DNA of 64,000 nucleotides from Halopseudomonas sabulinigri (GTDB lineage: Bacteria > Pseudomonadota > Gammaproteobacteria > Pseudomonadales > Pseudomonadaceae), in the NCBI RefSeq assembly GCF_900105255.1, contig NZ_LT629763.1, positions 2,604,001-2,668,000 of the forward strand, given 5' to 3'. This document shows, piece by piece, positions 1 to 64,000 of this stretch. How positions within the stretch are numbered: the stretch's first letter is position 1; every line of letters begins with the position of its first letter. Both the position numbers and the translations under genes were made by a program. The notes under the pieces were generated by a model. It was not told the DNA's origin and ran no database searches. It was given only the letters and a program-made list of their open reading frames with translations.

Positions 1-1033
<1,033 letters not shown>

Positions 1034-1037
<4 letters not shown>

Positions 1038-1942
1038 GCCTGCTCCCGCGCCAGCAAGGCCCGCGCCACGCGCGAGCCGTTGGTTTTGCCGAGCACGTTG
1101 CAGATGTGCTGACCGGCCTGCACCAGCGCGGCCATATCGACGCCCGTCTCGATACCCAGCCCGTTGAGCAGGTAGAGCACGTCTTCGCTGGCGACGTTGC
1201 CAGTCGCGCCCTTGGCATACGGGCAACCGCCCAGCCCGGCGACCGAGCTGTCGAACACCGCCACGCCTTCCAGCAGGCTGGCGTGAATGTTCGCCAGCGC
1301 CTGCCCGTAGGTATCGTGAAAATGCCCGGCTAGCAGGCGGCGGTCGATGTCTCGGCCGACCACCTCGATCAGCCGCCGGGTATCGCCGGCGGTGCCGACG
1401 CCGATGGTGTCGCCGAGCGAGACCTCGTAGCAGCCGCTGTCGAGCAGCTCGCGGGCAATCGCGGCGACCTGCTCCGGCGCCACGTCGCCATCAATCGGGC
1501 AACCGAGCACGCAGGAGATATAACCGCGTACCCGCACGCCGTGCTCCCTGGCCGCCGCCATAATCGGTTCGAAGCGCTGCAGACTCTCGGCAATCGAGCA
1601 GTTGATGTTCTTCTGGGAAAACCCCTCGCTGGCCGCGGCAAACACCGCCACTTCCTTCACACCGGCTTCCAGCGCGCCTTCAAACCCCTTGAGGTTGGGC
1701 GCCAGCGCCGCGTAGGTCACGCCGGGCTGTTGCTGTATCGCGGCAAATACCTCGGCCGAGCCGGCCATCTGCGGCACCCACTTGGGCGAGACGAAGCTGC
1801 CGACTTCGATATAGCGCAGCCCGGCAGCGCTCAGGTCATCGACCAGGCGTACCTTGTCGGCAACGCTGATCGGCTGTTTTTCATTCTGCAGGCCATCGCG
1901 CGGGCCCACTTCGACCAGTCGCACCTGTTGCGGCATGCTCAT
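1034..1942 (-). CDS. liuE: Hydroxymethylglutaryl-CoA lyase
   Basis: Cleaves HMG-CoA to acetyl-CoA and acetoacetate, the last step of leucine degradation. The 302-aa protein is a complete DRE-TIM metallolyase: VEVGPRDGLQNE near residue 10 carries the catalytic Arg and metal-binding Asp, HFHDTYG near residue 205 carries metal-binding histidines, and the signature GLGGCPYAKGATGN near residue 235 contains the active-site Cys. Length matches bacterial HMG-CoA lyases. Its start overlaps the liuD stop by 4 nt and its stop overlaps the acetoacetyl-CoA synthetase start by 4 nt, indicating one polycistronic unit. Confidence 0.95.
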
Positions 1943-3876
1943 GCCGTTGCCTCCTCAGCAAGCGGTTGCAGCGCCACCAGCACCCGGCCTTCCTCGACCA
2001 GATCGCCCTCGGCGCAGTGAATCGCCGTGACCTCGCCGGCCTCGGCAGCGCGAATACTGTGCTCCATTTTCATCGCCTCGACCACCACCAGCAGCTCGCC
2101 GGCAGCCACCTGCTGACCCGGTTCGACCAGCACCCGCACCACGCTGCCGTTCATCGGTGCGGTCAGCCCGCCGTGGCCGTGTTGCAGCGCTTCCACCTCG
2201 CTGATCGGGTCTACCTGCGTGACCCGCTGCAGCTGTCCGTCCCACTCGACAAACAGCCACTGACCGCGGCGCTGCACGGCGCGGCGACGGCCATCGACCA
2301 GCAACTGATCGCCCAACAGGCTGACACCCGTAGCGGGCAGGGCGCGTGCCTCGGCCTCGCCACAGCGCAGATGCAGGCGCTGCTCGCACGCCAGCCCAAG
2401 GCGCAGGCCGCAGGCCGCGGCCCAGGGGCTGTGCGGGTCATCGGCACGCGCAGCGGTAGGTGCCGTCAGCAGCCAGGCACGCGCGGCCAGCGCCCAGAAG
2501 GCGTCGGGCAACGGGGCGGGCGCGGGCAGCAGGGCGTCGGCATGCCGACCAATAAAACCGGTATCCAGCTCGGCGGCGGCAAAGGCCGGATGCGCCAGCA
2601 CCCGGCGCAGGAAGGCGAGGTTGCTGTGTACCCCGCCCAACTGTTGCTCGGCCAACATCGCCAGCAAACGGCGGCGGGCGGTTTCCCGGTCTTCGCCCCA
2701 GGCAATCAGCTTGCTCAACATCGGGTCGTAGAACGGCGAGACGCGGTCGCCCTCGACCACCCCGCTGTCGACCCGCCGCCCAACGCCCGCCGCTGGTTCG
2801 CGGTACAGCGTCAGCTCGCCACTGGCGGGCAGAAAGTCCTGCTCCGGGTCTTCGGCGTAGAGCCGCACTTCGATGGCGTGGCCGTGCAGCACAATCTGCT
2901 CCTGGCTCAGCGGCAGCGGCTGCCCTTGCGCCACACGCAGCTGCCAGGCGACCAGATCTTGCCCGGTGATCAGCTCGGTCACCGGGTGCTCGACCTGCAG
3001 ACGGGTGTTCATCTCCATGAAGAAGAACTCGCCGCGGGCGTCGAGCAGAAACTCCACGGTACCGGCGCCAACATAGCCGATGGCGGGTGCGGCGGTGACC
3101 GCCGCCTCGCCCATCGCCCGACGCAATTCGGGCGACAGGCCGGGCGCCGGCGCCTCTTCCACCACCTTCTGGTGGCGCCGCTGGATCGAGCAGTCGCGCT
3201 CGGCCAGATACACCGCGTTGCCGTGCTGGTCGGCAAACACCTGAATCTCGACGTGGCGCGGCTGCAGCACGTATTTCTCGACCAGCATGCGCGCATCGCC
3301 GAAGGCGGCCTGCGCCTCACGCTGGGCCGACGACAGCGCCTCACTCAGTTGCGCCTCGCTCTCGACCACCTTCATGCCCTTGCCGCCGCCACCGGCGGCG
3401 GCCTTGAGCAGCACCGGATAGCCGATCTTGGCGGCTTCGACGCGGAAGGTCTCCAGCGCCTGATCGGCGCCGTGATACCCGGGCACCAGCGGCACCCCGG
3501 CGGCGTCCATCAGCGCCTTGGCCGCCGACTTGCTGCCCATGGCGTCAATCGCGCTGGCGGGCGGGCCGACGAAGATCAACCCGGCGGCGTCGACCGCGCG
3601 GGCGAAATCGGCGTTCTCGGAGAGAAAGCCGTAACCGGGGTGAATCGCTTGGGCACCGGTGGCCTGGGCCGCGGCGATGATCGCCTCAACCCGCAGATAA
3701 CTCTCGCTCGGCCGCGCGCCACCCAGGTTGACCGCCTGATCGGCGCAGCGCACGTGCAGGGCGTCGCGGTCGGTATCGCTGTGTACCGCCACGGTGGCGA
3801 TACCCAACTCGCGCGCGGTGCGCATGATGCGGCAGGCAATCTCGCCGCGGTTGGCAATCAGCAGGGAATCAATCAT
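1939..3876 (-). CDS. liuD: Methylcrotonyl-CoA carboxylase alpha subunit (biotin carboxylase + biotin carrier)
   Basis: Carries out ATP-dependent carboxylation of its own biotin and passes CO2 to the LiuB subunit, giving 3-methylglutaconyl-CoA. I start at the ATG at 3876 (MIDSLLIANRGEIACRI), the invariant beginning of biotin carboxylases, and reject 28 upstream in-frame codons. This gives 645 aa. Domain order: biotin carboxylase N-domain, ATP-grasp with the glycine-rich KAAAGGGGKGM loop near residue 160, biotin carboxylase C-domain, linker, and a C-terminal biotinyl domain with EAMKMEHSI, whose central Lys (about residue 603) is the biotinylation site. It overlaps liuC by 8 nt and liuE by 4 nt. 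Confidence 0.95.
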   Translation of the reverse strand: MIDSLLIANRGEIACRIMRTARELGIATVAVHSDTDRDALHVRCADQAVNLGGARPSESYLRVEAIIAAAQATGAQAIHPGYGFLSENADFARAVDAAGLIFVGPPASAIDAMGSKSAAKALMDAAGVPLVPGYHGADQALETFRVEAAKIGYPVLLKAAAGGGGKGMKVVESEAQLSEALSSAQREAQAAFGDARMLVEKYVLQPRHVEIQVFADQHGNAVYLAERDCSIQRRHQKVVEEAPAPGLSPELRRAMGEAAVTAAPAIGYVGAGTVEFLLDARGEFFFMEMNTRLQVEHPVTELITGQDLVAWQLRVAQGQPLPLSQEQIVLHGHAIEVRLYAEDPEQDFLPASGELTLYREPAAGVGRRVDSGVVEGDRVSPFYDPMLSKLIAWGEDRETARRRLLAMLAEQQLGGVHSNLAFLRRVLAHPAFAAAELDTGFIGRHADALLPAPAPLPDAFWALAARAWLLTAPTAARADDPHSPWAAACGLRLGLACEQRLHLRCGEAEARALPATGVSLLGDQLLVDGRRRAVQRRGQWLFVEWDGQLQRVTQVDPISEVEALQHGHGGLTAPMNGSVVRVLVEPGQQVAAGELLVVVEAMKMEHSIRAAEAGEVTAIHCAEGDLVEEGRVLVALQPLAEEATA

Positions 3877-4669
3877 GGCTCGCGCACCAGTCGGGTTGGC
3901 GTTTTTCCAGGAAGGCCGACAGGCCCTCCTGACCTTCGGGGCTGATCCGCACCCGGGCAATCGCTGCCTCGGTGTAGCGGCGCAGCGGGGTGCTCATTTC
4001 ACCCAGCCCGACTTCCTGCAGCAGCGCCTTGGTGGCCATCATCGCCTGCGGGCCGTTCTGCAGCAGGTTGCCGATCCACCGCGCCAGCGCCGCATCCAGC
4101 TCGGCCGCCGGATAGCACTCGGCGAGCAGCCCCAATTCGCGGGCGCGCAGGCCGTCAAAGCGTTCGGCGGTCAGCGCATAGCGGCGGGTAGCGCGGGCGC
4201 CGATGGCCTGGGAGACATAGGGGCTGATCACCGCCGGCAGCAGGCCAATACGCACCTCCGACAGGCTGAACAGCGCGTCGTCCGCGCCAATCGCCATGTC
4301 GCAGCAACTGATCAGCCCGAGCGCGCCACCAAAGGCCGCGCCCTGCACCACCGCCAGCGTCGGCACCTTGAGCTGCGCCAGCGAGGCCATCAGCTGGGCC
4401 AGCTCGCGGGCGTCGTCCAGATTGGCGTTGTAATCCAGCGCCGCGCAGTCGCGCATCCAGGCCAGATCGGCACCGGCGGAGAAATGCTTGCCGCGGCCGC
4501 GCAACAGCATAAAGCGCACCGCCGGGTTAGCCGCCACCGCATCCAGCGCATCCAGCAGCTCGCGGATCATCTGGGCGTTGAAGGCGTTGTTCTTGTCAGG
4601 GCGCGCCAGCCAAAGGGTGGCAATGCCCTGCGCGGAAAATTCCAGTTCCAGGGTGTGGTACTGACTCAT
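3869..4669 (-). CDS. liuC: Methylglutaconyl-CoA hydratase (enoyl-CoA hydratase family)
   Basis: Hydrates 3-methylglutaconyl-CoA to HMG-CoA. The 266-aa crotonase fold shows the oxyanion-hole segments HFSAGADLAWM (about residue 65) and AAFGGALGLISCCDMAI (about residue 105). The function is assigned by position between the two carboxylase subunit genes, the standard liu order. The start is ambiguous: ATG at 4669 (MSQYHTLELE) fits family N-termini, while an ATG three codons upstream (4678) is equally well placed after the liuB stop. A longer frame reaching 4771 would run into liuB and is rejected. It overlaps liuD by 8 nt. Confidence 0.92.
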   Translation of the reverse strand: MSQYHTLELEFSAQGIATLWLARPDKNNAFNAQMIRELLDALDAVAANPAVRFMLLRGRGKHFSAGADLAWMRDCAALDYNANLDDARELAQLMASLAQLKVPTLAVVQGAAFGGALGLISCCDMAIGADDALFSLSEVRIGLLPAVISPYVSQAIGARATRRYALTAERFDGLRARELGLLAECYPAAELDAALARWIGNLLQNGPQAMMATKALLQEVGLGEMSTPLRRYTEAAIARVRISPEGQEGLSAFLEKRQPDWCASHD

Positions 4670-4694
4670 GGTCGTCATCTCGCTTGCCCGCAGG

Positions 4695-6302
4695 CTACAT
4701 GCGGAACACGCCGAAGCGGGTCGCTTCGATCGGTGCGTTGAGTGCGGCGGAAATCGCCAGCCCGAGTACATCGCGGGTCTGCGCCGGGTCGATCACGCCG
4801 TCGTCCCACAGGCGGGCGCTGGCGTAGTAGGGGTGGCCCTGACGTTCGTACTGATCGAGGATCGGTCGGCGCAGGGCCTCGGCCTGCTCGGCGCTGAACT
4901 GCTCGCCACTGCGCTCGGCCTGCTCCTGCTTGACCTGCACAAGCACGCCTGCGGCCTGTTCGGCGCCCATCACCGAGATGCGCGCATTCGGCCACATCCA
5001 CAAGAAGCGCGGATCGTAGGCGCGGCCGCACATGCCGTAGTTACCGGCGCCAAAACTGCCGCCGATGATCACCGTGAACTTGGGCACCCGGGCACAGGCC
5101 ACCGCGGTCACCAGCTTGGCGCCGTGCTTGGCGATGCCGCCTTCCTCGTATTTTTTGCCGACCATAAAGCCGGTGATGTTCTGCAGGAACAGCAGCGGAA
5201 TGCCGCGCTGACAGGCCAGCTCGATAAAGTGCGCGCCCTTCTGCGCGGCCTCGGAAAACAGGATGCCGTTGTTGGCCAGAATCGCCACCGGGTAGCCGTG
5301 CAGGTGCGCAAACCCGCACACCAGCGTGGTGCCGAACAGCGCCTTGAACTCATCGAACGCGCTGTCGTCGACCAGCCGCGCAATCACCTCGCGCACGTCG
5401 AACGGCTGCTTGCTGTCCGCCGGAATCACCCCGTACAGCTCCTCCACCGGATAGCGTGGCGGCAGTACTGGGCGGCTGTTCAGCTCGTCCTGCTTGTGCC
5501 AGTTCAGATTGGCGATGCAGCGGCGGGCCAGAGCCAGGGCGTGTTCGTCATTCTCGGCGTAATGGTCGGCCACCCCGGAGGTGCGGCAATGCACATCGGC
5601 GCCGCCCAGTGCCTCGGCGCTGACCACCTCGCCAGTCGCGGCTTTCACCAGCGGCGGCCCGGCGAGGAAGATGGTCGCTTGCTCACGCACCATGATGGTC
5701 TCGTCGGCCATCGCCGGCACGTAGGCGCCGCCGGCGGTGCAGGAGCCCATCACCACGGCGATCTGCGGAATGCCCGCGGCGCTCATGTTGGCCTGATTGA
5801 AGAAGATCCGCCCGAAGTGCTCACGGTCCGGGAACACCTCGTCCTGGCGTGGCAGGTTGGCGCCACCGGAGTCGACCAGATAGACGCAGGGCAGGCGGTT
5901 CTCGCGAGCGATGGTCTGCGCCCGCAGGTGCTTCTTCACGCTCAGCGGATAGTAAGAGCCGCCCTTCACCGTGGCGTCATTGGCGATGATCATGCATTCA
6001 ACGCCTTCGATCCGGCCGATACCCGCGATCACCCCGGCGGCTGGCACCGACTCACCGTAGACCTCATGGGCGGCCAGCTGACCAATTTCCAGAAAGGCTG
6101 AGCCGGGGTCGAGCAGGGCGTCCACGCGCTGGCGCGGCAGCAGTTTGCCACGCGCCAGATGCCGCGCATTGGCCGCCTCGCCACCGCCCTGGGCGATGCC
6201 TGCCAACAGGGTCTTGAGGTCATCCACCAGCGCGCGCATGGCATCGGCATTGGCGTGAAACGCGGGGCTGCCCGCGCTCAGTTGAGTGGTTAGCACAGCC
6301 AT
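4695..6302 (-). CDS. liuB: Methylcrotonyl-CoA carboxylase beta subunit (carboxyltransferase)
   Basis: Transfers CO2 from carboxybiotin on LiuD to 3-methylcrotonyl-CoA. At 535 aa it has the usual length of the family. The acyl-CoA carboxylase beta fold is visible as two crotonase-like halves: [17 protein letters not shown] with [13 protein letters not shown] in the N-half, and [11 protein letters not shown] with [18 protein letters not shown] in the C-half. The motif GMCGRAYDP is typical of methylcrotonyl- rather than propionyl-specific subunits. It lies 24 nt after liuA and about 25 nt before liuC, in the same operon. Confidence 0.95.
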
Positions 6303-6326
6303 GCGAAGTCTCCCTTGGCGCGGCGC

Positions 6327-7490
6327 TCAGCGGGTTTCATTGAACAGCTCCCGGCCGATCAGCATGCGTCGAATCTCGCTGGTGCCGGCACCGATCTCGT
6401 ACAGCTTGGCGTCGCGCAGCAGGCGGCCGGTGGGGTAATCGTTGATGTAACCGTTGCCGCCGAGAATCTGGATCGCGTCCAGCGCCATCTGCGTCGCACG
6501 CTCGGCGGTGTAGAGAATTACCCCGGCGGCGTCCTTGCGCGTGGTCTCGCCACGGTCGCAGGCCTGCGCCACTGTGTAGAGGTAGGCGCGGCTGGCGTTC
6601 AGCTGGGTGTACATGTCGGCGACCTTGCCCTGGATCAGCTGGAACTCGCCAATGCTCTGGCCGAACTGCTGACGGTCGTGGATATAGGGCACCACCACGT
6701 CCATGCAGCTCTGCATGATCCCGGTCGGGCCACCGGAGAGCACCACGCGCTCGTAATCCAGGCCGCTCATCAACACCTTCACGCCGCCGTTGACCTGTCC
6801 GAGGATGTTCTCAACCGGCACCTCGACGTTGTTGAACACCAGCTCACAGGTGTTCGAGCCGCGCATGCCGAGCTTGTCCAGCTTGGGGCTGCGGGAGAAA
6901 CCGGCCCAATCGCGCTCGACGATAAAGGCGGTGATGCCGTGGGGGCCACGCTCCGGTTCGGTCTTGGCGTAAATGACGTAAACGTGCGCGTCCGGGCCGT
7001 TAGTAATCCACATCTTGCTGCCATTGAGCACGAAGTGATCGCCCCGGCGCTCGGCCCGCAGCTTCATGCTGACCACATCGGAACCGGCGTTCGGCTCACT
7101 CATCGCCAACGCCCCGATATGCTCACCGCTGATCAGCCTGGGCAGGTACTGCGCCTTCTGCTCCGGCGTGCCGTTGCGGTTGATCTGGTTCACGCACAGG
7201 TTCGAGTGCGCCCCGTAGGACAAGCCCACCGAGGCCGACCCACGGCTGATCTCCTCCATCGCCACCACATGCGCCAGATACCCCAGCCCCGAGCCGCCAC
7301 ACTCCTCAGGCACGGTAATGCCCAGCAGCCCCATGTCGCCAAAGCGCCGCCACATATCCTGCGGAAACTGATTCTCCCGGTCGATCTCGGCGGCACGCGG
7401 CGCCAGCTCGGCATCAACCAGGTTGCGGGTCTGCTCGCGCAGCATGTCGATGGTCTCGCCAAGACCGAAATTGAACGACGGATAATGCAT
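6327..7490 (-). CDS. liuA: Isovaleryl-CoA dehydrogenase
   Basis: FAD enzyme that oxidises isovaleryl-CoA to 3-methylcrotonyl-CoA, passing electrons to ETF. The 387-aa acyl-CoA dehydrogenase shows [13 protein letters not shown] (about residue 130) and the C-terminal block [13 protein letters not shown]...[12 protein letters not shown]. The Glu in GLDYERVVL (about residue 245) is where isovaleryl-CoA dehydrogenases carry their catalytic base, unlike most acyl-CoA dehydrogenases that use a C-terminal Glu. This supports the substrate call. It follows liuR by 50 nt and leads into liuB. Confidence 0.95.
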
Positions 7491-7540
7491 GATTCCACCT
7501 GCTGTTATTTTTGTTCAGTAGAAATGTGGCTGGCAGCAGA

Positions 7541-7918
7541 TCAGAGCGTCTGCGCCAACGCCGAGCGGCACCGCTCCTCGGCGGTATCCAGTTCAATCTG
7601 CATCTGTTCAATATCGAGCAACTGCTGCGCCAGCTGCGTACGCCGCTCAGCAATCTTCTGCATAAAGGTTTCCAGCTGCTTGCGGTTGCCATGACCGGGG
7701 TCGTACAGCTCGATCAACTCCTTGCACTCCGCCAGCGAAAAGCCAATGCGCTTGCCACGCAGAATCAGCTTCAGCGTCACCTTGTCCTTGGCGCTATAAA
7801 CCCGCTCCAGCCCACGCCGTTCCGGGCTGAGCATGTTCTGCTCCTCATAAAAACGAATCGCCCGCGTGGTGATATCCAGCTCACGGGCGAGGTCGGAAAT
7901 GCTGTAGGTCTGGGTCAT
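7541..7918 (-). CDS. liuR: MerR-family regulator of leucine/isovalerate catabolism
   Basis: 125-aa MerR-type regulator. It has an N-terminal winged helix (YSISDLARELDITTRAIRFYEEQNMLSP) followed by a dimerisation coiled coil (residues about 75-115). There is no long effector domain, as in LiuR proteins. It is the first gene of the operon it should control. The perfect palindrome CTTTACGTTAACGTAAAG sits 19 bp upstream of its start, giving a plausible autoregulated promoter. LiuR is known in gammaproteobacteria to control liuABCDE, and the effector is thought to be a pathway intermediate. Confidence 0.9.
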   Translation of the reverse strand: MTQTYSISDLARELDITTRAIRFYEEQNMLSPERRGLERVYSAKDKVTLKLILRGKRIGFSLAECKELIELYDPGHGNRKQLETFMQKIAERRTQLAQQLLDIEQMQIELDTAEERCRSALAQTL

Positions 7919-7937
7919 GGATCGTCTTTGATGACTG

Positions 7938-7955
7938 CTTTACGTTAACGTAAAG
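7938..7955. promoter_or_regulatory. Likely LiuR operator (18-bp perfect palindrome)
   Basis: CTTTACGTTAACGTAAAG reads identically on both strands. It lies between the liuR start (7918) and the end of the next gene, in the only promoter space available to the liu operon. MerR-family proteins bind such dyads in the spacer of their target promoters. The binding assignment is inference; the palindrome is seen directly. Confidence 0.75.
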
Positions 7956-8189
7956 GTAAGCTGGTGGACACTGGCGCGTCAAGCGGGAAGCGGGCAGTAT
8001 TATCTGCAGTGGGTAAAGCTGGTGGAAAACCAAGAGATAAATGGACGTTTGGGGTAATTAAATCTCTCTAACGACTGTTATTTTCAAAAATGCGAATTCA
8101 AGGGTTTTTTTTTCAGTTCTCAATTTGGCCTTTAGGCAATACGCAATATTACAGAGCTTGAGGGCGCAAAAATCCCTTGGAACCGTTAG

Positions 8190-9050
8190 TTAGAAATTTG
8201 AAGTGCCGTGCTTTTCATAGAACGCGTCTTGAGTGCGAGCAAACTCTTCGTGGTACACCTCTGCCTTACTTTCCATTTGCACCAAGGCCTCAACCACGTT
8301 TCGGTTTCTCGAGTCGACTCCCGTTGCATAGACAAGCGCACGCCAACAAAGAAAAAGCATTGTTGTCTGAGTAGTAGCCAAACGAGCATAATGTGCTCTT
8401 TCCTGTGCAATTTTGACTGCCGGTTCTCTGTGTGCCCTATCCCAAACAACGTCAATTGCCGTTTGATCTGCATGAATTAAATGACTACTTAGGCCATAAC
8501 TGTGCAATAGGCTTTTATAACCTCGGAGATCTAGTCCCGGCTCGCTAAACTCGGCGAGTTTTCTAACGATCTCCGTAAACGACCACTTTTGCTTTATGGG
8601 GTTGCGCTTTGATTTTGGCCAACGCACCCGAAGTTCTTCTTCTCGTTCAGCCGATAAAATCACCCCTCCAATCAATGTTAGAGAGTCGATATCTTCATTA
8701 ACATCTACGAATTGCTTTGCTTTCTCAGATCTCTGAATATCCGCAATCTCATTTAGGGCCACGCTGTATTCATAGATTAATTCTGGCCGGTCTTTTTCTC
8801 GCGCTGAGCTCACGTAAATGAAGCGTGTCGCGCACTCAAGCGCGGCCCTCATTATGATATCGGAATCCCAAAGCTTCCACTCCTGAAGCAAAACATTCAG
8901 TGATTGGCATCGCTCTGAATAATAGTGAAGTTGAGCTAACGCGAAGTTACGGTATCCTTTGTCACAGGCTGACTCATGATCCAGAACGTTTTTTATCTCG
9001 TCCCGGATCATTGAATAGACAGCAAGTGACTCTCTAAGTAATAGTTGCAT
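8190..9050 (-). CDS. Uncharacterised protein, possibly DUF5677-like
   Basis: 286-aa, mostly helical protein without signal peptide or clear membrane segment. The central segment MRAALECATRFIYVSS and the later SYGLSSHLIHAD resemble the RSxxEhhh and xSxxxHxD patterns I associate with DUF5677-type proteins of unknown function. This resemblance is from memory and weak. An in-frame TTG at 9083 is possible, but the ATG at 9050 has an AGG-containing site about 9 nt upstream and is preferred. The gene is clearly AT-richer than the liu operon, has no obvious operon partner and may be acquired. Confidence 0.6.
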   Translation of the reverse strand: MQLLLRESLAVYSMIRDEIKNVLDHESACDKGYRNFALAQLHYYSERCQSLNVLLQEWKLWDSDIIMRAALECATRFIYVSSAREKDRPELIYEYSVALNEIADIQRSEKAKQFVDVNEDIDSLTLIGGVILSAEREEELRVRWPKSKRNPIKQKWSFTEIVRKLAEFSEPGLDLRGYKSLLHSYGLSSHLIHADQTAIDVVWDRAHREPAVKIAQERAHYARLATTQTTMLFLCWRALVYATGVDSRNRNVVEALVQMESKAEVYHEEFARTQDAFYEKHGTSNF

Positions 9051-9202
9051 ATATGCCTGACAAATAAGATAACGGGCAGTCAAAATCGTAGCTTTTAGCT
9101 GTTTGGCGAATGAAGCGAGTAAAAATTAAGCACATTTTCCGCCATGAAAACCGGGGTTAGATAAACATTTCTGCGAGCTATCAACGCAGACCGTGTAAGG
9201 AT

Positions 9203-9230
9203 TTGGCCCCACGCTGGAGCGTGGGGCCAA
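9203..9230. repeat. REP-like palindrome (12-bp stem)
   Basis: Arms TTGGCCCCACGC and GCGTGGGGCCAA pair perfectly around the loop TGGA. The core CCACGC/GCGTGG is shared with the hairpins at 10386, 11631, 11961, 14321 and 26021. It lies just 3' of the lipoprotein gene that ends at 9239. There is no T-run, so it is more likely a REP-type element than an intrinsic terminator. Confidence 0.7.
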
Positions 9231-9238
9231 TCAATCAA

Positions 9239-9862
9239 CTATTTGCATCCATTTGGTTCGCCCGCACAAACCACACTCAACCCCGTTACGCTGACCAAGG
9301 CCAGCCCGACTCCTCCAATCAGAATCGCTCCATCAGCCGCAACGGTAAGCGGCGTGAGCAAGGCTTTGGCGCCAGCGCCTTCATCCGCTGATACGTACAC
9401 AAGATAGCTTTTATTCAGCAAATGGTTTCTGCCGACAGGAAGAGTCCCACTGGCCGCGTACCGCTTACCCTTCATCTCAACTGTAGCTCGGCAGAGCTCT
9501 CGTTCACCAAAGCGCTTGCATGCGAATCCAGCCGCAGATGCTGCCTGTCTATCACCATCAGGCGCAGAGACAGGAACAATGAGATCAAAGCTTCCTGTCA
9601 CAGTATCGGAGCGGGATACGTAGAACTGATCGAAATTCGCCTGCACTGATCGGTAGAACGACGCGCCGAAGGTGTCGGTAAGTAATTGGGGCGCTTGGAA
9701 AATATAGTGATACTCATCGCTGAAAAACACCAATTTACTGCCATCTGAGGTCACGAGGATCGAAGAGATATTCTCCTTGTATTCACGATTCTCAAACAAC
9801 GAGCGCGTCATACACCCAGATAGAAGAACTGCAAAACAGACAGCCGTTATTATTATTTTCAT
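9239..9862 (-). CDS. Uncharacterised lipoprotein
   Basis: 207 aa. The N-terminus MKIIITAVCFAVLLSGC is a lipoprotein signal with lipobox LSGC (Cys17), so the protein should be membrane-anchored in the envelope. Beyond it I recognise no domain. Two further Cys near residues 112 and 121 (FACKRFGERELC) and a C-terminal hydrophobic stretch GAILIGGVGLALVSVTGLSVVC are visible. The start ATG is preceded by GGTGA. Composition is AT-richer than the surroundings, like its neighbour at 8190-9050. Confidence 0.7.
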   Translation of the reverse strand: MKIIITAVCFAVLLSGCMTRSLFENREYKENISSILVTSDGSKLVFFSDEYHYIFQAPQLLTDTFGASFYRSVQANFDQFYVSRSDTVTGSFDLIVPVSAPDGDRQAASAAGFACKRFGERELCRATVEMKGKRYAASGTLPVGRNHLLNKSYLVYVSADEGAGAKALLTPLTVAADGAILIGGVGLALVSVTGLSVVCAGEPNGCK

Positions 9863-10132
9863 TTTTCACCATTAAACGCTCAGACTTACGTTAAGAACAT
9901 CAATCAACCTTATTACCCAATGTATGAATCCGCCATACGTCAGGCATCCGCGCGCTATTCCGCTAAAGCAGCCGGGTAGGGAGAAGAAGTAGAAAAATAG
10001 GGCGTAGCGCTTGCATGCCATCAAGGTAAGGCACTGCGGAGTGCAGTGTGTCGATATTGCTATTACTCAGCACTTTTGCCAAGCCTGGTCTTGAGGGTTA
10101 CACGTAATGTACTCACGGCATGCCTGAAAAAA

Positions 10133-10366
10133 GGTGACCACTGCAAGGACCCCAAGTCCCCGTCTGCACGGGCGAGTAGCGCAGGGCTAGCGGGAAAAAG
10201 GTGCGCGCGGTGTCTGAGGTGCGAAGCGCCGAGTTTGCGCGTGCCCCCTCCAGACCGAGCAACGCAGCGAACCCGCAGGGCCGTGCAGTTGGGGTGGCCT
10301 AGGGGGTGTCGGGGGAAATGGCCATGCATTTCCCCTGACTCGCCATCAAGGCGAAAGGCTGATCAA
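10133..10366 (+). repeat. Structured dispersed repeat, copy 1
   Basis: First of six similar copies (others at 11674, 14063, 14424, 22484, 26063). Shared landmarks in order: CGGGCGAGTAGC, GAGCAACGCAGCGAACCCGC, GGGGTGGCCTAGGGGGTG, then hairpin GGGGAAATG-GCCATG-CATTTCCCC, then GACTCGCC-N4-GGCGAAA. Open frames running across it are by-products shared by several copies and have no gene-like features. It fills most of the gap between the lipoprotein (9862) and the exporter (10434). Confidence 0.85.
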
Positions 10367-10385
10367 AGCAACCAACTGCGGCGTC

Positions 10386-10410
10386 CGTTCCCACGCGGAG
10401 CGTGGGAACG
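10386..10410. repeat. REP-like palindrome (11-bp stem)
   Basis: Arms CGTTCCCACGC and GCGTGGGAACG with loop GGA, followed by ATCAG. This is the most regular example of the short hairpin family, located 20 bp after repeat copy 1 and just 3' of the exporter gene on the other strand. Confidence 0.75.
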
Positions 10411-10433
10411 ATCAGAGGCTCAGGCACTCAACC

Positions 10434-11291
10434 TCACGCCCGCTGCCGAAACACCAAAACCAACCCCACCACAATCAACCCCATCCCAACCAAACTCCCA
10501 ATCGCCATCCGATTACCCAAAAACAGATAATCCAATAACGCCGTACACCCCGGCATCAGATAAAACAAACTGGTGACATTCACCAAGTTGCCCATCCGAA
10601 TCAGCCGATACAAAAGCAGCGTCGCACCCACCGAAATCAACACGCCCATGTAAAGCAGCGGCACAACAAAGCCAACAGACCACTCAACCTCGAACGGCTG
10701 AAAGGGCGCAACCAGAGCGCACATCAGCAAACCCACGGCGTATTGCAACGGCAACACATCCATTGGCGACTGCTGAATACCCTTCTGAAAGATGGAGCCC
10801 ACCGTAATGCACAACAGCGCCGCCAACGACAGACCAATGCCCAGCAGCGAGAAGCGCGCCGCCAGCAGACTGTCGAGCACCACCAGCGTCAGACCTCCGA
10901 GCGCCAGCAGCAGGCCCAAGAGCCGCAGCAGGTTGGCGCGGCGTTCGACCAGCATCAGGGTAAGGATCGGCTGCACGCCCAATACCGTTGCCAGCACCCC
11001 GGGTGTGAGCCCGGCGTCCAGCGAGAGCAGGTAGAAGATGGTGTAACCGCCGGTCATCAGCACCCCCACCAGCGCTACCTGGCGGAAGCTGCCCGGCTGC
11101 GGTAACCAGCGGCGGCGAGTAAGCGCCAGCAGCCCCAGAGCAACGCAAGCCAGGGCAAAACGCAGCAGCAAAAAGGCAAAGGCCGAGGCGTGTTCCAGCC
11201 CCCATTTGGAGAAGATTGCACCCGCACTCCAGAGCAAGACAAAGAGCACGGTCGGGCCGATAGCGGCCCAGTTCAGTTGTTTGAATAGCAT
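10434..11291 (-). CDS. EamA/DMT-family membrane transporter
   Basis: 285-aa integral membrane protein with about ten hydrophobic segments in two repeated halves, the EamA (RhaT/YdcZ-type) fold of drug/metabolite exporters. The first half begins with FVLLWSAGAIFSKWGLEHAS and the second repeats the pattern after residue 145. The substrate cannot be read from sequence. I use the ATG at 11291, which has AGGTGA about 8 nt upstream, rather than a GTG three codons earlier. It is a single gene between repeat copies 1 and 2. Confidence 0.85.
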   Translation of the reverse strand: MLFKQLNWAAIGPTVLFVLLWSAGAIFSKWGLEHASAFAFLLLRFALACVALGLLALTRRRWLPQPGSFRQVALVGVLMTGGYTIFYLLSLDAGLTPGVLATVLGVQPILTLMLVERRANLLRLLGLLLALGGLTLVVLDSLLAARFSLLGIGLSLAALLCITVGSIFQKGIQQSPMDVLPLQYAVGLLMCALVAPFQPFEVEWSVGFVVPLLYMGVLISVGATLLLYRLIRMGNLVNVTSLFYLMPGCTALLDYLFLGNRMAIGSLVGMGLIVVGLVLVFRQRA

Positions 11292-11300
11292 GACAATCAC

Positions 11301-11630
11301 CTGTCAAAACACAGGTTCCCGACGCTAATAATCGCTAATTGGCGAGAAACGTCGAAGAACAGAAAAGGATGTTTTGGTGTTTCAGTGCGCGCGTGGTGGC
11401 GCAGCAACAACGGCAACCCGCGGTGGGGCAGCTGGCGGTGACAGAACCACTGCTTGCGAGCACGCGAACACCACGCCGGGAGGGGCGCAGGCGACAATTA
11501 CAGCGGTGCTCAGCGGGTGGTTCATCAGATGACTCATGCAAAGAATGGATACAACGACGGGAAGGCTAGCAGTCGGTTGAAGCATGCGCAAGCGGGCAAC
11601 GGGTATGGACGCGGAGCGTCCAAAGACGCA
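11301..11630. other. Gene-free stretch, no recognised element
   Basis: Upstream region of the EamA gene. Short open frames on both strands have no ribosome-binding site, domain or recognisable similarity. I see no hairpin or tRNA here. The region must contain the exporter promoter close to 11300-11340. Confidence 0.5.
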
Positions 11631-11651
11631 TTCCCACGCAGAGCGTGGGAA
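11631..11651. repeat. REP-like palindrome (9-bp stem)
   Basis: TTCCCACGC-AGA-GCGTGGGAA followed by CGATCAG, the same family as 10386. It sits 22 bp before repeat copy 2. Confidence 0.7.
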
Positions 11652-11673
11652 CGATCAGTGTTCCAACGAAACA

Positions 11674-11900
11674 GGTGACCACTGCACGGACCCCAAGTCC
11701 CCGTCTGCGCGGGCGAGTAGCACAGGACTGCCGGGAAAAAGATGTGCGCGGTGTCTGAGCGAAGCGAGTTTGCGCGCATCCCCGGCAGACCGAGCAACGC
11801 AGCGAACCCGCAGGGCCGTGCAGTTGGGGTGGCCTAGGGGGTGTCGGGGGAAATGGCCAAGCATTTCCCCTGACTCGCCATCCGGCGAAAAGCGGATCAG
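11674..11900 (+). repeat. Structured dispersed repeat, copy 2
   Basis: Nearly identical to copy 1 through the landmarks CGGGCGAGTAGC, GAGCAACGCAGCGAACCCGC, GGCCTAGGGGGTGTC and the hairpin GGGGAAATG-GCCAAG-CATTTCCCC, ending in ACTCGCC-ATCC-GGCGAAA. It is bracketed by two short REP-like hairpins (11631 and 11961). Confidence 0.85.
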
Positions 11901-11960
11901 ACCAACCTACCGCGTGATCAAGCATACGCACGTTGGGAGACGCAGAGCGTCCGGGCATGC

Positions 11961-11987
11961 ATCCCCACGCCGGAGCATGGGAGCGAT
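11961..11987. repeat. Degenerate REP-like palindrome
   Basis: CCCCACGC-CGGA-GCATGGGAGCGATCAG. Relative to the 10386 copy it has one mismatch inside the stem, but the 3' tail GATCAG is kept. It lies immediately 3' of the dehydrogenase gene ending at 12001. Confidence 0.5.
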
Positions 11988-12000
11988 CAGCAGCAAAGGC

Positions 12001-13011
12001 TCAGAACCCCTCAAGCACCAACTTGCCCCGCGCCTTGCCGCTCTCCAGCAAGGCATGCGCCCGCATCAAATTGGCCGCATTGATCACCCCATAATGCTCA
12101 CCCAAGGTCGTGCGCAAGGCACTGGCGTCGAGCAGCTCGGCCACCCGGTTGAGCAGTACGCCCTGTTCGGCCATATCGGCGGTCTGATGCAGGCTGCGGG
12201 CAAACATGAACTCCCAGTGGAAAGAGGCCGACTTGCTCTTCAGCTGGGTAATATCAATGCTGTCGAAGTCATCAATCACACCCAGCTTGCCCTGCGGCGC
12301 GATGCATTCGATGTACTGCGCGTAGTGATCCTTGCTGTGGGTCAGCGAGGCGATCAGCTCGACGCTGTCGATGCCCAGCGCCTGCAGCTGCGCCAGCATC
12401 GGCTGGCTGTGATCGATCACGTGATGCGCGCCCAGCTCTTTGGCCCACTCGGCGCTCTCGGCCCGCGCGGCGGTACCGACCACGGTCAACTCGGTGAGCT
12501 GGCGGGCCAGCTGAACCAGAATCGATCCCACACCACCAGCGGCACCGGTGACCAACAAGGTCTGCCCGGCACCACCACTCTCGGCCACGCCAAGACGGTC
12601 AAACAGTAGCTCCCAGGCGGTGATGGCGGTAAGCGGCAGCGCGGCCGCTTCAGCATCGCTCAGCGAAGCAGGGGCATGGCCAACGATGCGGGCATCCACC
12701 AACTGATACTCGGCGTTGCTGCCGGGGCGGTCGAGTGCACCGGCGTAGAACACCCGATCACCCGCGGCAAAGCCCTGCACGGCAGCACCAACGGCCACCA
12801 CCTCGCCCACCGCATCCCAACCGATCACCTGCGGGTCATCGACCGTGGCCGGGCGCTTGCTGCGGATTTTGGTGTCCACCGGGTTAACCGAAATGGCGGC
12901 GACCTTGACCAGCAGGTCCTGCGGGCCGGGGGCGGGTTGCGGCAGCTCGATGTCGATCAGTGCATCGGCGCGTTCGAGTGAACCGGCTTGGGTGTAGGCA
13001 ACGGCTTTCAT
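12001..13011 (-). CDS. Zinc-type alcohol dehydrogenase-like / quinone oxidoreductase family protein
   Basis: 336-aa medium-chain dehydrogenase/reductase starting at MKAVAYTQAGSL (ATG 13011); an upstream extension would overlap the divergent LysR gene. Features: N-terminal GroES-like domain (VKVAAISVNPVDTKIR, residues about 35-55) and Rossmann domain with LVTGAAGGVGSILVQLARQL (about residue 155) binding NADPH. The zinc-ligand Cys set of classical alcohol dehydrogenases is not evident, so a quinone- or enone-reductase role is more likely. It is divergent from the LysR gene at 13115, which probably regulates it. Confidence 0.85.
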   Translation of the reverse strand: MKAVAYTQAGSLERADALIDIELPQPAPGPQDLLVKVAAISVNPVDTKIRSKRPATVDDPQVIGWDAVGEVVAVGAAVQGFAAGDRVFYAGALDRPGSNAEYQLVDARIVGHAPASLSDAEAAALPLTAITAWELLFDRLGVAESGGAGQTLLVTGAAGGVGSILVQLARQLTELTVVGTAARAESAEWAKELGAHHVIDHSQPMLAQLQALGIDSVELIASLTHSKDHYAQYIECIAPQGKLGVIDDFDSIDITQLKSKSASFHWEFMFARSLHQTADMAEQGVLLNRVAELLDASALRTTLGEHYGVINAANLMRAHALLESGKARGKLVLEGF

Positions 13012-13114
13012 GCTGTGGCTCCTGTAAGAACGGAAAGCGTTAAGGAGCCGATAGCTTGACTTGCTTGCCGAGGAAGAAAAACATGAGCTCTGGCGAATCA
13101 CTTTATTGGTAATC

Positions 13115-14011
13115 ATGAAAATACAACGGATCGACGACCTGGCGGTGTTTCTGCACACCGTGGAGGCCGGCAGCTTTTCCGCCGCCGCACGCCAGCTGAA
13201 CCTGGCCCCGGCGGTGGCCAGCGCCAGTATCAAGCGGCTGGAGGAGCAACTCGGCGCCCGGTTGTTTGAGCGTACTACCCGACGCCTGCGCCTGAGCGAA
13301 GCCGGCGAGCGCTATCTGCCGCACGCCCGCGCGGCCTTTCAGGCGCTGCGTGACGCCGAGCAGGCACTGGAGGCCGACGCCACCACGCTCACCGGCACCC
13401 TGCGTCTGACCCTGCCGTCCAACCTGGCGCGCAGCCACCTGCTCGACTGGCTGGAAAACTATCTGGCCCGGCAGCCGGGCATTCGGATGGAGCTGCAGGT
13501 CAGCGATCGCGTGGCCGATCTGTACCAGCAGCCGATCGATCTGGCCGTGCGTTACGGCCAACCGGAGGATTCCAGCTTCGTTGCCCTCCCCCTGGCACCC
13601 GACAACCGCCGCGTGCTCTGCGCCTCGCCCGAGTATCTCCAGCGGCACGGCGCGCCAGCGACGGTGGCCAACCTGCGGCAGCACAACTGTCTGTGCTTTC
13701 GCCTGGGCGAGGCGGTTCACGACCGTTGGCGCTTTGCCGCGCCCGAGCCGATCAGCCTGCGTGTGCACGGTGACCGGGTGAGTGACGATGGCGATACCGT
13801 GCGCCGCTGGGCGCTGCGCGGGCAGGGCATTGCCTACAAGTCGTATCTGGATATCGCCCAGCATCTGACCAGCGGTGAACTGGTGCGGCTGCTGCCAGAG
13901 GTGACCGGCGAGCCATCACCCTTGATGTTGCTGGTAATCAATCGGCGGCGGCTGAATCCGGCGCTGCGGCAGCTGGCGGGGGAGATGGCAGCGTTTTGTC
14001 AGGGGTTATAA
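13115..14011 (+). CDS. LysR-family transcriptional regulator
   Basis: 298 aa. It has an N-terminal winged helix-turn-helix (FLHTVEAGSFSAAARQLNLAPAVASASI divides at the usual A-A-L pattern; residues about 8-65) followed by the type-2 periplasmic-binding-like effector domain (LRLTLPSNLARSHLLDWLENYL onward). It is most like the group with DsdC/QseA-type effector domains. The start at 13115 (MKIQRIDDLAVF) is chosen by family N-termini. A 103-bp divergent intergenic region separates it from the dehydrogenase gene, which is its likely target. Confidence 0.9.
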   Translation: MKIQRIDDLAVFLHTVEAGSFSAAARQLNLAPAVASASIKRLEEQLGARLFERTTRRLRLSEAGERYLPHARAAFQALRDAEQALEADATTLTGTLRLTLPSNLARSHLLDWLENYLARQPGIRMELQVSDRVADLYQQPIDLAVRYGQPEDSSFVALPLAPDNRRVLCASPEYLQRHGAPATVANLRQHNCLCFRLGEAVHDRWRFAAPEPISLRVHGDRVSDDGDTVRRWALRGQGIAYKSYLDIAQHLTSGELVRLLPEVTGEPSPLMLLVINRRRLNPALRQLAGEMAAFCQGL

Positions 14012-14062
14012 AAGTCCGATTCCGCGCGGGTTCGCGGGTTTGTATTAAAGATGCCCACCCAA

Positions 14063-14299
14063 TGCACGGACTGAAAATCCCCGTCTGAGCGGGCGAGTAG
14101 CTCAGGTCTGGCGGGAAAAAGACGCTTGCGGTGTTTGAGGTGCGCAGCGCCGAGTTTGTAAGCGGCCGGCCAGGTGCGTCCCCGACAGGCCGAGCAACGC
14201 AGCGAACCCGCAGGGCCGTGCAGTTGGGGTGGCCTAGGGGGTGTCGGGGGAAATGGCCAAGCATTTCCCCTGACTCGCCATCAGGGCGAAAGGCTGATG
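14063..14299 (+). repeat. Structured dispersed repeat, copy 3
   Basis: Contains TGCACGGACTG, CGGGCGAGTAGC, GAGCAACGCAGCGAACCCGC, GGCCTAGGGGGTGTC and GGGGAAATG-GCCAAG-CATTTCCCC, then ACTCGCC-ATCA-GGGCGAAA. It lies 3' of the LysR gene and faces copy 4 head-to-head, so the two form a long imperfect inverted arrangement. Confidence 0.85.
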
Positions 14300-14320
14300 A
14301 GGGCGATCCACGCCGCAGTG

Positions 14321-14348
14321 CGTTCTCACGCTGGAGCACGGGAAAGAT
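14321..14348. repeat. Degenerate REP-like palindrome
   Basis: CGTTCTCACGC-TGGA-GCACGGGAAAGAT keeps the layout of the 10386 hairpin, but several stem pairs are lost. It sits between repeat copies 3 and 4. Confidence 0.4.
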
Positions 14349-14423
14349 TAAAGGTGTCTTCGTAGCTGACGTGTGATGACCAACGACCAGCTGTCACGCT
14401 AACTTTGCGGTTCGCTCATTTCC

Positions 14424-14645
14424 GTTTTCGCCTCCAGGCGAGCCAAGGGGCATGCTTGCCCATGCCCCCTTAGCGATCCCCCAGGGCACCCAGCTGCGCG
14501 GCCCTGCGGGTTCGCTGCGTTGCTCGATCTGCCGGGGCCCTGCGGAACTCGCTTCGCTCAGGCTAGGCGCCCCCAACATTCCTCGGGCTTATTCCCGCCA
14601 GCTCTGCGCTACTCGCCCGCGCAGATGGGAGAGGGGGCCGTGCAG
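14424..14645 (-). repeat. Structured dispersed repeat, copy 4 (inverted)
   Basis: Reads on the minus strand. Its main hairpin is AAGGGGCATG-GGCAAG-CATGCCCCTT, which differs from copies 1-3 by paired changes on both arms. Flanking landmarks GCGAGTAGC, GAGCAACGCAGCGAACCCGC and CTCGCC-TGGA-GGCGAAA are kept. It lies just 3' of fhuB. Confidence 0.82.
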
Positions 14646-14704
14646 TTGGCTAGTTATAGGCACCCTCTTGGTTGCGCGTGTGTAATGAACGCCCGTAAGC
14701 CGGC

Positions 14705-16681
14705 TCAGCGCCTGCGCCCCAACCCCCAAATCAGATAAACCCCACCCACCAGCGCCGCGAGCAGACCAGCGGGCAGCTGCTCAGGGAACAGCATATTGCG
14801 GCCCAGCCAGTCGGCCAGCACCATCAGCAGCGCGCCGATCAGCGCAGAGCCGAGCAGTTGCCCACGGGCATGCTGAAAGCCCAGCACGCGCGCCATGTGT
14901 GGCGCCATCAGGCCAACAAAACTGAGCGGGCCGACCAGCAGGGTGGCGGCGGCAGTAAGCAGGGCGGCAATCAACATGATGCTCAGACGCGCCCCGCGCA
15001 TCGGCACACCCAGGCTGCGCGGCGTGCTTTCCCCCAGTGGCAGCAGCGTCAGCCAGCGCGCCAATGGCAGGCACAGCAGCAGCAACAGTGTGCCGCAGCT
15101 CACCGCGACCAGTGCCGTGGGCAGCTCGACAAAGTAGGTGGAGCCGGACAGCCAGCTGAGCACGCTCTGGCCGCGCGGATCATTCAGCGACAGCACCAGC
15201 ATCTTCACCGCATCAAACAGGGCGCTGATGGCGATGCCCACCAGCAGCAGACGGTCGGGTGAATAGGCGTGGCGGCGAGCAAAACCGATGATCACCAGCA
15301 GGGTGATCAGGGCACCGAAAAAGCCCATGCCCAGCCGCGCCCACAACGGTGCACCTATCCACAAAAACAGCAGGGCCATCAGGCCTAACGCGGCGCCGGC
15401 GCTGATGCCCATCAGCTCGGGGCTGGCCATGGGGTTGCCGGTCAGGCGTTGCAGTAAACTGCCGGCCAGCCCCAGCATCAAACCCGCGCCTGCTGCGCCG
15501 AGGATGCGCGGCACCCGCCACTGTAATATTTGCGGGTCCATCGCCCAGCCCCAACCTTGCGGCCCTTGCCCCAGCAACAGCGCCATCACCCCGCCGGCAA
15601 GGGCCAGCAGCAGCAGCACTCCCAGCACCCTGCCCGAGCGCCGCAGCGGCGGCGATGCCGGCGCCGCTTGCAGCTGCGGCCGCCCGGCGGGTAAGCGCAG
15701 ACGCGGGATGAGCCAGAGCAGCAGCGGCGCGCCGAGCAAGGCGGTAACCCCGCCAGTGGGCACCAGCTCGCTGAAGACACCGGAGAAATGCTGCACCGCC
15801 AGATCGGTGAGCAGCAGCACTGCGGCGCCCACCAGCGGCGCGCAGCGCAGGCGCTGCCGCAGGGTGCGGGCACCCAGCAAACGGGCAATCGCCGGCGCCG
15901 CCAAGCCGATAAAACCGATCACCCCCACCGCGCTGACCACACAGGCGGTGACAAAAACCGCCAGCCCGAGCGCGACTACCCGCAGCTTGTCGAGCGAAAC
16001 ACCCAGGCTGCGCGCGCCGCTGTCGTCCAGCTCCAGCAGGCCGAGCGGGCGCACCAGGCAGCACACCAGCGCCAGTGCCAGCGCCAACCGCGGCAGCAGA
16101 AAGAGTACGCCATCCCAGTTGTGCTGGCTCAGCGAGCCGGCGCTCCAGATAAACAGCGAAGCCAGCCCCTGCGGCTGCAACAGCATCAGCATCACGTTGA
16201 CCGCACCTAGCAGCAGACTGACCACCAGGCCAGCGAGAATCAGCGTCAGCGGTGAGAGGCCACGGCGCCGCGCCAGGGCGAAGACCAGCAAGGTGGCCAG
16301 GGCTCCGCCGGCCAGCGCAATCCATTCACTGGCTACCAGCAGGGTGGGCGCGTAGAGCGTTGCCAGCGCCAGTGCCAACTGCGCGCCGTTGGCCACCCCG
16401 AGGGTGGTTGGCGAGGCCAGCGGGTTGCGCAGCACCTGTTGCATCAGCACACCCGCCAGCGCAAGAGCGCCACCACACAAGAGCGCCATGCACAGGCGTG
16501 GCAACCAGCTGTAGTGCACGCGCAGCTGCGTCAAGTTATGACTATCGGGCTGCAGCAGGGCGGCGAACCACTGGGCCGCCGGCAGTTGCTGCGCCAGGCT
16601 GGCCAGCGCCGCCAGCAGGCCGAGCAACAGCAGGGCGCCGAGCCAGCTGCGCGAGGGTGCGGTCAGTGCGGTACTAGTCAT
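14705..16681 (-). CDS. fhuB: Iron(III)-hydroxamate ABC transporter permease (fused, FhuB type)
   Basis: Inner-membrane permease moving Fe(III)-hydroxamate siderophores from FhuD into the cytoplasm. It is 658 aa, about twice a single FecCD permease. Two homologous halves (residues about 1-330 and 340-658) each carry the set of transmembrane helices and a copy of the pattern NPLASPTTLGVANGAQ / NPMASPELMGISAGAA that contacts FhuC. This fused organisation is characteristic of FhuB rather than FecCD or BtuC. It overlaps fhuD by 8 nt as the last gene of fhuCDB. Confidence 0.92.
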   Translation of the reverse strand: MTSTALTAPSRSWLGALLLLGLLAALASLAQQLPAAQWFAALLQPDSHNLTQLRVHYSWLPRLCMALLCGGALALAGVLMQQVLRNPLASPTTLGVANGAQLALALATLYAPTLLVASEWIALAGGALATLLVFALARRRGLSPLTLILAGLVVSLLLGAVNVMLMLLQPQGLASLFIWSAGSLSQHNWDGVLFLLPRLALALALVCCLVRPLGLLELDDSGARSLGVSLDKLRVVALGLAVFVTACVVSAVGVIGFIGLAAPAIARLLGARTLRQRLRCAPLVGAAVLLLTDLAVQHFSGVFSELVPTGGVTALLGAPLLLWLIPRLRLPAGRPQLQAAPASPPLRRSGRVLGVLLLLALAGGVMALLLGQGPQGWGWAMDPQILQWRVPRILGAAGAGLMLGLAGSLLQRLTGNPMASPELMGISAGAALGLMALLFLWIGAPLWARLGMGFFGALITLLVIIGFARRHAYSPDRLLLVGIAISALFDAVKMLVLSLNDPRGQSVLSWLSGSTYFVELPTALVAVSCGTLLLLLCLPLARWLTLLPLGESTPRSLGVPMRGARLSIMLIAALLTAAATLLVGPLSFVGLMAPHMARVLGFQHARGQLLGSALIGALLMVLADWLGRNMLFPEQLPAGLLAALVGGVYLIWGLGRRR

Positions 16682-17543
16682 GCACCAGGGCCTCTTCGAA
16701 CAGCCGCATAAAATGCTGCGCGGCCATCAGCCCGCCAAACTGCCAGGCCGGCGCAAAGGCATACACCCGCTGCTGCTCGACAAAGGGCAAGCGCTGCCAA
16801 AGTACGCTCTGTTGCAGCGCTGGCAGGGCGCCGAGCGGGGCCGGGGCAAAATGAATCAGCGCCGCCTCAGGCACCTCGGCCAGTTGCTCTACCCCGGCCT
16901 GAGAAAAGCCCCAGACATTATCGGCGCCCTGCCAGGCGTTGCGCTGCCCGAGCCGCTCGAGTACCGAGCTGAACAGGCTGCTGTTGCCGTACACCCGCAT
17001 GTGGCGGGCGTCGATGAGGGTGACCAGGTAAAAGGGGGGTAGTGCACGGCCCGCGAGCTTGCTGCGCAATTGCCTCATCTGCTGTTCAAAGTCGGTGATC
17101 AGTTGTTCGGCGCCGGCCTGGTGCGCGGTCAGCTCGCCCAGTTCGCGGGCAATCTCGGTGGCGGTTTGCAACGGGTCGCGGCCGGGGCGGTAGATCGCCA
17201 AGCTCTGGACCGGGGCGATACGCTCCAGCCAGGGTCGCGCCGCCTCAAACTGCGGGGTGATCAGAATCAGGTCGGGCGCCAGCTGCGTCAGCAGCTCAAG
17301 ATTCGGCTCGGTGCGCAGGCCCAGGTTATGCACACTGGCGGGCATCGCCGGCTCACCGACCCAACGCCGGTAGTTGGGCAGATCAGCCACGCCGACGGGC
17401 GTAACGCCGATGCCGACCAAGGTTTCGGCCAGCCCCCAATCCAGGGTCGCAATGCGCGTGTAGGGGCCCTGTTCAGCTGCCTGCACCATCAGCGGCAGGC
17501 ACAGCAACAGCGCCAGCAGCCCGCGCCATACCCGCCCTGTCAC
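16674..17543 (-). CDS. fhuD: Iron(III)-hydroxamate periplasmic binding protein (FhuD type)
   Basis: 289 aa with a Sec signal peptide (hydrophobic core LLALLLCLPLMVQA, cleavage probably after AQA/A-E near residue 23). The mature part is a helical-backbone class III binding protein: TLDWGLAETLVGIGVTPVGVA, then NLELLTQLAPDLILI, as in FhuD/FepB proteins. The gene order fhuC-fhuD-fhuB and the fused permease point to hydroxamate siderophores. No outer-membrane receptor gene lies nearby. It overlaps fhuC by 4 nt and fhuB by 8 nt. Confidence 0.9.
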   Translation of the reverse strand: MTGRVWRGLLALLLCLPLMVQAAEQGPYTRIATLDWGLAETLVGIGVTPVGVADLPNYRRWVGEPAMPASVHNLGLRTEPNLELLTQLAPDLILITPQFEAARPWLERIAPVQSLAIYRPGRDPLQTATEIARELGELTAHQAGAEQLITDFEQQMRQLRSKLAGRALPPFYLVTLIDARHMRVYGNSSLFSSVLERLGQRNAWQGADNVWGFSQAGVEQLAEVPEAALIHFAPAPLGALPALQQSVLWQRLPFVEQQRVYAFAPAWQFGGLMAAQHFMRLFEEALVHD

Positions 17544-18310
17544 CCGCGCGCCACCGCGATGGCCGAGCTGTGATCCGGGTGCGGGATGACGGTCATCGGC
17601 AAGCCGTAGATGGCCTCCAGCGCCTGATCGTTCATCAGCTCGGCGGGGCTGCCCTGCATCAGCAGGCGGCCGGAATGCAGCGCCACCAGATGATCGCAGT
17701 AACGCGCCGCCATGTTGATGTCGTGCAGTACCACAATCACGCCCAGATCCAGTTCGCGGCTGAGCCGCTGCACCAGCGCCAGCACATCCACCTGGTGGGC
17801 AATGTCCAGCGCCGAGGTGGGCTCATCGAGCAGCAGATAGCGGGTGTGCTGGGCCAGCAGCATGGCCAGCCAGACGCGCTGGCGTTCGCCGCCGGACAAA
17901 GTATCGACCAGGCTATCGGCAAAGCGGGTAACGTCGGTCAGCTCCATGGCGCGCTCGACCTCCTGGCGGTCGTCGACGCTGAAGCGGCCCAGCAGACCAT
18001 GCCAGGGATAACGGCCAAAGCCGACCAGCTCGCGCACGGTCAGGCTCTCGGCGGCCGGCAACTGCTGCGGCAGGTAGGCAACCTGGCGGGCAAACTCGCG
18101 CTCGCCCCAGGCCTCCAGCGGCCGTTCATCCAGCAGGATACTGCCGGCCGAGGCGGCTTGCTGGCGTGCGAGGAGTTTGATCAGGGTCGATTTGCCGGAA
18201 CCGTTGTGGCCGATCAGGCCAATCATTTGGCCTGCAGCCAGGCTCAGATCAAGCGGCTGCAACAGCGTCCGTTCCGGTACGGCGAAGGTCACGGACTGCA
18301 GCTGAAACAT
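17540..18310 (-). CDS. fhuC: Iron(III)-hydroxamate ABC transporter ATPase
   Basis: 256-aa ABC ATPase powering the FhuB permease. It has Walker A GHNGSGKST (about residue 35), Q-loop PQQLPA, signature LSGGERQRVWLA (about residue 138), Walker B LLLDEPTSALD and H-loop VLHDINMA. It is the first gene of fhuCDB. The only promoter space is the 64 bp before it, which contains a Fur-like box (18359-18378), so iron repression is likely. Confidence 0.93.
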   Translation of the reverse strand: MFQLQSVTFAVPERTLLQPLDLSLAAGQMIGLIGHNGSGKSTLIKLLARQQAASAGSILLDERPLEAWGEREFARQVAYLPQQLPAAESLTVRELVGFGRYPWHGLLGRFSVDDRQEVERAMELTDVTRFADSLVDTLSGGERQRVWLAMLLAQHTRYLLLDEPTSALDIAHQVDVLALVQRLSRELDLGVIVVLHDINMAARYCDHLVALHSGRLLMQGSPAELMNDQALEAIYGLPMTVIPHPDHSSAIAVARG

Positions 18311-18358
18311 GCGAGCTCCGGGAACATGAAAAGAGAAAATCAGCCCCGCAATCTACGC

Positions 18359-18378
18359 TAAATAGCAATTATTATCAA
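18359..18378 (-). promoter_or_regulatory. Fur-box-like site ahead of fhuCDB
   Basis: On the minus strand TGATAATAATTGCTATTTAG matches the GATAAT-type hexamer arrays of Fur sites. The first GATAAT is perfect and the following hexamers AATTGC/TATTTA are partial. It lies about 50 bp upstream of fhuC and overlaps the stop codon of the preceding aminopeptidase gene. Confidence 0.6.
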
Positions 18379-19427
18379 TCCGCTTTTGCCGGTGCAGAGG
18401 CCTCCAGCAGGCGTTGCAGCGCGGTTGCGCGCTGTGCTTCAGGCAGTGCACCCAGAGCTTCCACACGGCGATAGAAGTCCGGCCAATCGCTGCTCTGTGC
18501 GTAGAGTTGGGCAAACGCCGGAATCCACTGATCGTATAGGCCAAAGGGCAACAGCCGGGCGTTGTTCAACTCGCCGGCAAACCAGTGATCATAAGGTGCG
18601 ACGCCTTGCCAGTGCTGGTCGCGCCACTGCCGGTAATCGGCGCGCAACTGACTGAACACCTTTGCCTTGCCGGCCAGTTTGGCGCTATCGCTGGCCTCGC
18701 TGGCATAGAGCGCAACCAGTTGCTCGCGCGCAGTCAGCAGCAGCTGTACAAACTCGCGCTCCAGTGCGCGCGGATCGCGTTGCCGCGCGCCCAACCCCTG
18801 CGCCGCACGCCATTCGCGCAACCCCTGCTTACCCACAAAACTGGCGAAGGATTCATTGAAGGCGGTGTCGTCCTTCACGTAATACTGCTGGTGCGCCAGC
18901 TCGTGGAACAGCAGCTCGGCGAGGTAATCGTCATCCCAGTGCAGCATCGAGTTGAGCAGCGGGTCGTCGTACCAACCTATGGTCGAATAGGCCGGAATAC
19001 CGGCGACATAGACCTCCATACCCTTGGCGCGCCATTGCTCGGCGGCGGCGTCGGCACTGGCCTGATCGAAGTAGCCCTTGTAGGCGATGCAGCCAAAGAA
19101 CGGATAACAGTGGGGCACGGCGTCCATTGACAGGGGCGCGGCGACAAACAGGTTCCACAGCGCATAGGGACGCTGCAGATCGGCGTAGCGGGTGTAGCTG
19201 GCGTTATCCGGCAGCTTTAGCTGCTGGCTGGCAAAGGCTCGGATGCGCTGCGCCTGCTGCAGCCGCTTGGCCAGTTGCGGCTCGGTGGCTGGGTTTTGCA
19301 GCACCTGTTCCAGCGGCTCGGCGCGCGCCAGCAGGTCGCGCTGACCCTGCCAGCTGTGGTGCAGATAACTCAACGAGCTGCAGCCGGGCAGCAGGCCGAT
19401 CAACAGCAACAGGCATAGACCTCTCAT
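18375..19427 (-). CDS. Predicted lipoprotein aminopeptidase (COG4324/PF10023-like)
   Basis: 350 aa. The start [16 protein letters not shown] gives a lipoprotein signal with Cys16 as the modified residue. The zinc-metallopeptidase motif HELAHQ is at residues 175-180, with a downstream Glu in NESFASFVG that would complete an HExxH...E site. The surroundings ([28 protein letters not shown]) are typical of the putative aminopeptidase family found in gammaproteobacteria. Substrate is unknown. Its ATG overlaps the trpI stop by 4 nt, so it is probably cotranscribed with trpI. Confidence 0.82.
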
Positions 19428-20320
19428 TCGCTGCTCCCTGCCAGTTCGCTGAGCAACCAGTCGGCCAACGGCTGTGCAGCGCCTTGGGGTTGGCGCTTTG
19501 GCACCCACAGGCCCAATTGATGCTGCGTCTGAACAAAACCCCAGGGCGCGAGCAGGCGACCGGCGGCAATGTCGTCGGCGACCAGCAGCTGCGGCGCGAT
19601 GGCCACGCCCAACCCGGAGAGCGCGGCCTCCAGCAGATAGTACAAATGCTCGAAACCCTGGCCTTGAGTCAGACTGGCCGGATCAATTTGCTGCAAGTGC
19701 GCCCAGTCGGCCCAGGCCTGCGAGCGGGAGTGGGTATGCAGCAGGCTCTCGTTCAACAGGGCACTGGCCGGCTGCCCTTGCAGGCGCGCTGCACCAGAGT
19801 AGCGCGGGCTGAAGACCGGGCCGATGCGCTCCTGCCGAAGCGGATAAACCTGCATATCGGCAGGCCAAGGCGGCGCGGCAAACAACAGCGTACCGCTGAC
19901 CCCGGCGCGACGCGGGTCCAGCTCGCCCTCGCTGGCCGAGAGATGCAAGTTCAGCTCCGGCAGCTCGGCGTTGAGACGGTCGAGCCGTGGAATAAACCAG
20001 CGCGCGAGCAGGCTGCCGGGGCAGGCGAGCAGAAACGGGCCACGCTGGTCGGCTTGGCGTATTTCGGCACAGACCTCACGCAAGCTGCCAAAGGCATCGC
20101 GGCAAGCATCACGCAACTGGCGGCCGGCGGCAGTGAGCTGAACACCCCGCCCGACCTTGTCGAACAGCGCCACCCCCAACTCCTCTTCAAGCTGCCGTAT
20201 CTGGCGGCTCACCGCACCGTGGGTGACGTGCAGCTCGTCTGCCGCCTGACTCATGCTTTCCAGTCTGGCAGCCACTTCAAAGGCTTTGAGCGCGTTCAGC
20301 GAGGGTAAGTCTCGGGCCAT
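19424..20320 (-). CDS. trpI: LysR-type activator of trpBA
   Basis: 298 aa. The start [15 protein letters not shown] closely resembles known TrpI proteins of fluorescent pseudomonads. The helix-turn-helix spans about residues 20-42 ([20 protein letters not shown]). In Pseudomonas, TrpI binds indoleglycerol phosphate and activates trpBA; the gene is always divergent from trpB, as here. A GTG four codons upstream is rejected. Its stop overlaps the aminopeptidase gene. Confidence 0.92.
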
Positions 20321-20419
20321 GTAATATGTCACTTTTTCTCACAGGTTTGCGCCATCATATCGATTTTATCGGGGCGCTGTCTGCCCTACCGTAGGCGCAT
20401 CAAATCTGGAGGTGTACTC
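20321..20419. promoter_or_regulatory. Divergent trpI-trpBA control region
   Basis: 99-bp divergent space. It contains GTCACTTTTTCTCAC (20328-20342) and the direct repeat TATCGATTTTATCG (20357-20370). TrpI is known to bind such a divergent region, but I cannot assign sites I and II with certainty. A strong ribosome-binding site GGAGG precedes trpB. Confidence 0.55.
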
Positions 20420-21634
20420 ATGTCGAATGCCAACCAACATTTCCGTCGCGATGCCGACGCACAGGGCCAGTTTGGCCAGTTCGGTGGGCGCTTCGTTGCC
20501 GAAACCCTGATGCCGCTGGTTCTGGATCTGGAGCATGCCTACAAGCAGGCGCGCTCGGAACCGAACTTCATCGCCGAGCTGGACCGCTTCAACGCCGAGT
20601 TCGTCGGCCGCCCCAGCCCGCTGTACTTCGCCGAGCGGCTGACCGAGCAGTACGGCGGCGCCAGGATCTTCTTCAAGCGCGAGGAGCTGAACCACACCGG
20701 CGCGCACAAGATCAACAACTGCATCGGCCAGGTCCTGCTGGCCCGGCGCATGGGCAAGAGCCGCATCATCGCCGAGACCGGCGCGGGTATGCACGGCGTG
20801 GCAACGGCTACCGTGTGCGCTCGCTTTGGTCTGGAGTGCGTGGTCTATATGGGCGCTACCGACATCGAGCGCCAGCGCGACAACGTGGCGCGCATGCGCC
20901 TGATGGGCGCCAGCATCGTGCCGGTTACCTCGGGCACCGGCACCCTGAAGGATGCGATGAACGAGGCGCTGCGCGACTGGGTGACTAACGTCGACAACAC
21001 CTTCTACATGATCGGCACCGTGGCCGGCCCGCACCCCTACCCCACGCTGGTGCGCGACTTTCAGGCGATCATCGGCCGCGAGACCTGCAGCCAGATGCTC
21101 GAGCGCGAAGGGCGCTTGCCCGATAGCCTGGTGGCCTGCATCGGTGGCGGCTCCAACGCCATGGGGCTGTTCCACCATTTCCTCGACTACCCCGAAGTGC
21201 AGATGGTCGGCGTTGAAGCGGCCGGTCACGGGCTGGATTCCGGCAAGCATGCAGCCAGCCTGAAGGGCGGCGTACCCGGCGTATTGCACGGCAACCGCAC
21301 TTACCTGCTGCAGGATGAAGACGGCCAGATTACCGACGCGCACTCGGTGTCTGCCGGCCTCGACTATCCCGGCATCGGGCCAGAACACGCCTGGTTGCAC
21401 GAGCAGGGCCGCGTCGATTACGTCGCGGTGACCGACCAGCAGGCGCTGGACGCCTTCCACAACTGCTGCCGCATGGAAGGCATTATTCCCGCGCTGGAAA
21501 CCGCCCACGCGCTGGCCGAAGTCGCCCGCCGTGCGCCAACACTGCCCAGCGATCACCTGATGGTGGTGTGCCTGTCCGGCCGGGGCGACAAAGACATGCC
21601 CACGGTGCTGCGCCTGATGGAGGAACAAGCATGA
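20420..21634 (+). CDS. trpB: Tryptophan synthase beta subunit
   Basis: 404 aa. Condenses indole with serine using PLP. The PLP lysine lies in [14 protein letters not shown] (about Lys94), the phosphate-binding loop is GGGSNAMG (about residue 240), and the full family length is present. It forms the alpha2beta2 complex with TrpA. The stop overlaps the trpA start by 4 nt (ATGA). Confidence 0.97.
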
Positions 21635-22419
21635 GTAATCGTCTGCAACAACGCTTTGCCGCGTGCGCCAAACAGAACCGCGCAGCCCTGGTGACCTACA
21701 TCTGTGCCGGTGACCCCGGTTATGACGCCAGCCTTTCGCTGCTGCAACAGCTGCCGGGCGCGGGTGCCGATATCATCGAACTGGGCATGCCGTTCAGTGA
21801 TCCGATGGCCGACGGTCCGACCATTCAGGCCGCTGCCGTACGCGCACTCGACAACGGCCAGACCCAGCGCAAGACGCTGGAGATGGTGCGCGCCTTCCGC
21901 ACCACCGATCAGACCACTCCGCTGGTGCTGATGGGCTACTACAACCCGATCCACCGCTACGGCGCCGAAGCCTTTCTCAACGAGGCGCACGCGGCCGGTG
22001 TCGATGGCCTGCTGATCGTCGATCTGCCCGCCGAGCACGACAATGAGCTGGGCCCCATGGCGCGCGACCTGGGCCTGGACATGATTCGCATGGCCAGCCC
22101 CACCACCGATGCCAAGCGCCTGCCGCGCGTGCTGGCCAACGCCAGTGGCTTTCTCTACTACGTGTCGCTCAACGGCGTGACCGGGGTAGGGCAGGCAGAC
22201 AACGCCGTGGTGGATGCCGCCCTCGCGGCCATCCGTCAGCAGAGCGAGCTGCCGATCTGCGTGGGCTTTGGTGTGCGCACGCCAGAGCAAGCGGCGGCCT
22301 TTGCCCGCACGGCCACGGGTGTGGTGGTGGGCTCGGCTTTGGTTGAGGCGATGTTCAAGGGTGGCGAGGCTGCGGCGTTGGAGTTGACGCGGGGGTTGGC
22401 GGGGGCGATGCGGCGCTAG
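21631..22419 (+). CDS. trpA: Tryptophan synthase alpha subunit
   Basis: 262 aa. Cleaves indoleglycerol phosphate to indole, which is channelled to TrpB. It is a TIM barrel with the catalytic Glu in [14 protein letters not shown] (about residue 50) and phosphate-binding [12 protein letters not shown]. The start at 21631 overlaps the trpB stop, and the longer upstream frame is rejected. Repeat copy 5 starts about 65 bp after the stop. Confidence 0.96.
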
Positions 22420-22483
22420 CGCGTGAGCCATTGCGTAACTAAAGCCTCTGCAGGGCTGTAGCCTCGGCGGTTGGCTAGTTATC

Positions 22484-22695
22484 GTTTTCGCCTTTAGGCG
22501 AGTCAGGGGGAGATGCTTGCCCATCTCCCCCTAACAACCCCCTCGGGCACCCAGCTGCGCGGCCCTTCGGGTTCGCTGCGTTGCTCGATCTGCCGGGGCC
22601 CTGCGGAACTCGCTTCGCTCAGACAGTCCTCGGGCTTTTTCCCGGCAGCTCTGTGCTACTCGCCCGCTCAGATGGGACTATTCAGTCCGTGCAGC
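22484..22695 (-). repeat. Structured dispersed repeat, copy 5 (inverted)
   Basis: Minus-strand copy. Main hairpin AGGGGGAGATG-GGCAAG-CATCTCCCCCT, in which the A-T pair of copies 1-3 is replaced by G-C on both arms. Landmarks GCGAGTAGC, GAGCAACGCAGCGAACCC and CTCGCC-TAAA-GGCGAAA are kept. It is divergent from the related element at 22783. Confidence 0.83.
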
Positions 22696-22782
22696 ATTCG
22701 GTTTTGGACTTCAAGTTTCGACCCAGCAACCAAACCTCAAAACCACTCCGGTCTCCGGCCGTAATTCCCCCTTCCAAGCTGT

Positions 22783-22917
22783 CGAGTTCCGCAGGCGCGC
22801 TCAAATCCGAGTAACGCAGAGAAGCCGCAGGCCAGCTTGGCTGGGGGTGCCCTTTCTTTGGGTTCCGTTTCTTTGGGCAAGCAAAGAAAGGGGACTCGCC
22901 AGCAAGGCGAAAAGCAA
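22783..22917 (+). repeat. Diverged relative of the structured repeat
   Basis: Keeps the order of copies 1-6 (GAGTTCCGCAGG, GAGTAACGCAGAGAAGCCGC, GGGGGTGCC, hairpin, GGACTCGCC-AGCA-AGGCGAAA), but its hairpin is TTTCTTTG-GGCAAG-CAAAGAAA. The hexanucleotide loop is the same as in copies 4 and 5 although the stem is quite different. TTTCTTTGGG-type repeats of this kind are, to my knowledge, widespread in proteobacteria. Confidence 0.75.
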
Positions 22918-22963
22918 TCCTGAAGACCGGCAGCGATGCTGCTAAAAGCCCCAAGGCACCCAC

Positions 22964-22990
22964 AAAAAAGGGCTACCGAAGCAGCCCTTT
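22964..22990 (-). terminator. Intrinsic terminator of the 2-oxoglutarate oxygenase gene
   Basis: On the minus strand AAAGGGCT pairs with AGCCCTTT around an 8-nt loop and is followed by TTTTTT. It lies 17-43 nt after the stop at 23007. Confidence 0.82.
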
Positions 22991-23006
22991 CCACTATCAC
23001 CAAAGC

Positions 23007-24020
23007 CTACTTCTTAGCCTCAGCAAAGTTCGCCTGAATCCGCTGCAACAAATAATCCGCCGCCGAAATCGGCGGATACTTGCCCGCCGGACTCTCGATC
23101 ATCACGTTCTTGTTGGCCTGACAGAAGAACGCCATGCTGTAACGCGGCCCACGGTACTCGCCCGGTTTGGGCATGCGCACGCGGTGCAGGGTGGACTTGA
23201 GCTGGTCGTCGCTCCAGCGCATCAGCATGTCGCCAATATTGCAGGTGATGATGTCGTCACGCGGGATCACGCTGCTCCACTCGCGGTTGTCGCCAGCGCC
23301 TTCAGCGTCCTTGCCCGGGCTGACCTGCAGGCCGCCCTGACCTTCCTTCTGGAATACCATGGTCAGGCAGTCGAAGTCGGTGTGGGCGCCAGCGCGCCAC
23401 AGGCTTTCGTCCTGATCTTCCTCCGGCATGGCGAGGTAATGCAGCAGGCGCAGGGTGCTCTGGTAGTCAGGCTGGCGGCGGTCGTGCGCTTTGGTGAAAA
23501 AGTCGCGCGCAAAGCCCAAACGCTCGGCAAAGCAGGAGAGTACCTGCATGCCCAGCTGCCAGGCGCGGTATTCAAAATCCAGCATGATGCGGTGGAATTC
23601 CGGCACTACGGTCTGGTTGGGCCAGAGGTCGTCCATGTGCGGCAGGGTGATCTGGAAGGATTCCTTCTGATCAGCTGTGCGCGTGGAGGGGCGCACCTGC
23701 GACATGAACTCCCAACCGGTGTTCAGGCCCTTTTTCAGCGGAAAGCGCGCTTTTTGCTCGTTGCTCAGGCTGAAGAAGGCTTCGGACAGCTCAAAGGCGC
23801 TCTGCACCAGTTTGACGTCCAGGCCGTGATTGACCAGCTGGAAGAAGCCGACTTCGGTGGCGGCGCTCCACAGCTGCTCGGTGATCTCCGCGCGGCGGTT
23901 CTCAAAATCAGTCAGGTCGATCAGCGGAATTTCGCGGGCGGTTTCCTTGCCCATGCCGCCGAAGGTGGTTTCCAGCTGCAGTTCTTTGAGGCCGTATTCT
24001 GGGGTTGTTGCAGTTGTCAT
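23007..24020 (-). CDS. 2-oxoglutarate/Fe(II)-dependent oxygenase, isopenicillin-N-synthase-like
   Basis: 337 aa. It has an N-terminal DIOX_N-type region (REIPLIDLTDFENRR, GFFQLVNHGLD) and a C-terminal double-stranded beta helix whose iron ligands are seen as HTDFD (about residue 215) and the distal His in STLHRVRMP, with the 2-oxoglutarate-binding pattern RYSMAFF. The substrate is unknown. In P. aeruginosa, similar oxidoreductases sit close to purine-catabolic genes, and here 8-oxoguanine deaminase is the divergent neighbour. The start at 24020 (MTTATTPEYG) is preferred to a 37-codon upstream extension. Confidence 0.85.
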   Translation of the reverse strand: MTTATTPEYGLKELQLETTFGGMGKETAREIPLIDLTDFENRRAEITEQLWSAATEVGFFQLVNHGLDVKLVQSAFELSEAFFSLSNEQKARFPLKKGLNTGWEFMSQVRPSTRTADQKESFQITLPHMDDLWPNQTVVPEFHRIMLDFEYRAWQLGMQVLSCFAERLGFARDFFTKAHDRRQPDYQSTLRLLHYLAMPEEDQDESLWRAGAHTDFDCLTMVFQKEGQGGLQVSPGKDAEGAGDNREWSSVIPRDDIITCNIGDMLMRWSDDQLKSTLHRVRMPKPGEYRGPRYSMAFFCQANKNVMIESPAGKYPPISAADYLLQRIQANFAEAKK

Positions 24021-24546
24021 AGTGAATCTCCGAGTAGTCCCATTGGGGGCAAATGGTGCGGAGAATGACGCGGGCGGGAAAACGGCAGAAGGCTGTGGCC
24101 TGTCAGTCCGCGTTCGCCGCGCCATGCGCATTGTCCGCTAACTGAGCAATGACCTGGGGTGGTGCCCCCTGACAGCTTCTACTCACGTTGCCGAGGATAA
24201 GCCTCAGGCAGGAATCTTCAAGCAGAAAGTGCGCCAACTCGGCCAAATCCGACGAACGTGCGGGCCAGAGCGTGCTGTGTGCTGGCTGCGCAGCTACCTG
24301 CCGCTGGCGGCTGCACCGTGATTGCGCAAAAGCTGACCATTTGCACTGGTTTTGGTCGTTTCTACTCGGCCGCGCCGCCGGAACAGCCCTAAATATGGCG
24401 GCTGGCGGGAAGCCGGCAGGTTGGTTAGAAAATTGCACTCTCTGCCACAGCAGCGCATGCTGCGGTCCATTCAACACCATGCAACAGAGTAGAAGCGGTC
24501 AGGGGTCAGACTCCGGGACATTGCTCTTGGGCTAAGGAGCACCTTC
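24021..24546. other. Divergent gene-free region, no recognised element
   Basis: Space between the oxygenase and 8-oxoguanine deaminase genes, containing promoters for both. Open frames crossing it lack ribosome-binding sites and family similarity. I see no riboswitch fold, repeat copy or tRNA. AAGGAG at 24534 is the ribosome-binding site of the following GTG start. Confidence 0.5.
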
Positions 24547-25905
24547 GTGGCTTACCTGATCAAGAACGCACAAGCAGTCTTTTCCCCCACCCAGGCCGAC
24601 GCGACCGACATTCGTATTCGCGATGGCAAGATCACCGAGCTGGGCTGCCAGCTGCAGCCCTCAACCGAGCAGAGCGAGCAGGTCATCGATGCCGCTGGCT
24701 GTGTCGTCTGGCCCGGCCTGGTCAACACCCATCACCACCTCGCCCAATCCATCATGAAGGGTGTGCCCGGTGGCCTGAACCAGAACCTCAATGACTGGCT
24801 AGGCTCAGTGCCCTACCGCTACTGGCCCAAGGTCACCCCGGAGCTGATGTACCACGCTGCGCGATTGGGGCTGTACGAGCTGCTGCGCTCCGGCGGCACT
24901 ACCTGCGCCGATCATCATTACCTTTACCACGCCACCACTAGCCCCGAGCTGGAAGATGCTGTGTGGCGTGCGGCTGATGAACTGGGCATGCGCCTGGTGC
25001 TCTGCCGCGGCAGCGCGACCTCGGTCGGCAGCCACCACGGCATGATCGAACACGGCATCGCGCCGGAAACCATCGGCCAAATCATCGAGCGGCTGGATGC
25101 CAGCCGTGTTCGCTACCACCAAGACGGCGGCGATGCCATGCGCAAGCTGGTGGTCGCGCCAACCAGCCTGATTCATTCCAGCGATCCGGATGGCCTGCGT
25201 GAACAGGCGGCCTACGCCCGCGAGTTCAAGCTCGGCATGCACTCGCACCTGCTGGAAGTCGACTTTGACGAAGTTGCCTCGCTGAAAAAGTACGGCAAAC
25301 GCGCCGTGGATTACGCCGGTGATTGCGGCTGGCTGGGCGACGACGTCTGGTTTGCCCACTTGGTGCATTGCGACGATTACATCATCGACCGCCTGGCCAG
25401 CACCGGCACCGGCATCGCCCACTGCCCAACCTCCAACTGCCGCCTGGGCAGCGGCATCGCCCCGGCGATCAAGATGGAACAAGCCGGCATGGCGATCACC
25501 CTGGGCGTAGACGGCTCTGCGTCTGCCGAGTCCGGCTCCATGCTGCAGGAGCTGAACCTGGCCTGGCTGATCCACCGCGCCGTCCACGGCCCGGACGCCA
25601 CCACCCTGGAAAAGGCACTCAGCTGGGGCAGCCGCAACGGCGCCGAGCTGCTGGGCTTACACGATGTTGGCGAAATCAAGGTCGGCATGGCAGCCGATCT
25701 GGTGCTCTACGACATCAACCAGCCACGCTTTGCCGGCGTGCACAGCCCGCTGACCGCGCCGCTGATGTGTGGTGAGCCGGTGAGCGTCAAATACAGTTTT
25801 GTGCAGGGTCGCGTGGTGGTGGACGGCGGCGAGGTGTGTGGATTGGATGAGGCTGAGTTGACGGCGCGGGTGCAGGAGTCGGTGGCGCAGCTCATTCGGA
25901 GCTGA
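24547..25905 (+). CDS. 8-oxoguanine deaminase (amidohydrolase)
   Basis: 452 aa. Hydrolytically deaminates 8-oxoguanine to urate, or a related aminopurine/triazine. It belongs to the subtype-III amidohydrolases: metal ligands in NTHHHLAQS (about residue 65), HSHLLE (about residue 230), HLVHCDD (about 275) and the Asp in TLGVDGSASAESG. HCPTSNCRLGSG is typical of the 8-oxoguanine deaminase group that also includes atrazine chlorohydrolase-like enzymes. The start is GTG with AAGGAG 8 nt upstream. The nearby BMP binding protein and oxygenase suggest purine salvage or repair. Confidence 0.85.
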   Translation: MAYLIKNAQAVFSPTQADATDIRIRDGKITELGCQLQPSTEQSEQVIDAAGCVVWPGLVNTHHHLAQSIMKGVPGGLNQNLNDWLGSVPYRYWPKVTPELMYHAARLGLYELLRSGGTTCADHHYLYHATTSPELEDAVWRAADELGMRLVLCRGSATSVGSHHGMIEHGIAPETIGQIIERLDASRVRYHQDGGDAMRKLVVAPTSLIHSSDPDGLREQAAYAREFKLGMHSHLLEVDFDEVASLKKYGKRAVDYAGDCGWLGDDVWFAHLVHCDDYIIDRLASTGTGIAHCPTSNCRLGSGIAPAIKMEQAGMAITLGVDGSASAESGSMLQELNLAWLIHRAVHGPDATTLEKALSWGSRNGAELLGLHDVGEIKVGMAADLVLYDINQPRFAGVHSPLTAPLMCGEPVSVKYSFVQGRVVVDGGEVCGLDEAELTARVQESVAQLIRS

Positions 25906-26020
25906 TTGGCGCAGCTCGCACGCCGCAAGGTCCTGGCTTGCTTACTCGGTTCTCAGCAGCAGCGTTGATTGATCTGGTTTGCCTTTCGCCTGGATGGACG
26001 AAGCGCGTCCGTGGCTGCGC

Positions 26021-26039
26021 TCCCGCGCGGAGCGTGGGA
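26021..26039. repeat. REP-like palindrome (8-bp stem)
   Basis: TCCCGCGC-GGA-GCGTGGGA with one G-T pair, followed by ACAATCAG. It belongs to the same family as the hairpin at 10386 and sits 24 bp before repeat copy 6. Confidence 0.6.
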
Positions 26040-26062
26040 ACAATCAGACGCAAGACGCCGGC

Positions 26063-26284
26063 ACTGCACGGACCCCAAATCCCCGTCTGCGCGGGCGAGT
26101 AGCACAGGGCTGGCGGGAATAAGCCCGAGGACTGTCTGAGGAGCGCAGCGACGAGTTCCGCAGGGCCCCGCCAGACCGAGCAACGCAGCGTACCCGCAGG
26201 GCCGCGCAGTTGGGGTGGCCTAGGGGGTGTCGGGGGAAATGGCCATGCATTTCCCCTGACTCGCCATCAGGGCGAAAAGCTGAC
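26063..26284 (+). repeat. Structured dispersed repeat, copy 6
   Basis: Contains CGGGCGAGTAGC, GAGCAACGCAGCGTACCCGC, GGCCTAGGGGGTGTC, hairpin GGGGAAATG-GCCATG-CATTTCCCC and ACTCGCC-ATCA-GGGCGAAA. It lies between the convergent 8-oxoguanine deaminase and BMP-protein genes. Confidence 0.85.
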
Positions 26285-26337
26285 CCGCAGCCTGCACCGC
26301 AAGTCAGTACCGAGGCAGAACACTAAATACAGCCCAT

Positions 26338-26367
26338 AAAAAAACCCGAACCAAAGTCCGGGTTTTT
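26338..26367 (-). terminator. Intrinsic terminator of the BMP-protein gene
   Basis: Arms AAAAACCCG and CGGGTTTTT around a 10-nt loop. On the minus strand the stem is followed by a run of T. It lies 65-94 nt after the stop at 26432. Confidence 0.8.
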
Positions 26368-26431
26368 CACTACCTGCTAACCCTACCGACAGCAACGTGA
26401 TGGGCACGCCGCCAGCAAGGTCACACAAAGC

Positions 26432-27502
26432 TTACTGCGGAATAGTGGCCGTCATACCCTCAACGTACCAATCCATCCCAGCCAGCTCTTCATGGGTCAT
26501 CTCAACACCGTCAGCCACGCGAACAGTGCCGCTCTGATCCTTGATCGGACCAGTGAAGGGGTGGAACTCGCCGCTGTCGATAGAGGCGATCATCGCGTCA
26601 ACCTTGCTGCGCTGCTCGGCGGTCAGCTTGTCGCTGATGGACTCGATCTTGATCACGCCATCATGGATGCCGCCCCAGTAGTCGCCTGACACCCAGTTAC
26701 CGTCCATCACAGCCTGAACGCTCTTGATGTAGTAAGGGCCCCAATCGTTGACCACGGACAGCAGGTGGGCTTCAGGCGCAAAGTGGCTCATGTCGGAAGC
26801 CTGACCCACGCCCCAAACGCCGCGCTTCTGCGCTGCCAGCAGGGGAGCGGGGCTGTCGGTGTGCTGCACGATCACGTCCACGCCCTGATCGATCAGGGTG
26901 TTGGCAGCGTCAGCTTCCTTGGCCGGGTCGAACCAGGTGTTGACCCAAACTACTTTCATTTCCACATCAGGATTTACCGCACGAGCACCCATGAAGGTGG
27001 CGTTGATGTCGCGGATAACTTCTGGAATCGGGAAGGAGGCGATGTAGCCTATGGTGTTGCTCTTGGTCACCATGCCAGCGGCAGTACCGGTGACGTAGCG
27101 GCCTTCATAGGTAACCGACAGATAAGTGCCCAGGTTTTCAGCCTGCTTGTAACCGGTGGCATGCATGAAGGTTTTATCGGGATAGTCGGCCGCGACGCGC
27201 GCGGTGGCGTTCATGAAGCCGAAGGAGGTGGTGAAGATCACGTCGTTGCCGGCCTGGGCCAGACGACGAATGGTGCGCTCGGCATCGGCGCCTTCGTTGA
27301 CGTTTTCAACGTAGGTGGTCTGTACCTTGTCGCCAAAGTGAGCTTCCAGCTCCTTGCGGCCTTGGTCGTGCTGGTAGCTCCAGCCGTGGTCACCAATGGG
27401 ACCAACGTAAACAAAACCCACTTTCAGTGGATCGTCCGCTGCCATTACCTGCATGGGCAGCACGAGGGCTGCGGCCAACGCCAGAGTGCGTTTCAAACTC
27501 AT
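26432..27502 (-). CDS. BMP/PnrA-family ABC transporter substrate-binding protein
   Basis: 356 aa with a Sec signal peptide (LALAAALVLPMQVMA, cleavage near residue 22). The mature protein is a class I periplasmic-binding fold of the basic-membrane-protein family (KVGFVYVGPIGDHGWSYQHDQG; later TDSPAPLLAAQKRGVWGVGQASD). Members bind nucleosides or purines. No ATPase or permease gene accompanies it in the window, so it is an orphan here. Its nearness to 8-oxoguanine deaminase favours a purine-related ligand, but this is inference. Confidence 0.85.
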   Translation of the reverse strand: MSLKRTLALAAALVLPMQVMAADDPLKVGFVYVGPIGDHGWSYQHDQGRKELEAHFGDKVQTTYVENVNEGADAERTIRRLAQAGNDVIFTTSFGFMNATARVAADYPDKTFMHATGYKQAENLGTYLSVTYEGRYVTGTAAGMVTKSNTIGYIASFPIPEVIRDINATFMGARAVNPDVEMKVVWVNTWFDPAKEADAANTLIDQGVDVIVQHTDSPAPLLAAQKRGVWGVGQASDMSHFAPEAHLLSVVNDWGPYYIKSVQAVMDGNWVSGDYWGGIHDGVIKIESISDKLTAEQRSKVDAMIASIDSGEFHPFTGPIKDQSGTVRVADGVEMTHEELAGMDWYVEGMTATIPQ

Positions 27503-27919
27503 GGATACTTCTCCTGGGATCTAGTTATCGGCGACCGCCACGCTTGCGTTGAGTACGGCGGATGCATGCTTGCAGCAAAAAGCTGGCCATTTGTTCAAGA
27601 AATGCCAAAAAACTTTATTTCTCGGTCTGACACAGTAACCACGGGCGATTGAAACCCAGTGACGGCGCAATGCTGGCACAGCTTACCGGCGCGGCAAAGC
27701 CTTGCACCGGGTTTCTGCGGCTCGGCGTCTGTCGCTTCCGGCGAGCCGGCTGCGCACCATTCTAGTGCGGTTTGGGCGTGCATGCACTGCGTCAGTTACC
27801 GTGGGCCCGCGCTGCTATATTCACAAAATGACTCAATCTGCTGCCGATGTCTGCCATTTAGCCGTTGTTTCCCTATAATCGGCTGGCAGACCCCCGCCAC
27901 ACACAAAAACAGGTCACCC
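27503..27919. other. Divergent gene-free region, no recognised element
   Basis: Separates the BMP-protein gene (leftward) from the RND operon (rightward). It has no regulator gene, repeat copy or clear hairpin. An open frame running through it into the adaptor gene is rejected, because the lipoprotein signal starts at 27920. Confidence 0.5.
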
Positions 27920-29026
27920 ATGGATCGCCCTTCCCAACGTCTCCGCCTTGCCCTTGTTCTCAGCCTAAGTCTTGGCCTGCTCGCCGGGTGTACGGATGAG
28001 CCTGCCCCGGCTGCGACCGAAGCCCGGCCGGTAAAGCTGTTTACCGCAGCCGACCCCAGCAGCCAGCGCGTACGCGAGTTTCCCGCGCGCTTACAAGCCC
28101 CGGAACAGGCCGAGCTCTCCTTCCGCCTGGGCGGCGAATTGCAGGAATTGAAGGTACTGGAGGGCCAAGAAGTAGCCAAGGGTGAATTGATCGCGCTGCT
28201 GGACGACACCGACTACCGCCTCAAGGTCAGCGACCGTCAGGCCAATTACGACCTGACCCGCAGCCAGTTTTCGCGCATGCAGCAGCTGCTTGAAAAGCAG
28301 ATGGTTTCGCGCGCCGAGTACGATCAGCGCAAGGCGCAGTACAACTCCGCCGAAGCGGCGCTCAACCTGGCCAAGCAAGAGCTGGCCTACACCCGGCTGA
28401 ACGCGCCCTTTCCCGGTGTGATTGCCCGCACCCACGTTGAGCAATATCAGGTGGTGCAACCCAATCAGCCGATCGCCACCCTGTATGCACGGGAAAGCAT
28501 GGACGTGGTGTTTCAGGTACCGGAAAACCTGCTGACCAGCCTGCGCCGCGACCTGGTGCCGGCCGATATTCATCCGCGCGTGCGGCTGGGCAGCCAGCAC
28601 GGCGAGCTGGTAGAGGCCATCTACAAGGAGCACGCCAGCCAGCCCGACCCCAAGACCCTTACTTACGATGTGACCCTCAGCATGCCGATGCCCGACGGCG
28701 CCGTGTTGTTGCCGGGCATGAGTGCCACCGTAATCGTCGATTTTGCCGAGCTGAGCCGCGCCGGCAACCTGCCGATCATAGTGCCGGTGGAGGCAGTCTT
28801 CAGTCCTGACACCGAGCCGCGCACCCAGCAGCAGGTGTGGGTTACCGAGGAAACCGAGCAGGGCCTGACCGTGGTCGCACGGCCAGTCGAGGTCGGCCGC
28901 CTGACTCACGACGGCATCGAGATTCTGTCCGGCCTGGAGGCAGGCGAACAGGTTGTAGCCGCCGGCGGCGCCGAGCTGCAGGCCGGCCAGCGGGTTCGTC
29001 CCTGGGTGCGCGAGCGGGGCCTGTAA
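27920..29026 (+). CDS. RND efflux periplasmic adaptor (membrane fusion protein)
   Basis: 368 aa. MDRPSQRLRLALVLSLSLGLLAGC is a lipoprotein signal (Cys about 24), tethering the adaptor to the inner membrane. It has the usual order: lipoyl half-motif FRLGGELQELKVLEGQEVAKGE split around an alpha-hairpin (residues about 100-150), then NAPFPGVIARTHVEQYQVV, beta-barrel and membrane-proximal domains. It should link the permease that follows to an outer-membrane channel. The stop TAA overlaps the next ATG (TAATG), indicating coupling. Confidence 0.9.
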   Translation: MDRPSQRLRLALVLSLSLGLLAGCTDEPAPAATEARPVKLFTAADPSSQRVREFPARLQAPEQAELSFRLGGELQELKVLEGQEVAKGELIALLDDTDYRLKVSDRQANYDLTRSQFSRMQQLLEKQMVSRAEYDQRKAQYNSAEAALNLAKQELAYTRLNAPFPGVIARTHVEQYQVVQPNQPIATLYARESMDVVFQVPENLLTSLRRDLVPADIHPRVRLGSQHGELVEAIYKEHASQPDPKTLTYDVTLSMPMPDGAVLLPGMSATVIVDFAELSRAGNLPIIVPVEAVFSPDTEPRTQQQVWVTEETEQGLTVVARPVEVGRLTHDGIEILSGLEAGEQVVAAGGAELQAGQRVRPWVRERGL

Positions 29027-32000
29027 TGGATATCGCCGGTTATTTCATCAAGCACAAGGTCACCAGCTGGCTGGTGGCACTGATCATGGGGGTGGGCGGG
29101 GCCATTGCCTTCCTCGAACTGGGGCGGCTGGAAGACCCGGCCTTTACCCTGAAGATGGCGATGGTGATCACGCCTTATCCGGGCGCATCACCGGAACAGG
29201 TTGAGGAGGAGCTGACCTACCCGCTGGAGAATGCCATCCAGCAATTGGCCTACGTCGACAAGGTCACCTCGATCAGCAGTGCCGGGCTGTCGCAGATTAC
29301 CGTGGAGGTGCAAAGTACCTACGGCGCCGAAGAGCTGCCGCAGATCTGGGACGAGCTGCGCCGCCGCATCAACGATCTGCGCCCGAACCTGCCACCGGGC
29401 GTGGAGGAGCCTCAGATCAGGGATGATTTTGCCGATGTGTACGGCATTTTCCTGATGGTCAGTGGCGACGGTTACCGCTACCGCGAACTGCGCGATTTTG
29501 CCGACTACCTGCGCCGCGAGCTGGTGCTGGTCGAGGGCGTGGGCAAGGTCAGCCTCGCCGGCGTGCCTCAAGAGCAGGTACATCTGGAGATTTCGCGCGA
29601 GCGCATGAGCGCGCTGGGCATTGCGCCGCAGCGGCTCTACGACCTGCTAAGCCGGCAGAACGTGGTGTCGGACGCCGGCAAGATGCTGGTTGGCAGCGAA
29701 TCCATCCGCCTGCACCCCACTGGCGAGTTTGAGGATGTCAGCGAACTGGAACGGCTGATCATCAGCGAGCCCGGCAGCTCCCGGCGCGTCTATCTGGGCG
29801 ATATCGCCACTGTTAGCCGTGGCTTTGCCGAGGAACCAAGCAACCTCTACCGCGCCCAGGGCAGGCAGGCGTTGGGGCTAGGCGTGTCCTTTGCCAACCA
29901 TGTGAATGTGGTGGACGTGGGCAACGCGGTCACCGCACGGCTTGCCGAGCTGGACGCCGACCGCCCCGCCGGCATGCAGGTAAAGATGTTCTACAACCAG
30001 GCGAAGGAGGTGGAGGAGTCGGTCAGCGGCTTTGTACTCAACTTTGTCATCTCGGTAGCGATTGTCATCGGCGTGCTGCTGATCTTCATGGGCCTGCGCA
30101 GCGGCCTGCTGATCGGTCTGGTACTGGCCCTCACGGTGCTGGGCACCTTCATCTTCATGCGCCTGCTGGATATTGAACTGCAGCGTATCTCGCTGGGCGC
30201 CCTGGTGATCGCCCTGGGGATGCTGGTGGATAACGCCATCGTCATTGTCGAGGGCATTCTGGTAGGCCGCCAGCGCGGCCAGAGCACGTTGCAGTCAGCG
30301 CGCGACATAGTGCAGCAGACCAAGCTGCCGCTACTGGGCGCCACCGCCATCGCGGTGATTGCTTTCGCCCCCATCGGCCTGTCGGATGACTCGACCGGTG
30401 AGTACTGCCTGTCACTGTTTCAGGTACTGCTGATCTCGCTGCTGCTCAGCTGGGTGACCGCCATTACGCTGACGCCCTTCTTTGCCAGCCTGTTTTTCCG
30501 CGACCAGCCAGGTCAGGCGCAAGAAACGTCCGAGCATCAGGACCCATACAAAGGCCTGATCTTCACCCTGTACCGGCGCCTGCTGGGCAGTGCCTTGCGC
30601 CACCGCGCGATGACGCTGGTGCTACTGGTGGTTTTGCTCGGCGCCTCGGTTTACGGCTTCAGCCTGGTACGCCAGGCCTTCTTTCCGCCGTCCAACACGC
30701 CGATGTTCTTTATCGATCTGTGGCTGCCCAAGGGCAGCGACATCCGCTACACCGAGCAGGTCACCGCCGAGGTCGATCAGTACGTGCTGGCGCAGCCCGG
30801 CGTGACGACGGTGACCTCGACCATTGGCCAGGGCGCGCTGCGCTTCATCCTTACCTACTTCCCGCAGCGCATTCACGCCAACTATGCGCAGCTGCTGGTG
30901 CGCACCGAAGAACGCGAGCAAATAGAGCCGCTGATCGCCGAACTAGACCGCTACTTCAAGCAGCAGCACCCGACCGCGCAGGTAAAACTCAAGCAACTGA
31001 TGCTCGGGCCGGGCAGCGACAGCAAGATCGAGGCGCGCTTCACCGGGCCAGACCCGCAAGTACTGCGCAGGCTGGGGGCCGAAGCGATTGCCATCATGCG
31101 CGCCGACCCGGTCAGCGATGCGGTGATGCACGACTGGCGCGAACGCACCAAGCTGGTCCGGCCGCAGTTTGTCGAGGCGCAGGCGCGCGAACTGGGTGTG
31201 GATAAACGCGACCTGGACACCTTGCTGAAGATGAATTTCAGCGGCCTGAATGTGGGGCTGTACCGCGACGGCACACGCATGCTGCCGATCGTTGCCCGCA
31301 CGCCGGATGAAGAGCGTCTGGATGCCAGTACCCTGACCGACCTGCTGGTCTGGAGCAGCGCGCGCAGCACCTACATACCAGTGGAGCAGGTCGTCAGCGG
31401 CTTCGTGACCCTGTGGGAAGACCCGATGATCATGCGTGAGGACCGCAAACGCACGCTCACCGTGCAAGCCGACCCCAGCATCATCAGCGAGCAGACCGCG
31501 ACCGAGCTGTTCACCCGCCTGCGACCGCAGATCGAAGCGATTGAACTACCACGCGGCTACCATCTGGAGTGGGGCGGCGAGTACGAAAGCTCGCGCGACG
31601 CGCAAAAGGCCGTGTTCGGCAGCTTGCCGCTAGGCTATCTGGCAATGTTTCTGATTACTGTGCTGCTGTTCGACTCGATCAAGCGCGCGGCCATCATCTG
31701 GGCCACGGTACCGCTGGCGGTGATCGGCGTGACCCTGGGCTTCCTTCTTACCGGCATTCCCTTCGGCTTCATGGCACTGCTGGGCTTTCTCAGCCTCAGT
31801 GGCATGCTGGTGAAGAACGGCATCGTACTGGTGGATGAAATCGGCTTGCAGATCGACAGCGGCAAGGACGCCTACTCGGCGCTGGTCGACGCGGCCATCA
31901 GCCGCGTACGCCCGGTTGCCATGGCCGCGCTGACGACCATCCTCGGCATGGCGCCGCTGCTGACCGACGCCTTCTTCCAGAGCATGGCGGTGGTGATCAT

Positions 32001-32100
32001 GTTCGGCCTGGGCTTTGCGACCATACTGACGCTGGTGATACTGCCGCTGCTGTACAGCATGACCTACCGCATTGCCCCGCCGTGCGAGGGCGCCGCTTGA
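29026..32100 (+). CDS. RND efflux permease
   Basis: 1024-aa inner-membrane proton antiporter with about 12 transmembrane helices and two large periplasmic loops, as in AcrB-type pumps. In helix 4 the proton-relay segment is LGMLVDNAIVIVE: the first of the two Asp of AcrB is present and the second is Asn. Helix 10 has LVKNGIVLVDE with the relay Lys. This variant is seen in several non-AcrB RND subgroups, so the substrate cannot be called. No outer-membrane factor or local regulator is present, so the pump must borrow a channel. Confidence 0.92.
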   Translation: MDIAGYFIKHKVTSWLVALIMGVGGAIAFLELGRLEDPAFTLKMAMVITPYPGASPEQVEEELTYPLENAIQQLAYVDKVTSISSAGLSQITVEVQSTYGAEELPQIWDELRRRINDLRPNLPPGVEEPQIRDDFADVYGIFLMVSGDGYRYRELRDFADYLRRELVLVEGVGKVSLAGVPQEQVHLEISRERMSALGIAPQRLYDLLSRQNVVSDAGKMLVGSESIRLHPTGEFEDVSELERLIISEPGSSRRVYLGDIATVSRGFAEEPSNLYRAQGRQALGLGVSFANHVNVVDVGNAVTARLAELDADRPAGMQVKMFYNQAKEVEESVSGFVLNFVISVAIVIGVLLIFMGLRSGLLIGLVLALTVLGTFIFMRLLDIELQRISLGALVIALGMLVDNAIVIVEGILVGRQRGQSTLQSARDIVQQTKLPLLGATAIAVIAFAPIGLSDDSTGEYCLSLFQVLLISLLLSWVTAITLTPFFASLFFRDQPGQAQETSEHQDPYKGLIFTLYRRLLGSALRHRAMTLVLLVVLLGASVYGFSLVRQAFFPPSNTPMFFIDLWLPKGSDIRYTEQVTAEVDQYVLAQPGVTTVTSTIGQGALRFILTYFPQRIHANYAQLLVRTEEREQIEPLIAELDRYFKQQHPTAQVKLKQLMLGPGSDSKIEARFTGPDPQVLRRLGAEAIAIMRADPVSDAVMHDWRERTKLVRPQFVEAQARELGVDKRDLDTLLKMNFSGLNVGLYRDGTRMLPIVARTPDEERLDASTLTDLLVWSSARSTYIPVEQVVSGFVTLWEDPMIMREDRKRTLTVQADPSIISEQTATELFTRLRPQIEAIELPRGYHLEWGGEYESSRDAQKAVFGSLPLGYLAMFLITVLLFDSIKRAAIIWATVPLAVIGVTLGFLLTGIPFGFMALLGFLSLSGMLVKNGIVLVDEIGLQIDSGKDAYSALVDAAISRVRPVAMAALTTILGMAPLLTDAFFQSMAVVIMFGLGFATILTLVILPLLYSMTYRIAPPCEGAA

Positions 32101-32172
32101 ACTGGCGCGGCGCCTCGCAGCGGTCATACTGAAGAGCAGCATAACTAGCTTTAGACACCGAGGAGACGCGTG

Positions 32173-33111
32173 ATGAGCAACCAGGACGTTGACTGCAAGC
32201 TGTCCTCATCCGCCGTGTGCGCCGACAGCGCGCCAGGCGTGCAGAAGATCACCGCGCGCAGTGCCGAGATTGGCGGCACCCTGCCGGTCAACCGGGTGCT
32301 GCCGACCCGCCAGCGGCGGCTCATTGGCGCCTGGTGCTTTCTCGACCACGCCGGTCCCGCGCACTTTGCCGCCGGCGAGGGCATGCACGTGGGGGCGCAT
32401 CCGCACACCTGCCTGCAGACCTTCACCTGGATGATTGAAGGCGAGGTGCTGCACCGCGACAGCCTGGGTAACGAGCAGATCATCCGCCCCAGCGAAGTCA
32501 ACCTGATGACCGCCGGGCGCGGCATAACCCACACCGAAGACTCGCTAGCCAGTAGCGATCGCCTGCACGCTGCACAGCTGTGGATAGCGCTGCCAAAGGC
32601 GCTGGGGGACTGCGCGCCGGACTTTGCCCATTACCCCGAGCTACCGCGCTGGCACGCGCAGGGAACCGAGCACACGCTGCTGGTGGGGTGCCACGCCGGG
32701 CAGACGTCACCGGTACAGGTGCATTCCCCGCTGTTGGCGATTGACCTGGCTAGCCCCCAGGGCGGCGCCTTGCAGCTGGAGCTGAACCCACAGTTTGAGC
32801 ACGGCATTCTGCTGCTCGAAGGCGAGTTGAGTATCGGCACCGAAGTCTTCAGCGAGAATCAGCTGGCTTATTTCGGCAGCGGTCATGAGGCGCTAAAACT
32901 GCAGATGTCGCCCGGCTGCCGCGCTATCCTGCTGGGCGGCGAGCCCTTTGCCGACGAGATTCTGATGTTCTGGAACTTCGTTGGCTACAGCAAACCGCAG
33001 ATTGCCCAGGCCTGGCGCGATTGGCAGGCCGGCGACCCGCGCTTTGGCCGCGTGCCGGGCCACGATGGGCAGCCGCTGGCGGCACCGGCGCTGCCCTGGC
33101 GCACCGTCTGA
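32173..33111 (+). CDS. Pirin-family protein
   Basis: 312-aa bicupin. The N-terminal cupin carries the metal-site pattern HVGAHPHTCLQTFTWMIEGEV (divided at His/His/Glu) and GRGITHTE, as in pirins and quercetinase-like proteins. The C-terminal pirin domain follows from about residue 180. The role may be redox sensing or quercetin-type dioxygenation, and cannot be decided. The ATG at 32173 has AGGAGA 6 nt upstream. It is convergent with aroE, ending 1 nt before the aroE stop. Confidence 0.85.
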   Translation: MSNQDVDCKLSSSAVCADSAPGVQKITARSAEIGGTLPVNRVLPTRQRRLIGAWCFLDHAGPAHFAAGEGMHVGAHPHTCLQTFTWMIEGEVLHRDSLGNEQIIRPSEVNLMTAGRGITHTEDSLASSDRLHAAQLWIALPKALGDCAPDFAHYPELPRWHAQGTEHTLLVGCHAGQTSPVQVHSPLLAIDLASPQGGALQLELNPQFEHGILLLEGELSIGTEVFSENQLAYFGSGHEALKLQMSPGCRAILLGGEPFADEILMFWNFVGYSKPQIAQAWRDWQAGDPRFGRVPGHDGQPLAAPALPWRTV

Positions 33112-33112
33112 G

Positions 33113-33924
33113 TCAGGCTTGGCGCAGACGCGTCAGCACCGGTGCGGTGTCGGGCCGCACGCCGCGCCACAGGGCAAAGGCTTCAGCAGCTTGTTCAACC
33201 AGCATGCCCAGACCATCGATGCAGCGCGCCGCACCGTGTTTACGCGCCCATTGGTTGAAGGCCGTTTCACCGTTGCTGTACATCATGTCGTAGCACCAGG
33301 TATGCCCCGGTTTGATCAGGCTGTGCGGCATCGGTGGCACATCACCGGCCAGACTGGCCGAGGTGGCGTTAATGATCAGATCAACCGGCTCCACCAGCCA
33401 TTGCAACCCGGCGGCAGCGATTGGCCCCTGATCGACAAAGAGCGCGGCCAGCTCTTCCGCCTTGCTGACGGTACGGTTGATCACGCACAGGTGCGCCGGG
33501 CCGGCGGCCAGCAACGGCTGGATCACGCCGCGCGCGGCGCCACCGGCGCCGACCAGCAGCACATTCAGGCCGGCCAGCGAGAGGCCGGCGTTGACCTGAA
33601 TATCGCGCACCAGGCCTTTGCCGTCCGTGTTATCACCCAGCAGGCTGCCGTCCTCGCGGCGCAGGATGGTGTTCACCGCGCCAGCACGCTCGGCGGCGGC
33701 CGAATGCGCGTCGACCAGCGCCCAGGCCTGCTCCTTGAAGGGCACGGTCACATTGACCCCTAGGCCGGTACGCAGAAAGTCGCGCACGCTGGCTTCAAAG
33801 CCGTCCAAGGGTGCCAGCAACTTGCCGTATTCCAGCTGCTGGCCGGTCTGCTCGGCGAACAGCGCATGAATCAACGGCGACTTGCTGTGCTCTATCGGGT
33901 TGCCGACTACGGCGTACTGGTCCA

Positions 33925-33925
<1 letters not shown>
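33113..33925 (-). CDS. aroE: Shikimate dehydrogenase
   Basis: 270 aa. Reduces 3-dehydroshikimate to shikimate with NADPH. The substrate loop NPIEHSKSP is at residue 10, the catalytic Lys is in NVTVPFKEQ (about Lys65), the NADP-binding loop is GAGGAARG (about residue 125) with [10 protein letters not shown], and [14 protein letters not shown] lies near the C-terminus. The ATG at 33925 overlaps the hemF stop (TGATG), and a TTG one codon earlier is rejected. It is cotranscribed with hemF. Confidence 0.95.
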
Positions 33926-34890
<965 letters not shown>

Positions 34891-35448
34891 TCAGGACGCC
34901 CGGATGACTTTTTCAGTACGCAGATCACGAATGATACTGGGATTGCGCTGTTCACCCAATGCACCCGGCACCACGGCATCCAGCTCGCCATGGAAATACT
35001 GCTCCACACGCAGGCGCGAGCGCGCAGAAGGGCGGCCAGCGGGATTCGCCGAGGTAGACACCAGCGGGCCGGCTGCCGCACACAGCTGGCGTATTACCGG
35101 ATGCGTGCTGACCCGCAGTGCCACGGTGTCATGCTGGCCAGTAATCCAGGCCGGCAGGCGACCCTGATGCGGCACCAGCCAGGTGTTCGCGCCCGGCCAG
35201 GACAAGCGCAACTTGGCCAGATGGGCGTCTGGCAGATCCCAGAGCAGAAAGTCGAACTGCTCGATATCGCCGGCTACCAGAATCAGTCCCTTGGCCACCG
35301 GCCGCTGCTTGATCAGCAACAGCCGTTCAACCGCCGCGCCTATCCAGGGATTGCAGCCCAGCCCCCAGACGGCCTCGGTCGGATAGGCAATGACGCCGCC
35401 AGCCTGCAGCAATGAGTTGAGACGGGTAGTGCGCCAGTGTGCCAGCAT
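34891..35448 (-). CDS. tsaC: Threonylcarbamoyl-AMP synthase
   Basis: Makes threonylcarbamoyl-AMP for the t6A modification of ANN-decoding tRNAs. 185-aa YrdC domain with [16 protein letters not shown] (residue 17 onward), KxRP-type loop [12 protein letters not shown] and the ending [14 protein letters not shown]. It lacks the extra Sua5 domain, so it is the short TsaC type. It lies upstream of hemF (30-nt gap) and downstream of dprA. Confidence 0.93.
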
Positions 35449-35503
35449 GGAATTTCCTCAACGGAGTCGATGCCTGCGACAGTAGCCGAGCCCGGGCGCT
35501 GGC

Positions 35504-36613
35504 TCAAGGCCGAGCGCGGCAAAAACCCTGCGCGCTGTTCAGCACCAGGCCATCGAGTTCAAGCTCCAGCAGCGTCTGCATCACCTGCGGAATTGGCATG
35601 CCACTGTGCTGCGCCAACCAGTCCGGGCTCACTGGCTCAAAACCCAGCCAGCGCCACAGCGGAGTGCTCGGCTCGCGTGTTGGCTCGGCGTCGCTTTGCA
35701 GCGCACTCAGCAGTGGCAGCTGCAACACATCCAGCACATCCTGCACGCTCTCCACCAGGCAGGCGCCTTCGCGTAGCAGGCGATGGCAACCCCGCGCCTG
35801 CACATTATGAATGGAGCCCGGCATGGCAAAGACTTCGCGATTCTGCTCCAGCGCCAACCGCGCGGTGATCAGCGAACCACTGTTGAGGCTGGCCTCAACC
35901 ACCAGGGTCCCGAGCGACAAGCCGCTGATAATGCGGTTGCGGCGTGGAAACTGCCCAGGCTGGGGGCCCATCTCGGGCCACATCTCCGATACCAGCGCGC
36001 CGCCCTGCTCGACGATCTGCTCGGCCAGTTTGCGGTGCCGCGCCGGATAGCAGCGATCCAGCCCGGTGCCCCAGACGGCCACCGTCTGCCCGGCAGCCGC
36101 CAGCGCGCCGCGATGACAGGCGCCATCAATGCCCAGCGCCATGCCGCTGGTGACGGTCAAGCCACTACGGGTAAATTCGCGCGCGAAGGCATGCGCGGTT
36201 TCCGCACCCAGTGGGCTGGGATGGCGCGTACCCACCATGGCAATCTGCGGGTCGTGCAGCGCAGCCGGATCGCCGCGCACAAACAGCAGCGCGGGCGGGT
36301 CAGCGATCTGCCGCAGGGCGTCGGGGTAGTTCGGCTCGTCGCGGTAGAGTATCTGCTGACCCGGCTGCGCCTGCCATTCCAGCACCTGCTCAATACGGGC
36401 GAGCAGGGCAGGATCGCGTCGGCGTAGCGCCGCCAGGCTGTCGAGTATGCGTGGAGCAATGCCCAACGCACGCAGCGCGGCGATGTCAGCCGAGAGAAAG
36501 TGCCGGGGGGAAGGAAATTCCTGCAACAGACGCTGGATAAAGCGGGGGCCAACGCCATCAAGCAGCGTCAGCGCCAACCAGGCCTGCCGCGAGTCGGACA
36601 GGTCGGGGAACAT
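35504..36613 (-). CDS. dprA: DNA processing protein DprA (Smf)
   Basis: 369 aa. Loads RecA on incoming single-stranded DNA during transformation. The N-terminal SAM-like region LLDGVGPRFIQRLLQEF is followed by the extended Rossmann core (VGTRHPSPLG about residue 128, SGMALGIDGACHRGAL, GTGLDRCYPARHR, FPRRNRIISGLS) and a C-terminal winged-helix DML1-like domain. Synteny with tsaC, hemF and aroE is as in Pseudomonas. Confidence 0.94.
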   Translation of the reverse strand: MFPDLSDSRQAWLALTLLDGVGPRFIQRLLQEFPSPRHFLSADIAALRALGIAPRILDSLAALRRRDPALLARIEQVLEWQAQPGQQILYRDEPNYPDALRQIADPPALLFVRGDPAALHDPQIAMVGTRHPSPLGAETAHAFAREFTRSGLTVTSGMALGIDGACHRGALAAAGQTVAVWGTGLDRCYPARHRKLAEQIVEQGGALVSEMWPEMGPQPGQFPRRNRIISGLSLGTLVVEASLNSGSLITARLALEQNREVFAMPGSIHNVQARGCHRLLREGACLVESVQDVLDVLQLPLLSALQSDAEPTREPSTPLWRWLGFEPVSPDWLAQHSGMPIPQVMQTLLELELDGLVLNSAQGFCRARP

Positions 36614-36640
36614 GGATCATCCTTGATCTACAGAAACAAC

Positions 36641-36662
36641 AAGGCCGCCTTCCGGCGGCCTT
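36641..36662 (-). terminator. Hairpin after the LysM gene
   Basis: Perfect 9-bp stem AAGGCCGCC/GGCGGCCTT with loop TTCC (GGAA on the transcribed strand), 15 nt after the LysM gene stop. The T-run is weak (GTTGTTT), so termination may be partial, letting some transcripts enter dprA. Confidence 0.7.
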
Positions 36663-36676
36663 GAACAGCGTTCAAC

Positions 36677-37702
36677 TCAGGGGTTGCGTACCTGATCGAG
36701 AATCGCCATCTGGCGGGTCGCGTTCAGTACGATGCCGTAACTCATCTTGTCGTACACACGGAACACCATCAGCAGGCCGGCACGTTCGGCTGGCAGCTGG
36801 ATGCGCTCGTTCTGCACACGGTCACGCACGATCTCGCCGGTCTTGTAGATGGCCAGTACGTTGCCTTCGATCAGCCCTTCGCGCGCGCCCTTGTCGAGCA
36901 GCACCACGTCATACTGACCAATCTGCGTGACGCCGTTAGGCACATCCATGATCACGCCATTGATTTCCTGGCTCGGCTCGCTGGGGAAGAAGGTAGAAGC
37001 GACCGAGCGCTCTTCCGACTCCAGCAGGCGATCATCGACCAGAATTTCCTGACGGCTGCGGGTAATGTTCAGCGTTGCGATGTCGTCATTGACGGCCGCC
37101 ACATTGCCGTTGCCCACTTCCTGCAAGTGAATCCCCAGCAGCTCGCCGGTTTCAGGATTGGTGTAAGCCTTGCCGCGACGGTAGATTTCATAGGCTGGCG
37201 CGTTGGCGGAGAAATCGCCACGGGCATAGACCTTGCTGCCGGCACCGGCAACCACGCTTTCAGCTGCGCCGCCCACCACGTAAGGGGCGTTTTCGATTTC
37301 CGACGGGTCGTTGATGATCCGACCGGCACGCAGGAAGGAGTTGATGGCTTCCAGCGGAATGCTGGGAATCGCTTCGGCGATTGGCCGCACGCGCGCCTGC
37401 GGAGACAGCTTGATCTTGCCGCCATTACCACGGTTGACCATCAAACGGGGCTGCCCATCAATGTACACCAGCGAAATGATATCGCCGGGATAGATGAGGT
37501 GAGGGTTATCGATTTGCGGGTTGGCGTGCCAGATTTCCGGCCACTTCCATGGCAAATTGAGGAACCGTCCAGAAATGTCCCAAAGTGTGTCTCCCCTAAC
37601 CACCGTGTATGTATCTGGGTGATTTTCCTTAAAAACAGGCTCTTGAGCCTGTACCCAAACGCTCGCTGCGAGCAACAGGAGGCCGAGTAATGTTTTCCTC
37701 AT
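36677..37702 (-). CDS. LysM-domain envelope protein
   Basis: 341 aa. Signal peptide MRKTLLGLLLLAASVWVQA (cleavage near residue 19) followed at once by one LysM module (DTYTVVRGDTLWDISGRFL...WPEIWHANPQI) that binds peptidoglycan. The remaining 240 residues have no catalytic motif. This is the PA0020-type protein conserved next to dprA and divergent from def in pseudomonads. The start is the ATG at 37702 rather than an upstream one at 37759. Confidence 0.88.
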   Translation of the reverse strand: MRKTLLGLLLLAASVWVQAQEPVFKENHPDTYTVVRGDTLWDISGRFLNLPWKWPEIWHANPQIDNPHLIYPGDIISLVYIDGQPRLMVNRGNGGKIKLSPQARVRPIAEAIPSIPLEAINSFLRAGRIINDPSEIENAPYVVGGAAESVVAGAGSKVYARGDFSANAPAYEIYRRGKAYTNPETGELLGIHLQEVGNGNVAAVNDDIATLNITRSRQEILVDDRLLESEERSVASTFFPSEPSQEINGVIMDVPNGVTQIGQYDVVLLDKGAREGLIEGNVLAIYKTGEIVRDRVQNERIQLPAERAGLLMVFRVYDKMSYGIVLNATRQMAILDQVRNP

Positions 37703-37841
37703 GACACGAATCCCTTTATTATAGAGGCCAGCACTTAGGCCTGGCACGTGCTCCCACACGCTAGACCCGCTTTATTCCAAGCTGCTCATCATCTTAGCAG
37801 CACAAATTAGATTTGTTCCACATAAAGCATCACAAACCGAT

Positions 37842-38354
37842 ATGGCCATACTGAACATACTTGAATTTCCCGACCCACGGCTGCGTACTATCGCCAAACC
37901 GGTAGCTGCCGTGGACGCCCGCATCAAGCAGCTGGTCAACGACATGTTCGAGACCATGTACGACGCGCCGGGCATTGGCCTGGCAGCGACGCAGGTGAAT
38001 GTCCACGAGCGTGTTGTGGTGATTGATCTGTCCGAAGATCGCAGCGAGCCGAAGGTCTTCATCAACCCCGAGCTAGAGCCGCTGACCGAGGACCTGGAAG
38101 AGATGCAGGAGGGCTGTCTGTCGGTGCCTGGCTTCTATGAAAACGTGACTCGCCCAGAGCGGGTTCGCGTCAAGGCCCTGGACCGCGACGGCAATGCTTT
38201 CGATGAGGTGTACGAAGGCCTGCTGGCGGTGTGTATTCAGCACGAATGCGACCACCTCAACGGCAAGCTGTTTGTCGATTACCTGTCCAACCTCAAGCGT
38301 GACCGGATTCGCAAGAAGCTGGAAAAAATGCATCGCAGTCAGGCCAGCGCCTGA
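37842..38354 (+). CDS. def: Peptide deformylase
   Basis: 170 aa. Removes the N-formyl group from nascent proteins. All three motifs are present: GIGLAATQV (about residue 45), EGCLSVPG with the metal-ligand Cys, and QHECDHLNG with two His and the catalytic Glu. It is divergent from the LysM gene. A UUCG-loop terminator separates it from fmt. Confidence 0.97.
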
Positions 38355-38370
38355 TACCGACCTGATCATC

Positions 38371-38396
38371 AAGGCTTGCTTCGGCAAGCCTTTTCT
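38371..38396 (+). terminator. Intrinsic terminator between def and fmt
   Basis: AAGGCTTGC-TTCG-GCAAGCCTT followed by TTCTTT: a perfect 9-bp stem closed by a UUCG tetraloop. It lies 16 nt after the def stop and only 12 nt before the fmt start, so read-through or a promoter within def is needed for fmt. Confidence 0.85.
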
Positions 38397-38408
38397 TTAC
38401 GGAATCAC

Positions 38409-39362
38409 ATGAAGTCGACCGATCTGCGCATCCTGTTTGCCGGTACGCCGGAGTTCGCCGCCGCCCACCTGCAGGCCCTGATCGACGCCGGCATGAACAT
38501 TGTTGGCGTCTATACCCAGCCTGACCGACCCGCCGGCCGCGGCCACAAACTGGCCATGAGTGCCGTCAAGCAGCTTGCCTTGCAACATGATCTGCCGGTC
38601 TATCAGCCAGAGAAACTGCGTAGCGCCGAGACTCAGGCCGAACTGGCCGCCTTGCAGCCAGACCTGATGGTGGTGGTCGCCTATGGCCTGATACTGCCGC
38701 AAGCGGTGCTCGACATCCCGCGGCTGGGCTGCATCAACAGCCATGCCTCATTGCTGCCGCGCTGGCGCGGCGCGGCGCCGATACAACGGGCAATTGAAGC
38801 GGGGGATCGTGAATCGGGCGTCACCGTCATGCAAATGGAAGCCGGACTGGATACCGGCCCCATGTTGCTCAAGGTGAACACCCCGATCAGCGCGCAAGAC
38901 ACTGGTGGCAGCCTGCATGATCGTCTGGCCGAGCTCGGGCCACCGGCAGTGCTGCTGGCCATCGACGGGCTGGCCAAGGGCACGCTTGGCGGCGACGTGC
39001 AGGACGATAGCCTGGCGACCTACGCGCACAAGCTCAACAAGCAGGCCGCCGCACTGGACTGGCAACGCCCGGCAGGTGAACTGGATTGCCTGATTCGTGC
39101 CTTCAACCCCTGGCCGCTGGCGCATGCCAGCCTCGACGGCAAACCGCTCAAGGTCTGGGCCGCACAACCTGCACCCGGTAAAGGCGCGCCGGGCGAAGTA
39201 CTGGTCTGCAGCAAGGAAGGGCTGCTGGTCGCCTGCGGTGACGGCGCATTATTGCTGACTCGCCTGCAATTGCCTGGCGGCAAGCCACTGGCCTTCAGCG
39301 ATCTGTACAACGCGCGGCGTGAGCAGTTTGCCCCTGGCCTGCTACTGGGTAACGGCCTGTGA
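38409..39362 (+). CDS. fmt: Methionyl-tRNA formyltransferase
   Basis: 317 aa. Formylates initiator Met-tRNA using 10-formyl-THF. [12 protein letters not shown] at the N-terminus, the catalytic segment [21 protein letters not shown] (split at Asn/His; about residue 108) and a C-terminal OB-like domain are visible. The start at 38409 is chosen because the upstream frame runs through the terminator. The stop overlaps the rsmB GTG. Confidence 0.97.
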
Positions 39363-40693
39363 GCCCACGCCTGGCCGCCGCCCGCGCACTGGCTGCAGTG
39401 ATGGCCGGCAAGGCGTCGCTGGGCAGCAGCCTGCCCCGGCAGCTACAGGACGTGCCACCCCGTGACCATGCGCTGGTGCAAGAGCTGGCCTTCGGCACCG
39501 CGCGCTGGTACACCCGGTTGGACGCGCTGACCCGCGACCTGCTCAACAAGCCCATGAAAGCGGCCGATCTCGACCTGCAAGCGCTGTTGCTGGTCGGTCT
39601 GTATCAACTGCTCTACTTGCGGGTCCCCGCGCACGCGGCCATCGCCGCTACGGTCGATGCCGCTACCGAGATGGGTAAACCCTGGGCCAAGGGCATGCTC
39701 AATGCGGTGTTACGCAGGGTGCAACGCGAAGGCGAAGCGCTGCTAACCGTCGTTGACCAGTCACCCTCGCAGCGCGTTTCCCACCCCGGCTGGCTGTTCA
39801 AGCGCCTGCAACGCGCCTGGCCCGATCAACTCGATGCCATCACCAGCGCCAATAACCTGCATCCACCGCTGACCCTGCGCATCAACTTGCGCCAGACCGA
39901 CCGCGACAACTACCTGCAGCAACTACAGGCTGCGGGCATCGCGGCGAGCGCCTGCCGATATAGCGCCGTGGGTATCCAGCTGGCGCAGGCCTGTGACGTA
40001 CAGCAATTGCCAGGCTTCGCAGACGGCCTGGTCAGTGTTCAGGATGAAGCGGCCCAGCTGGCAGCGCCGCTGCTCGAACTGCAGCCGGGTCAGCGGGTGC
40101 TCGACGCCTGCTGCGCACCTGGCGGCAAGACCTGCCAGATACTGGAGCAACAGCCCGCGTTGCACGAGGTCGTAGCTCTGGACCTGGAGCCCGCGCGGCT
40201 CACGCGGGTGGCGGAGAACCTCGAACGCCTGCATTTAACAGCTACGCTGAAGGCAGCGGATGCTCGCGCCTTGGCAGACTGGTGGGATGGCACGCCATTC
40301 CAGCGTATCCTGCTCGACGCACCCTGCTCGGCGACCGGCGTGATTCGTCGCCACCCGGATATCAAGCTGACGCGTACGGCAGCCGATATCAAGGCATTGG
40401 CCAGCCTGCAGGGCGAAATGCTGGATCAACTCTGGCAGACCTTGGCCGTCGGCGGCATTCTGGTCTATGCCACATGCTCTGTGTTACCCGAGGAGAACAC
40501 CCAGGTGATTGAGGCTTTTCTGGCACGTCAGCCCGGCGCGCGGGCAGTGGATTTTGCGGCCGACTTCGGCGTCGCCCAGCTCTGTGGCCGCCAACTGTTG
40601 CCGCAGTCTGATGGACACGACGGGTTCTATCTGGCGAAACTGGTCAAGCTGTCTGCCAGCCCGGGAAGGCTTCTCAAGGAAACTGCGCAATGA
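39359..40693 (+). CDS. rsmB: 16S rRNA m5C967 methyltransferase
   Basis: 444 aa, GTG start overlapping the fmt stop. An N-terminal NusB-like domain (residues about 1-140) is followed by a Rossmann methyltransferase: SAM loop [11 protein letters not shown] (about residue 245), [17 protein letters not shown] and the catalytic Cys in [11 protein letters not shown]. Its stop overlaps the trkA start (ATGA). Confidence 0.95.
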
Positions 40694-42063
40694 AGATCAT
40701 TATCCTCGGTGCCGGACAGGTCGGCGGCAGCCTGGCAGCCCAGTTGGCCAGCGAAGCCAACGACATCACCGTGATCGACACCGACGCGGTACGTCTGCGC
40801 GAGCTGGGCGACCGTCTCGACATCCGCACCGTACAGGGCAAGGGCTCATTCCCGACAGTACTGCGCCAGGCCGGTGCGGACGATGCCGACATGCTGATCG
40901 CCGTGACCAGCAGCGATGAAACCAACATGATCGCCTGCCAGGTAGCCTACACGCTGTTTCGCACGCCGACCAAGATCGCCCGCGTGCGCGAGTCTGCCTA
41001 CCTGACCCGGGGTGGCCTATTCCATAACGAAGCGGTGCCTATTGATGTACTCATCAGCCCCGAGCAGGTGGTGACCAACTACGTCAAACGCCTGATCGAA
41101 CATCCAGGCGCGCTGCAGGTGCTGGATTTTGCCGAGGGCAAGGCCCAGCTGGTAGCGGTACGCGCCTACTATGGTGGGCCGCTGGTGGGCCAGGAGCTGC
41201 GCTTTCTGCGCCAGCACATGCCCGGCGTGGATACCCGGGTGGCGGCCATCTTCCGCAAGGATCGGCCGATCATTCCCAAGGGCGATACCATCATCGAAGC
41301 GGATGACGAAGTGTTCTTCATCGCGGCCACGCGCGACATTCGCGCGGTCATGAGTGAGCTGCGCCGGGTGGAGAAAACCCACAAGCGGGTGATCATCGCT
41401 GGCGGCGGCAACATCGGCGAGCGCCTGGCCGAAGCCATCGAGAGCCGCTATCAGGTCAAGATCATCGAGGCCAGCAAGGCCCGCGCTGACTACCTGTCGC
41501 AGAACCTCGACCGCGCCGTGGTGCTGCACGGCAGCGCCTCGGACCGCGAGCTGCTGATCGAGGAAAATATCGAAGAGGTCGATATCTTCTGTGCGGTCAC
41601 CAACGACGACGAGGCCAACATCATGTCGTCGATGCTGGCCAAGCGTCTTGGCGCACGCAAGGTAATGACGCTGATCAACAACCCGGCCTACGTTGACCTG
41701 GTGCAGGGCGGTGAAATCGATATTGCCATTTCGCCGTCCCAAACCACCATCGGTACCCTGTTGACCCACGTGCGGCGCGGCGACATCGTCAACGTCTACT
41801 CGCTGCGCCGGGGTGCTGCCGAGGCGATCGAAGCGGTGGCGCACGGCGATGCGCGTTCTTCCAAGGTGGTCGGCAAATCCATCGGCCAGATCGACCTGCC
41901 GCCGGGCACCACCATCGGTGCCATCGTGCGCGATGAAGAGGTGTTGATCGCGCATGACTCTACGGTCATCGAATCGGACGACCACGTGATCCTGTTCGTG
42001 ATCGACAAAAAACACATTCGCGATGTCGAGCGCCTGTTCCAGGTCGGCCTGACGTTCTTCTGA
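40690..42063 (+). CDS. trkA: Trk potassium uptake regulatory NAD-binding subunit
   Basis: 457 aa. Peripheral gating subunit of the Trk K+ system, with two tandem RCK units. The first has the NAD-binding loop [10 protein letters not shown] at residue 8, the second [10 protein letters not shown] near residue 240, and each is followed by a TrkA_C domain. It is coupled to rsmB by a 4-nt overlap and precedes trkH by 13 nt. Confidence 0.96.
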
Positions 42064-42076
42064 GGTAGCCAGCTGC

Positions 42077-43525
42077 ATGCAGTATCCCCAGATCCAACGC
42101 ATCATCGGCATTCTGCTGATGCTGTTCTCGACCAGCATGCTGCCGGCGGCGGGCGTTGGGCTGTACTACCACGAACCGGCGATGAACGCCTTTCTCAGCG
42201 GCTTTGCCATCACCATGGTAGCCGGCGCGCTGATCTGGTATCCGGTGCATGGCCAGCGTAACGAGTTACGCACCCGCGATGGTTACCTGATCACCGTTCT
42301 GTTCTGGCTGGTTCTGGGGCTGTTCGGGGCGGTGCCGCTGTGGTTGCTCGACATGCCCGATCTGAGCGTGGCCGACGCCGTATTCGAGTCCTTCTCCGGG
42401 CTGACCACCACAGGTGCCACTGTCATCACCGGGCTGGATACCCTGCCGCGCGCTTTGCTCTACTACCGCCAGCAACTGCAGTGGTTTGGCGGCATGGGGA
42501 TCATCGTGCTGGCGGTGGCGATTCTGCCCATGCTGGGCGTCGGCGGCATGCAACTGTACCGCGCCGAGATGCCCGGGCCGCTGAAAGAGAACAAGCTGAC
42601 CCCGCGCATCGCCGAAACCGCCAAGGTGCTCTGGTACATCTACGCCGGCCTCACCCTGGCCTGCGCGCTGGCCTACTGGGCGGCCGGTATGGACCTGTTC
42701 AACGCCATTGGCCACAGCTTTTCTACCGTCGCCATCGGCGGCTTTTCAACCCACGATGCCAGCATCGGCTACTACAACAGCCCGCTGATCGAGGCCATCT
42801 GCATTCTGTTCATGCTGATTTCCGGCATCAACTTCGCGCTGCACTTTCTCGCCTGGCGCTTCCGCTCGCTGAAGAACTACTGGCAAGACCCGGAGTGCCG
42901 CGCCTATGTGCTGATTCTCTGCGTGCTCTTTGTGACCTGTACCGCTGTGCTGATTCACTTTCAGCACCACGACGTCTGGACCTCGATCCGCTACGCAGCC
43001 TTTGAAACGGTATCGATCGCCACCACCACCGGGTTTGGCGTGACCGACTTCTCTACCTGGCCCACGCTATTGCCCTACCTGCTGCTGTACGCCAGCTTCA
43101 TCGGCGCTTGCGCAGGCTCTACCGGCGGCGGCATGAAGGTGATCCGCGTGCTGCTGCTGTACAAGCAGGGCACCCGCGAGACCAAACGCCTGCTGCACCC
43201 GCACGGGGTCTTCCCGGTAAAGCTGGGGCACAAGCCGGTACCTGATCGGGTGGTCGAAGCGGTCTGGGGGTTCTGCGCGGTGTATGTCTTCACCTTCGCC
43301 ATGCTGTTTCTGATCTTGCTGGGCACCGGGCTCGACTTTGTTACCGCTTTCTCGGCGCTGACTGCCTGCATCAACAACCTGGGCCCGGGCCTGGGGGAAG
43401 TGGCGGTGCACTACGGCAATCTGGAGGCCTCGGTGAAGTGGATTCTGGCCTTCGCCATGCTGCTCGGCCGTCTCGAAGTCTTCACCCTGCTGGTGCTGCT
43501 GACACCCATGTTCTGGCGGCGCTGA
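42077..43525 (+). CDS. trkH: Trk potassium uptake membrane subunit
   Basis: 482-aa K+ channel-like transporter. The four selectivity-filter loops are readable: SGLTTTGATV (about residue 113), STVAIGGFST (about 215), TTTGFGVTD (about 317) and ACINNLGPGLG (about 433), giving the degenerate fourfold pore of TrkH/KtrB proteins. It is adjacent to its regulator trkA, forming a two-gene uptake module. Confidence 0.95.
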   Translation: MQYPQIQRIIGILLMLFSTSMLPAAGVGLYYHEPAMNAFLSGFAITMVAGALIWYPVHGQRNELRTRDGYLITVLFWLVLGLFGAVPLWLLDMPDLSVADAVFESFSGLTTTGATVITGLDTLPRALLYYRQQLQWFGGMGIIVLAVAILPMLGVGGMQLYRAEMPGPLKENKLTPRIAETAKVLWYIYAGLTLACALAYWAAGMDLFNAIGHSFSTVAIGGFSTHDASIGYYNSPLIEAICILFMLISGINFALHFLAWRFRSLKNYWQDPECRAYVLILCVLFVTCTAVLIHFQHHDVWTSIRYAAFETVSIATTTGFGVTDFSTWPTLLPYLLLYASFIGACAGSTGGGMKVIRVLLLYKQGTRETKRLLHPHGVFPVKLGHKPVPDRVVEAVWGFCAVYVFTFAMLFLILLGTGLDFVTAFSALTACINNLGPGLGEVAVHYGNLEASVKWILAFAMLLGRLEVFTLLVLLTPMFWRR

Positions 43526-43537
43526 GGCGCTGCCGGC

Positions 43538-43807
43538 TTAGTCTTCGTCGAGAAACTGCATGCCGGCGCCTTCGCCAGCAACGATCCGCTGGACCGACAT
43601 GCGCAGCACCGGCGCCGCAAACGGCATACCCTGCACCTGGCCCTGCACTTCGTCGCCCGGCTGCAGCCTTGCCATGTCCGGGTGTTCGACAAACACGCCA
43701 CCATCGGACAGATCCTTGGTATGCGCCGTCAGCTCACCGAAGCTGGCGTGCCAGATTTTGATTTGCGCACGCATCGGCGTGCGTGGATGTTGTCGCTGGT
43801 TACTCAC
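43538..43807 (-). CDS. PilZ-domain protein (predicted c-di-GMP binding)
   Basis: 89 aa, essentially one PilZ domain. RQHPRTPMR near the N-terminus and DLSDGGVFV (about residue 33) are the RxxxR and (D/N)xSxxG motifs that contact cyclic di-GMP. There is no effector domain, so it probably acts as an adaptor. It is convergent with trkH, as in the PA0012 position of P. aeruginosa. Confidence 0.9.
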   Translation of the reverse strand: MSNQRQHPRTPMRAQIKIWHASFGELTAHTKDLSDGGVFVEHPDMARLQPGDEVQGQVQGMPFAAPVLRMSVQRIVAGEGAGMQFLDED

Positions 43808-43902
43808 TCCATGTCCCCCTGAGGCAGGTGCGGAGCTTCTTGCTTGAGACCGTCACCTGTTTGCGTAAACACCTGCCGCCGACCCTCGCCGACGCTACCG
43901 CT

Positions 43903-44790
43903 TTAATACCACCTTTTTTCACCCTCTGGGCGCTTTTTGAACCGCTTCATGCTCCACATGTACTGACTGGGCCAGCGCCGCACATAACCCTCGATCACCG
44001 CGCTCATGCAGGCCACCGCGGTTAGTTCGTCCGCGCTGTAGAGTGCCTCGGGCGCCTCTTCGAGAATCACCTTGAAGCCGCTGTTATCGGGTAGTCGAAG
44101 GCAGTGGAAGAACAACGCTTTGGCGTCATTGCCGCGCAGCAGGTTGGGCACAAACTTGCTGGTCAGCGCCTGGGTAGCAAAGAAGGGGACGAACAGCCCA
44201 CTCTTGCGCGCCGGTTCCGGGTCAGCCGGAATACCCACCGCGCCACCGCGACGCACTTCGCGCATGACGCTGATGATGCCCTCGCGGGTAGAGGCCGCTA
44301 CCTTGTTGCCCAATTGCGTGCGTTGCCGCTGCAGCAGTTCGTCCACCGCTTTCTGCTTCGGCGGCCGGTAGAAGATGATCGGGCTGGCGTGCGAGCAATA
44401 CCAGTGATTGAGCACTTCCCAATTGCCCAGGTGGCTGGTAATGCCAACCACACCCTTGCCCGCGGCAATGGCCTCGTCCAGTAGATGAGCCCCTTCCACT
44501 TCCTTGATGAAACCCACGGTCTTGCGCGGCGACCACATCCAGGCACACGCGCTTTCAGCCATGCTGCGCCCGGTATCGAGCAGGGTACGGCGCACCAGGT
44601 CGTCCAGTTCGGTCTTGCTCAGTTCGGGCATACAGTGACTGAGGTTGATGCGGGTCACCTCCCGCGAGCGGTTAGGCAACTTCCACATCAGCCAGCCGAC
44701 GAAAGCGCCCAAACGCTGCGCCGCAGCAAACGGCAACAGGGCAAAGAGCTTGAGAAAACCAACGATGAATGCGCCTTTCAACCGCTCCAC
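43903..44790 (-). CDS. Lipid A secondary acyltransferase (LpxL/HtrB family)
   Basis: 295 aa. Adds a secondary acyl chain to lipid A at the inner membrane. An N-terminal hydrophobic segment (GAFIVGFLKLFALLPFAAA) is followed by the acyltransferase motif SHLGNWEVLNHW (HX4E form, about residue 128) and GGAVGIPADPEPARKSG. It closely resembles the P. aeruginosa PA0011 type, from memory. The start is GTG at 44790. The MITE-like element lies 66 bp upstream and may affect its promoter. Confidence 0.9.
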   Translation of the reverse strand: MERLKGAFIVGFLKLFALLPFAAAQRLGAFVGWLMWKLPNRSREVTRINLSHCMPELSKTELDDLVRRTLLDTGRSMAESACAWMWSPRKTVGFIKEVEGAHLLDEAIAAGKGVVGITSHLGNWEVLNHWYCSHASPIIFYRPPKQKAVDELLQRQRTQLGNKVAASTREGIISVMREVRRGGAVGIPADPEPARKSGLFVPFFATQALTSKFVPNLLRGNDAKALFFHCLRLPDNSGFKVILEEAPEALYSADELTAVACMSAVIEGYVRRWPSQYMWSMKRFKKRPEGEKRWY

Positions 44791-44856
44791 TGCATGTACC
44801 CCGGCATCAATTCAAAAACCCATTGTAAGTGGCACGGCCGCGTTGGGCGAGGGGCA

Positions 44857-45126
44857 CTAGGGAAGCACTGATTAATTCCACACGCCCTCTGCGAGTGATC
44901 AAGCATGTAGCTGCAAGGCGTGCTGTGCAACCAATAGTGGTTCTATTGGCAAGCAGCGCAACACAGCAGATGCATGCTTGAGCGCTCGCCCTACGGGGTG
45001 TACAGGCTGGGCCGCACTCTGCGTTGTGATTTCTCGACAGGTCCCGACATGCCTTCGAAATCACGCCTTGATTGCAGCCCAGCCTGCACGCCAGAGGGCA
45101 TGCGGAATTAATTAGTGTTTCCCTAG
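44857..45126. mobile_element. MITE-like palindromic element with 35-bp imperfect inverted ends
   Basis: Ends CTAGGGAAGCACTGATTAAT at the left and its near-complement ending CCCTAG at the right (35 nt each, a few mismatches). CTAG on both sides could be a 4-bp target duplication. Inside are nested palindromes: CCAATAG/CTATTGG (44931-44949), CAGGCTGGGC/GCCCAGCCTG (45003-45086) and GTGATTTC/GAAATCAC (45026-45064). It has no open frame, so it is a non-autonomous element. It fills most of the gap between tag and the acyltransferase. Confidence 0.78.
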
Positions 45127-45713
45127 GCAGAACCGCCCAGCACGGCAAAGCGGTGGCAGTCGCGGGTATGGTCCATGACCATGCCGGTGGCCTGCATGAA
45201 GGCATAGCAAATGGTCGGCCCGACGAAAGTAAAACCGGCCTTTTTCAAGGCTTTGCTCATGTTGGCGGCGGCCGCCGTCTGTGCCGGTATTTCACTCAGG
45301 CTGGCAAAATTATTTATCTGCGGCTGGCCACCCACAAACTGCCATAACCAGGCGACCGGTTCATGCTGCTCGCTGAGCGCCAGCCAGGCCTGCGCATTGC
45401 GCCGAGCGCCATACACCTTCAAACGGTTGCGAATGATGCCACTATTTTGCAGCAGCGCCTGCAGCTGCTCGTCGCTCTGGCCGGCCATAAAGGAGGCATC
45501 AAAGCCGCGATACAGCTGCCGGTAATGCGCGCGCTTGCGTAGTACGGTGATCCACGACAGGCCAGCCTGAAAGCCTTCCAGCAGCAGCATCTCAAACAGC
45601 TGCTCGGCATCCCGACAGGGCACGCCCCACTCCTCGTCGTGGTATTGCTGATACACGGGGTCATCCGAGCACCATTGGCAGCGGGCGAGGGGGGCAGCTG
45701 ATGGTTTACTCAC
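45123..45713 (-). CDS. tag: 3-methyladenine DNA glycosylase I
   Basis: 196 aa. Excises 3-methyladenine from DNA. RCQWCSDDPVYQQYHDEEWG near the N-terminus and MDHTRDCHR near the C-terminus supply the Cys/His zinc site. LEGFQAGLSWITVLRKR and LKKAGFTFVGPTICYAFMQA are the glycosylase core. The TAG stop is formed by the CTAG at the very end of the MITE-like element, so the last few residues may be altered from the ancestral gene, but the catalytic part is complete. Confidence 0.93.
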   Translation of the reverse strand: MSKPSAAPLARCQWCSDDPVYQQYHDEEWGVPCRDAEQLFEMLLLEGFQAGLSWITVLRKRAHYRQLYRGFDASFMAGQSDEQLQALLQNSGIIRNRLKVYGARRNAQAWLALSEQHEPVAWLWQFVGGQPQINNFASLSEIPAQTAAAANMSKALKKAGFTFVGPTICYAFMQATGMVMDHTRDCHRFAVLGGSA

Positions 45714-45825
45714 AATTCAGACTCCTGACTGATGACGACTCCAGAACCGCGTCTGCGACGTTTATACTCTGCGCAGGATGAATTCCCAACCTCATTTTCT
45801 TCCCACAGCAAGGTGGCAACCGCGT

Positions 45826-46164
45826 ATGAGCAATGAACTGGCAATCAATGACATTCAACTCGGTGACGGCAAGGAATGCGTCAAAGGCGCCTTGATTACC
45901 GTGCATTACACCGGCCGCCTGGACGATGGCAGCGTGTTCGACTCCTCGCATCAGCGCGGCAAGCCCTTTCAGTGCGTGATTGGCACCGGCCGCGTGATCA
46001 AGGGCTGGGATCAGGGCCTGATGGGCATGCGTGTGGGTGGCAAGCGCGAACTCTACGTACCCTCTCATCTTGCCTATGGAGAGCGCAGCATGGGACCAAT
46101 CAAGGCGCACTCCAATCTGCGCTTCGAGATCGAGCTGCTGGAAGTACTCACCCGTGATGATTGA
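45826..46164 (+). CDS. FKBP-type peptidyl-prolyl isomerase
   Basis: 112 aa, a single FKBP domain without signal peptide, so cytoplasmic. Core pattern: VHYTGRLDDGSVFDSSHQRG, FQCVIGTGRVIKGWDQGLMGM, GGKRELYVPSHLAYGER and the C-terminal LRFEIELLEV. Active-site aromatic and Asp positions are kept. The start at 45826 is chosen for its AAGGTGG site; an ATG 16 codons upstream has no usable spacing. It is divergent from tag. Confidence 0.9.
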   Translation: MSNELAINDIQLGDGKECVKGALITVHYTGRLDDGSVFDSSHQRGKPFQCVIGTGRVIKGWDQGLMGMRVGGKRELYVPSHLAYGERSMGPIKAHSNLRFEIELLEVLTRDD

Positions 46165-46178
46165 GTACCTTGCCGCCC

Positions 46179-46228
46179 TGTAAAGATGACTTGACATTGA
46201 TCACCCAGACTGTAAAGTCAGCTTTACA
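46179..46228 (+). promoter_or_regulatory. Promoter with TGTAAAG operator boxes
   Basis: TGTAAAG at 46179, then the dyad TGTAAAG-TCAG-CTTTACA (46211-46228). A TTGACA -35 hexamer at 46191 with a 16-bp spacer to TAAAGT places the dyad over the -10. The following operon ends with an XRE-type repressor, the obvious candidate to bind here. Confidence 0.65.
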
Positions 46229-46247
46229 CTCAAACGGAGGGCACAAG

Positions 46248-46622
46248 ATGGTCAGGTATCGGTTTATCTACCAATTCGGTTTGACCATGCTGGCTTATCT
46301 GCTCAGTGTGGTCGTCAGCAGTCAGCTGCTGACAACGCCCCACGGCGCTTTCCTCTCCATCGCTCTCGCGCTGCTGCCCGTACCCTTTCTCTGCCTGATG
46401 GCAACGGCGGTGGTGCGACAATTGCGCCGCATGGATGAGCTGGGGCAGCGCATTCAGCTCGAAGCCCTGGGTCTGGCTTTCGTAGGCAGCGCGCTGATTA
46501 CCTTCAGCTACGGATTTCTGGAAACTGCCGGCTTCCCCCGCTTGTCCATGTTCTATGTCTGGCCATTGATGGGCAGCCTGTGGGCGCTGGGTTGTGTGCT
46601 CGGCGTAAGGCGCTACCGTTGA
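46248..46622 (+). CDS. Small four-helix membrane protein, partner of XRE regulator
   Basis: 124 aa with about four hydrophobic segments (residues about 8-27, 33-55, 75-97, 103-118) and no recognised catalytic motif. GGAGG 7 nt upstream fixes the start at 46248 within a longer frame. The stop overlaps the TTG start of the XRE gene. Pairs of a small membrane protein and a roughly 65-aa XRE regulator are common in bacteria, but their job is not known to me. Confidence 0.78.
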   Translation: MVRYRFIYQFGLTMLAYLLSVVVSSQLLTTPHGAFLSIALALLPVPFLCLMATAVVRQLRRMDELGQRIQLEALGLAFVGSALITFSYGFLETAGFPRLSMFYVWPLMGSLWALGCVLGVRRYR

Positions 46623-46816
46623 AAAGCCGTCTGCGCGAGCTGCGCAGCGCCCAGGGCTGGTCTCAGGGCGAACTGGCCAGCCGTATCGGCGTATCGCGAC
46701 AGACCATCAATGCGATCGAGCAGGAGAAGTACGATCCCAGTCTGCCACTGGCCTTCAAGCTGGCGCAGGTATTCAGCCTGCCGATAGAAGCGATTTTCAC
46801 GCCGAGCGGCGACTGA
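46619..46816 (+). CDS. Small XRE/Cro-type regulator
   Basis: 65 aa, all helix-turn-helix: RLRELRSAQGWSQGELASRI followed by GVSRQTINAIEQEKYDP and the ending FSLPIEAIF. TTG start at 46619 overlaps the preceding stop (TTGA) and has TAAGGCG about 9 nt upstream. Upstream in-frame codons lie inside the previous gene. It is likely an autoregulator acting at the TGTAAAG boxes. Confidence 0.85.
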   Translation: MKSRLRELRSAQGWSQGELASRIGVSRQTINAIEQEKYDPSLPLAFKLAQVFSLPIEAIFTPSGD

Positions 46817-46847
46817 GTACGCAAAAAACACCGCGAAGGAGATAAGG

Positions 46848-47864
46848 GTGAACGCCGAGCAACTGCAATTTAATCTGGACCCGGTCATCCAGCGTTTGCT
46901 GGAGGAGGCCTATAGCCTGCTGGCCGCTTTGCCGCTGCTGCTGTTGGCGCTGATCATGGTCTGGCTGTGCTGGGCGTTGGGTGGCTGGTTATCGCGCCGC
47001 GCCCTGCTGGAGCGCGTGGCCTCACGCAACCCGTTCATGCGCGACCTGACCCGCACCACGGTGCGCTGGTCGGCGACGCTGATTGGCGTGCTGATCGCAT
47101 TGGAGATCATGAATGCCACCGCACTGGTGGGCGCGGTCCTGGGCACCGCCGGGGTGCTCGGCGTCGCCCTCGGCTTTGCCTTCAAGAACACCATGGAGAA
47201 CTACCTTGCCGGTATTCTCATGAGTCTGCGCCAACCCTTTGCGCCCAAGGATCACGTAGTCATCGACGGCAATGAAGGGGTAGTGGTGGCGCTGACCTCG
47301 CGTGCCACTGTGCTGATGACCCTGGATGGCAACCACCTGCGCATCCCCAACGCCCTGGTGTTCAGCAGCGTCATGCTCAACTACACGCGCAACCCCAGCC
47401 GCCGTTTTGCCTTTGATGTGGGCATCGGCGTTAACGAAGACCTGGTGCGCGCCCAGCGCATCGGTACCGACAAGCTCAATGCCCTCGATGGTGTGATGGA
47501 TACCCCGCCGCCGCGGGCCTATATCACGGCGCTGGGCGATTCCAACGTGCAGGTGCGCTACCATGCCTGGGTAGATCAGCGCTCCCACGACTTCGTTAGC
47601 GTCAAGAGTGAAGCCATTCGTCAGGTCAAGCTCGCGCTGGAAGCAGCCGAGATGGACATGCCTGAGCCCATCTACCGGGTGCAGATTACCGAACGCGGCA
47701 GCGCCCCGCAGGCGACAGCCAGCGCGCAGGCCAGCAGGCAAACAAGCGCCGAAGACGCCGCTATCGATATGCGCGTAAAGCCCGACCTGGACGCCCAGAT
47801 CGCCCAGGATCAACATCAGCGCGGCAGTGAAGATCTGCTTGATCCTAACGCCCCCCGCGAGTAG
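46848..47864 (+). CDS. MscS-family mechanosensitive channel
   Basis: 338 aa. It has two or three N-terminal transmembrane helices, then the pore-lining helix and conserved cage entry (GTAGVLGVALGFAFKNTMENYLAG, split around residue 105), a beta domain VVIDGNEGVVV and the C-terminal alpha-beta domain. The last 50 residues are a polar, low-complexity tail. GTG start with AAGGAGA upstream. It releases solutes on osmotic downshift. No strong terminator is seen other than the attenuator at 48008, which could also serve this gene. Confidence 0.9.
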   Translation: MNAEQLQFNLDPVIQRLLEEAYSLLAALPLLLLALIMVWLCWALGGWLSRRALLERVASRNPFMRDLTRTTVRWSATLIGVLIALEIMNATALVGAVLGTAGVLGVALGFAFKNTMENYLAGILMSLRQPFAPKDHVVIDGNEGVVVALTSRATVLMTLDGNHLRIPNALVFSSVMLNYTRNPSRRFAFDVGIGVNEDLVRAQRIGTDKLNALDGVMDTPPPRAYITALGDSNVQVRYHAWVDQRSHDFVSVKSEAIRQVKLALEAAEMDMPEPIYRVQITERGSAPQATASAQASRQTSAEDAAIDMRVKPDLDAQIAQDQHQRGSEDLLDPNAPRE

Positions 47865-47890
47865 CCCCGCCAGCCGCCGCAAGATGCCGC

Positions 47891-47920
47891 TTGACCCACC
47901 CAAGCGCAAGCGGCTACATT
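47891..47920 (+). promoter_or_regulatory. Candidate promoter of the ilvA leader
   Basis: TTGACC (47891-47896) and TACATT (47915-47920) with an 18-bp spacer. A start about 7 nt downstream would put the transcript 5' end at or next to the leader ATG (47928), i.e. a leaderless leader ORF, which would explain why no ribosome-binding site is visible. Confidence 0.45.
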
Positions 47921-47927
47921 CAAGCCC

Positions 47928-47993
47928 ATGAACAAACCCGCACAGCTGCGCGCACAGATGATTATGACCGCCATTCCCATATCGGCGGGCTAG
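47928..47993 (+). CDS. Candidate ilvA leader peptide (21 aa, Ile-containing)
   Basis: Short frame ATG...TAG ending MIMTAIPISAG: three Ile codons (ATT 47961, ATT 47973, ATA 47979) and one Thr in the last ten codons. Its 3' end overlaps two pairing segments of a downstream terminator structure, and the next gene makes the first enzyme of isoleucine synthesis. There is no Shine-Dalgarno site, so translation would depend on a leaderless transcript. It is too short for similarity evidence; the call rests on architecture. Confidence 0.6.
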   Translation: MNKPAQLRAQMIMTAIPISAG

Positions 47994-48033
47994 CTACGTG
48001 CGCACCCAAACCCGCCTTCGAGGCGGGTTTTTT
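47968..48033 (+). terminator. Four-segment attenuator ahead of ilvA
   Basis: Segment 1 CCGCC (47968-47972) can pair with segment 2 GGCGGG (47984-47989). Segment 2 can alternatively pair with segment 3 CCCGCC (48011-48016). Segment 3 with segment 4 GGCGGG (48022-48027) forms the terminator AAACCCGCC-TTCGA-GGCGGGTTT followed by TTT. Segments 1 and 2 lie inside the leader ORF with Ile codons at and just before segment 1. The terminator is certain as a hairpin; the switching is inferred. Confidence 0.7.
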
Positions 48034-48071
48034 GTAACGTCTCCAAGGCCAAAGCGATTTCAGGAGACAAC

Positions 48072-49148
48072 ATGAACACCGCCGTACCCGCCCTCACCAG
48101 CACACCGCCACCGACCGCCGAACCCCAACCGGTAGACGATGGCGTGAGCGACCTACCCCGCGCGCGCCTGAAACAGCTGGTCACCCGCATTCTCTCGGCG
48201 CCGGTCTACGATCTGGCGGTGGAAACCCCGCTGCAGACTGCTGCGGGGTTATCAGGCCGGCTGGGCAATCAAGTGCTGCTCAAGCGTGAAGATCTGCAAC
48301 CGGTGTTCTCCTTCAAGATTCGCGGCGCCTATACCAAGATCGCGCGGCTCAGCGAGACCGCCCGCGCCAAGGGCGTGATCACCGCGTCTGCCGGCAACCA
48401 CGCGCAGGGCGTCGCCCTTGCGGCGCAAAAACTCGGCATCCAGGCGCTGATCGTCATGCCCACCACCACCCCGGCGCTCAAGATCGAGGGCGTGCGCTCC
48501 CGTGGTGCTACAGCGCTGTTGCACGGCGAAGCCTTCCCTGCGGCTCTAGCCCATGCCCTGCAACTGGCCGAGCAGTACGGCTACACCTTCATCCCGCCGT
48601 TCGACGATCCCGACGTGATCGCCGGACAGGGCACGGTGGCCGTGGAAATTCTGCGGCAGCAGGGCGGCCAGCTGGATGCGATCTTCGTCCCGGTGGGCGG
48701 CGGCAGTCTGATCGCGGGCGTTTCCGCCTATGTGAAATACCTGCGCCCGGACGTCCGCATCATTGGCGTAGAATCGGAAGAGTCCGCCTGTTTGCAGGCT
48801 GCTTTGGCGGCAGGTGAACGCGTTACCTTGCCCAAAGTAGGGCGCTTTGCCGATGGCGTCGCCGTCGCCCAGGTCGGTTTGAACAACTTCGAAGTGTGCC
48901 GCCATTACGTGGACGAGGTGATCACCGTCAGCAACGACGCCATCTGCGCCGCCGTGCGGGACATCTACGACGATACCCGCTCCATCACCGAACCTTCCGG
49001 CGCCCTGGCGGTGGCCGGTCTCAAGCAGTACGTGGGGCGCGAGCAATGCCGCGATCAGGTACTGGTGGCCATCAACTCCGGCGCCAATATCGATTTCAAC
49101 AGCCTGGGTTATGTGATTGAGCGGGCCGGGGTGATGGCGCGAGGCTAA
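48072..49148 (+). CDS. ilvA: Threonine ammonia-lyase without the regulatory domain
   Basis: Deaminates threonine to 2-oxobutyrate, the entry to isoleucine synthesis. 358 aa against roughly 500-515 for the usual biosynthetic enzyme. The PLP lysine is in [10 protein letters not shown] (about Lys82), with [12 protein letters not shown], the glycine loop [12 protein letters not shown] and the Ser/Thr in [12 protein letters not shown]. The protein ends about 20 residues after INSGANIDF, precisely where the ACT-like feedback domain of IlvA begins. The space to glyQ cannot hold a remnant. It is more like IlvA than TdcB in its core. RBS AGGAGA, ATG 48072. Confidence 0.9.
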
Positions 49149-49185
49149 GCTGCACCCATCACCTGTACGTCAGCGTCATTGCATC

Positions 49186-49206
49186 CCGCCGGCAAGGCAC
49201 CGGCGG
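49186..49206 (+). terminator. Possible hairpin terminator after ilvA
   Basis: CCGCCGG-N7-CCGGCGG, a perfect 7-bp GC stem 38 nt after the ilvA stop but with no T-run. A second stem GCCAGGC/GCCTGGC follows at 49233-49253. Either may end ilvA transcripts with Rho, or act in the glyQ 5' leader. Confidence 0.4.
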
Positions 49207-49375
49207 CCACGCCACTGAATCGCCGCAGCCTAGCCAGGCCAACTCTGCCTGGCCGCGAACGCGCTCCCGATTTGCGCGCTCGCCCCAGCAAATCCGCCGC
49301 TTTCCTGTATGTTGCCCCCTATCTGAATGTATACTTCGGCCTTTCTTTATTTCGCAGCCTACCCCGGTGAAAAAC

Positions 49376-50323
49376 GTGACTCAGACCAATCCAGCCGTCC
49401 ACACCTTCCAAGGACTGATCCTTGCCCTACAGAGCTACTGGGCAGAGCGGGGGTGTGTGGTACTGCAGCCCTACGACATGGAAATGGGCGCCGGCACCTT
49501 CCATACCGCGACCTTCCTGCGCGCCGTTGGCCCGGAGAAGTGGAACGCCGCTTATGTACAGCCCAGCCGCCGCCCGGCTGACGGCCGCTATGGCGAGAAC
49601 CCCAACCGCCTGCAGCATTACTACCAATTCCAGGTGGTGCTCAAACCGAACCCTGACAACATCCAGGAGCTGTACCTCGACTCGCTGCGCCACATCGGCG
49701 TCGACCCGCTGGTACACGACATTCGCTTTGTTGAAGACAACTGGGAATCGCCCACACTCGGCGCCTGGGGTCTGGGTTGGGAAGTCTGGTTGAACGGTAT
49801 GGAAGTGACCCAGTTCACCTATTTCCAGCAGGTCGGCGGCGTCGAATGCTATCCGGTGACCGGCGAGATTACCTACGGTCTGGAGCGTCTGGCGATGTAC
49901 CTGCAGGGCGTGGATTCGGTCTACGATCTGGTCTATTCCGATGGCCCCTTCGGCAAGGTCACTTACGGCGACGTGTTCCACCAGAACGAGGTAGAGCAAT
50001 CAACCTTCAACTTCGAGCACGCCAATGTCGACAAGCTGTTTGAGCTGTTTGACTTCTACGAGAGCGAAGCCAATAGGCTGATCGAGCTGGAGCTGCCGCT
50101 GCCGGCCTATGAAATGGTCATCAAGGCCTCGCACACCTTCAACCTGCTGGATGCTCGCCGCGCCATCTCGGTGACCGAGCGTCAGCGTTATATTCTCCGT
50201 GTCCGCACATTGTCCCGCGCGATTGCCCAGAGCTACCTGCTGGCCCGCGCTCGCCTCGGCTTCCCGATGGCCACCCCCGAATTGCGTGATGAAGTACTGG
50301 CCAAGCTGAAGGAGGCCGAATGA
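49376..50323 (+). CDS. glyQ: Glycyl-tRNA synthetase alpha subunit
   Basis: 315 aa, class II synthetase subunit carrying the catalytic core: [47 protein letters not shown] (read in parts), [21 protein letters not shown]. The start is GTG at 49376 with GGTGA 5 nt before it; the GTG three codons upstream overlaps that site. This gives the usual 315-aa length. The stop overlaps the glyS start. Confidence 0.96.
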
Positions 50324-52377
50324 TGCAGGCTCAGGATTTTCTGGTTGAACTGGGTACCGAAGAGCTGCCGCCCAAGGCGCTGAAAAAGCTTGCCGAGGCG
50401 TTTCTGGCCGGCGTGGAGAAGGGCCTGAACGAAGCTGGCCTGGCATACAGCGCGGCGCGCTACTTTGCCGCGCCGCGTCGGCTGGCGATCCAGGTTGATC
50501 AACTGGCCACCCAGCAGCCCGACCGCAGCAATCAAATGGACGGCCCACCGGTGCAGGCCGCCTTCGATGCCGACGGCAACCCGACCAAAGCAGCCGAAGG
50601 CTTTGCCCGCAAGTGTGGCGTGAGCGTTGCCGAGCTGGATCAGAGCGGCCCCAAACTGCGCTTTGTACAGAGCATTCCGGGTCAGCCCGCGGCTGATCTG
50701 CTGCCTGGTATCGTCGATAGCGCATTGGCTGCGTTGCCGATTCCCAAACGCATGCGCTGGGCTGATCGCAAGACCGAGTTCGTGCGCCCGACCCAATGGC
50801 TGATGATGCTGCTGGGCGAGCAGGTAGTACCCTGCGAGATTCTCGCGCAGACCGCCGGCAACCAGTCGCGCGGACATCGTTTCCATCACCCCGACAGCGT
50901 CACCATCAACGCGCCCGCCGCCTACGCAGAAGCTCTGCGCGAGGCCTACGTGATTTCCGACTTTGCCGAGCGCCGTGAGCTGATCAGCGAGCGCGTCGCC
51001 GCGCTGGCTGCCGAGCAGCAGGGCACCGCCATCGTACCGGAGGATCTGCTGGATGAAGTGACCGCGCTGGTCGAGTGGCCGGTGCCGCTGGTGTGCAGCT
51101 TTGAGGAACGCTTCCTCGAGGTGCCACAGGAGGCACTGATTTCTACCATGCAGGATAACCAGAAGTACTTCTGCCTGCTGGACGCCAATGGCAAGCTGCT
51201 GCCGCGCTTTATCACCGTCGCCAACCTGGAAAGCAAAGACCCGCAGCAGATCATCGAAGGCAATGAAAAGGTCGTGCGTCCGCGCCTGACCGATGCCGAG
51301 TTCTTCTTCAAGCAGGACAAGAAACAGCCGCTGGAAAGCCACAACGCCAGGCTCGCCAACGTCGTGTTTCAAGCCGAGCTGGGTAGCGTCTACGACAAGG
51401 CTGTGCGGGTATCAAACCTGGCCGGTTTCATTGCCGAACAGATCGGTGGTGACAGCAGCAAGGCGCAACGCGCCGGCCTGCTGAGCAAGTGCGACCTGTC
51501 GACCGAAATGGTCGGCGAGTTCCCCGAGCTGCAGGGCATCGCCGGTTATTACTACGCCAAGCACGACGGCGAGGCTGAAGACGTTGCTCTGGCCCTGAAT
51601 GAGCAGTACATGCCGCGCGGCGCCGGCGCCGAGCTGCCGACTACCCTGACCGGTGCCGCCGTAGCACTGGCCGACAAGATCGATACGCTGGTCGGCATTT
51701 TCGGCATCGGCATGCTGCCCACCGGCTCGAAAGATCCCTATGCGCTGCGTCGCGCCGCGTTGGGTGTGCTGCGCATTCTTATCGACAAGCAGCTGGAACT
51801 GAACCTGAATGAAGCCCTGCAGGTTGCCGTGCAGCAGTATGGCGAGCGCGTAAAGGCTGAGGGCCTGATCAGCCAGGTGCAAGACTTCATCTTCGACCGC
51901 CTGCGCGCGCGCTACGAAGACGAAGGCATCGACACCACCGTGTACCAATCGGTGCGCGCCGTGAGCCCGCTATCGCCACTGGATTTCGATCAGCGCGTGC
52001 AGGCCGTGCAGGCTTTCCGTCGCCTGCCCGAAGCCGAGACCCTGGCTGCTGCCAACAAGCGGGTGTCCAACATCCTCTCTAAGGCAGAGGGTGAGGTGTC
52101 CAGCGCCATCGATCGCACGCTGCAGCAAGAAGCCGCCGAGCAGACGTTGACCCGCGCCGTAGAAGCCGCTGAGCAGGCCGTAGCGCCGCTGGCGAGTGAG
52201 CGCCGTTATCAGCAGACGCTTGAGCATCTGGCAGCGCTACGCAAGCCGGTAGACGCTTTCTTCGATCAGGTCCTGGTGAACGCCGAGGACCCTGCCGTGA
52301 AAGCCAACCGTTACGCGTTGCTGGCACGCTTGCGTGGCCTGTTCCTTGGGGTTGCTGACATTTCGCTATTGGGTTGA
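50320..52377 (+). CDS. glyS: Glycyl-tRNA synthetase beta subunit
   Basis: 685 aa. Supplies tRNA recognition to the alpha2beta2 enzyme. N-terminal [17 protein letters not shown] and the HD-like central core ([30 protein letters not shown]) are typical, with a C-terminal anticodon-binding DALR-like domain. Two adjacent ATGs (50320 and 50323) overlap the glyQ stop; the second would give 684 aa. Confidence 0.96.
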
Positions 52378-52396
52378 AGCAGCCACAAAGACTAAG

Positions 52397-52430
52397 CGGC
52401 AAGCTGTCCGCTCTGACTTGTAGCTTGCCG
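52397..52430. repeat. Intergenic inverted repeat between glyS and gmhB
   Basis: CGGCAAGCT and AGCTTGCCG are perfect 9-bp arms 16 nt apart. A further GAGCTTGCCGC follows at 52436-52446, just before gmhB. Such AGCTTGCCG/GCTTGTAGCTTG motifs look REP-like. The stem could also weakly terminate glyS. Confidence 0.5.
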
Positions 52431-52446
52431 TGTGGAGCTTGCCGCT

Positions 52447-52980
52447 ATGAAGCTGATCATTCTCGACCGCGACGGGGTCATCAACCAGGACTCCGACGCC
52501 TACATCAAGAGCCTGGAGGAATGGATCCCCATCCCCGGCTCAATCGACGCCATTGCGCGCCTGAGCAAGGCCGGTTGGACGGTGGCGGTGGCCACCAACC
52601 AATCCGGTGTCGGGCGTGGCTACTACAGTGAAGCGACACTGCAGAGCATGCATGAGCGGCTGCGCGCGCTGGTGGCAGGGCAGGGTGGCAAGGTCGACCT
52701 GATCCGCTATTGTCCGCACTCTCCCGAGGTTGGCTGTGATTGCCGCAAACCGGCGCCCGGCTTGTTTCATCAAATTGCGCAGGGCCTGCATGCCGATCTG
52801 GCTGGCGTACCCACCGTCGGCGATAGCCTGCGCGATCTGCAGGCCGGTATCGCCGTTGGCTGCAGCCCTTTTCTGGTACGTACCGGCAAAGGCCAGAGCA
52901 CACAACACAAGGCGTTGCCCGAAGGCACGCTGATTTTTGATAATCTGGCCGCCGTTGCCGACCACCTTCTGGAAGCCTGA
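52447..52980 (+). CDS. gmhB: D-glycero-beta-D-manno-heptose-1,7-bisphosphate 7-phosphatase
   Basis: 177-aa HAD phosphatase for LPS heptose synthesis. Nucleophile motif LDRDGVIN (residues 6-13), ATNQSGVGRGYY and the zinc-loop Cys/His cluster CPHSPEVGCDCRKP (about residue 92), then GDSLRDLQAG. The start at 52447 is chosen from the family start MKLIILDRDGV. It is followed 3 nt later by plsC. Confidence 0.93.
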   Translation: MKLIILDRDGVINQDSDAYIKSLEEWIPIPGSIDAIARLSKAGWTVAVATNQSGVGRGYYSEATLQSMHERLRALVAGQGGKVDLIRYCPHSPEVGCDCRKPAPGLFHQIAQGLHADLAGVPTVGDSLRDLQAGIAVGCSPFLVRTGKGQSTQHKALPEGTLIFDNLAAVADHLLEA

Positions 52981-52983
52981 ACC

Positions 52984-53718
52984 ATGTCCTTGCTGATGCG
53001 CCTTCGCGTCATTCTGTTTTATTTTCTGCTGGCGTCCAGTGCCGGCATCTGGTGTGTGCTGATTGTCTTTATTGCGCCTTTTCTCAGCACCCGCTGGCGC
53101 ATCAAGGTGATCATCGAGTGGTGGACGCGCGCCGCGGTCTGGCTGAGCAAGCAGATAGTCGGTCTCGATTATGAAGTGAGCGGACGCGAGAACATCCCTG
53201 ATCAACCCGGGGTAATTCTGGCCAATCACCAAAGCACCTGGGAAACCTTCTTTCTGCCCCAACTGTTTCGACCACAAACCCAACTGATCAAGAAAGAGCT
53301 GCTTTACGTGCCCTTTTTTGGCTGGGCCTTTGCACTGGCCAAGCCGATTGCCATCGACCGCAGCAAGGCCCGCGACTCGCTGCAACAGCTCACCCGTATT
53401 GGCGGCCAGCGCCTGGCAGAGGGCATCTGGATTCTGGTGTTCCCCGAAGGCACGCGCAAGCTGCCCGGCGAACAGGTCAAGTTTTCCCGCGGCGGCGCGG
53501 CACTGGCCTGCGCCAACGCTGCCCCCATCATTCCGGTCGCGCATAACGCTGGGGCACACTGGCCCAAGCAGGGCTGGGGCAAAAAGCCGGGCACCATCAA
53601 GGTGATGATCGGTCCGGCGATCTACCCTGCCGGCAGTGATCCAAGATCCATCGTCGCGGCCAACAAGCAGGCCGAGGCCTGGATTAACCAGGCGCTGCAG
53701 GACACTCGCGACACCTAA
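52984..53718 (+). CDS. plsC: 1-acyl-sn-glycerol-3-phosphate acyltransferase
   Basis: 244 aa. Makes phosphatidic acid at the inner membrane. An N-terminal hydrophobic segment (VILFYFLLASSAGIWCVLIVF) precedes NHQSTWET (HX4E active-site variant, about residue 80) and VFPEGTRKLPG. It is adjacent to gmhB with a 3-nt gap, probably cotranscribed. Confidence 0.92.
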   Translation: MSLLMRLRVILFYFLLASSAGIWCVLIVFIAPFLSTRWRIKVIIEWWTRAAVWLSKQIVGLDYEVSGRENIPDQPGVILANHQSTWETFFLPQLFRPQTQLIKKELLYVPFFGWAFALAKPIAIDRSKARDSLQQLTRIGGQRLAEGIWILVFPEGTRKLPGEQVKFSRGGAALACANAAPIIPVAHNAGAHWPKQGWGKKPGTIKVMIGPAIYPAGSDPRSIVAANKQAEAWINQALQDTRDT

Positions 53719-53792
53719 GCTCAGGATGGTCCATACTGGCCGTTAAAACGCCTCTGTGGGCCCTTACAATCAACATCAGATCGGAACACGAC

Positions 53793-54977
53793 ATGGATAT
53801 TCATCGCTACCTGAAAGCGCTGGTAGAAAAGGAAGGATCCGACCTGTTCTTCAGCGTGGGTGCACCGGTCACGCTCAAGCGCGAAGGTGAATTCTTTGCC
53901 TTCGGCAATCAGCCGCTGGCCAATGGCGCGGTCAAGGATCTGGCCTGGCAACTGATGAGCGAGAAGCAGATCGCCGAGTTTGAGGTCGAGCAGGAAATGA
54001 ACCTCGCGGTCGGCTTGCCGCAAGTTGGGCGTTTTCGCGTGAACGTCTACTACCAGCGCGGCGAAGTGGGCATGGTGATCCGCCACATCAGCCACAAGAT
54101 CCCCGCCTTTGCCGAACTGGGTTTGCCCAAGCAACTGGAGAAACTGGCACTGAAGGATCGCGGCCTGGTCCTGGTGGTCGGCGCTACCGGTTCGGGCAAG
54201 TCCACGACACTGGCGGCCATGCTGGACTACCGCAATACTCACCGCGCCGGGCATATTGTCTGTATAGAAGACCCGATCGAGTTCCTGCACAAACACAAGA
54301 AGGCAATCATCGATCAGCGTGAAGTGGGCCTGGATACGCAAAGCTTCGCCCATGCGCTGCGCAACGTATTGCGCGAATCACCCGACGTGATCATGATCGG
54401 TGAAATTCGTGATCGCCAGACCATGCAGCACGCCCTGCACTACAGCGAAACCGGCCATCTTGTCGTCGCTACTCTGCACGCCACCAACAGCGTTCAGGCG
54501 GTAGATCGCATCGTTAATCTCTTTCCCGACGGCGAACGCAAACAAACCCTTGGCGATATCTCGGCGAATCTCGCCGGTATCATCGCCCAACGTCTGGTGC
54601 CCGGCACCGAGAAGAAGCGGGTGGCGGCGGTGGAGGTACTCTTGCGTACGCCTTATATCCGCAATCTGATCGCCAGAGACGAACTGAGCGAGATCAAGGA
54701 TTCAATGAACCGCGGTCAGGAGCCTGGCCTGCAGAGCTTCGATCAGCACCTGCACGAACTGGTCAGCGCCGGGACAGTGAGCATGGAAATGGCCCTGCGC
54801 TACGCTGATTCGCCAACCGATCTCAAACTCAAGGCCAAATTCAACGATACTCGTAGCGAGTCACCGTTAAAGATGGAGCAGTCCGGATCTGGCGCCCCTG
54901 CCGCCGAAGCAGAGCTGGAGTTCAAGGCCCCGTCTACCGGCTTCTCCGACTCAGATCTGACCGACGATTTCCGTTAA
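53793..54977 (+). CDS. pilU: Type IV pilus retraction ATPase PilU
   Basis: 394-aa secretion ATPase. A PAS-like N-domain (residues about 1-100) is followed by Walker A GATGSGKST (about residue 130), IEDPIEFLH, Walker B MIGEIRD and the His box ATLHATNSVQAV. The length beyond 360 aa, with a polar tail ending DDFR, is PilU-like rather than PilT-like. PilU aids PilT in retraction. No pilT or other pilus gene is nearby, which is unusual. Confidence 0.88.
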   Translation: MDIHRYLKALVEKEGSDLFFSVGAPVTLKREGEFFAFGNQPLANGAVKDLAWQLMSEKQIAEFEVEQEMNLAVGLPQVGRFRVNVYYQRGEVGMVIRHISHKIPAFAELGLPKQLEKLALKDRGLVLVVGATGSGKSTTLAAMLDYRNTHRAGHIVCIEDPIEFLHKHKKAIIDQREVGLDTQSFAHALRNVLRESPDVIMIGEIRDRQTMQHALHYSETGHLVVATLHATNSVQAVDRIVNLFPDGERKQTLGDISANLAGIIAQRLVPGTEKKRVAAVEVLLRTPYIRNLIARDELSEIKDSMNRGQEPGLQSFDQHLHELVSAGTVSMEMALRYADSPTDLKLKAKFNDTRSESPLKMEQSGSGAPAAEAELEFKAPSTGFSDSDLTDDFR

Positions 54978-55002
54978 ACACAGCGTGCAGTAAAGGCAAA
55001 AG

Positions 55003-55037
55003 AAAACCCCTTAATCCATACGGATTAAGGGGTTTTT
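55003..55037. terminator. Bidirectional terminator between pilU and gyrB
   Basis: Perfect 15-bp stem AAAACCCCTTAATCC/GGATTAAGGGGTTTT with loop ATAC, T-runs on both strands. It lies 26 nt after the pilU stop and 24 nt after the gyrB stop. Confidence 0.93.
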
Positions 55038-55060
55038 CAGCACTACACACTAGTTGTTGA

Positions 55061-57481
<2,421 letters not shown>

Positions 57482-57493
57482 TCACTCCAGACT

Positions 57494-58588
57494 TCATTCG
57501 GTCTGCACAATGTGTCCATGTTCCACGTGGAACATGGATAAAGGTGTTTCACTACGCCAGCAATCTCGCAGTGGATCCGCTTCCACGCAGGTGATAAAAA
57601 CCTGGCAATCCAGCGATTCCAGCAATCGGCACAAGGCATCCCTGTGCTGTTTGTCCAACTCGGACGGCAGATCATCTACCAAAAACAGACAATCGCTCTG
57701 CCGTCCCAAATCTTTAAGCAGCCGCCCCTGCGCAAGCTTCAGCCCACAGACCACAAGCTTCTGTTGCCCCCGAGACAGCACCTCAGCTGCGTTCAGACCA
57801 TTGATACGCAGCCGCAAATCGGCGCGCTGGGGTCCAGACTGGGTATGCCCGATAGCCATGTCTCGCTCAAACTGAGAATCCAGAACCTCAACCAAAGAGC
57901 GATCCTTATCCCAGCCACGGTAGTAGCTGAGTGAAAGACCATCCAATGACAGCAACTCGCCCAACACAGCTTCGAATACCGGTTTCAGCGCAGCTATATA
58001 AGTGCGCCGGAAGGCATCAATCTGCTCTCCGGCCGCGATCAACTCAGCTTCCCACGGGGCTAACATCGAACGCTCGATTCTACCACGTCGTAGCAATGAA
58101 TTCCGTTGCTTGAGGCTTTTTTGCAGCCTTTGCCATGTCGGCAAAAAACGATGTTCCACGTGGAACACACCCCAGTCGAGGTACTGCCGCCGCTGTTTAG
58201 GGGCGCCCTCAAGTAACCGAAAGCTTTCCGGATTGATCAACTGCAGGGGCAGGGTCTCCGCGAGCTGCGCTGTACTCCGCACATTCTCACCGTTCAAACG
58301 GATCTCATAGTCAGCCTGACGATTGCGAGAAATGCCCATGGCACAAGTAGGAACACCGCTGCGCTCAATTTCCGCGAACACCGTACAGGTGGCTTGCTCA
58401 TACTGAATGACGGGCTGCAGGCGGGTACTACGAAAGGAGCGTGCAAGGCCAAGAATATGAATCGCTTCAAGCAAGCTGGTTTTTCCGCTGCCGTTAGCGC
58501 CAGAGATAAGATTGATACGAGGGGAGGGGAGAATCGTCACCGGGTGCAAATTGCGCACCGCGGTGACCGTCAAACGTTTGAGGGGCAT
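57494..58588 (-). CDS. recF: DNA replication/repair protein RecF
   Basis: 364 aa SMC-like ATPase that helps load RecA at gaps. Walker [16 protein letters not shown] (about residue 30), signature LSRGQQKLV (about residue 270) and Walker [13 protein letters not shown]. The start at 58588 ([13 protein letters not shown]) follows dnaN by 7 nt. Two perfect 16-bp parS sites lie inside the gene, both encoding the pentapeptide FHVEH, one of them only 25 nt before the stop codon. Confidence 0.96.
57519..57534. promoter_or_regulatory. parS site 1
   Basis: TGTTCCACGTGGAACA, a perfect 16-bp palindrome that extends to 24 bp (57515-57538). It matches the ParB-binding consensus of pseudomonads. It lies within the 3' end of recF, about 3.7 kb from the dnaA start. 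Confidence 0.92.
58152..58167. promoter_or_regulatory. parS site 2
   Basis: A second perfect TGTTCCACGTGGAACA, 633 bp from the first and also within recF, encoding FHVEH in the same frame. Confidence 0.92.
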
Positions 58589-58595
58589 AGTGCGT

Positions 58596-59699
58596 TCAGA
58601 GACGCATCGGCATGACGACGTAGAGGCTGTCTTCCGACTCTGCTTCCTGCACCAACGCACTACTATTGGCGTCAGACAAAATCAGCTTGGCTTGTTCGTG
58701 GCCCAACACGTTCATGACATCCAGCAGGTAGCTGACGTTGAAGCCGATTTCCAACGGGCTGCCGTTGTAATCAACCATCACTTCCTCTTCTGCTTCTTCC
58801 TGCTCAGGGTTGTTGGCCTGAATCTTCAACTGGCCTGCCTGCAGCATCAACCGAATACCGCGATACTTTTCGTTCGACAGAATGGCGGTGCGGCTAAAAG
58901 CGTCGCGCAGTGTTTGCCGATCTGCCAATACGATCTTGTCGCCACCGCGCGGCAGTACCCGCTCGTAATCGGGGAACTTGCCGTCGACCAGTTTCGAGGT
59001 GAAGGTAAAATCACCGGTGGTAGCACGAATATGATGCGTACCCAACACGATGTTGACGCTGTTATCCGCTTCGCTCAACAGACGCGACAGCTCAAGGATG
59101 CCCTTGCGGGGAACAATGAGTTGATAACGTTCCTGGTAGTCGATTTCTGCATCGACAGTACACATCGCCATGCGGTGACCATCGGTGGCCACGGCACGCA
59201 ATTGACCCTTATTGATCTCCAACAACAGGCCATTGAGGTAGTAGCGTACGTCCTGCTGCGCCATGGCGAAGCTGGTACGTTCAATCAGCCGACGCATCTT
59301 CGCCTGGCTGATAGAGAAGCTCATAGCGCCGGGGCCGTCTTCCACATTAGGGAAATCGTTTGCCGGCAACGTCGCCAGTGTGAAACGGCTGCGACCTGCC
59401 TTGATCACGGCCTTGTTTTCTTCAACCTTGAAGGTGAGGGTGGCGTCGTCTGGCAGCGACTTGCAGATATCCATCAGCTTGCGCGCCGGAACGGTGACTT
59501 CACCCGCCTCTGCGGCCTCTTCCAGATTGATGCGACCGACCAGTTCGACCTCAAGATCAGTCCCGGTCATCGCCAGGGTATTGCCATCAACAACCAGCAA
59601 TACGTTGGATAGAACCGGGAGTGTCTGCCGACGCTCAACAACCCCGGCTACCAATTGCAGGGGCTTCAACAGGGCTTCGCGCTGAATGGTGAATTGCAT
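58596..59699 (-). CDS. dnaN: DNA polymerase III sliding clamp (beta)
   Basis: 367 aa, three repeated clamp domains. [24 protein letters not shown] at the start, LPVLSNVLL, and the C-terminal [20 protein letters not shown] are family hallmarks. Lies between dnaA (45-nt gap) and recF (7-nt gap). Confidence 0.98.
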
Positions 59700-59744
59700 T
59701 GTCTTCCTCGACCTCGTGCAGTTTGGCAGATGGTTATTTGACTA

Positions 59745-61226
59745 TCAGGTAGTCAGAGTCCTTAACAGATTCTTGTAATCTTCGCGGATATCGGCGTCGG
59801 TTTCACGCAGTTCCGCAATTTTGCGTGTGGCGTGCAGCACAGTTGTGTGATCGCGCCCGCCAAAGGCGTCACCGATCTCCGGCAAGCTGTGGTTGGTCAG
59901 CTCCTTGGACAACGCCATGGCCACCTGGCGCGGACGCGCAACCGAACGCGAGCGTCGCTTGGACAGCACATCGGAGACCTTGATCTTGTAATACTCCGCC
60001 ACCGTACGCTGGATGTTATCAATACTGACCAGCTTATCCTGCAGAGCCAGCAGATCTTTCAGCGAGTCGCGAATCAACTCGATGGTAATGTCCCGACCCA
60101 TAAAGTGAGAACTGGCGATCACCCGCTTGAGCGCACCTTCGAGCTCACGGACGTTGGAGCGAATGCGCTGGGCGATAAAGAAGGCCGCATCGTGGGGCAA
60201 ATCCACCCGCGACTGCTCCGCCTTCTTCATTAGAATGGCAACACGGGTTTCCAGCTCTGGCGGTTCAACTGCAACCGTTAACCCCCAACCAAACCGGGAT
60301 TTGAGGCGCTCTTCCAGGCCGTCGATCTCGCGCGGATAGCGATCACTGGTCAGAATGACCTGCTGACCACCTTCGAGCAGCGCGTTAAAGGTATGGAAGA
60401 ACTCTTCCTGCGACCGCTCTTTTTTGGCGAAGAACTGAATGTCATCAATCAGCAGCGCGTCGACCGAACGGTAATAGCGCTTGAAGTCATTAATCGCATT
60501 CATCTGCAGCGCCTTGACCATGTCGGCGACAAAACGCTCGGAATGCAGGTAGACGATCTTGGCAGCCGGGTTCTTCTTTAATAGATGATTGCCCACCGCA
60601 TGCATCAAGTGGGTTTTACCCAGCCCCACGCCGCCATAAAGGAACAGGGGGTTGTAGCCGTGTTTCAGATTGTCGGCCACTTGCCAGGCAGCGGCGCGCG
60701 CCAACTGGTTGGACTTACCCTCAACAAAGTTCTCGAAGGTAAAACTGCGATTCAGGTAGCTGGTGTGCTTGATCAGATTGGCCGTGGCCTGCTCACTGCG
60801 CTCAGGACTGGTGCGGTTCTCTTCATCGGACTCTACCGGCTGGTTGGCCGACTCGGGTTGGAAGCCCTGCGCACTGACTTGTGCACGCGGCGCAGCAGCG
60901 GGCGCTGGCACAGGAGCCGGAGCAGGTGTGCTGGCCGGGGCAGCGGCAGCTTGCGGTGATGCCGCAGCGGGTGAAGTAGAACGGCGGCTGCCGATCAACA
61001 GGGAAACCAATGGCGCCTGACCGTGCGACAAATCATCCAGCAGTTCCTGAATGCGATTCAGGTATTTGTCGTTAACCCAGTCAAGTACAAAACGGTTGGG
61101 CGCATAGAGGCGAATCTCGGATTGATCGCCATCCACCTGCAAGGGACGTATCCACGTATTGAACTGTTGGGATGGAAGCTCATCTCGCAAAAAATCGATG
61201 CATTGCTGCCAAAGTGCAACAGACAC
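59745..61226 (-). CDS. dnaA: Chromosomal replication initiator DnaA
   Basis: 493 aa. I start at GTG 61226 ([20 protein letters not shown]), the conserved beginning, rather than an upstream frame start at 61298. Domain I (residues 1-90) is followed by a long Ala/Pro-rich domain II (about 105-170), then AAA+ domain III with [24 protein letters not shown] and sensor motifs, and domain IV with [15 protein letters not shown] for DnaA-box binding. GGGGG upstream acts as ribosome-binding site. Confidence 0.97.
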
Positions 61227-61341
61227 TAAATCCCCCGGTCCGCCGGCACGGCGGTTCTTATTTAAGACGGATGGATACCAGCAAAAGCCTGAGCTCAAGA
61301 CGGTACAACATAGCCGCTTATTCTATCCCTTCGCCCCTGAC

Positions 61342-61760
61342 TTATCCACACCGAACAACCACTGCCGCCGACTTTTCACCGCATCCAAAAGTGCCCCATG
61401 AGCCACCATAAAGTCGCCCTGCCAGCGTAAGACCTTGTAAATAGGCACCTCTGAGCCCTGTGGAGAAGTCGCCCCCAACCTTGTTGGCAAATGGTGTTGG
61501 AATCAGTGGATAAATCTACCTGTGGATATCTAGCTCTTTTATCCACAGCCGCCGCACAGCAACCCAAGGGATCCGCCAACTGCTTGCCCACAGCCTTATA
61601 CTTGTCTCAAGCCACTGATTTAAAAGCCTATTAGGCACTTACCCACAGAAAAGTGGCTTACCATATACAGTATTTACATTTATCTATTTAAAGATTTGAT
61701 TTTATTTTGTTTTTACTTGTACATCAGAGCTCAAATCAAATTGACCTGACCGATCTTATT
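61342..61760. other. Replication origin oriC
   Basis: Between dnaA and rpmH. DnaA boxes: TTATCCACA perfect at 61342 and 61539; one-mismatch or near boxes at 61459 (TGTGGAGAA), 61505 (AGTGGATAA), 61521 (TGTGGATAT), 61584 (TTGCCCACA, weaker) and 61639 (TTACCCACA). They are followed by an AT-rich run (about 61660-61735, including TTTATCTATTTAAAG and TTTTATTTTGTTTTTA) as the likely unwinding element. This matches the position of Pseudomonas oriC. Confidence 0.9.
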
Positions 61761-61769
61761 CTCTAGAAT
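61741..61769 (+). promoter_or_regulatory. Promoter of rpmH-rnpA
   Basis: TTGACC (61741-61746), 17-bp spacer, TAGAAT (61764-61769). Start would be near 61776, about 50 nt before rpmH. It adjoins the AT-rich part of oriC, so transcription could help origin opening. Confidence 0.75.
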
Positions 61770-61825
61770 TGCCGATCCCTTGAAAGGGCACTCTGCTCTG
61801 ATGTGAATTACTCAGGTATTTGAAG

Positions 61826-61960
61826 ATGAAAAGAACGTTCCAACCCAGCGTACTGAAGCGCAAGCGCAACCATGGTTTCCGTGCACGTATGGCCACCAAA
61901 AACGGTCGTGCGGTTTTGGCCCGTCGTCGTGCCAAAGGCCGTCAGCGCCTGTCAGCATAA
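61826..61960 (+). CDS. rpmH: 50S ribosomal protein L34
   Basis: 44 aa, very basic: [18 protein letters not shown] followed by [20 protein letters not shown] and ending RLSA. It is complete and nearly invariant among gammaproteobacteria. It lies 14 nt before rnpA, the classic origin-proximal pair. Confidence 0.99.
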
Positions 61961-61974
61961 GAACCGGCTGCCAG

Positions 61975-62370
61975 GTGGGTCTCGGCTTCGCTCCTGAATT
62001 CAGGTTATTAACGCCTGCTCAGTTCAAGAACGTATTCGATGGAGCCACCTGCAAAGCCTCAGGACCCAGTCTGCTGTTGCTTGCCAGAGAGAACGACCTG
62101 GCACACGCAAGACTGGGTCTGGTTATTGCCAAGAAAAATGTCCGACGGGCAGTTGATCGCAACAAGGTCAAGCGTATCGCCCGTGAATCGTTCCGCCAGC
62201 ATCGCGCTGAGCTGGGCAATCTGGACATTGTCGTGCTGGCCCGCAAGGGCGTAGGCGACCTGGACAATACTGCGCTGCATGACCTCTACCAAGGCATGTG
62301 GCGCAGGCTTATCAAGACCGCTACGAAAAATCGCTCACGCACTTCTGGACCACCGTCATCCCATGCGTAG
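61975..62370 (+). CDS. rnpA: Ribonuclease P protein component
   Basis: 131 aa. Protein cofactor of RNase P for tRNA 5' maturation. [37 protein letters not shown] (RNA-binding RNR motif, read around residue 60) and IVVLARKGV are present. GTG start at 61975. It overlaps yidD by 8 nt. Confidence 0.95.
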
Positions 62371-62611
62371 TCTCGCGCTCGGACTGATCAAGGTTTACCG
62401 CTACGCTATCAGTCCACTGATGGCCAGCCATTGCCGTTTCTATCCCTCCTGTTCCTGCTACGCCCAGGAAGCCATTGAAGAACATGGCTTGCTCAAGGGT
62501 GCGGCATTGAGTGCCCGGCGCCTGGGGCGCTGTCACCCGTGGAATCCAGGCGGGTATGATCCTGTACCCCCTTCTGACAACCGATCTTCCCAGATGGCCA
62601 ACAAACCATGA
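62363..62611 (+). CDS. yidD: Membrane protein insertion efficiency factor YidD
   Basis: 82 aa. [38 protein letters not shown] with three conserved Cys, and [15 protein letters not shown] are diagnostic. Starts inside the rnpA end and overlaps yidC by 4 nt. An upstream extension in this frame lies within rnpA and is rejected. Confidence 0.95.
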
Positions 62612-64000
62612 ACATGCAACGAAATATCCTCATAGCTGCCTTGCTCGTGATTACCTATCTCATGGTGTTGCAGTGGAACAAGGATTTCATGCAGCAGGAC
62701 TTGCCGCCTGTTGCTGAAACCAGTGTTGCGCCGGCCGGCAATTCCGATCTGCCAACCGAAACTGCACCTCTGGCCAACGGGGACAACAGCGATGTGCCCC
62801 AGCCGATTGATGCCAACGGCGATGCGAGCATCAGCGCTGCAGACCTACCAGCCAAGCAGAATGACAATCTGATTCAGGTAGCCACCGACAGCCTGAACGT
62901 AACCATCAACCCGATTGGTGGCGATATCGTCTCGCTGTCGCTGCCCAAGTATCCGGCGCGCAAGGATAGACCCGACCTGCCGTTCCAGTTGATGGAGCAA
63001 TCGAGCAACCGCCTGTACGTCGCCCAGAGCGGGCTGACCGGTCGCCAGGGTCCGGACAGCAGCCAAGGCCGTGCCCGCTACACTAGCGCGCAGAGCAGCT
63101 ATCAGTTGAGCGAAGGGCAGGACAGCCTGACTGTTGACCTGAAAACCAGCAACAACGGCGTCAACTTCATCAAGCGTTACACCTTCACCCGTGATTCTTA
63201 CCTGGTGGAAGTAGATTACCTGATCGACAACCAGAGCAGCGAAGCCTGGTCCGGCAGCGCCTTTGGCCAGCTCAAACGTGACGACAGCGGAGACCCCTCC
63301 AGCTCAACCGCCACCGGCATGGCGACCTTCCTCGGCGCGGCCTACTGGAGCGCTGACAGCTCCTACACCAAGATGAAGATGGGCGAGCTGGATGACGAGA
63401 AGCTGAATGAAAAGGTCAACGGCGGCTGGATTGCCTGGCTACAGCACTATTTCGTTACCGCCTGGGTACCCGATGCCAACACCCAGCATACCTTCAGCAC
63501 CCTGAAGGACAGCAACGGCAACTACATCGTGCGCTTCACCAGCCCTTCGGTCAGCGTAGCGCCTGGTGAGCAGTCCAGCATCAAAACCCAGTTCTACGCC
63601 GGCCCAAAAATTCAGGACGATCTCAAGGCAATCTCGCCCGGCCTGGATTTGACCATCGATTACGGTTTCCTGTGGTGGATTGCGCAGCCACTGTTCGTAG
63701 TGCTGAGCTTTATCTACAGCTTTGTTGGCAACTGGGGCTGGAGCATCATCCTGCTGACCTGTCTGATCAAGCTGATCTTCTTCCCGCTGTCGGCCACCAG
63801 CTACCGCTCCATGGCCAACATGCGCCGTGTGGCTCCCAAGCTGCAAGCGCTGCGTGAGCAGCACGGCGATGACCGTCAGAAAATGTCGCAGGGCATGATG
63901 GAGCTGTACAAGAAAGAGAAGATCAATCCACTCGGTGGCTGTCTGCCGATTCTGGTACAGATGCCGGTGTTTATCTCCTTGTACTGGGTACTGATGGAAA
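62608..64000 (+). CDS. yidC: Membrane protein insertase YidC, 3' end outside window
   Basis: First 464 codons. An N-terminal signal-anchor helix ([18 protein letters not shown]) is followed by a low-complexity linker (about 30-80), the large periplasmic beta domain (about 80-350), then TM2 region [18 protein letters not shown] and the conserved [21 protein letters not shown] hydrophilic-groove segment, with [20 protein letters not shown] at the edge. Gram-negative architecture. The frame is open at the window end. Confidence 0.97.

Follow-up and report, generated by a model that had tools for sequence, protein, structure and literature searches.

A putative isoleucine attenuator ahead of a short ilvA gene in Halopseudomonas sabulinigri matches the Rfam family P9 and carries a coevolving fifth segment

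Introduction

In the window, by which we mean the whole stretch of 64,000 nucleotides of Halopseudomonas sabulinigri DNA that was analysed, a small open reading frame containing three Ile codons and a hairpin followed by six T precede ilvA, which codes for a threonine ammonia-lyase. The locus raises the question of whether this leader places ilvA under isoleucine control through attenuation or whether the RNA serves another purpose. A preliminary description had proposed an attenuator and had left room for the hairpin being no more than the terminator of the upstream gene. In the open-licence PMC literature, of which mostly titles and the beginnings of abstracts were covered, and in passages of PMC8632094, PMC2659441, PMC5542712, PMC2965389, and PMC9437257, we found no recognisable description of isoleucine attenuation ahead of ilvA in a pseudomonad or of a function for P9, the RNA family to which the leader was assigned in this study. 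ilvA2 is among the genes altered in an srbA deletion, and no attenuator is mentioned in the available part of that report (PMC5542712).

By comparing the locus with its relatives, we came to regard the leader as an attenuator through which a translating ribosome adjusts the short ilvA to isoleucine, with a probability of roughly 0.9. This reading rests on sequence comparison, and the absence of expression, termination, or translation data counts against it.

Results

Anatomy of the ilvA leader

The element and its surroundings (47891-48072 and flanking genes) comprise the following features.

46848..47864, + strand: upstream gene, outside the element, named mscS in the preliminary description (domains not scanned)
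47891..47920, + strand: promoter-like site of the sigma-70 type, TTGACC-18-TACATT, 9/12 matches in a promoter pattern scan
47928..47993, + strand: leader open reading frame of 21 codons, MNKPAQLRAQMIMTAIPISAG, start ATG at 47928, stop TAG at 47991-47993 (direct reading, relatives)
47961..47963, + strand: control Ile codon ATT (direct reading; distance from codon to segment 2)
47968..47972, + strand: segment 1, CCGCC (direct reading; 1:2 covariation)
47973..47975, + strand: second Ile codon ATT, too near segment 2 for a productive stall
47979..47981, + strand: third Ile codon ATA, likewise too near segment 2 for a productive stall
47984..47989, + strand: segment 2, GGCGGG, partner of 1 or 3 (direct reading, alignment)
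48011..48016, + strand: segment 3, CCCGCC, partner of 2 or 4 (direct reading, alignment)
48020..48027, + strand: segment 4, GAGGCGGG, the terminator 3' arm plus the last two loop bases (GGCGGG part at 48022-48027), partner of 3 or 5
48028..48033, + strand: U-tract of the intrinsic terminator, six T (direct reading)
48038..48048, + strand: segment 5, CGTCTCCAAGG, partner of 6, or of the end of 3, the loop, and 4
48063..48068, + strand: segment 6, GGAGAC, the ilvA Shine-Dalgarno sequence, complement of GTCTCC at 48039-48044
48072..49148, + strand: ilvA, start ATG at 48072, threonine ammonia-lyase of 358 aa, Pfam PALP only

On direct reading, the 21-codon frame with its three Ile codons, segments 1-4, the six T, and the ilvA gene behind them proved to lie exactly, base by base, where the preliminary description had put them. 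The stem with its six T has the form of an intrinsic terminator. This terminator (48011-48033) is absent from the list of the pattern scanner, presumably because the scanner lengthened the stem at the expense of the T run and too few T were left. A T-box covariance model found no match in 46500-50000 of the window at E up to 5. Folding of the single sequence is weak evidence for attenuation (z -1.92, with 7/200 shuffles folding as well or better); it is conservation across relatives, and not this fold, that lifts the element above chance.

The preliminary description had a ribosome stalled at the early Ile codons cover segment 1. This holds for the codon at 47961, which is 23 bases before segment 2, and fails for those at 47973 and 47979, which are only 11 and 5 bases before it; from this geometry, we infer that a ribosome would have to stall at 47961 to cover segment 1 while keeping segment 2 available for pairing. 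In support of attenuation, all 31/31 sequence clusters have one or more Ile codons that begin 15-36 bases ahead of segment 2. For the cluster of L019, which the script had read in the wrong frame, the true leader ends KRITITP and the position of the Ile codon was counted by hand. Less favourably, the window leader has a single Ile codon in a useful place, whereas two to five are found in 27/31 clusters.

No Shine-Dalgarno sequence was seen before the start of the leader frame at 47928. Among 177 non-redundant leaders, 161 have a TTGA[CA] box 21-50 bases before an in-frame start, at a distance of 34-38 in 160 and 41 in 1, and a Shine-Dalgarno-like tetramer precedes the start in 13/161 boxed leaders. 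If a leader offered more than one start or box, the distance nearest 35 was taken, and the tightness of the 34-38 range is therefore somewhat favoured by the method; in shuffled upstream sequence, such a box occurred in 4.6% of cases. The leader thus looks leaderless, with a putative -35 box 34-38 bases ahead of the start, and its RNA is inferred to begin probably at about 47926-47928, at or beside the AUG. The promoter-like site directly ahead of the leader counts in favour of attenuation. The short reading frame ahead of the regulated gene is kept in relatives, and its translation is inferred only.

The ilvA product of the window lacks Thr_dehydrat_C. The other ilvA of the same genome codes for 509 aa with Thr_dehydrat_C, and no such element or leader was present in its upstream region. 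That the enzyme with the regulatory domain has no such leader favours attenuation, which could replace the missing feedback control of the window enzyme.

Conservation at Pseudomonadaceae ilvA loci

From ilvA matches in 244/248 genomes, 80 loci were drawn, not at random: 30 were the best matches, and 50 were selected manually so that the genera were covered. At 50/80 loci, we found the element together with an Ile-codon leader; at the other 30, we did not. In the hand-picked set, a search for segments 2-4 that made no demand on the leader was positive at 20/50 loci, all 20 of which also carry an Ile-codon leader; the remaining loci (L031-L060) have both in 30/30 cases. The leader search demanded at least two Ile codons. 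Where the start is visible, the 30 element-free loci precede a long ilvA starting M-L-E-Q-Y-V-K-K or nearly so, and the 50 others precede a second kind of ilvA, either short (window, PALP only) or long with Thr_dehydrat_C (e.g., L042); this distribution also supports attenuation. We looked among the relatives for the refuting pattern, in which the terminator is kept and the leader, the Ile codons, or segment 2 are lost, and did not see it. The comparison with relatives proposed in the preliminary description supports isoleucine attenuation, though not by experiment.

Among the matches listed, an exception is formed by P. congelans, P. viridiflava, P. capsici, and others, which we take to be the P. 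syringae group: the element stands 85 to 159 bases before ilvA (45 at L208), and the downstream ilvA resembles the other kind (L163, L169, L203, L246, L249, and others). At L069 and L072, by eye, a repeat-like insert between segment 5 and ilvA pushes the gene away from the switch. Two mutually similar loci from genus-mates of the window organism (L040 and L041) keep the terminator stem and segments 1-6 and have lost the U-tract (GGCGGGTAATCAG). The loss counts against the attenuator reading and is as expected if control of translation can persist alone.

Pairing of segments 1-4

The RNAalifold consensus of 60 leaders consists of 2:3 and 4:5. Pairing of 2:3 was present in 100% of cells, with pair 42:79 being C-G in 41, U-G in 14, and U-A in 5 leaders. 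In alignment A1, the 1:2 pair 23:42 is formed by G-C in 41 leaders and by A-U in the other 19, so that both sides have changed in 19/60; for the 3:4 pair 79:89, this is the case in 5/60 (3 unpaired), and most remaining core pairs are invariant. The joint covariation score of 1:2, 3:4, and 5:6 was reached by 0/500 shuffles, a control that leaves sequence relatedness in. This shortcoming and the modest z-score of the single fold both weaken the case for attenuation. Column-wise covariation of 2:3 plus 4:5 did not exceed that of shuffles (score reached by 415/500) because there is hardly any variation in the columns of the core. What signal there is comes from the terminator loop, which alignment places poorly, and a duplex permutation test was therefore used for segment 5.

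Free equilibrium folding with ribosome masks was rejected as a test, as 3:4 stayed in most leaders in every state without discrimination. With a ribosome at the Ile codon, the terminator was kept at a mean of 0.89 (51 ilvA leaders) and 0.83 (17 kinase leaders), which counts against attenuation and means that the switch must be kinetic.

A fifth segment and the ilvA Shine-Dalgarno sequence

Segment 5 lies beyond the U-tract and can therefore act only on read-through RNA. The duplex test used one representative for each of 31 clusters (single linkage, alignment score 0.75). It dropped 35/122 listed pattern rows, which had no start with a Shine-Dalgarno sequence within 90 bases or whose hairpin was unparsed, and omitted 10/81 earlier rows: L011, L016, L023, L026, L031, L114, and L119 were excluded deliberately (they belong to the other ilvA type or to cimA, or repeat the window), and otherwise L069 and L072 (no start nearby) and one duplicate. 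Own 4:5 partners reached -19.7 kcal/mol, as against -15.4 kcal/mol for permuted ones, a result matched by 0/10,000 permutations, and they beat the mean of the others in 29/31 clusters. The signal persisted after removal of the 12 strongest clusters (0/10,000), within 16 kinase clusters (0/10,000), and within 6 ilvA clusters (101/10,000). No signal came from the sequence that separates segment 2 from segment 3 (9553/10,000). Examples of the duplex are CCCAAUAC with GUAUUGGG (L210) and GAUGGCGGG with CCCGCCAUC (L218). Judged from this permutation test, the fifth segment coevolves with the terminator loop and 3' arm.

These pairings suggest six segments with two locks: in RNA that leaks past 3:4, pairing of 5:6 would hide the Shine-Dalgarno sequence and leave ilvA untranslated, while formation of 2:3 would allow 4:5 and keep the Shine-Dalgarno sequence open. 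We consider the evidence for this arrangement to be evenly balanced. The strong coevolution of 4:5 and the persistence of segments 1-6 without a U-tract at L040 and L041 speak for it, but the own segment 5 binds best of all in just 4/31 clusters (within the best four in 15/31), the column-wise test of 2:3 plus 4:5 was null, and coevolution of 5:6 is weak: 114/10,000 permutations overall (139/10,000 in another run), p 0.035 with a narrower window, 3960/10,000 within the ilvA (6) clusters, and 1840/10,000 within the kinase (16) clusters. In a folding model that leaves the last two bases of segment 3 free, the Shine-Dalgarno sequence has an openness of 0.43 (ON) versus 0.22 (OFF), being higher by >0.1 in the ON state in 17/31 clusters and lower by >0.1 in 2/31; the mean difference was reached by 0/200 shuffled and 3/200 swapped sets. 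For the window, the values are 0.79 versus 0.20, with 4:5 formed and 2:3 taking the first four bases of segment 3. When segment 2 was made to hold all of segment 3, however, ON/OFF values were 0.19/0.19 (51 ilvA leaders), 0.28/0.24 (17 kinase leaders), and 0.32/0.42 (3 NTF2 leaders), and this full masking was set aside as giving no clear switch. Opening of the Shine-Dalgarno sequence thus depends on the folding constraint chosen and is only moderately supported by modelling.

Identity with P9, spread, and targets

Positions 47958-48031 match Rfam RF00624, 'Pseudomonas sRNA P9', with 65.3 bits and E 6.1e-13, which passes the gathering threshold (cut-off 43). Rfam classes the family as 'Gene'; to our knowledge, its entry gives no function. 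In the order, the P9 model matched 47/390 genomes at E up to 0.001 and 16/390 above the family cut-off; this search was run under a strict filter, and several weak matches are due to chance. The matches inspected were 30 loci and 10 further places, not all, and L029, L030, L111, L113, L115, L118, and L120 were judged by eye not to be attenuators. Our own model, R1, matched 33/381 genomes in the order and 5/369 in the class, with the window genome counted. A pattern scan of named genomes gave at least 120 loci; the 3:4 hairpin was present in 117 of those listed and in 2/2 viral contigs, that is, in 119/122 listed pattern loci. Sources other than Pseudomonas among the matches listed include Vibrio, Amphritea, Marinomonas, Achromobacter, Rhizobium, and Geomesophilobacter. 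A gene start follows shortly downstream in most listed pattern loci and was not found in some, partly since the sequence stretch ends. The P9 cut-off was passed by 8/12 further loci before AAA_33 kinase, NTF2-like, and IleS genes, the failing ones being L126, L159, L210, and L114.

Several targets other than ilvA were found. A cimA-like gene follows at L026 (scanned) and L114 (by eye); such a citramalate-synthase-like gene is the entry to an ilvA-independent isoleucine route. IleS is the target in two Marinomonas, at L244 (M. spartinae; scanned, with DUF5915) and L267 (M. rhodophyticola; from the printed start and length), and at both (L244:3685-6970) the leader ends in LTQQRIIIIIPRSGGFVVE and its stop ahead of an IleS of 1057 aa. 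M. spartinae has another IleS elsewhere, in a frame of 941 codons, and the switch-borne IleS may therefore act as a spare enzyme whose synthesis is turned on upon failure of charging. The cimA-like and second-IleS targets fit isoleucine.

NTF2-like genes are targets alone or before ilvA (L006, L276, and L229 scanned, others by eye). At L229, L232, L255, L262, L226, L183, L006, L112, L122, L124, and L125, the switch is followed by NTF2/SnoaL-like genes coding for about 131-142 aa, with several proteobacterial groups represented, and in some Pseudomonas such a gene lies between the switch and ilvA (L042; by eye L043, L047, L048, and L076). The GNAT acetyltransferase at L126:1643-2221 shows similarity to the GNAT portion of an IleS fusion model: its best NCBIfam match is the IleS-with-GNAT-domain model NF040702 (E 1.1e-17, 63 bits), the full-length cut-off of which, 1999, is far higher. 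AAA_33 kinases follow at L157 and L276 (scanned) and L182 (by eye); on the phage-like viral contigs L276 and L277, the switch precedes an NTF2-like gene and an AAA_33 kinase. A further target, a P-loop kinase of about 172 aa, is predicted to have an adenylate/shikimate kinase fold (AlphaFold mean pLDDT 90.7, Foldseek TM about 0.5-0.6). Homologues occur in 17/293 genomes of the order, and 14/17 of these loci carry the element (L293 counted by eye); L294 does not, and L298 and L301 could not be judged. The kinase loci behind the switch include L159, L285-L293, L295-L297, L299, and L300.

Discussion

We propose that transcription would begin at or near the leader AUG. With ample Ile-tRNA, the ribosome would reach the stop codon and cover segment 2, 3:4 would form, and transcription would end near 48033; the terminated short RNA would be what Rfam names P9. 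With scarce Ile-tRNA, the ribosome would wait at the Ile codon at 47961 and cover segment 1, 2:3 would form, and RNA polymerase would continue into ilvA; in the read-through RNA, segment 5 could pair with segment 4 and the loop of the terminator. The anatomy, the conservation, and the coevolution of the pairings are observed, and the start of the RNA, the stall, the termination, and the response to isoleucine are inferred. The two-lock arrangement extends this attenuator rather than replacing it. The identity with P9, the wide occurrence, the fifth segment, and the lack of a regulatory domain in ilvA go beyond the preliminary description.

A more comprehensive reading, which we advance only tentatively and would not bet on, is that P9 is a horizontally spreading six-segment isoleucine switch, in which one stalled ribosome sets both read-through and the opening of the Shine-Dalgarno sequence (4:5 versus 5:6). 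Targets other than ilvA and cimA, namely the second IleS of Marinomonas, the GNAT and NTF2-like proteins, and the two families of small P-loop kinases (one on phage-like contigs), would then answer failed charging of Ile-tRNA. As part of the same tentative proposal, the kinases and GNAT may modify an IleRS inhibitor or may repair a step in the supply of Ile-tRNA.

The Rfam family and the element in the window are the same, and they differ in that Rfam types P9 as an RNA gene. The alternative that P9 acts in trans, as a small RNA having a promoter and a terminator of its own and an incidental reading frame, would agree with that type and with the promoter-like site and terminator, but it leaves unexplained why 31 clusters preserve Ile codons and their spacing to segment 2 and why a gene start follows shortly downstream in most listed pattern loci; we hold it to be very improbable, and a by-role of the terminated RNA in trans is not excluded. 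Although mscS precedes the hairpin in the same orientation, we can practically dismiss it as a mere mscS terminator, since mscS is missing at L040 and L041 (where the upstream frame ends in EIELLEVLTRDD, by eye the equivalent of window gene 45778-46164) and the element still accompanies ilvA, mscS and the leader are separated by a promoter-like site, and a plain terminator needs no segments 1, 2, and 5.

The attenuator can be set beside known systems. With the E. coli ilvGMEDA, ilvBN, trp, and his leaders, it shares codons for the product amino acid, alternating 1:2, 2:3, and 3:4 pairings, and an intrinsic terminator. Unlike them, it has one to a few Ile codons instead of mixed Ile/Leu/Val runs, serves a single enzyme gene, is apparently leaderless, and has a conserved fifth segment past the U-tract. 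The trpL attenuator of Sinorhizobium meliloti has a leader peptide starting at the first base of the RNA, as is inferred here, but it uses Trp rather than Ile and is not known to have a segment 5. The Bacillus subtilis trp leader with TRAP combines transcription attenuation with sequestering of the Shine-Dalgarno sequence in the read-through RNA, as the two-lock arrangement would; there, a protein senses tryptophan, whereas the window element would use a stalled ribosome for both steps.

As far as the open-licence PMC literature searched shows, the link between P9 and isoleucine attenuation is new, as are the fifth segment, the start of the leader that looks leaderless, and the broader range of targets. 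If correct, our reading would supply a mechanism for a family catalogued among the small RNAs and account for how isoleucine could still control an ilvA that lacks a regulatory domain. It would also provide a conserved case of a terminator arm that is seemingly re-used downstream, perhaps to gate translation, and its occurrence ahead of a spare IleS and of kinases of unknown substrate would make the switch a handle on the purpose of those genes.
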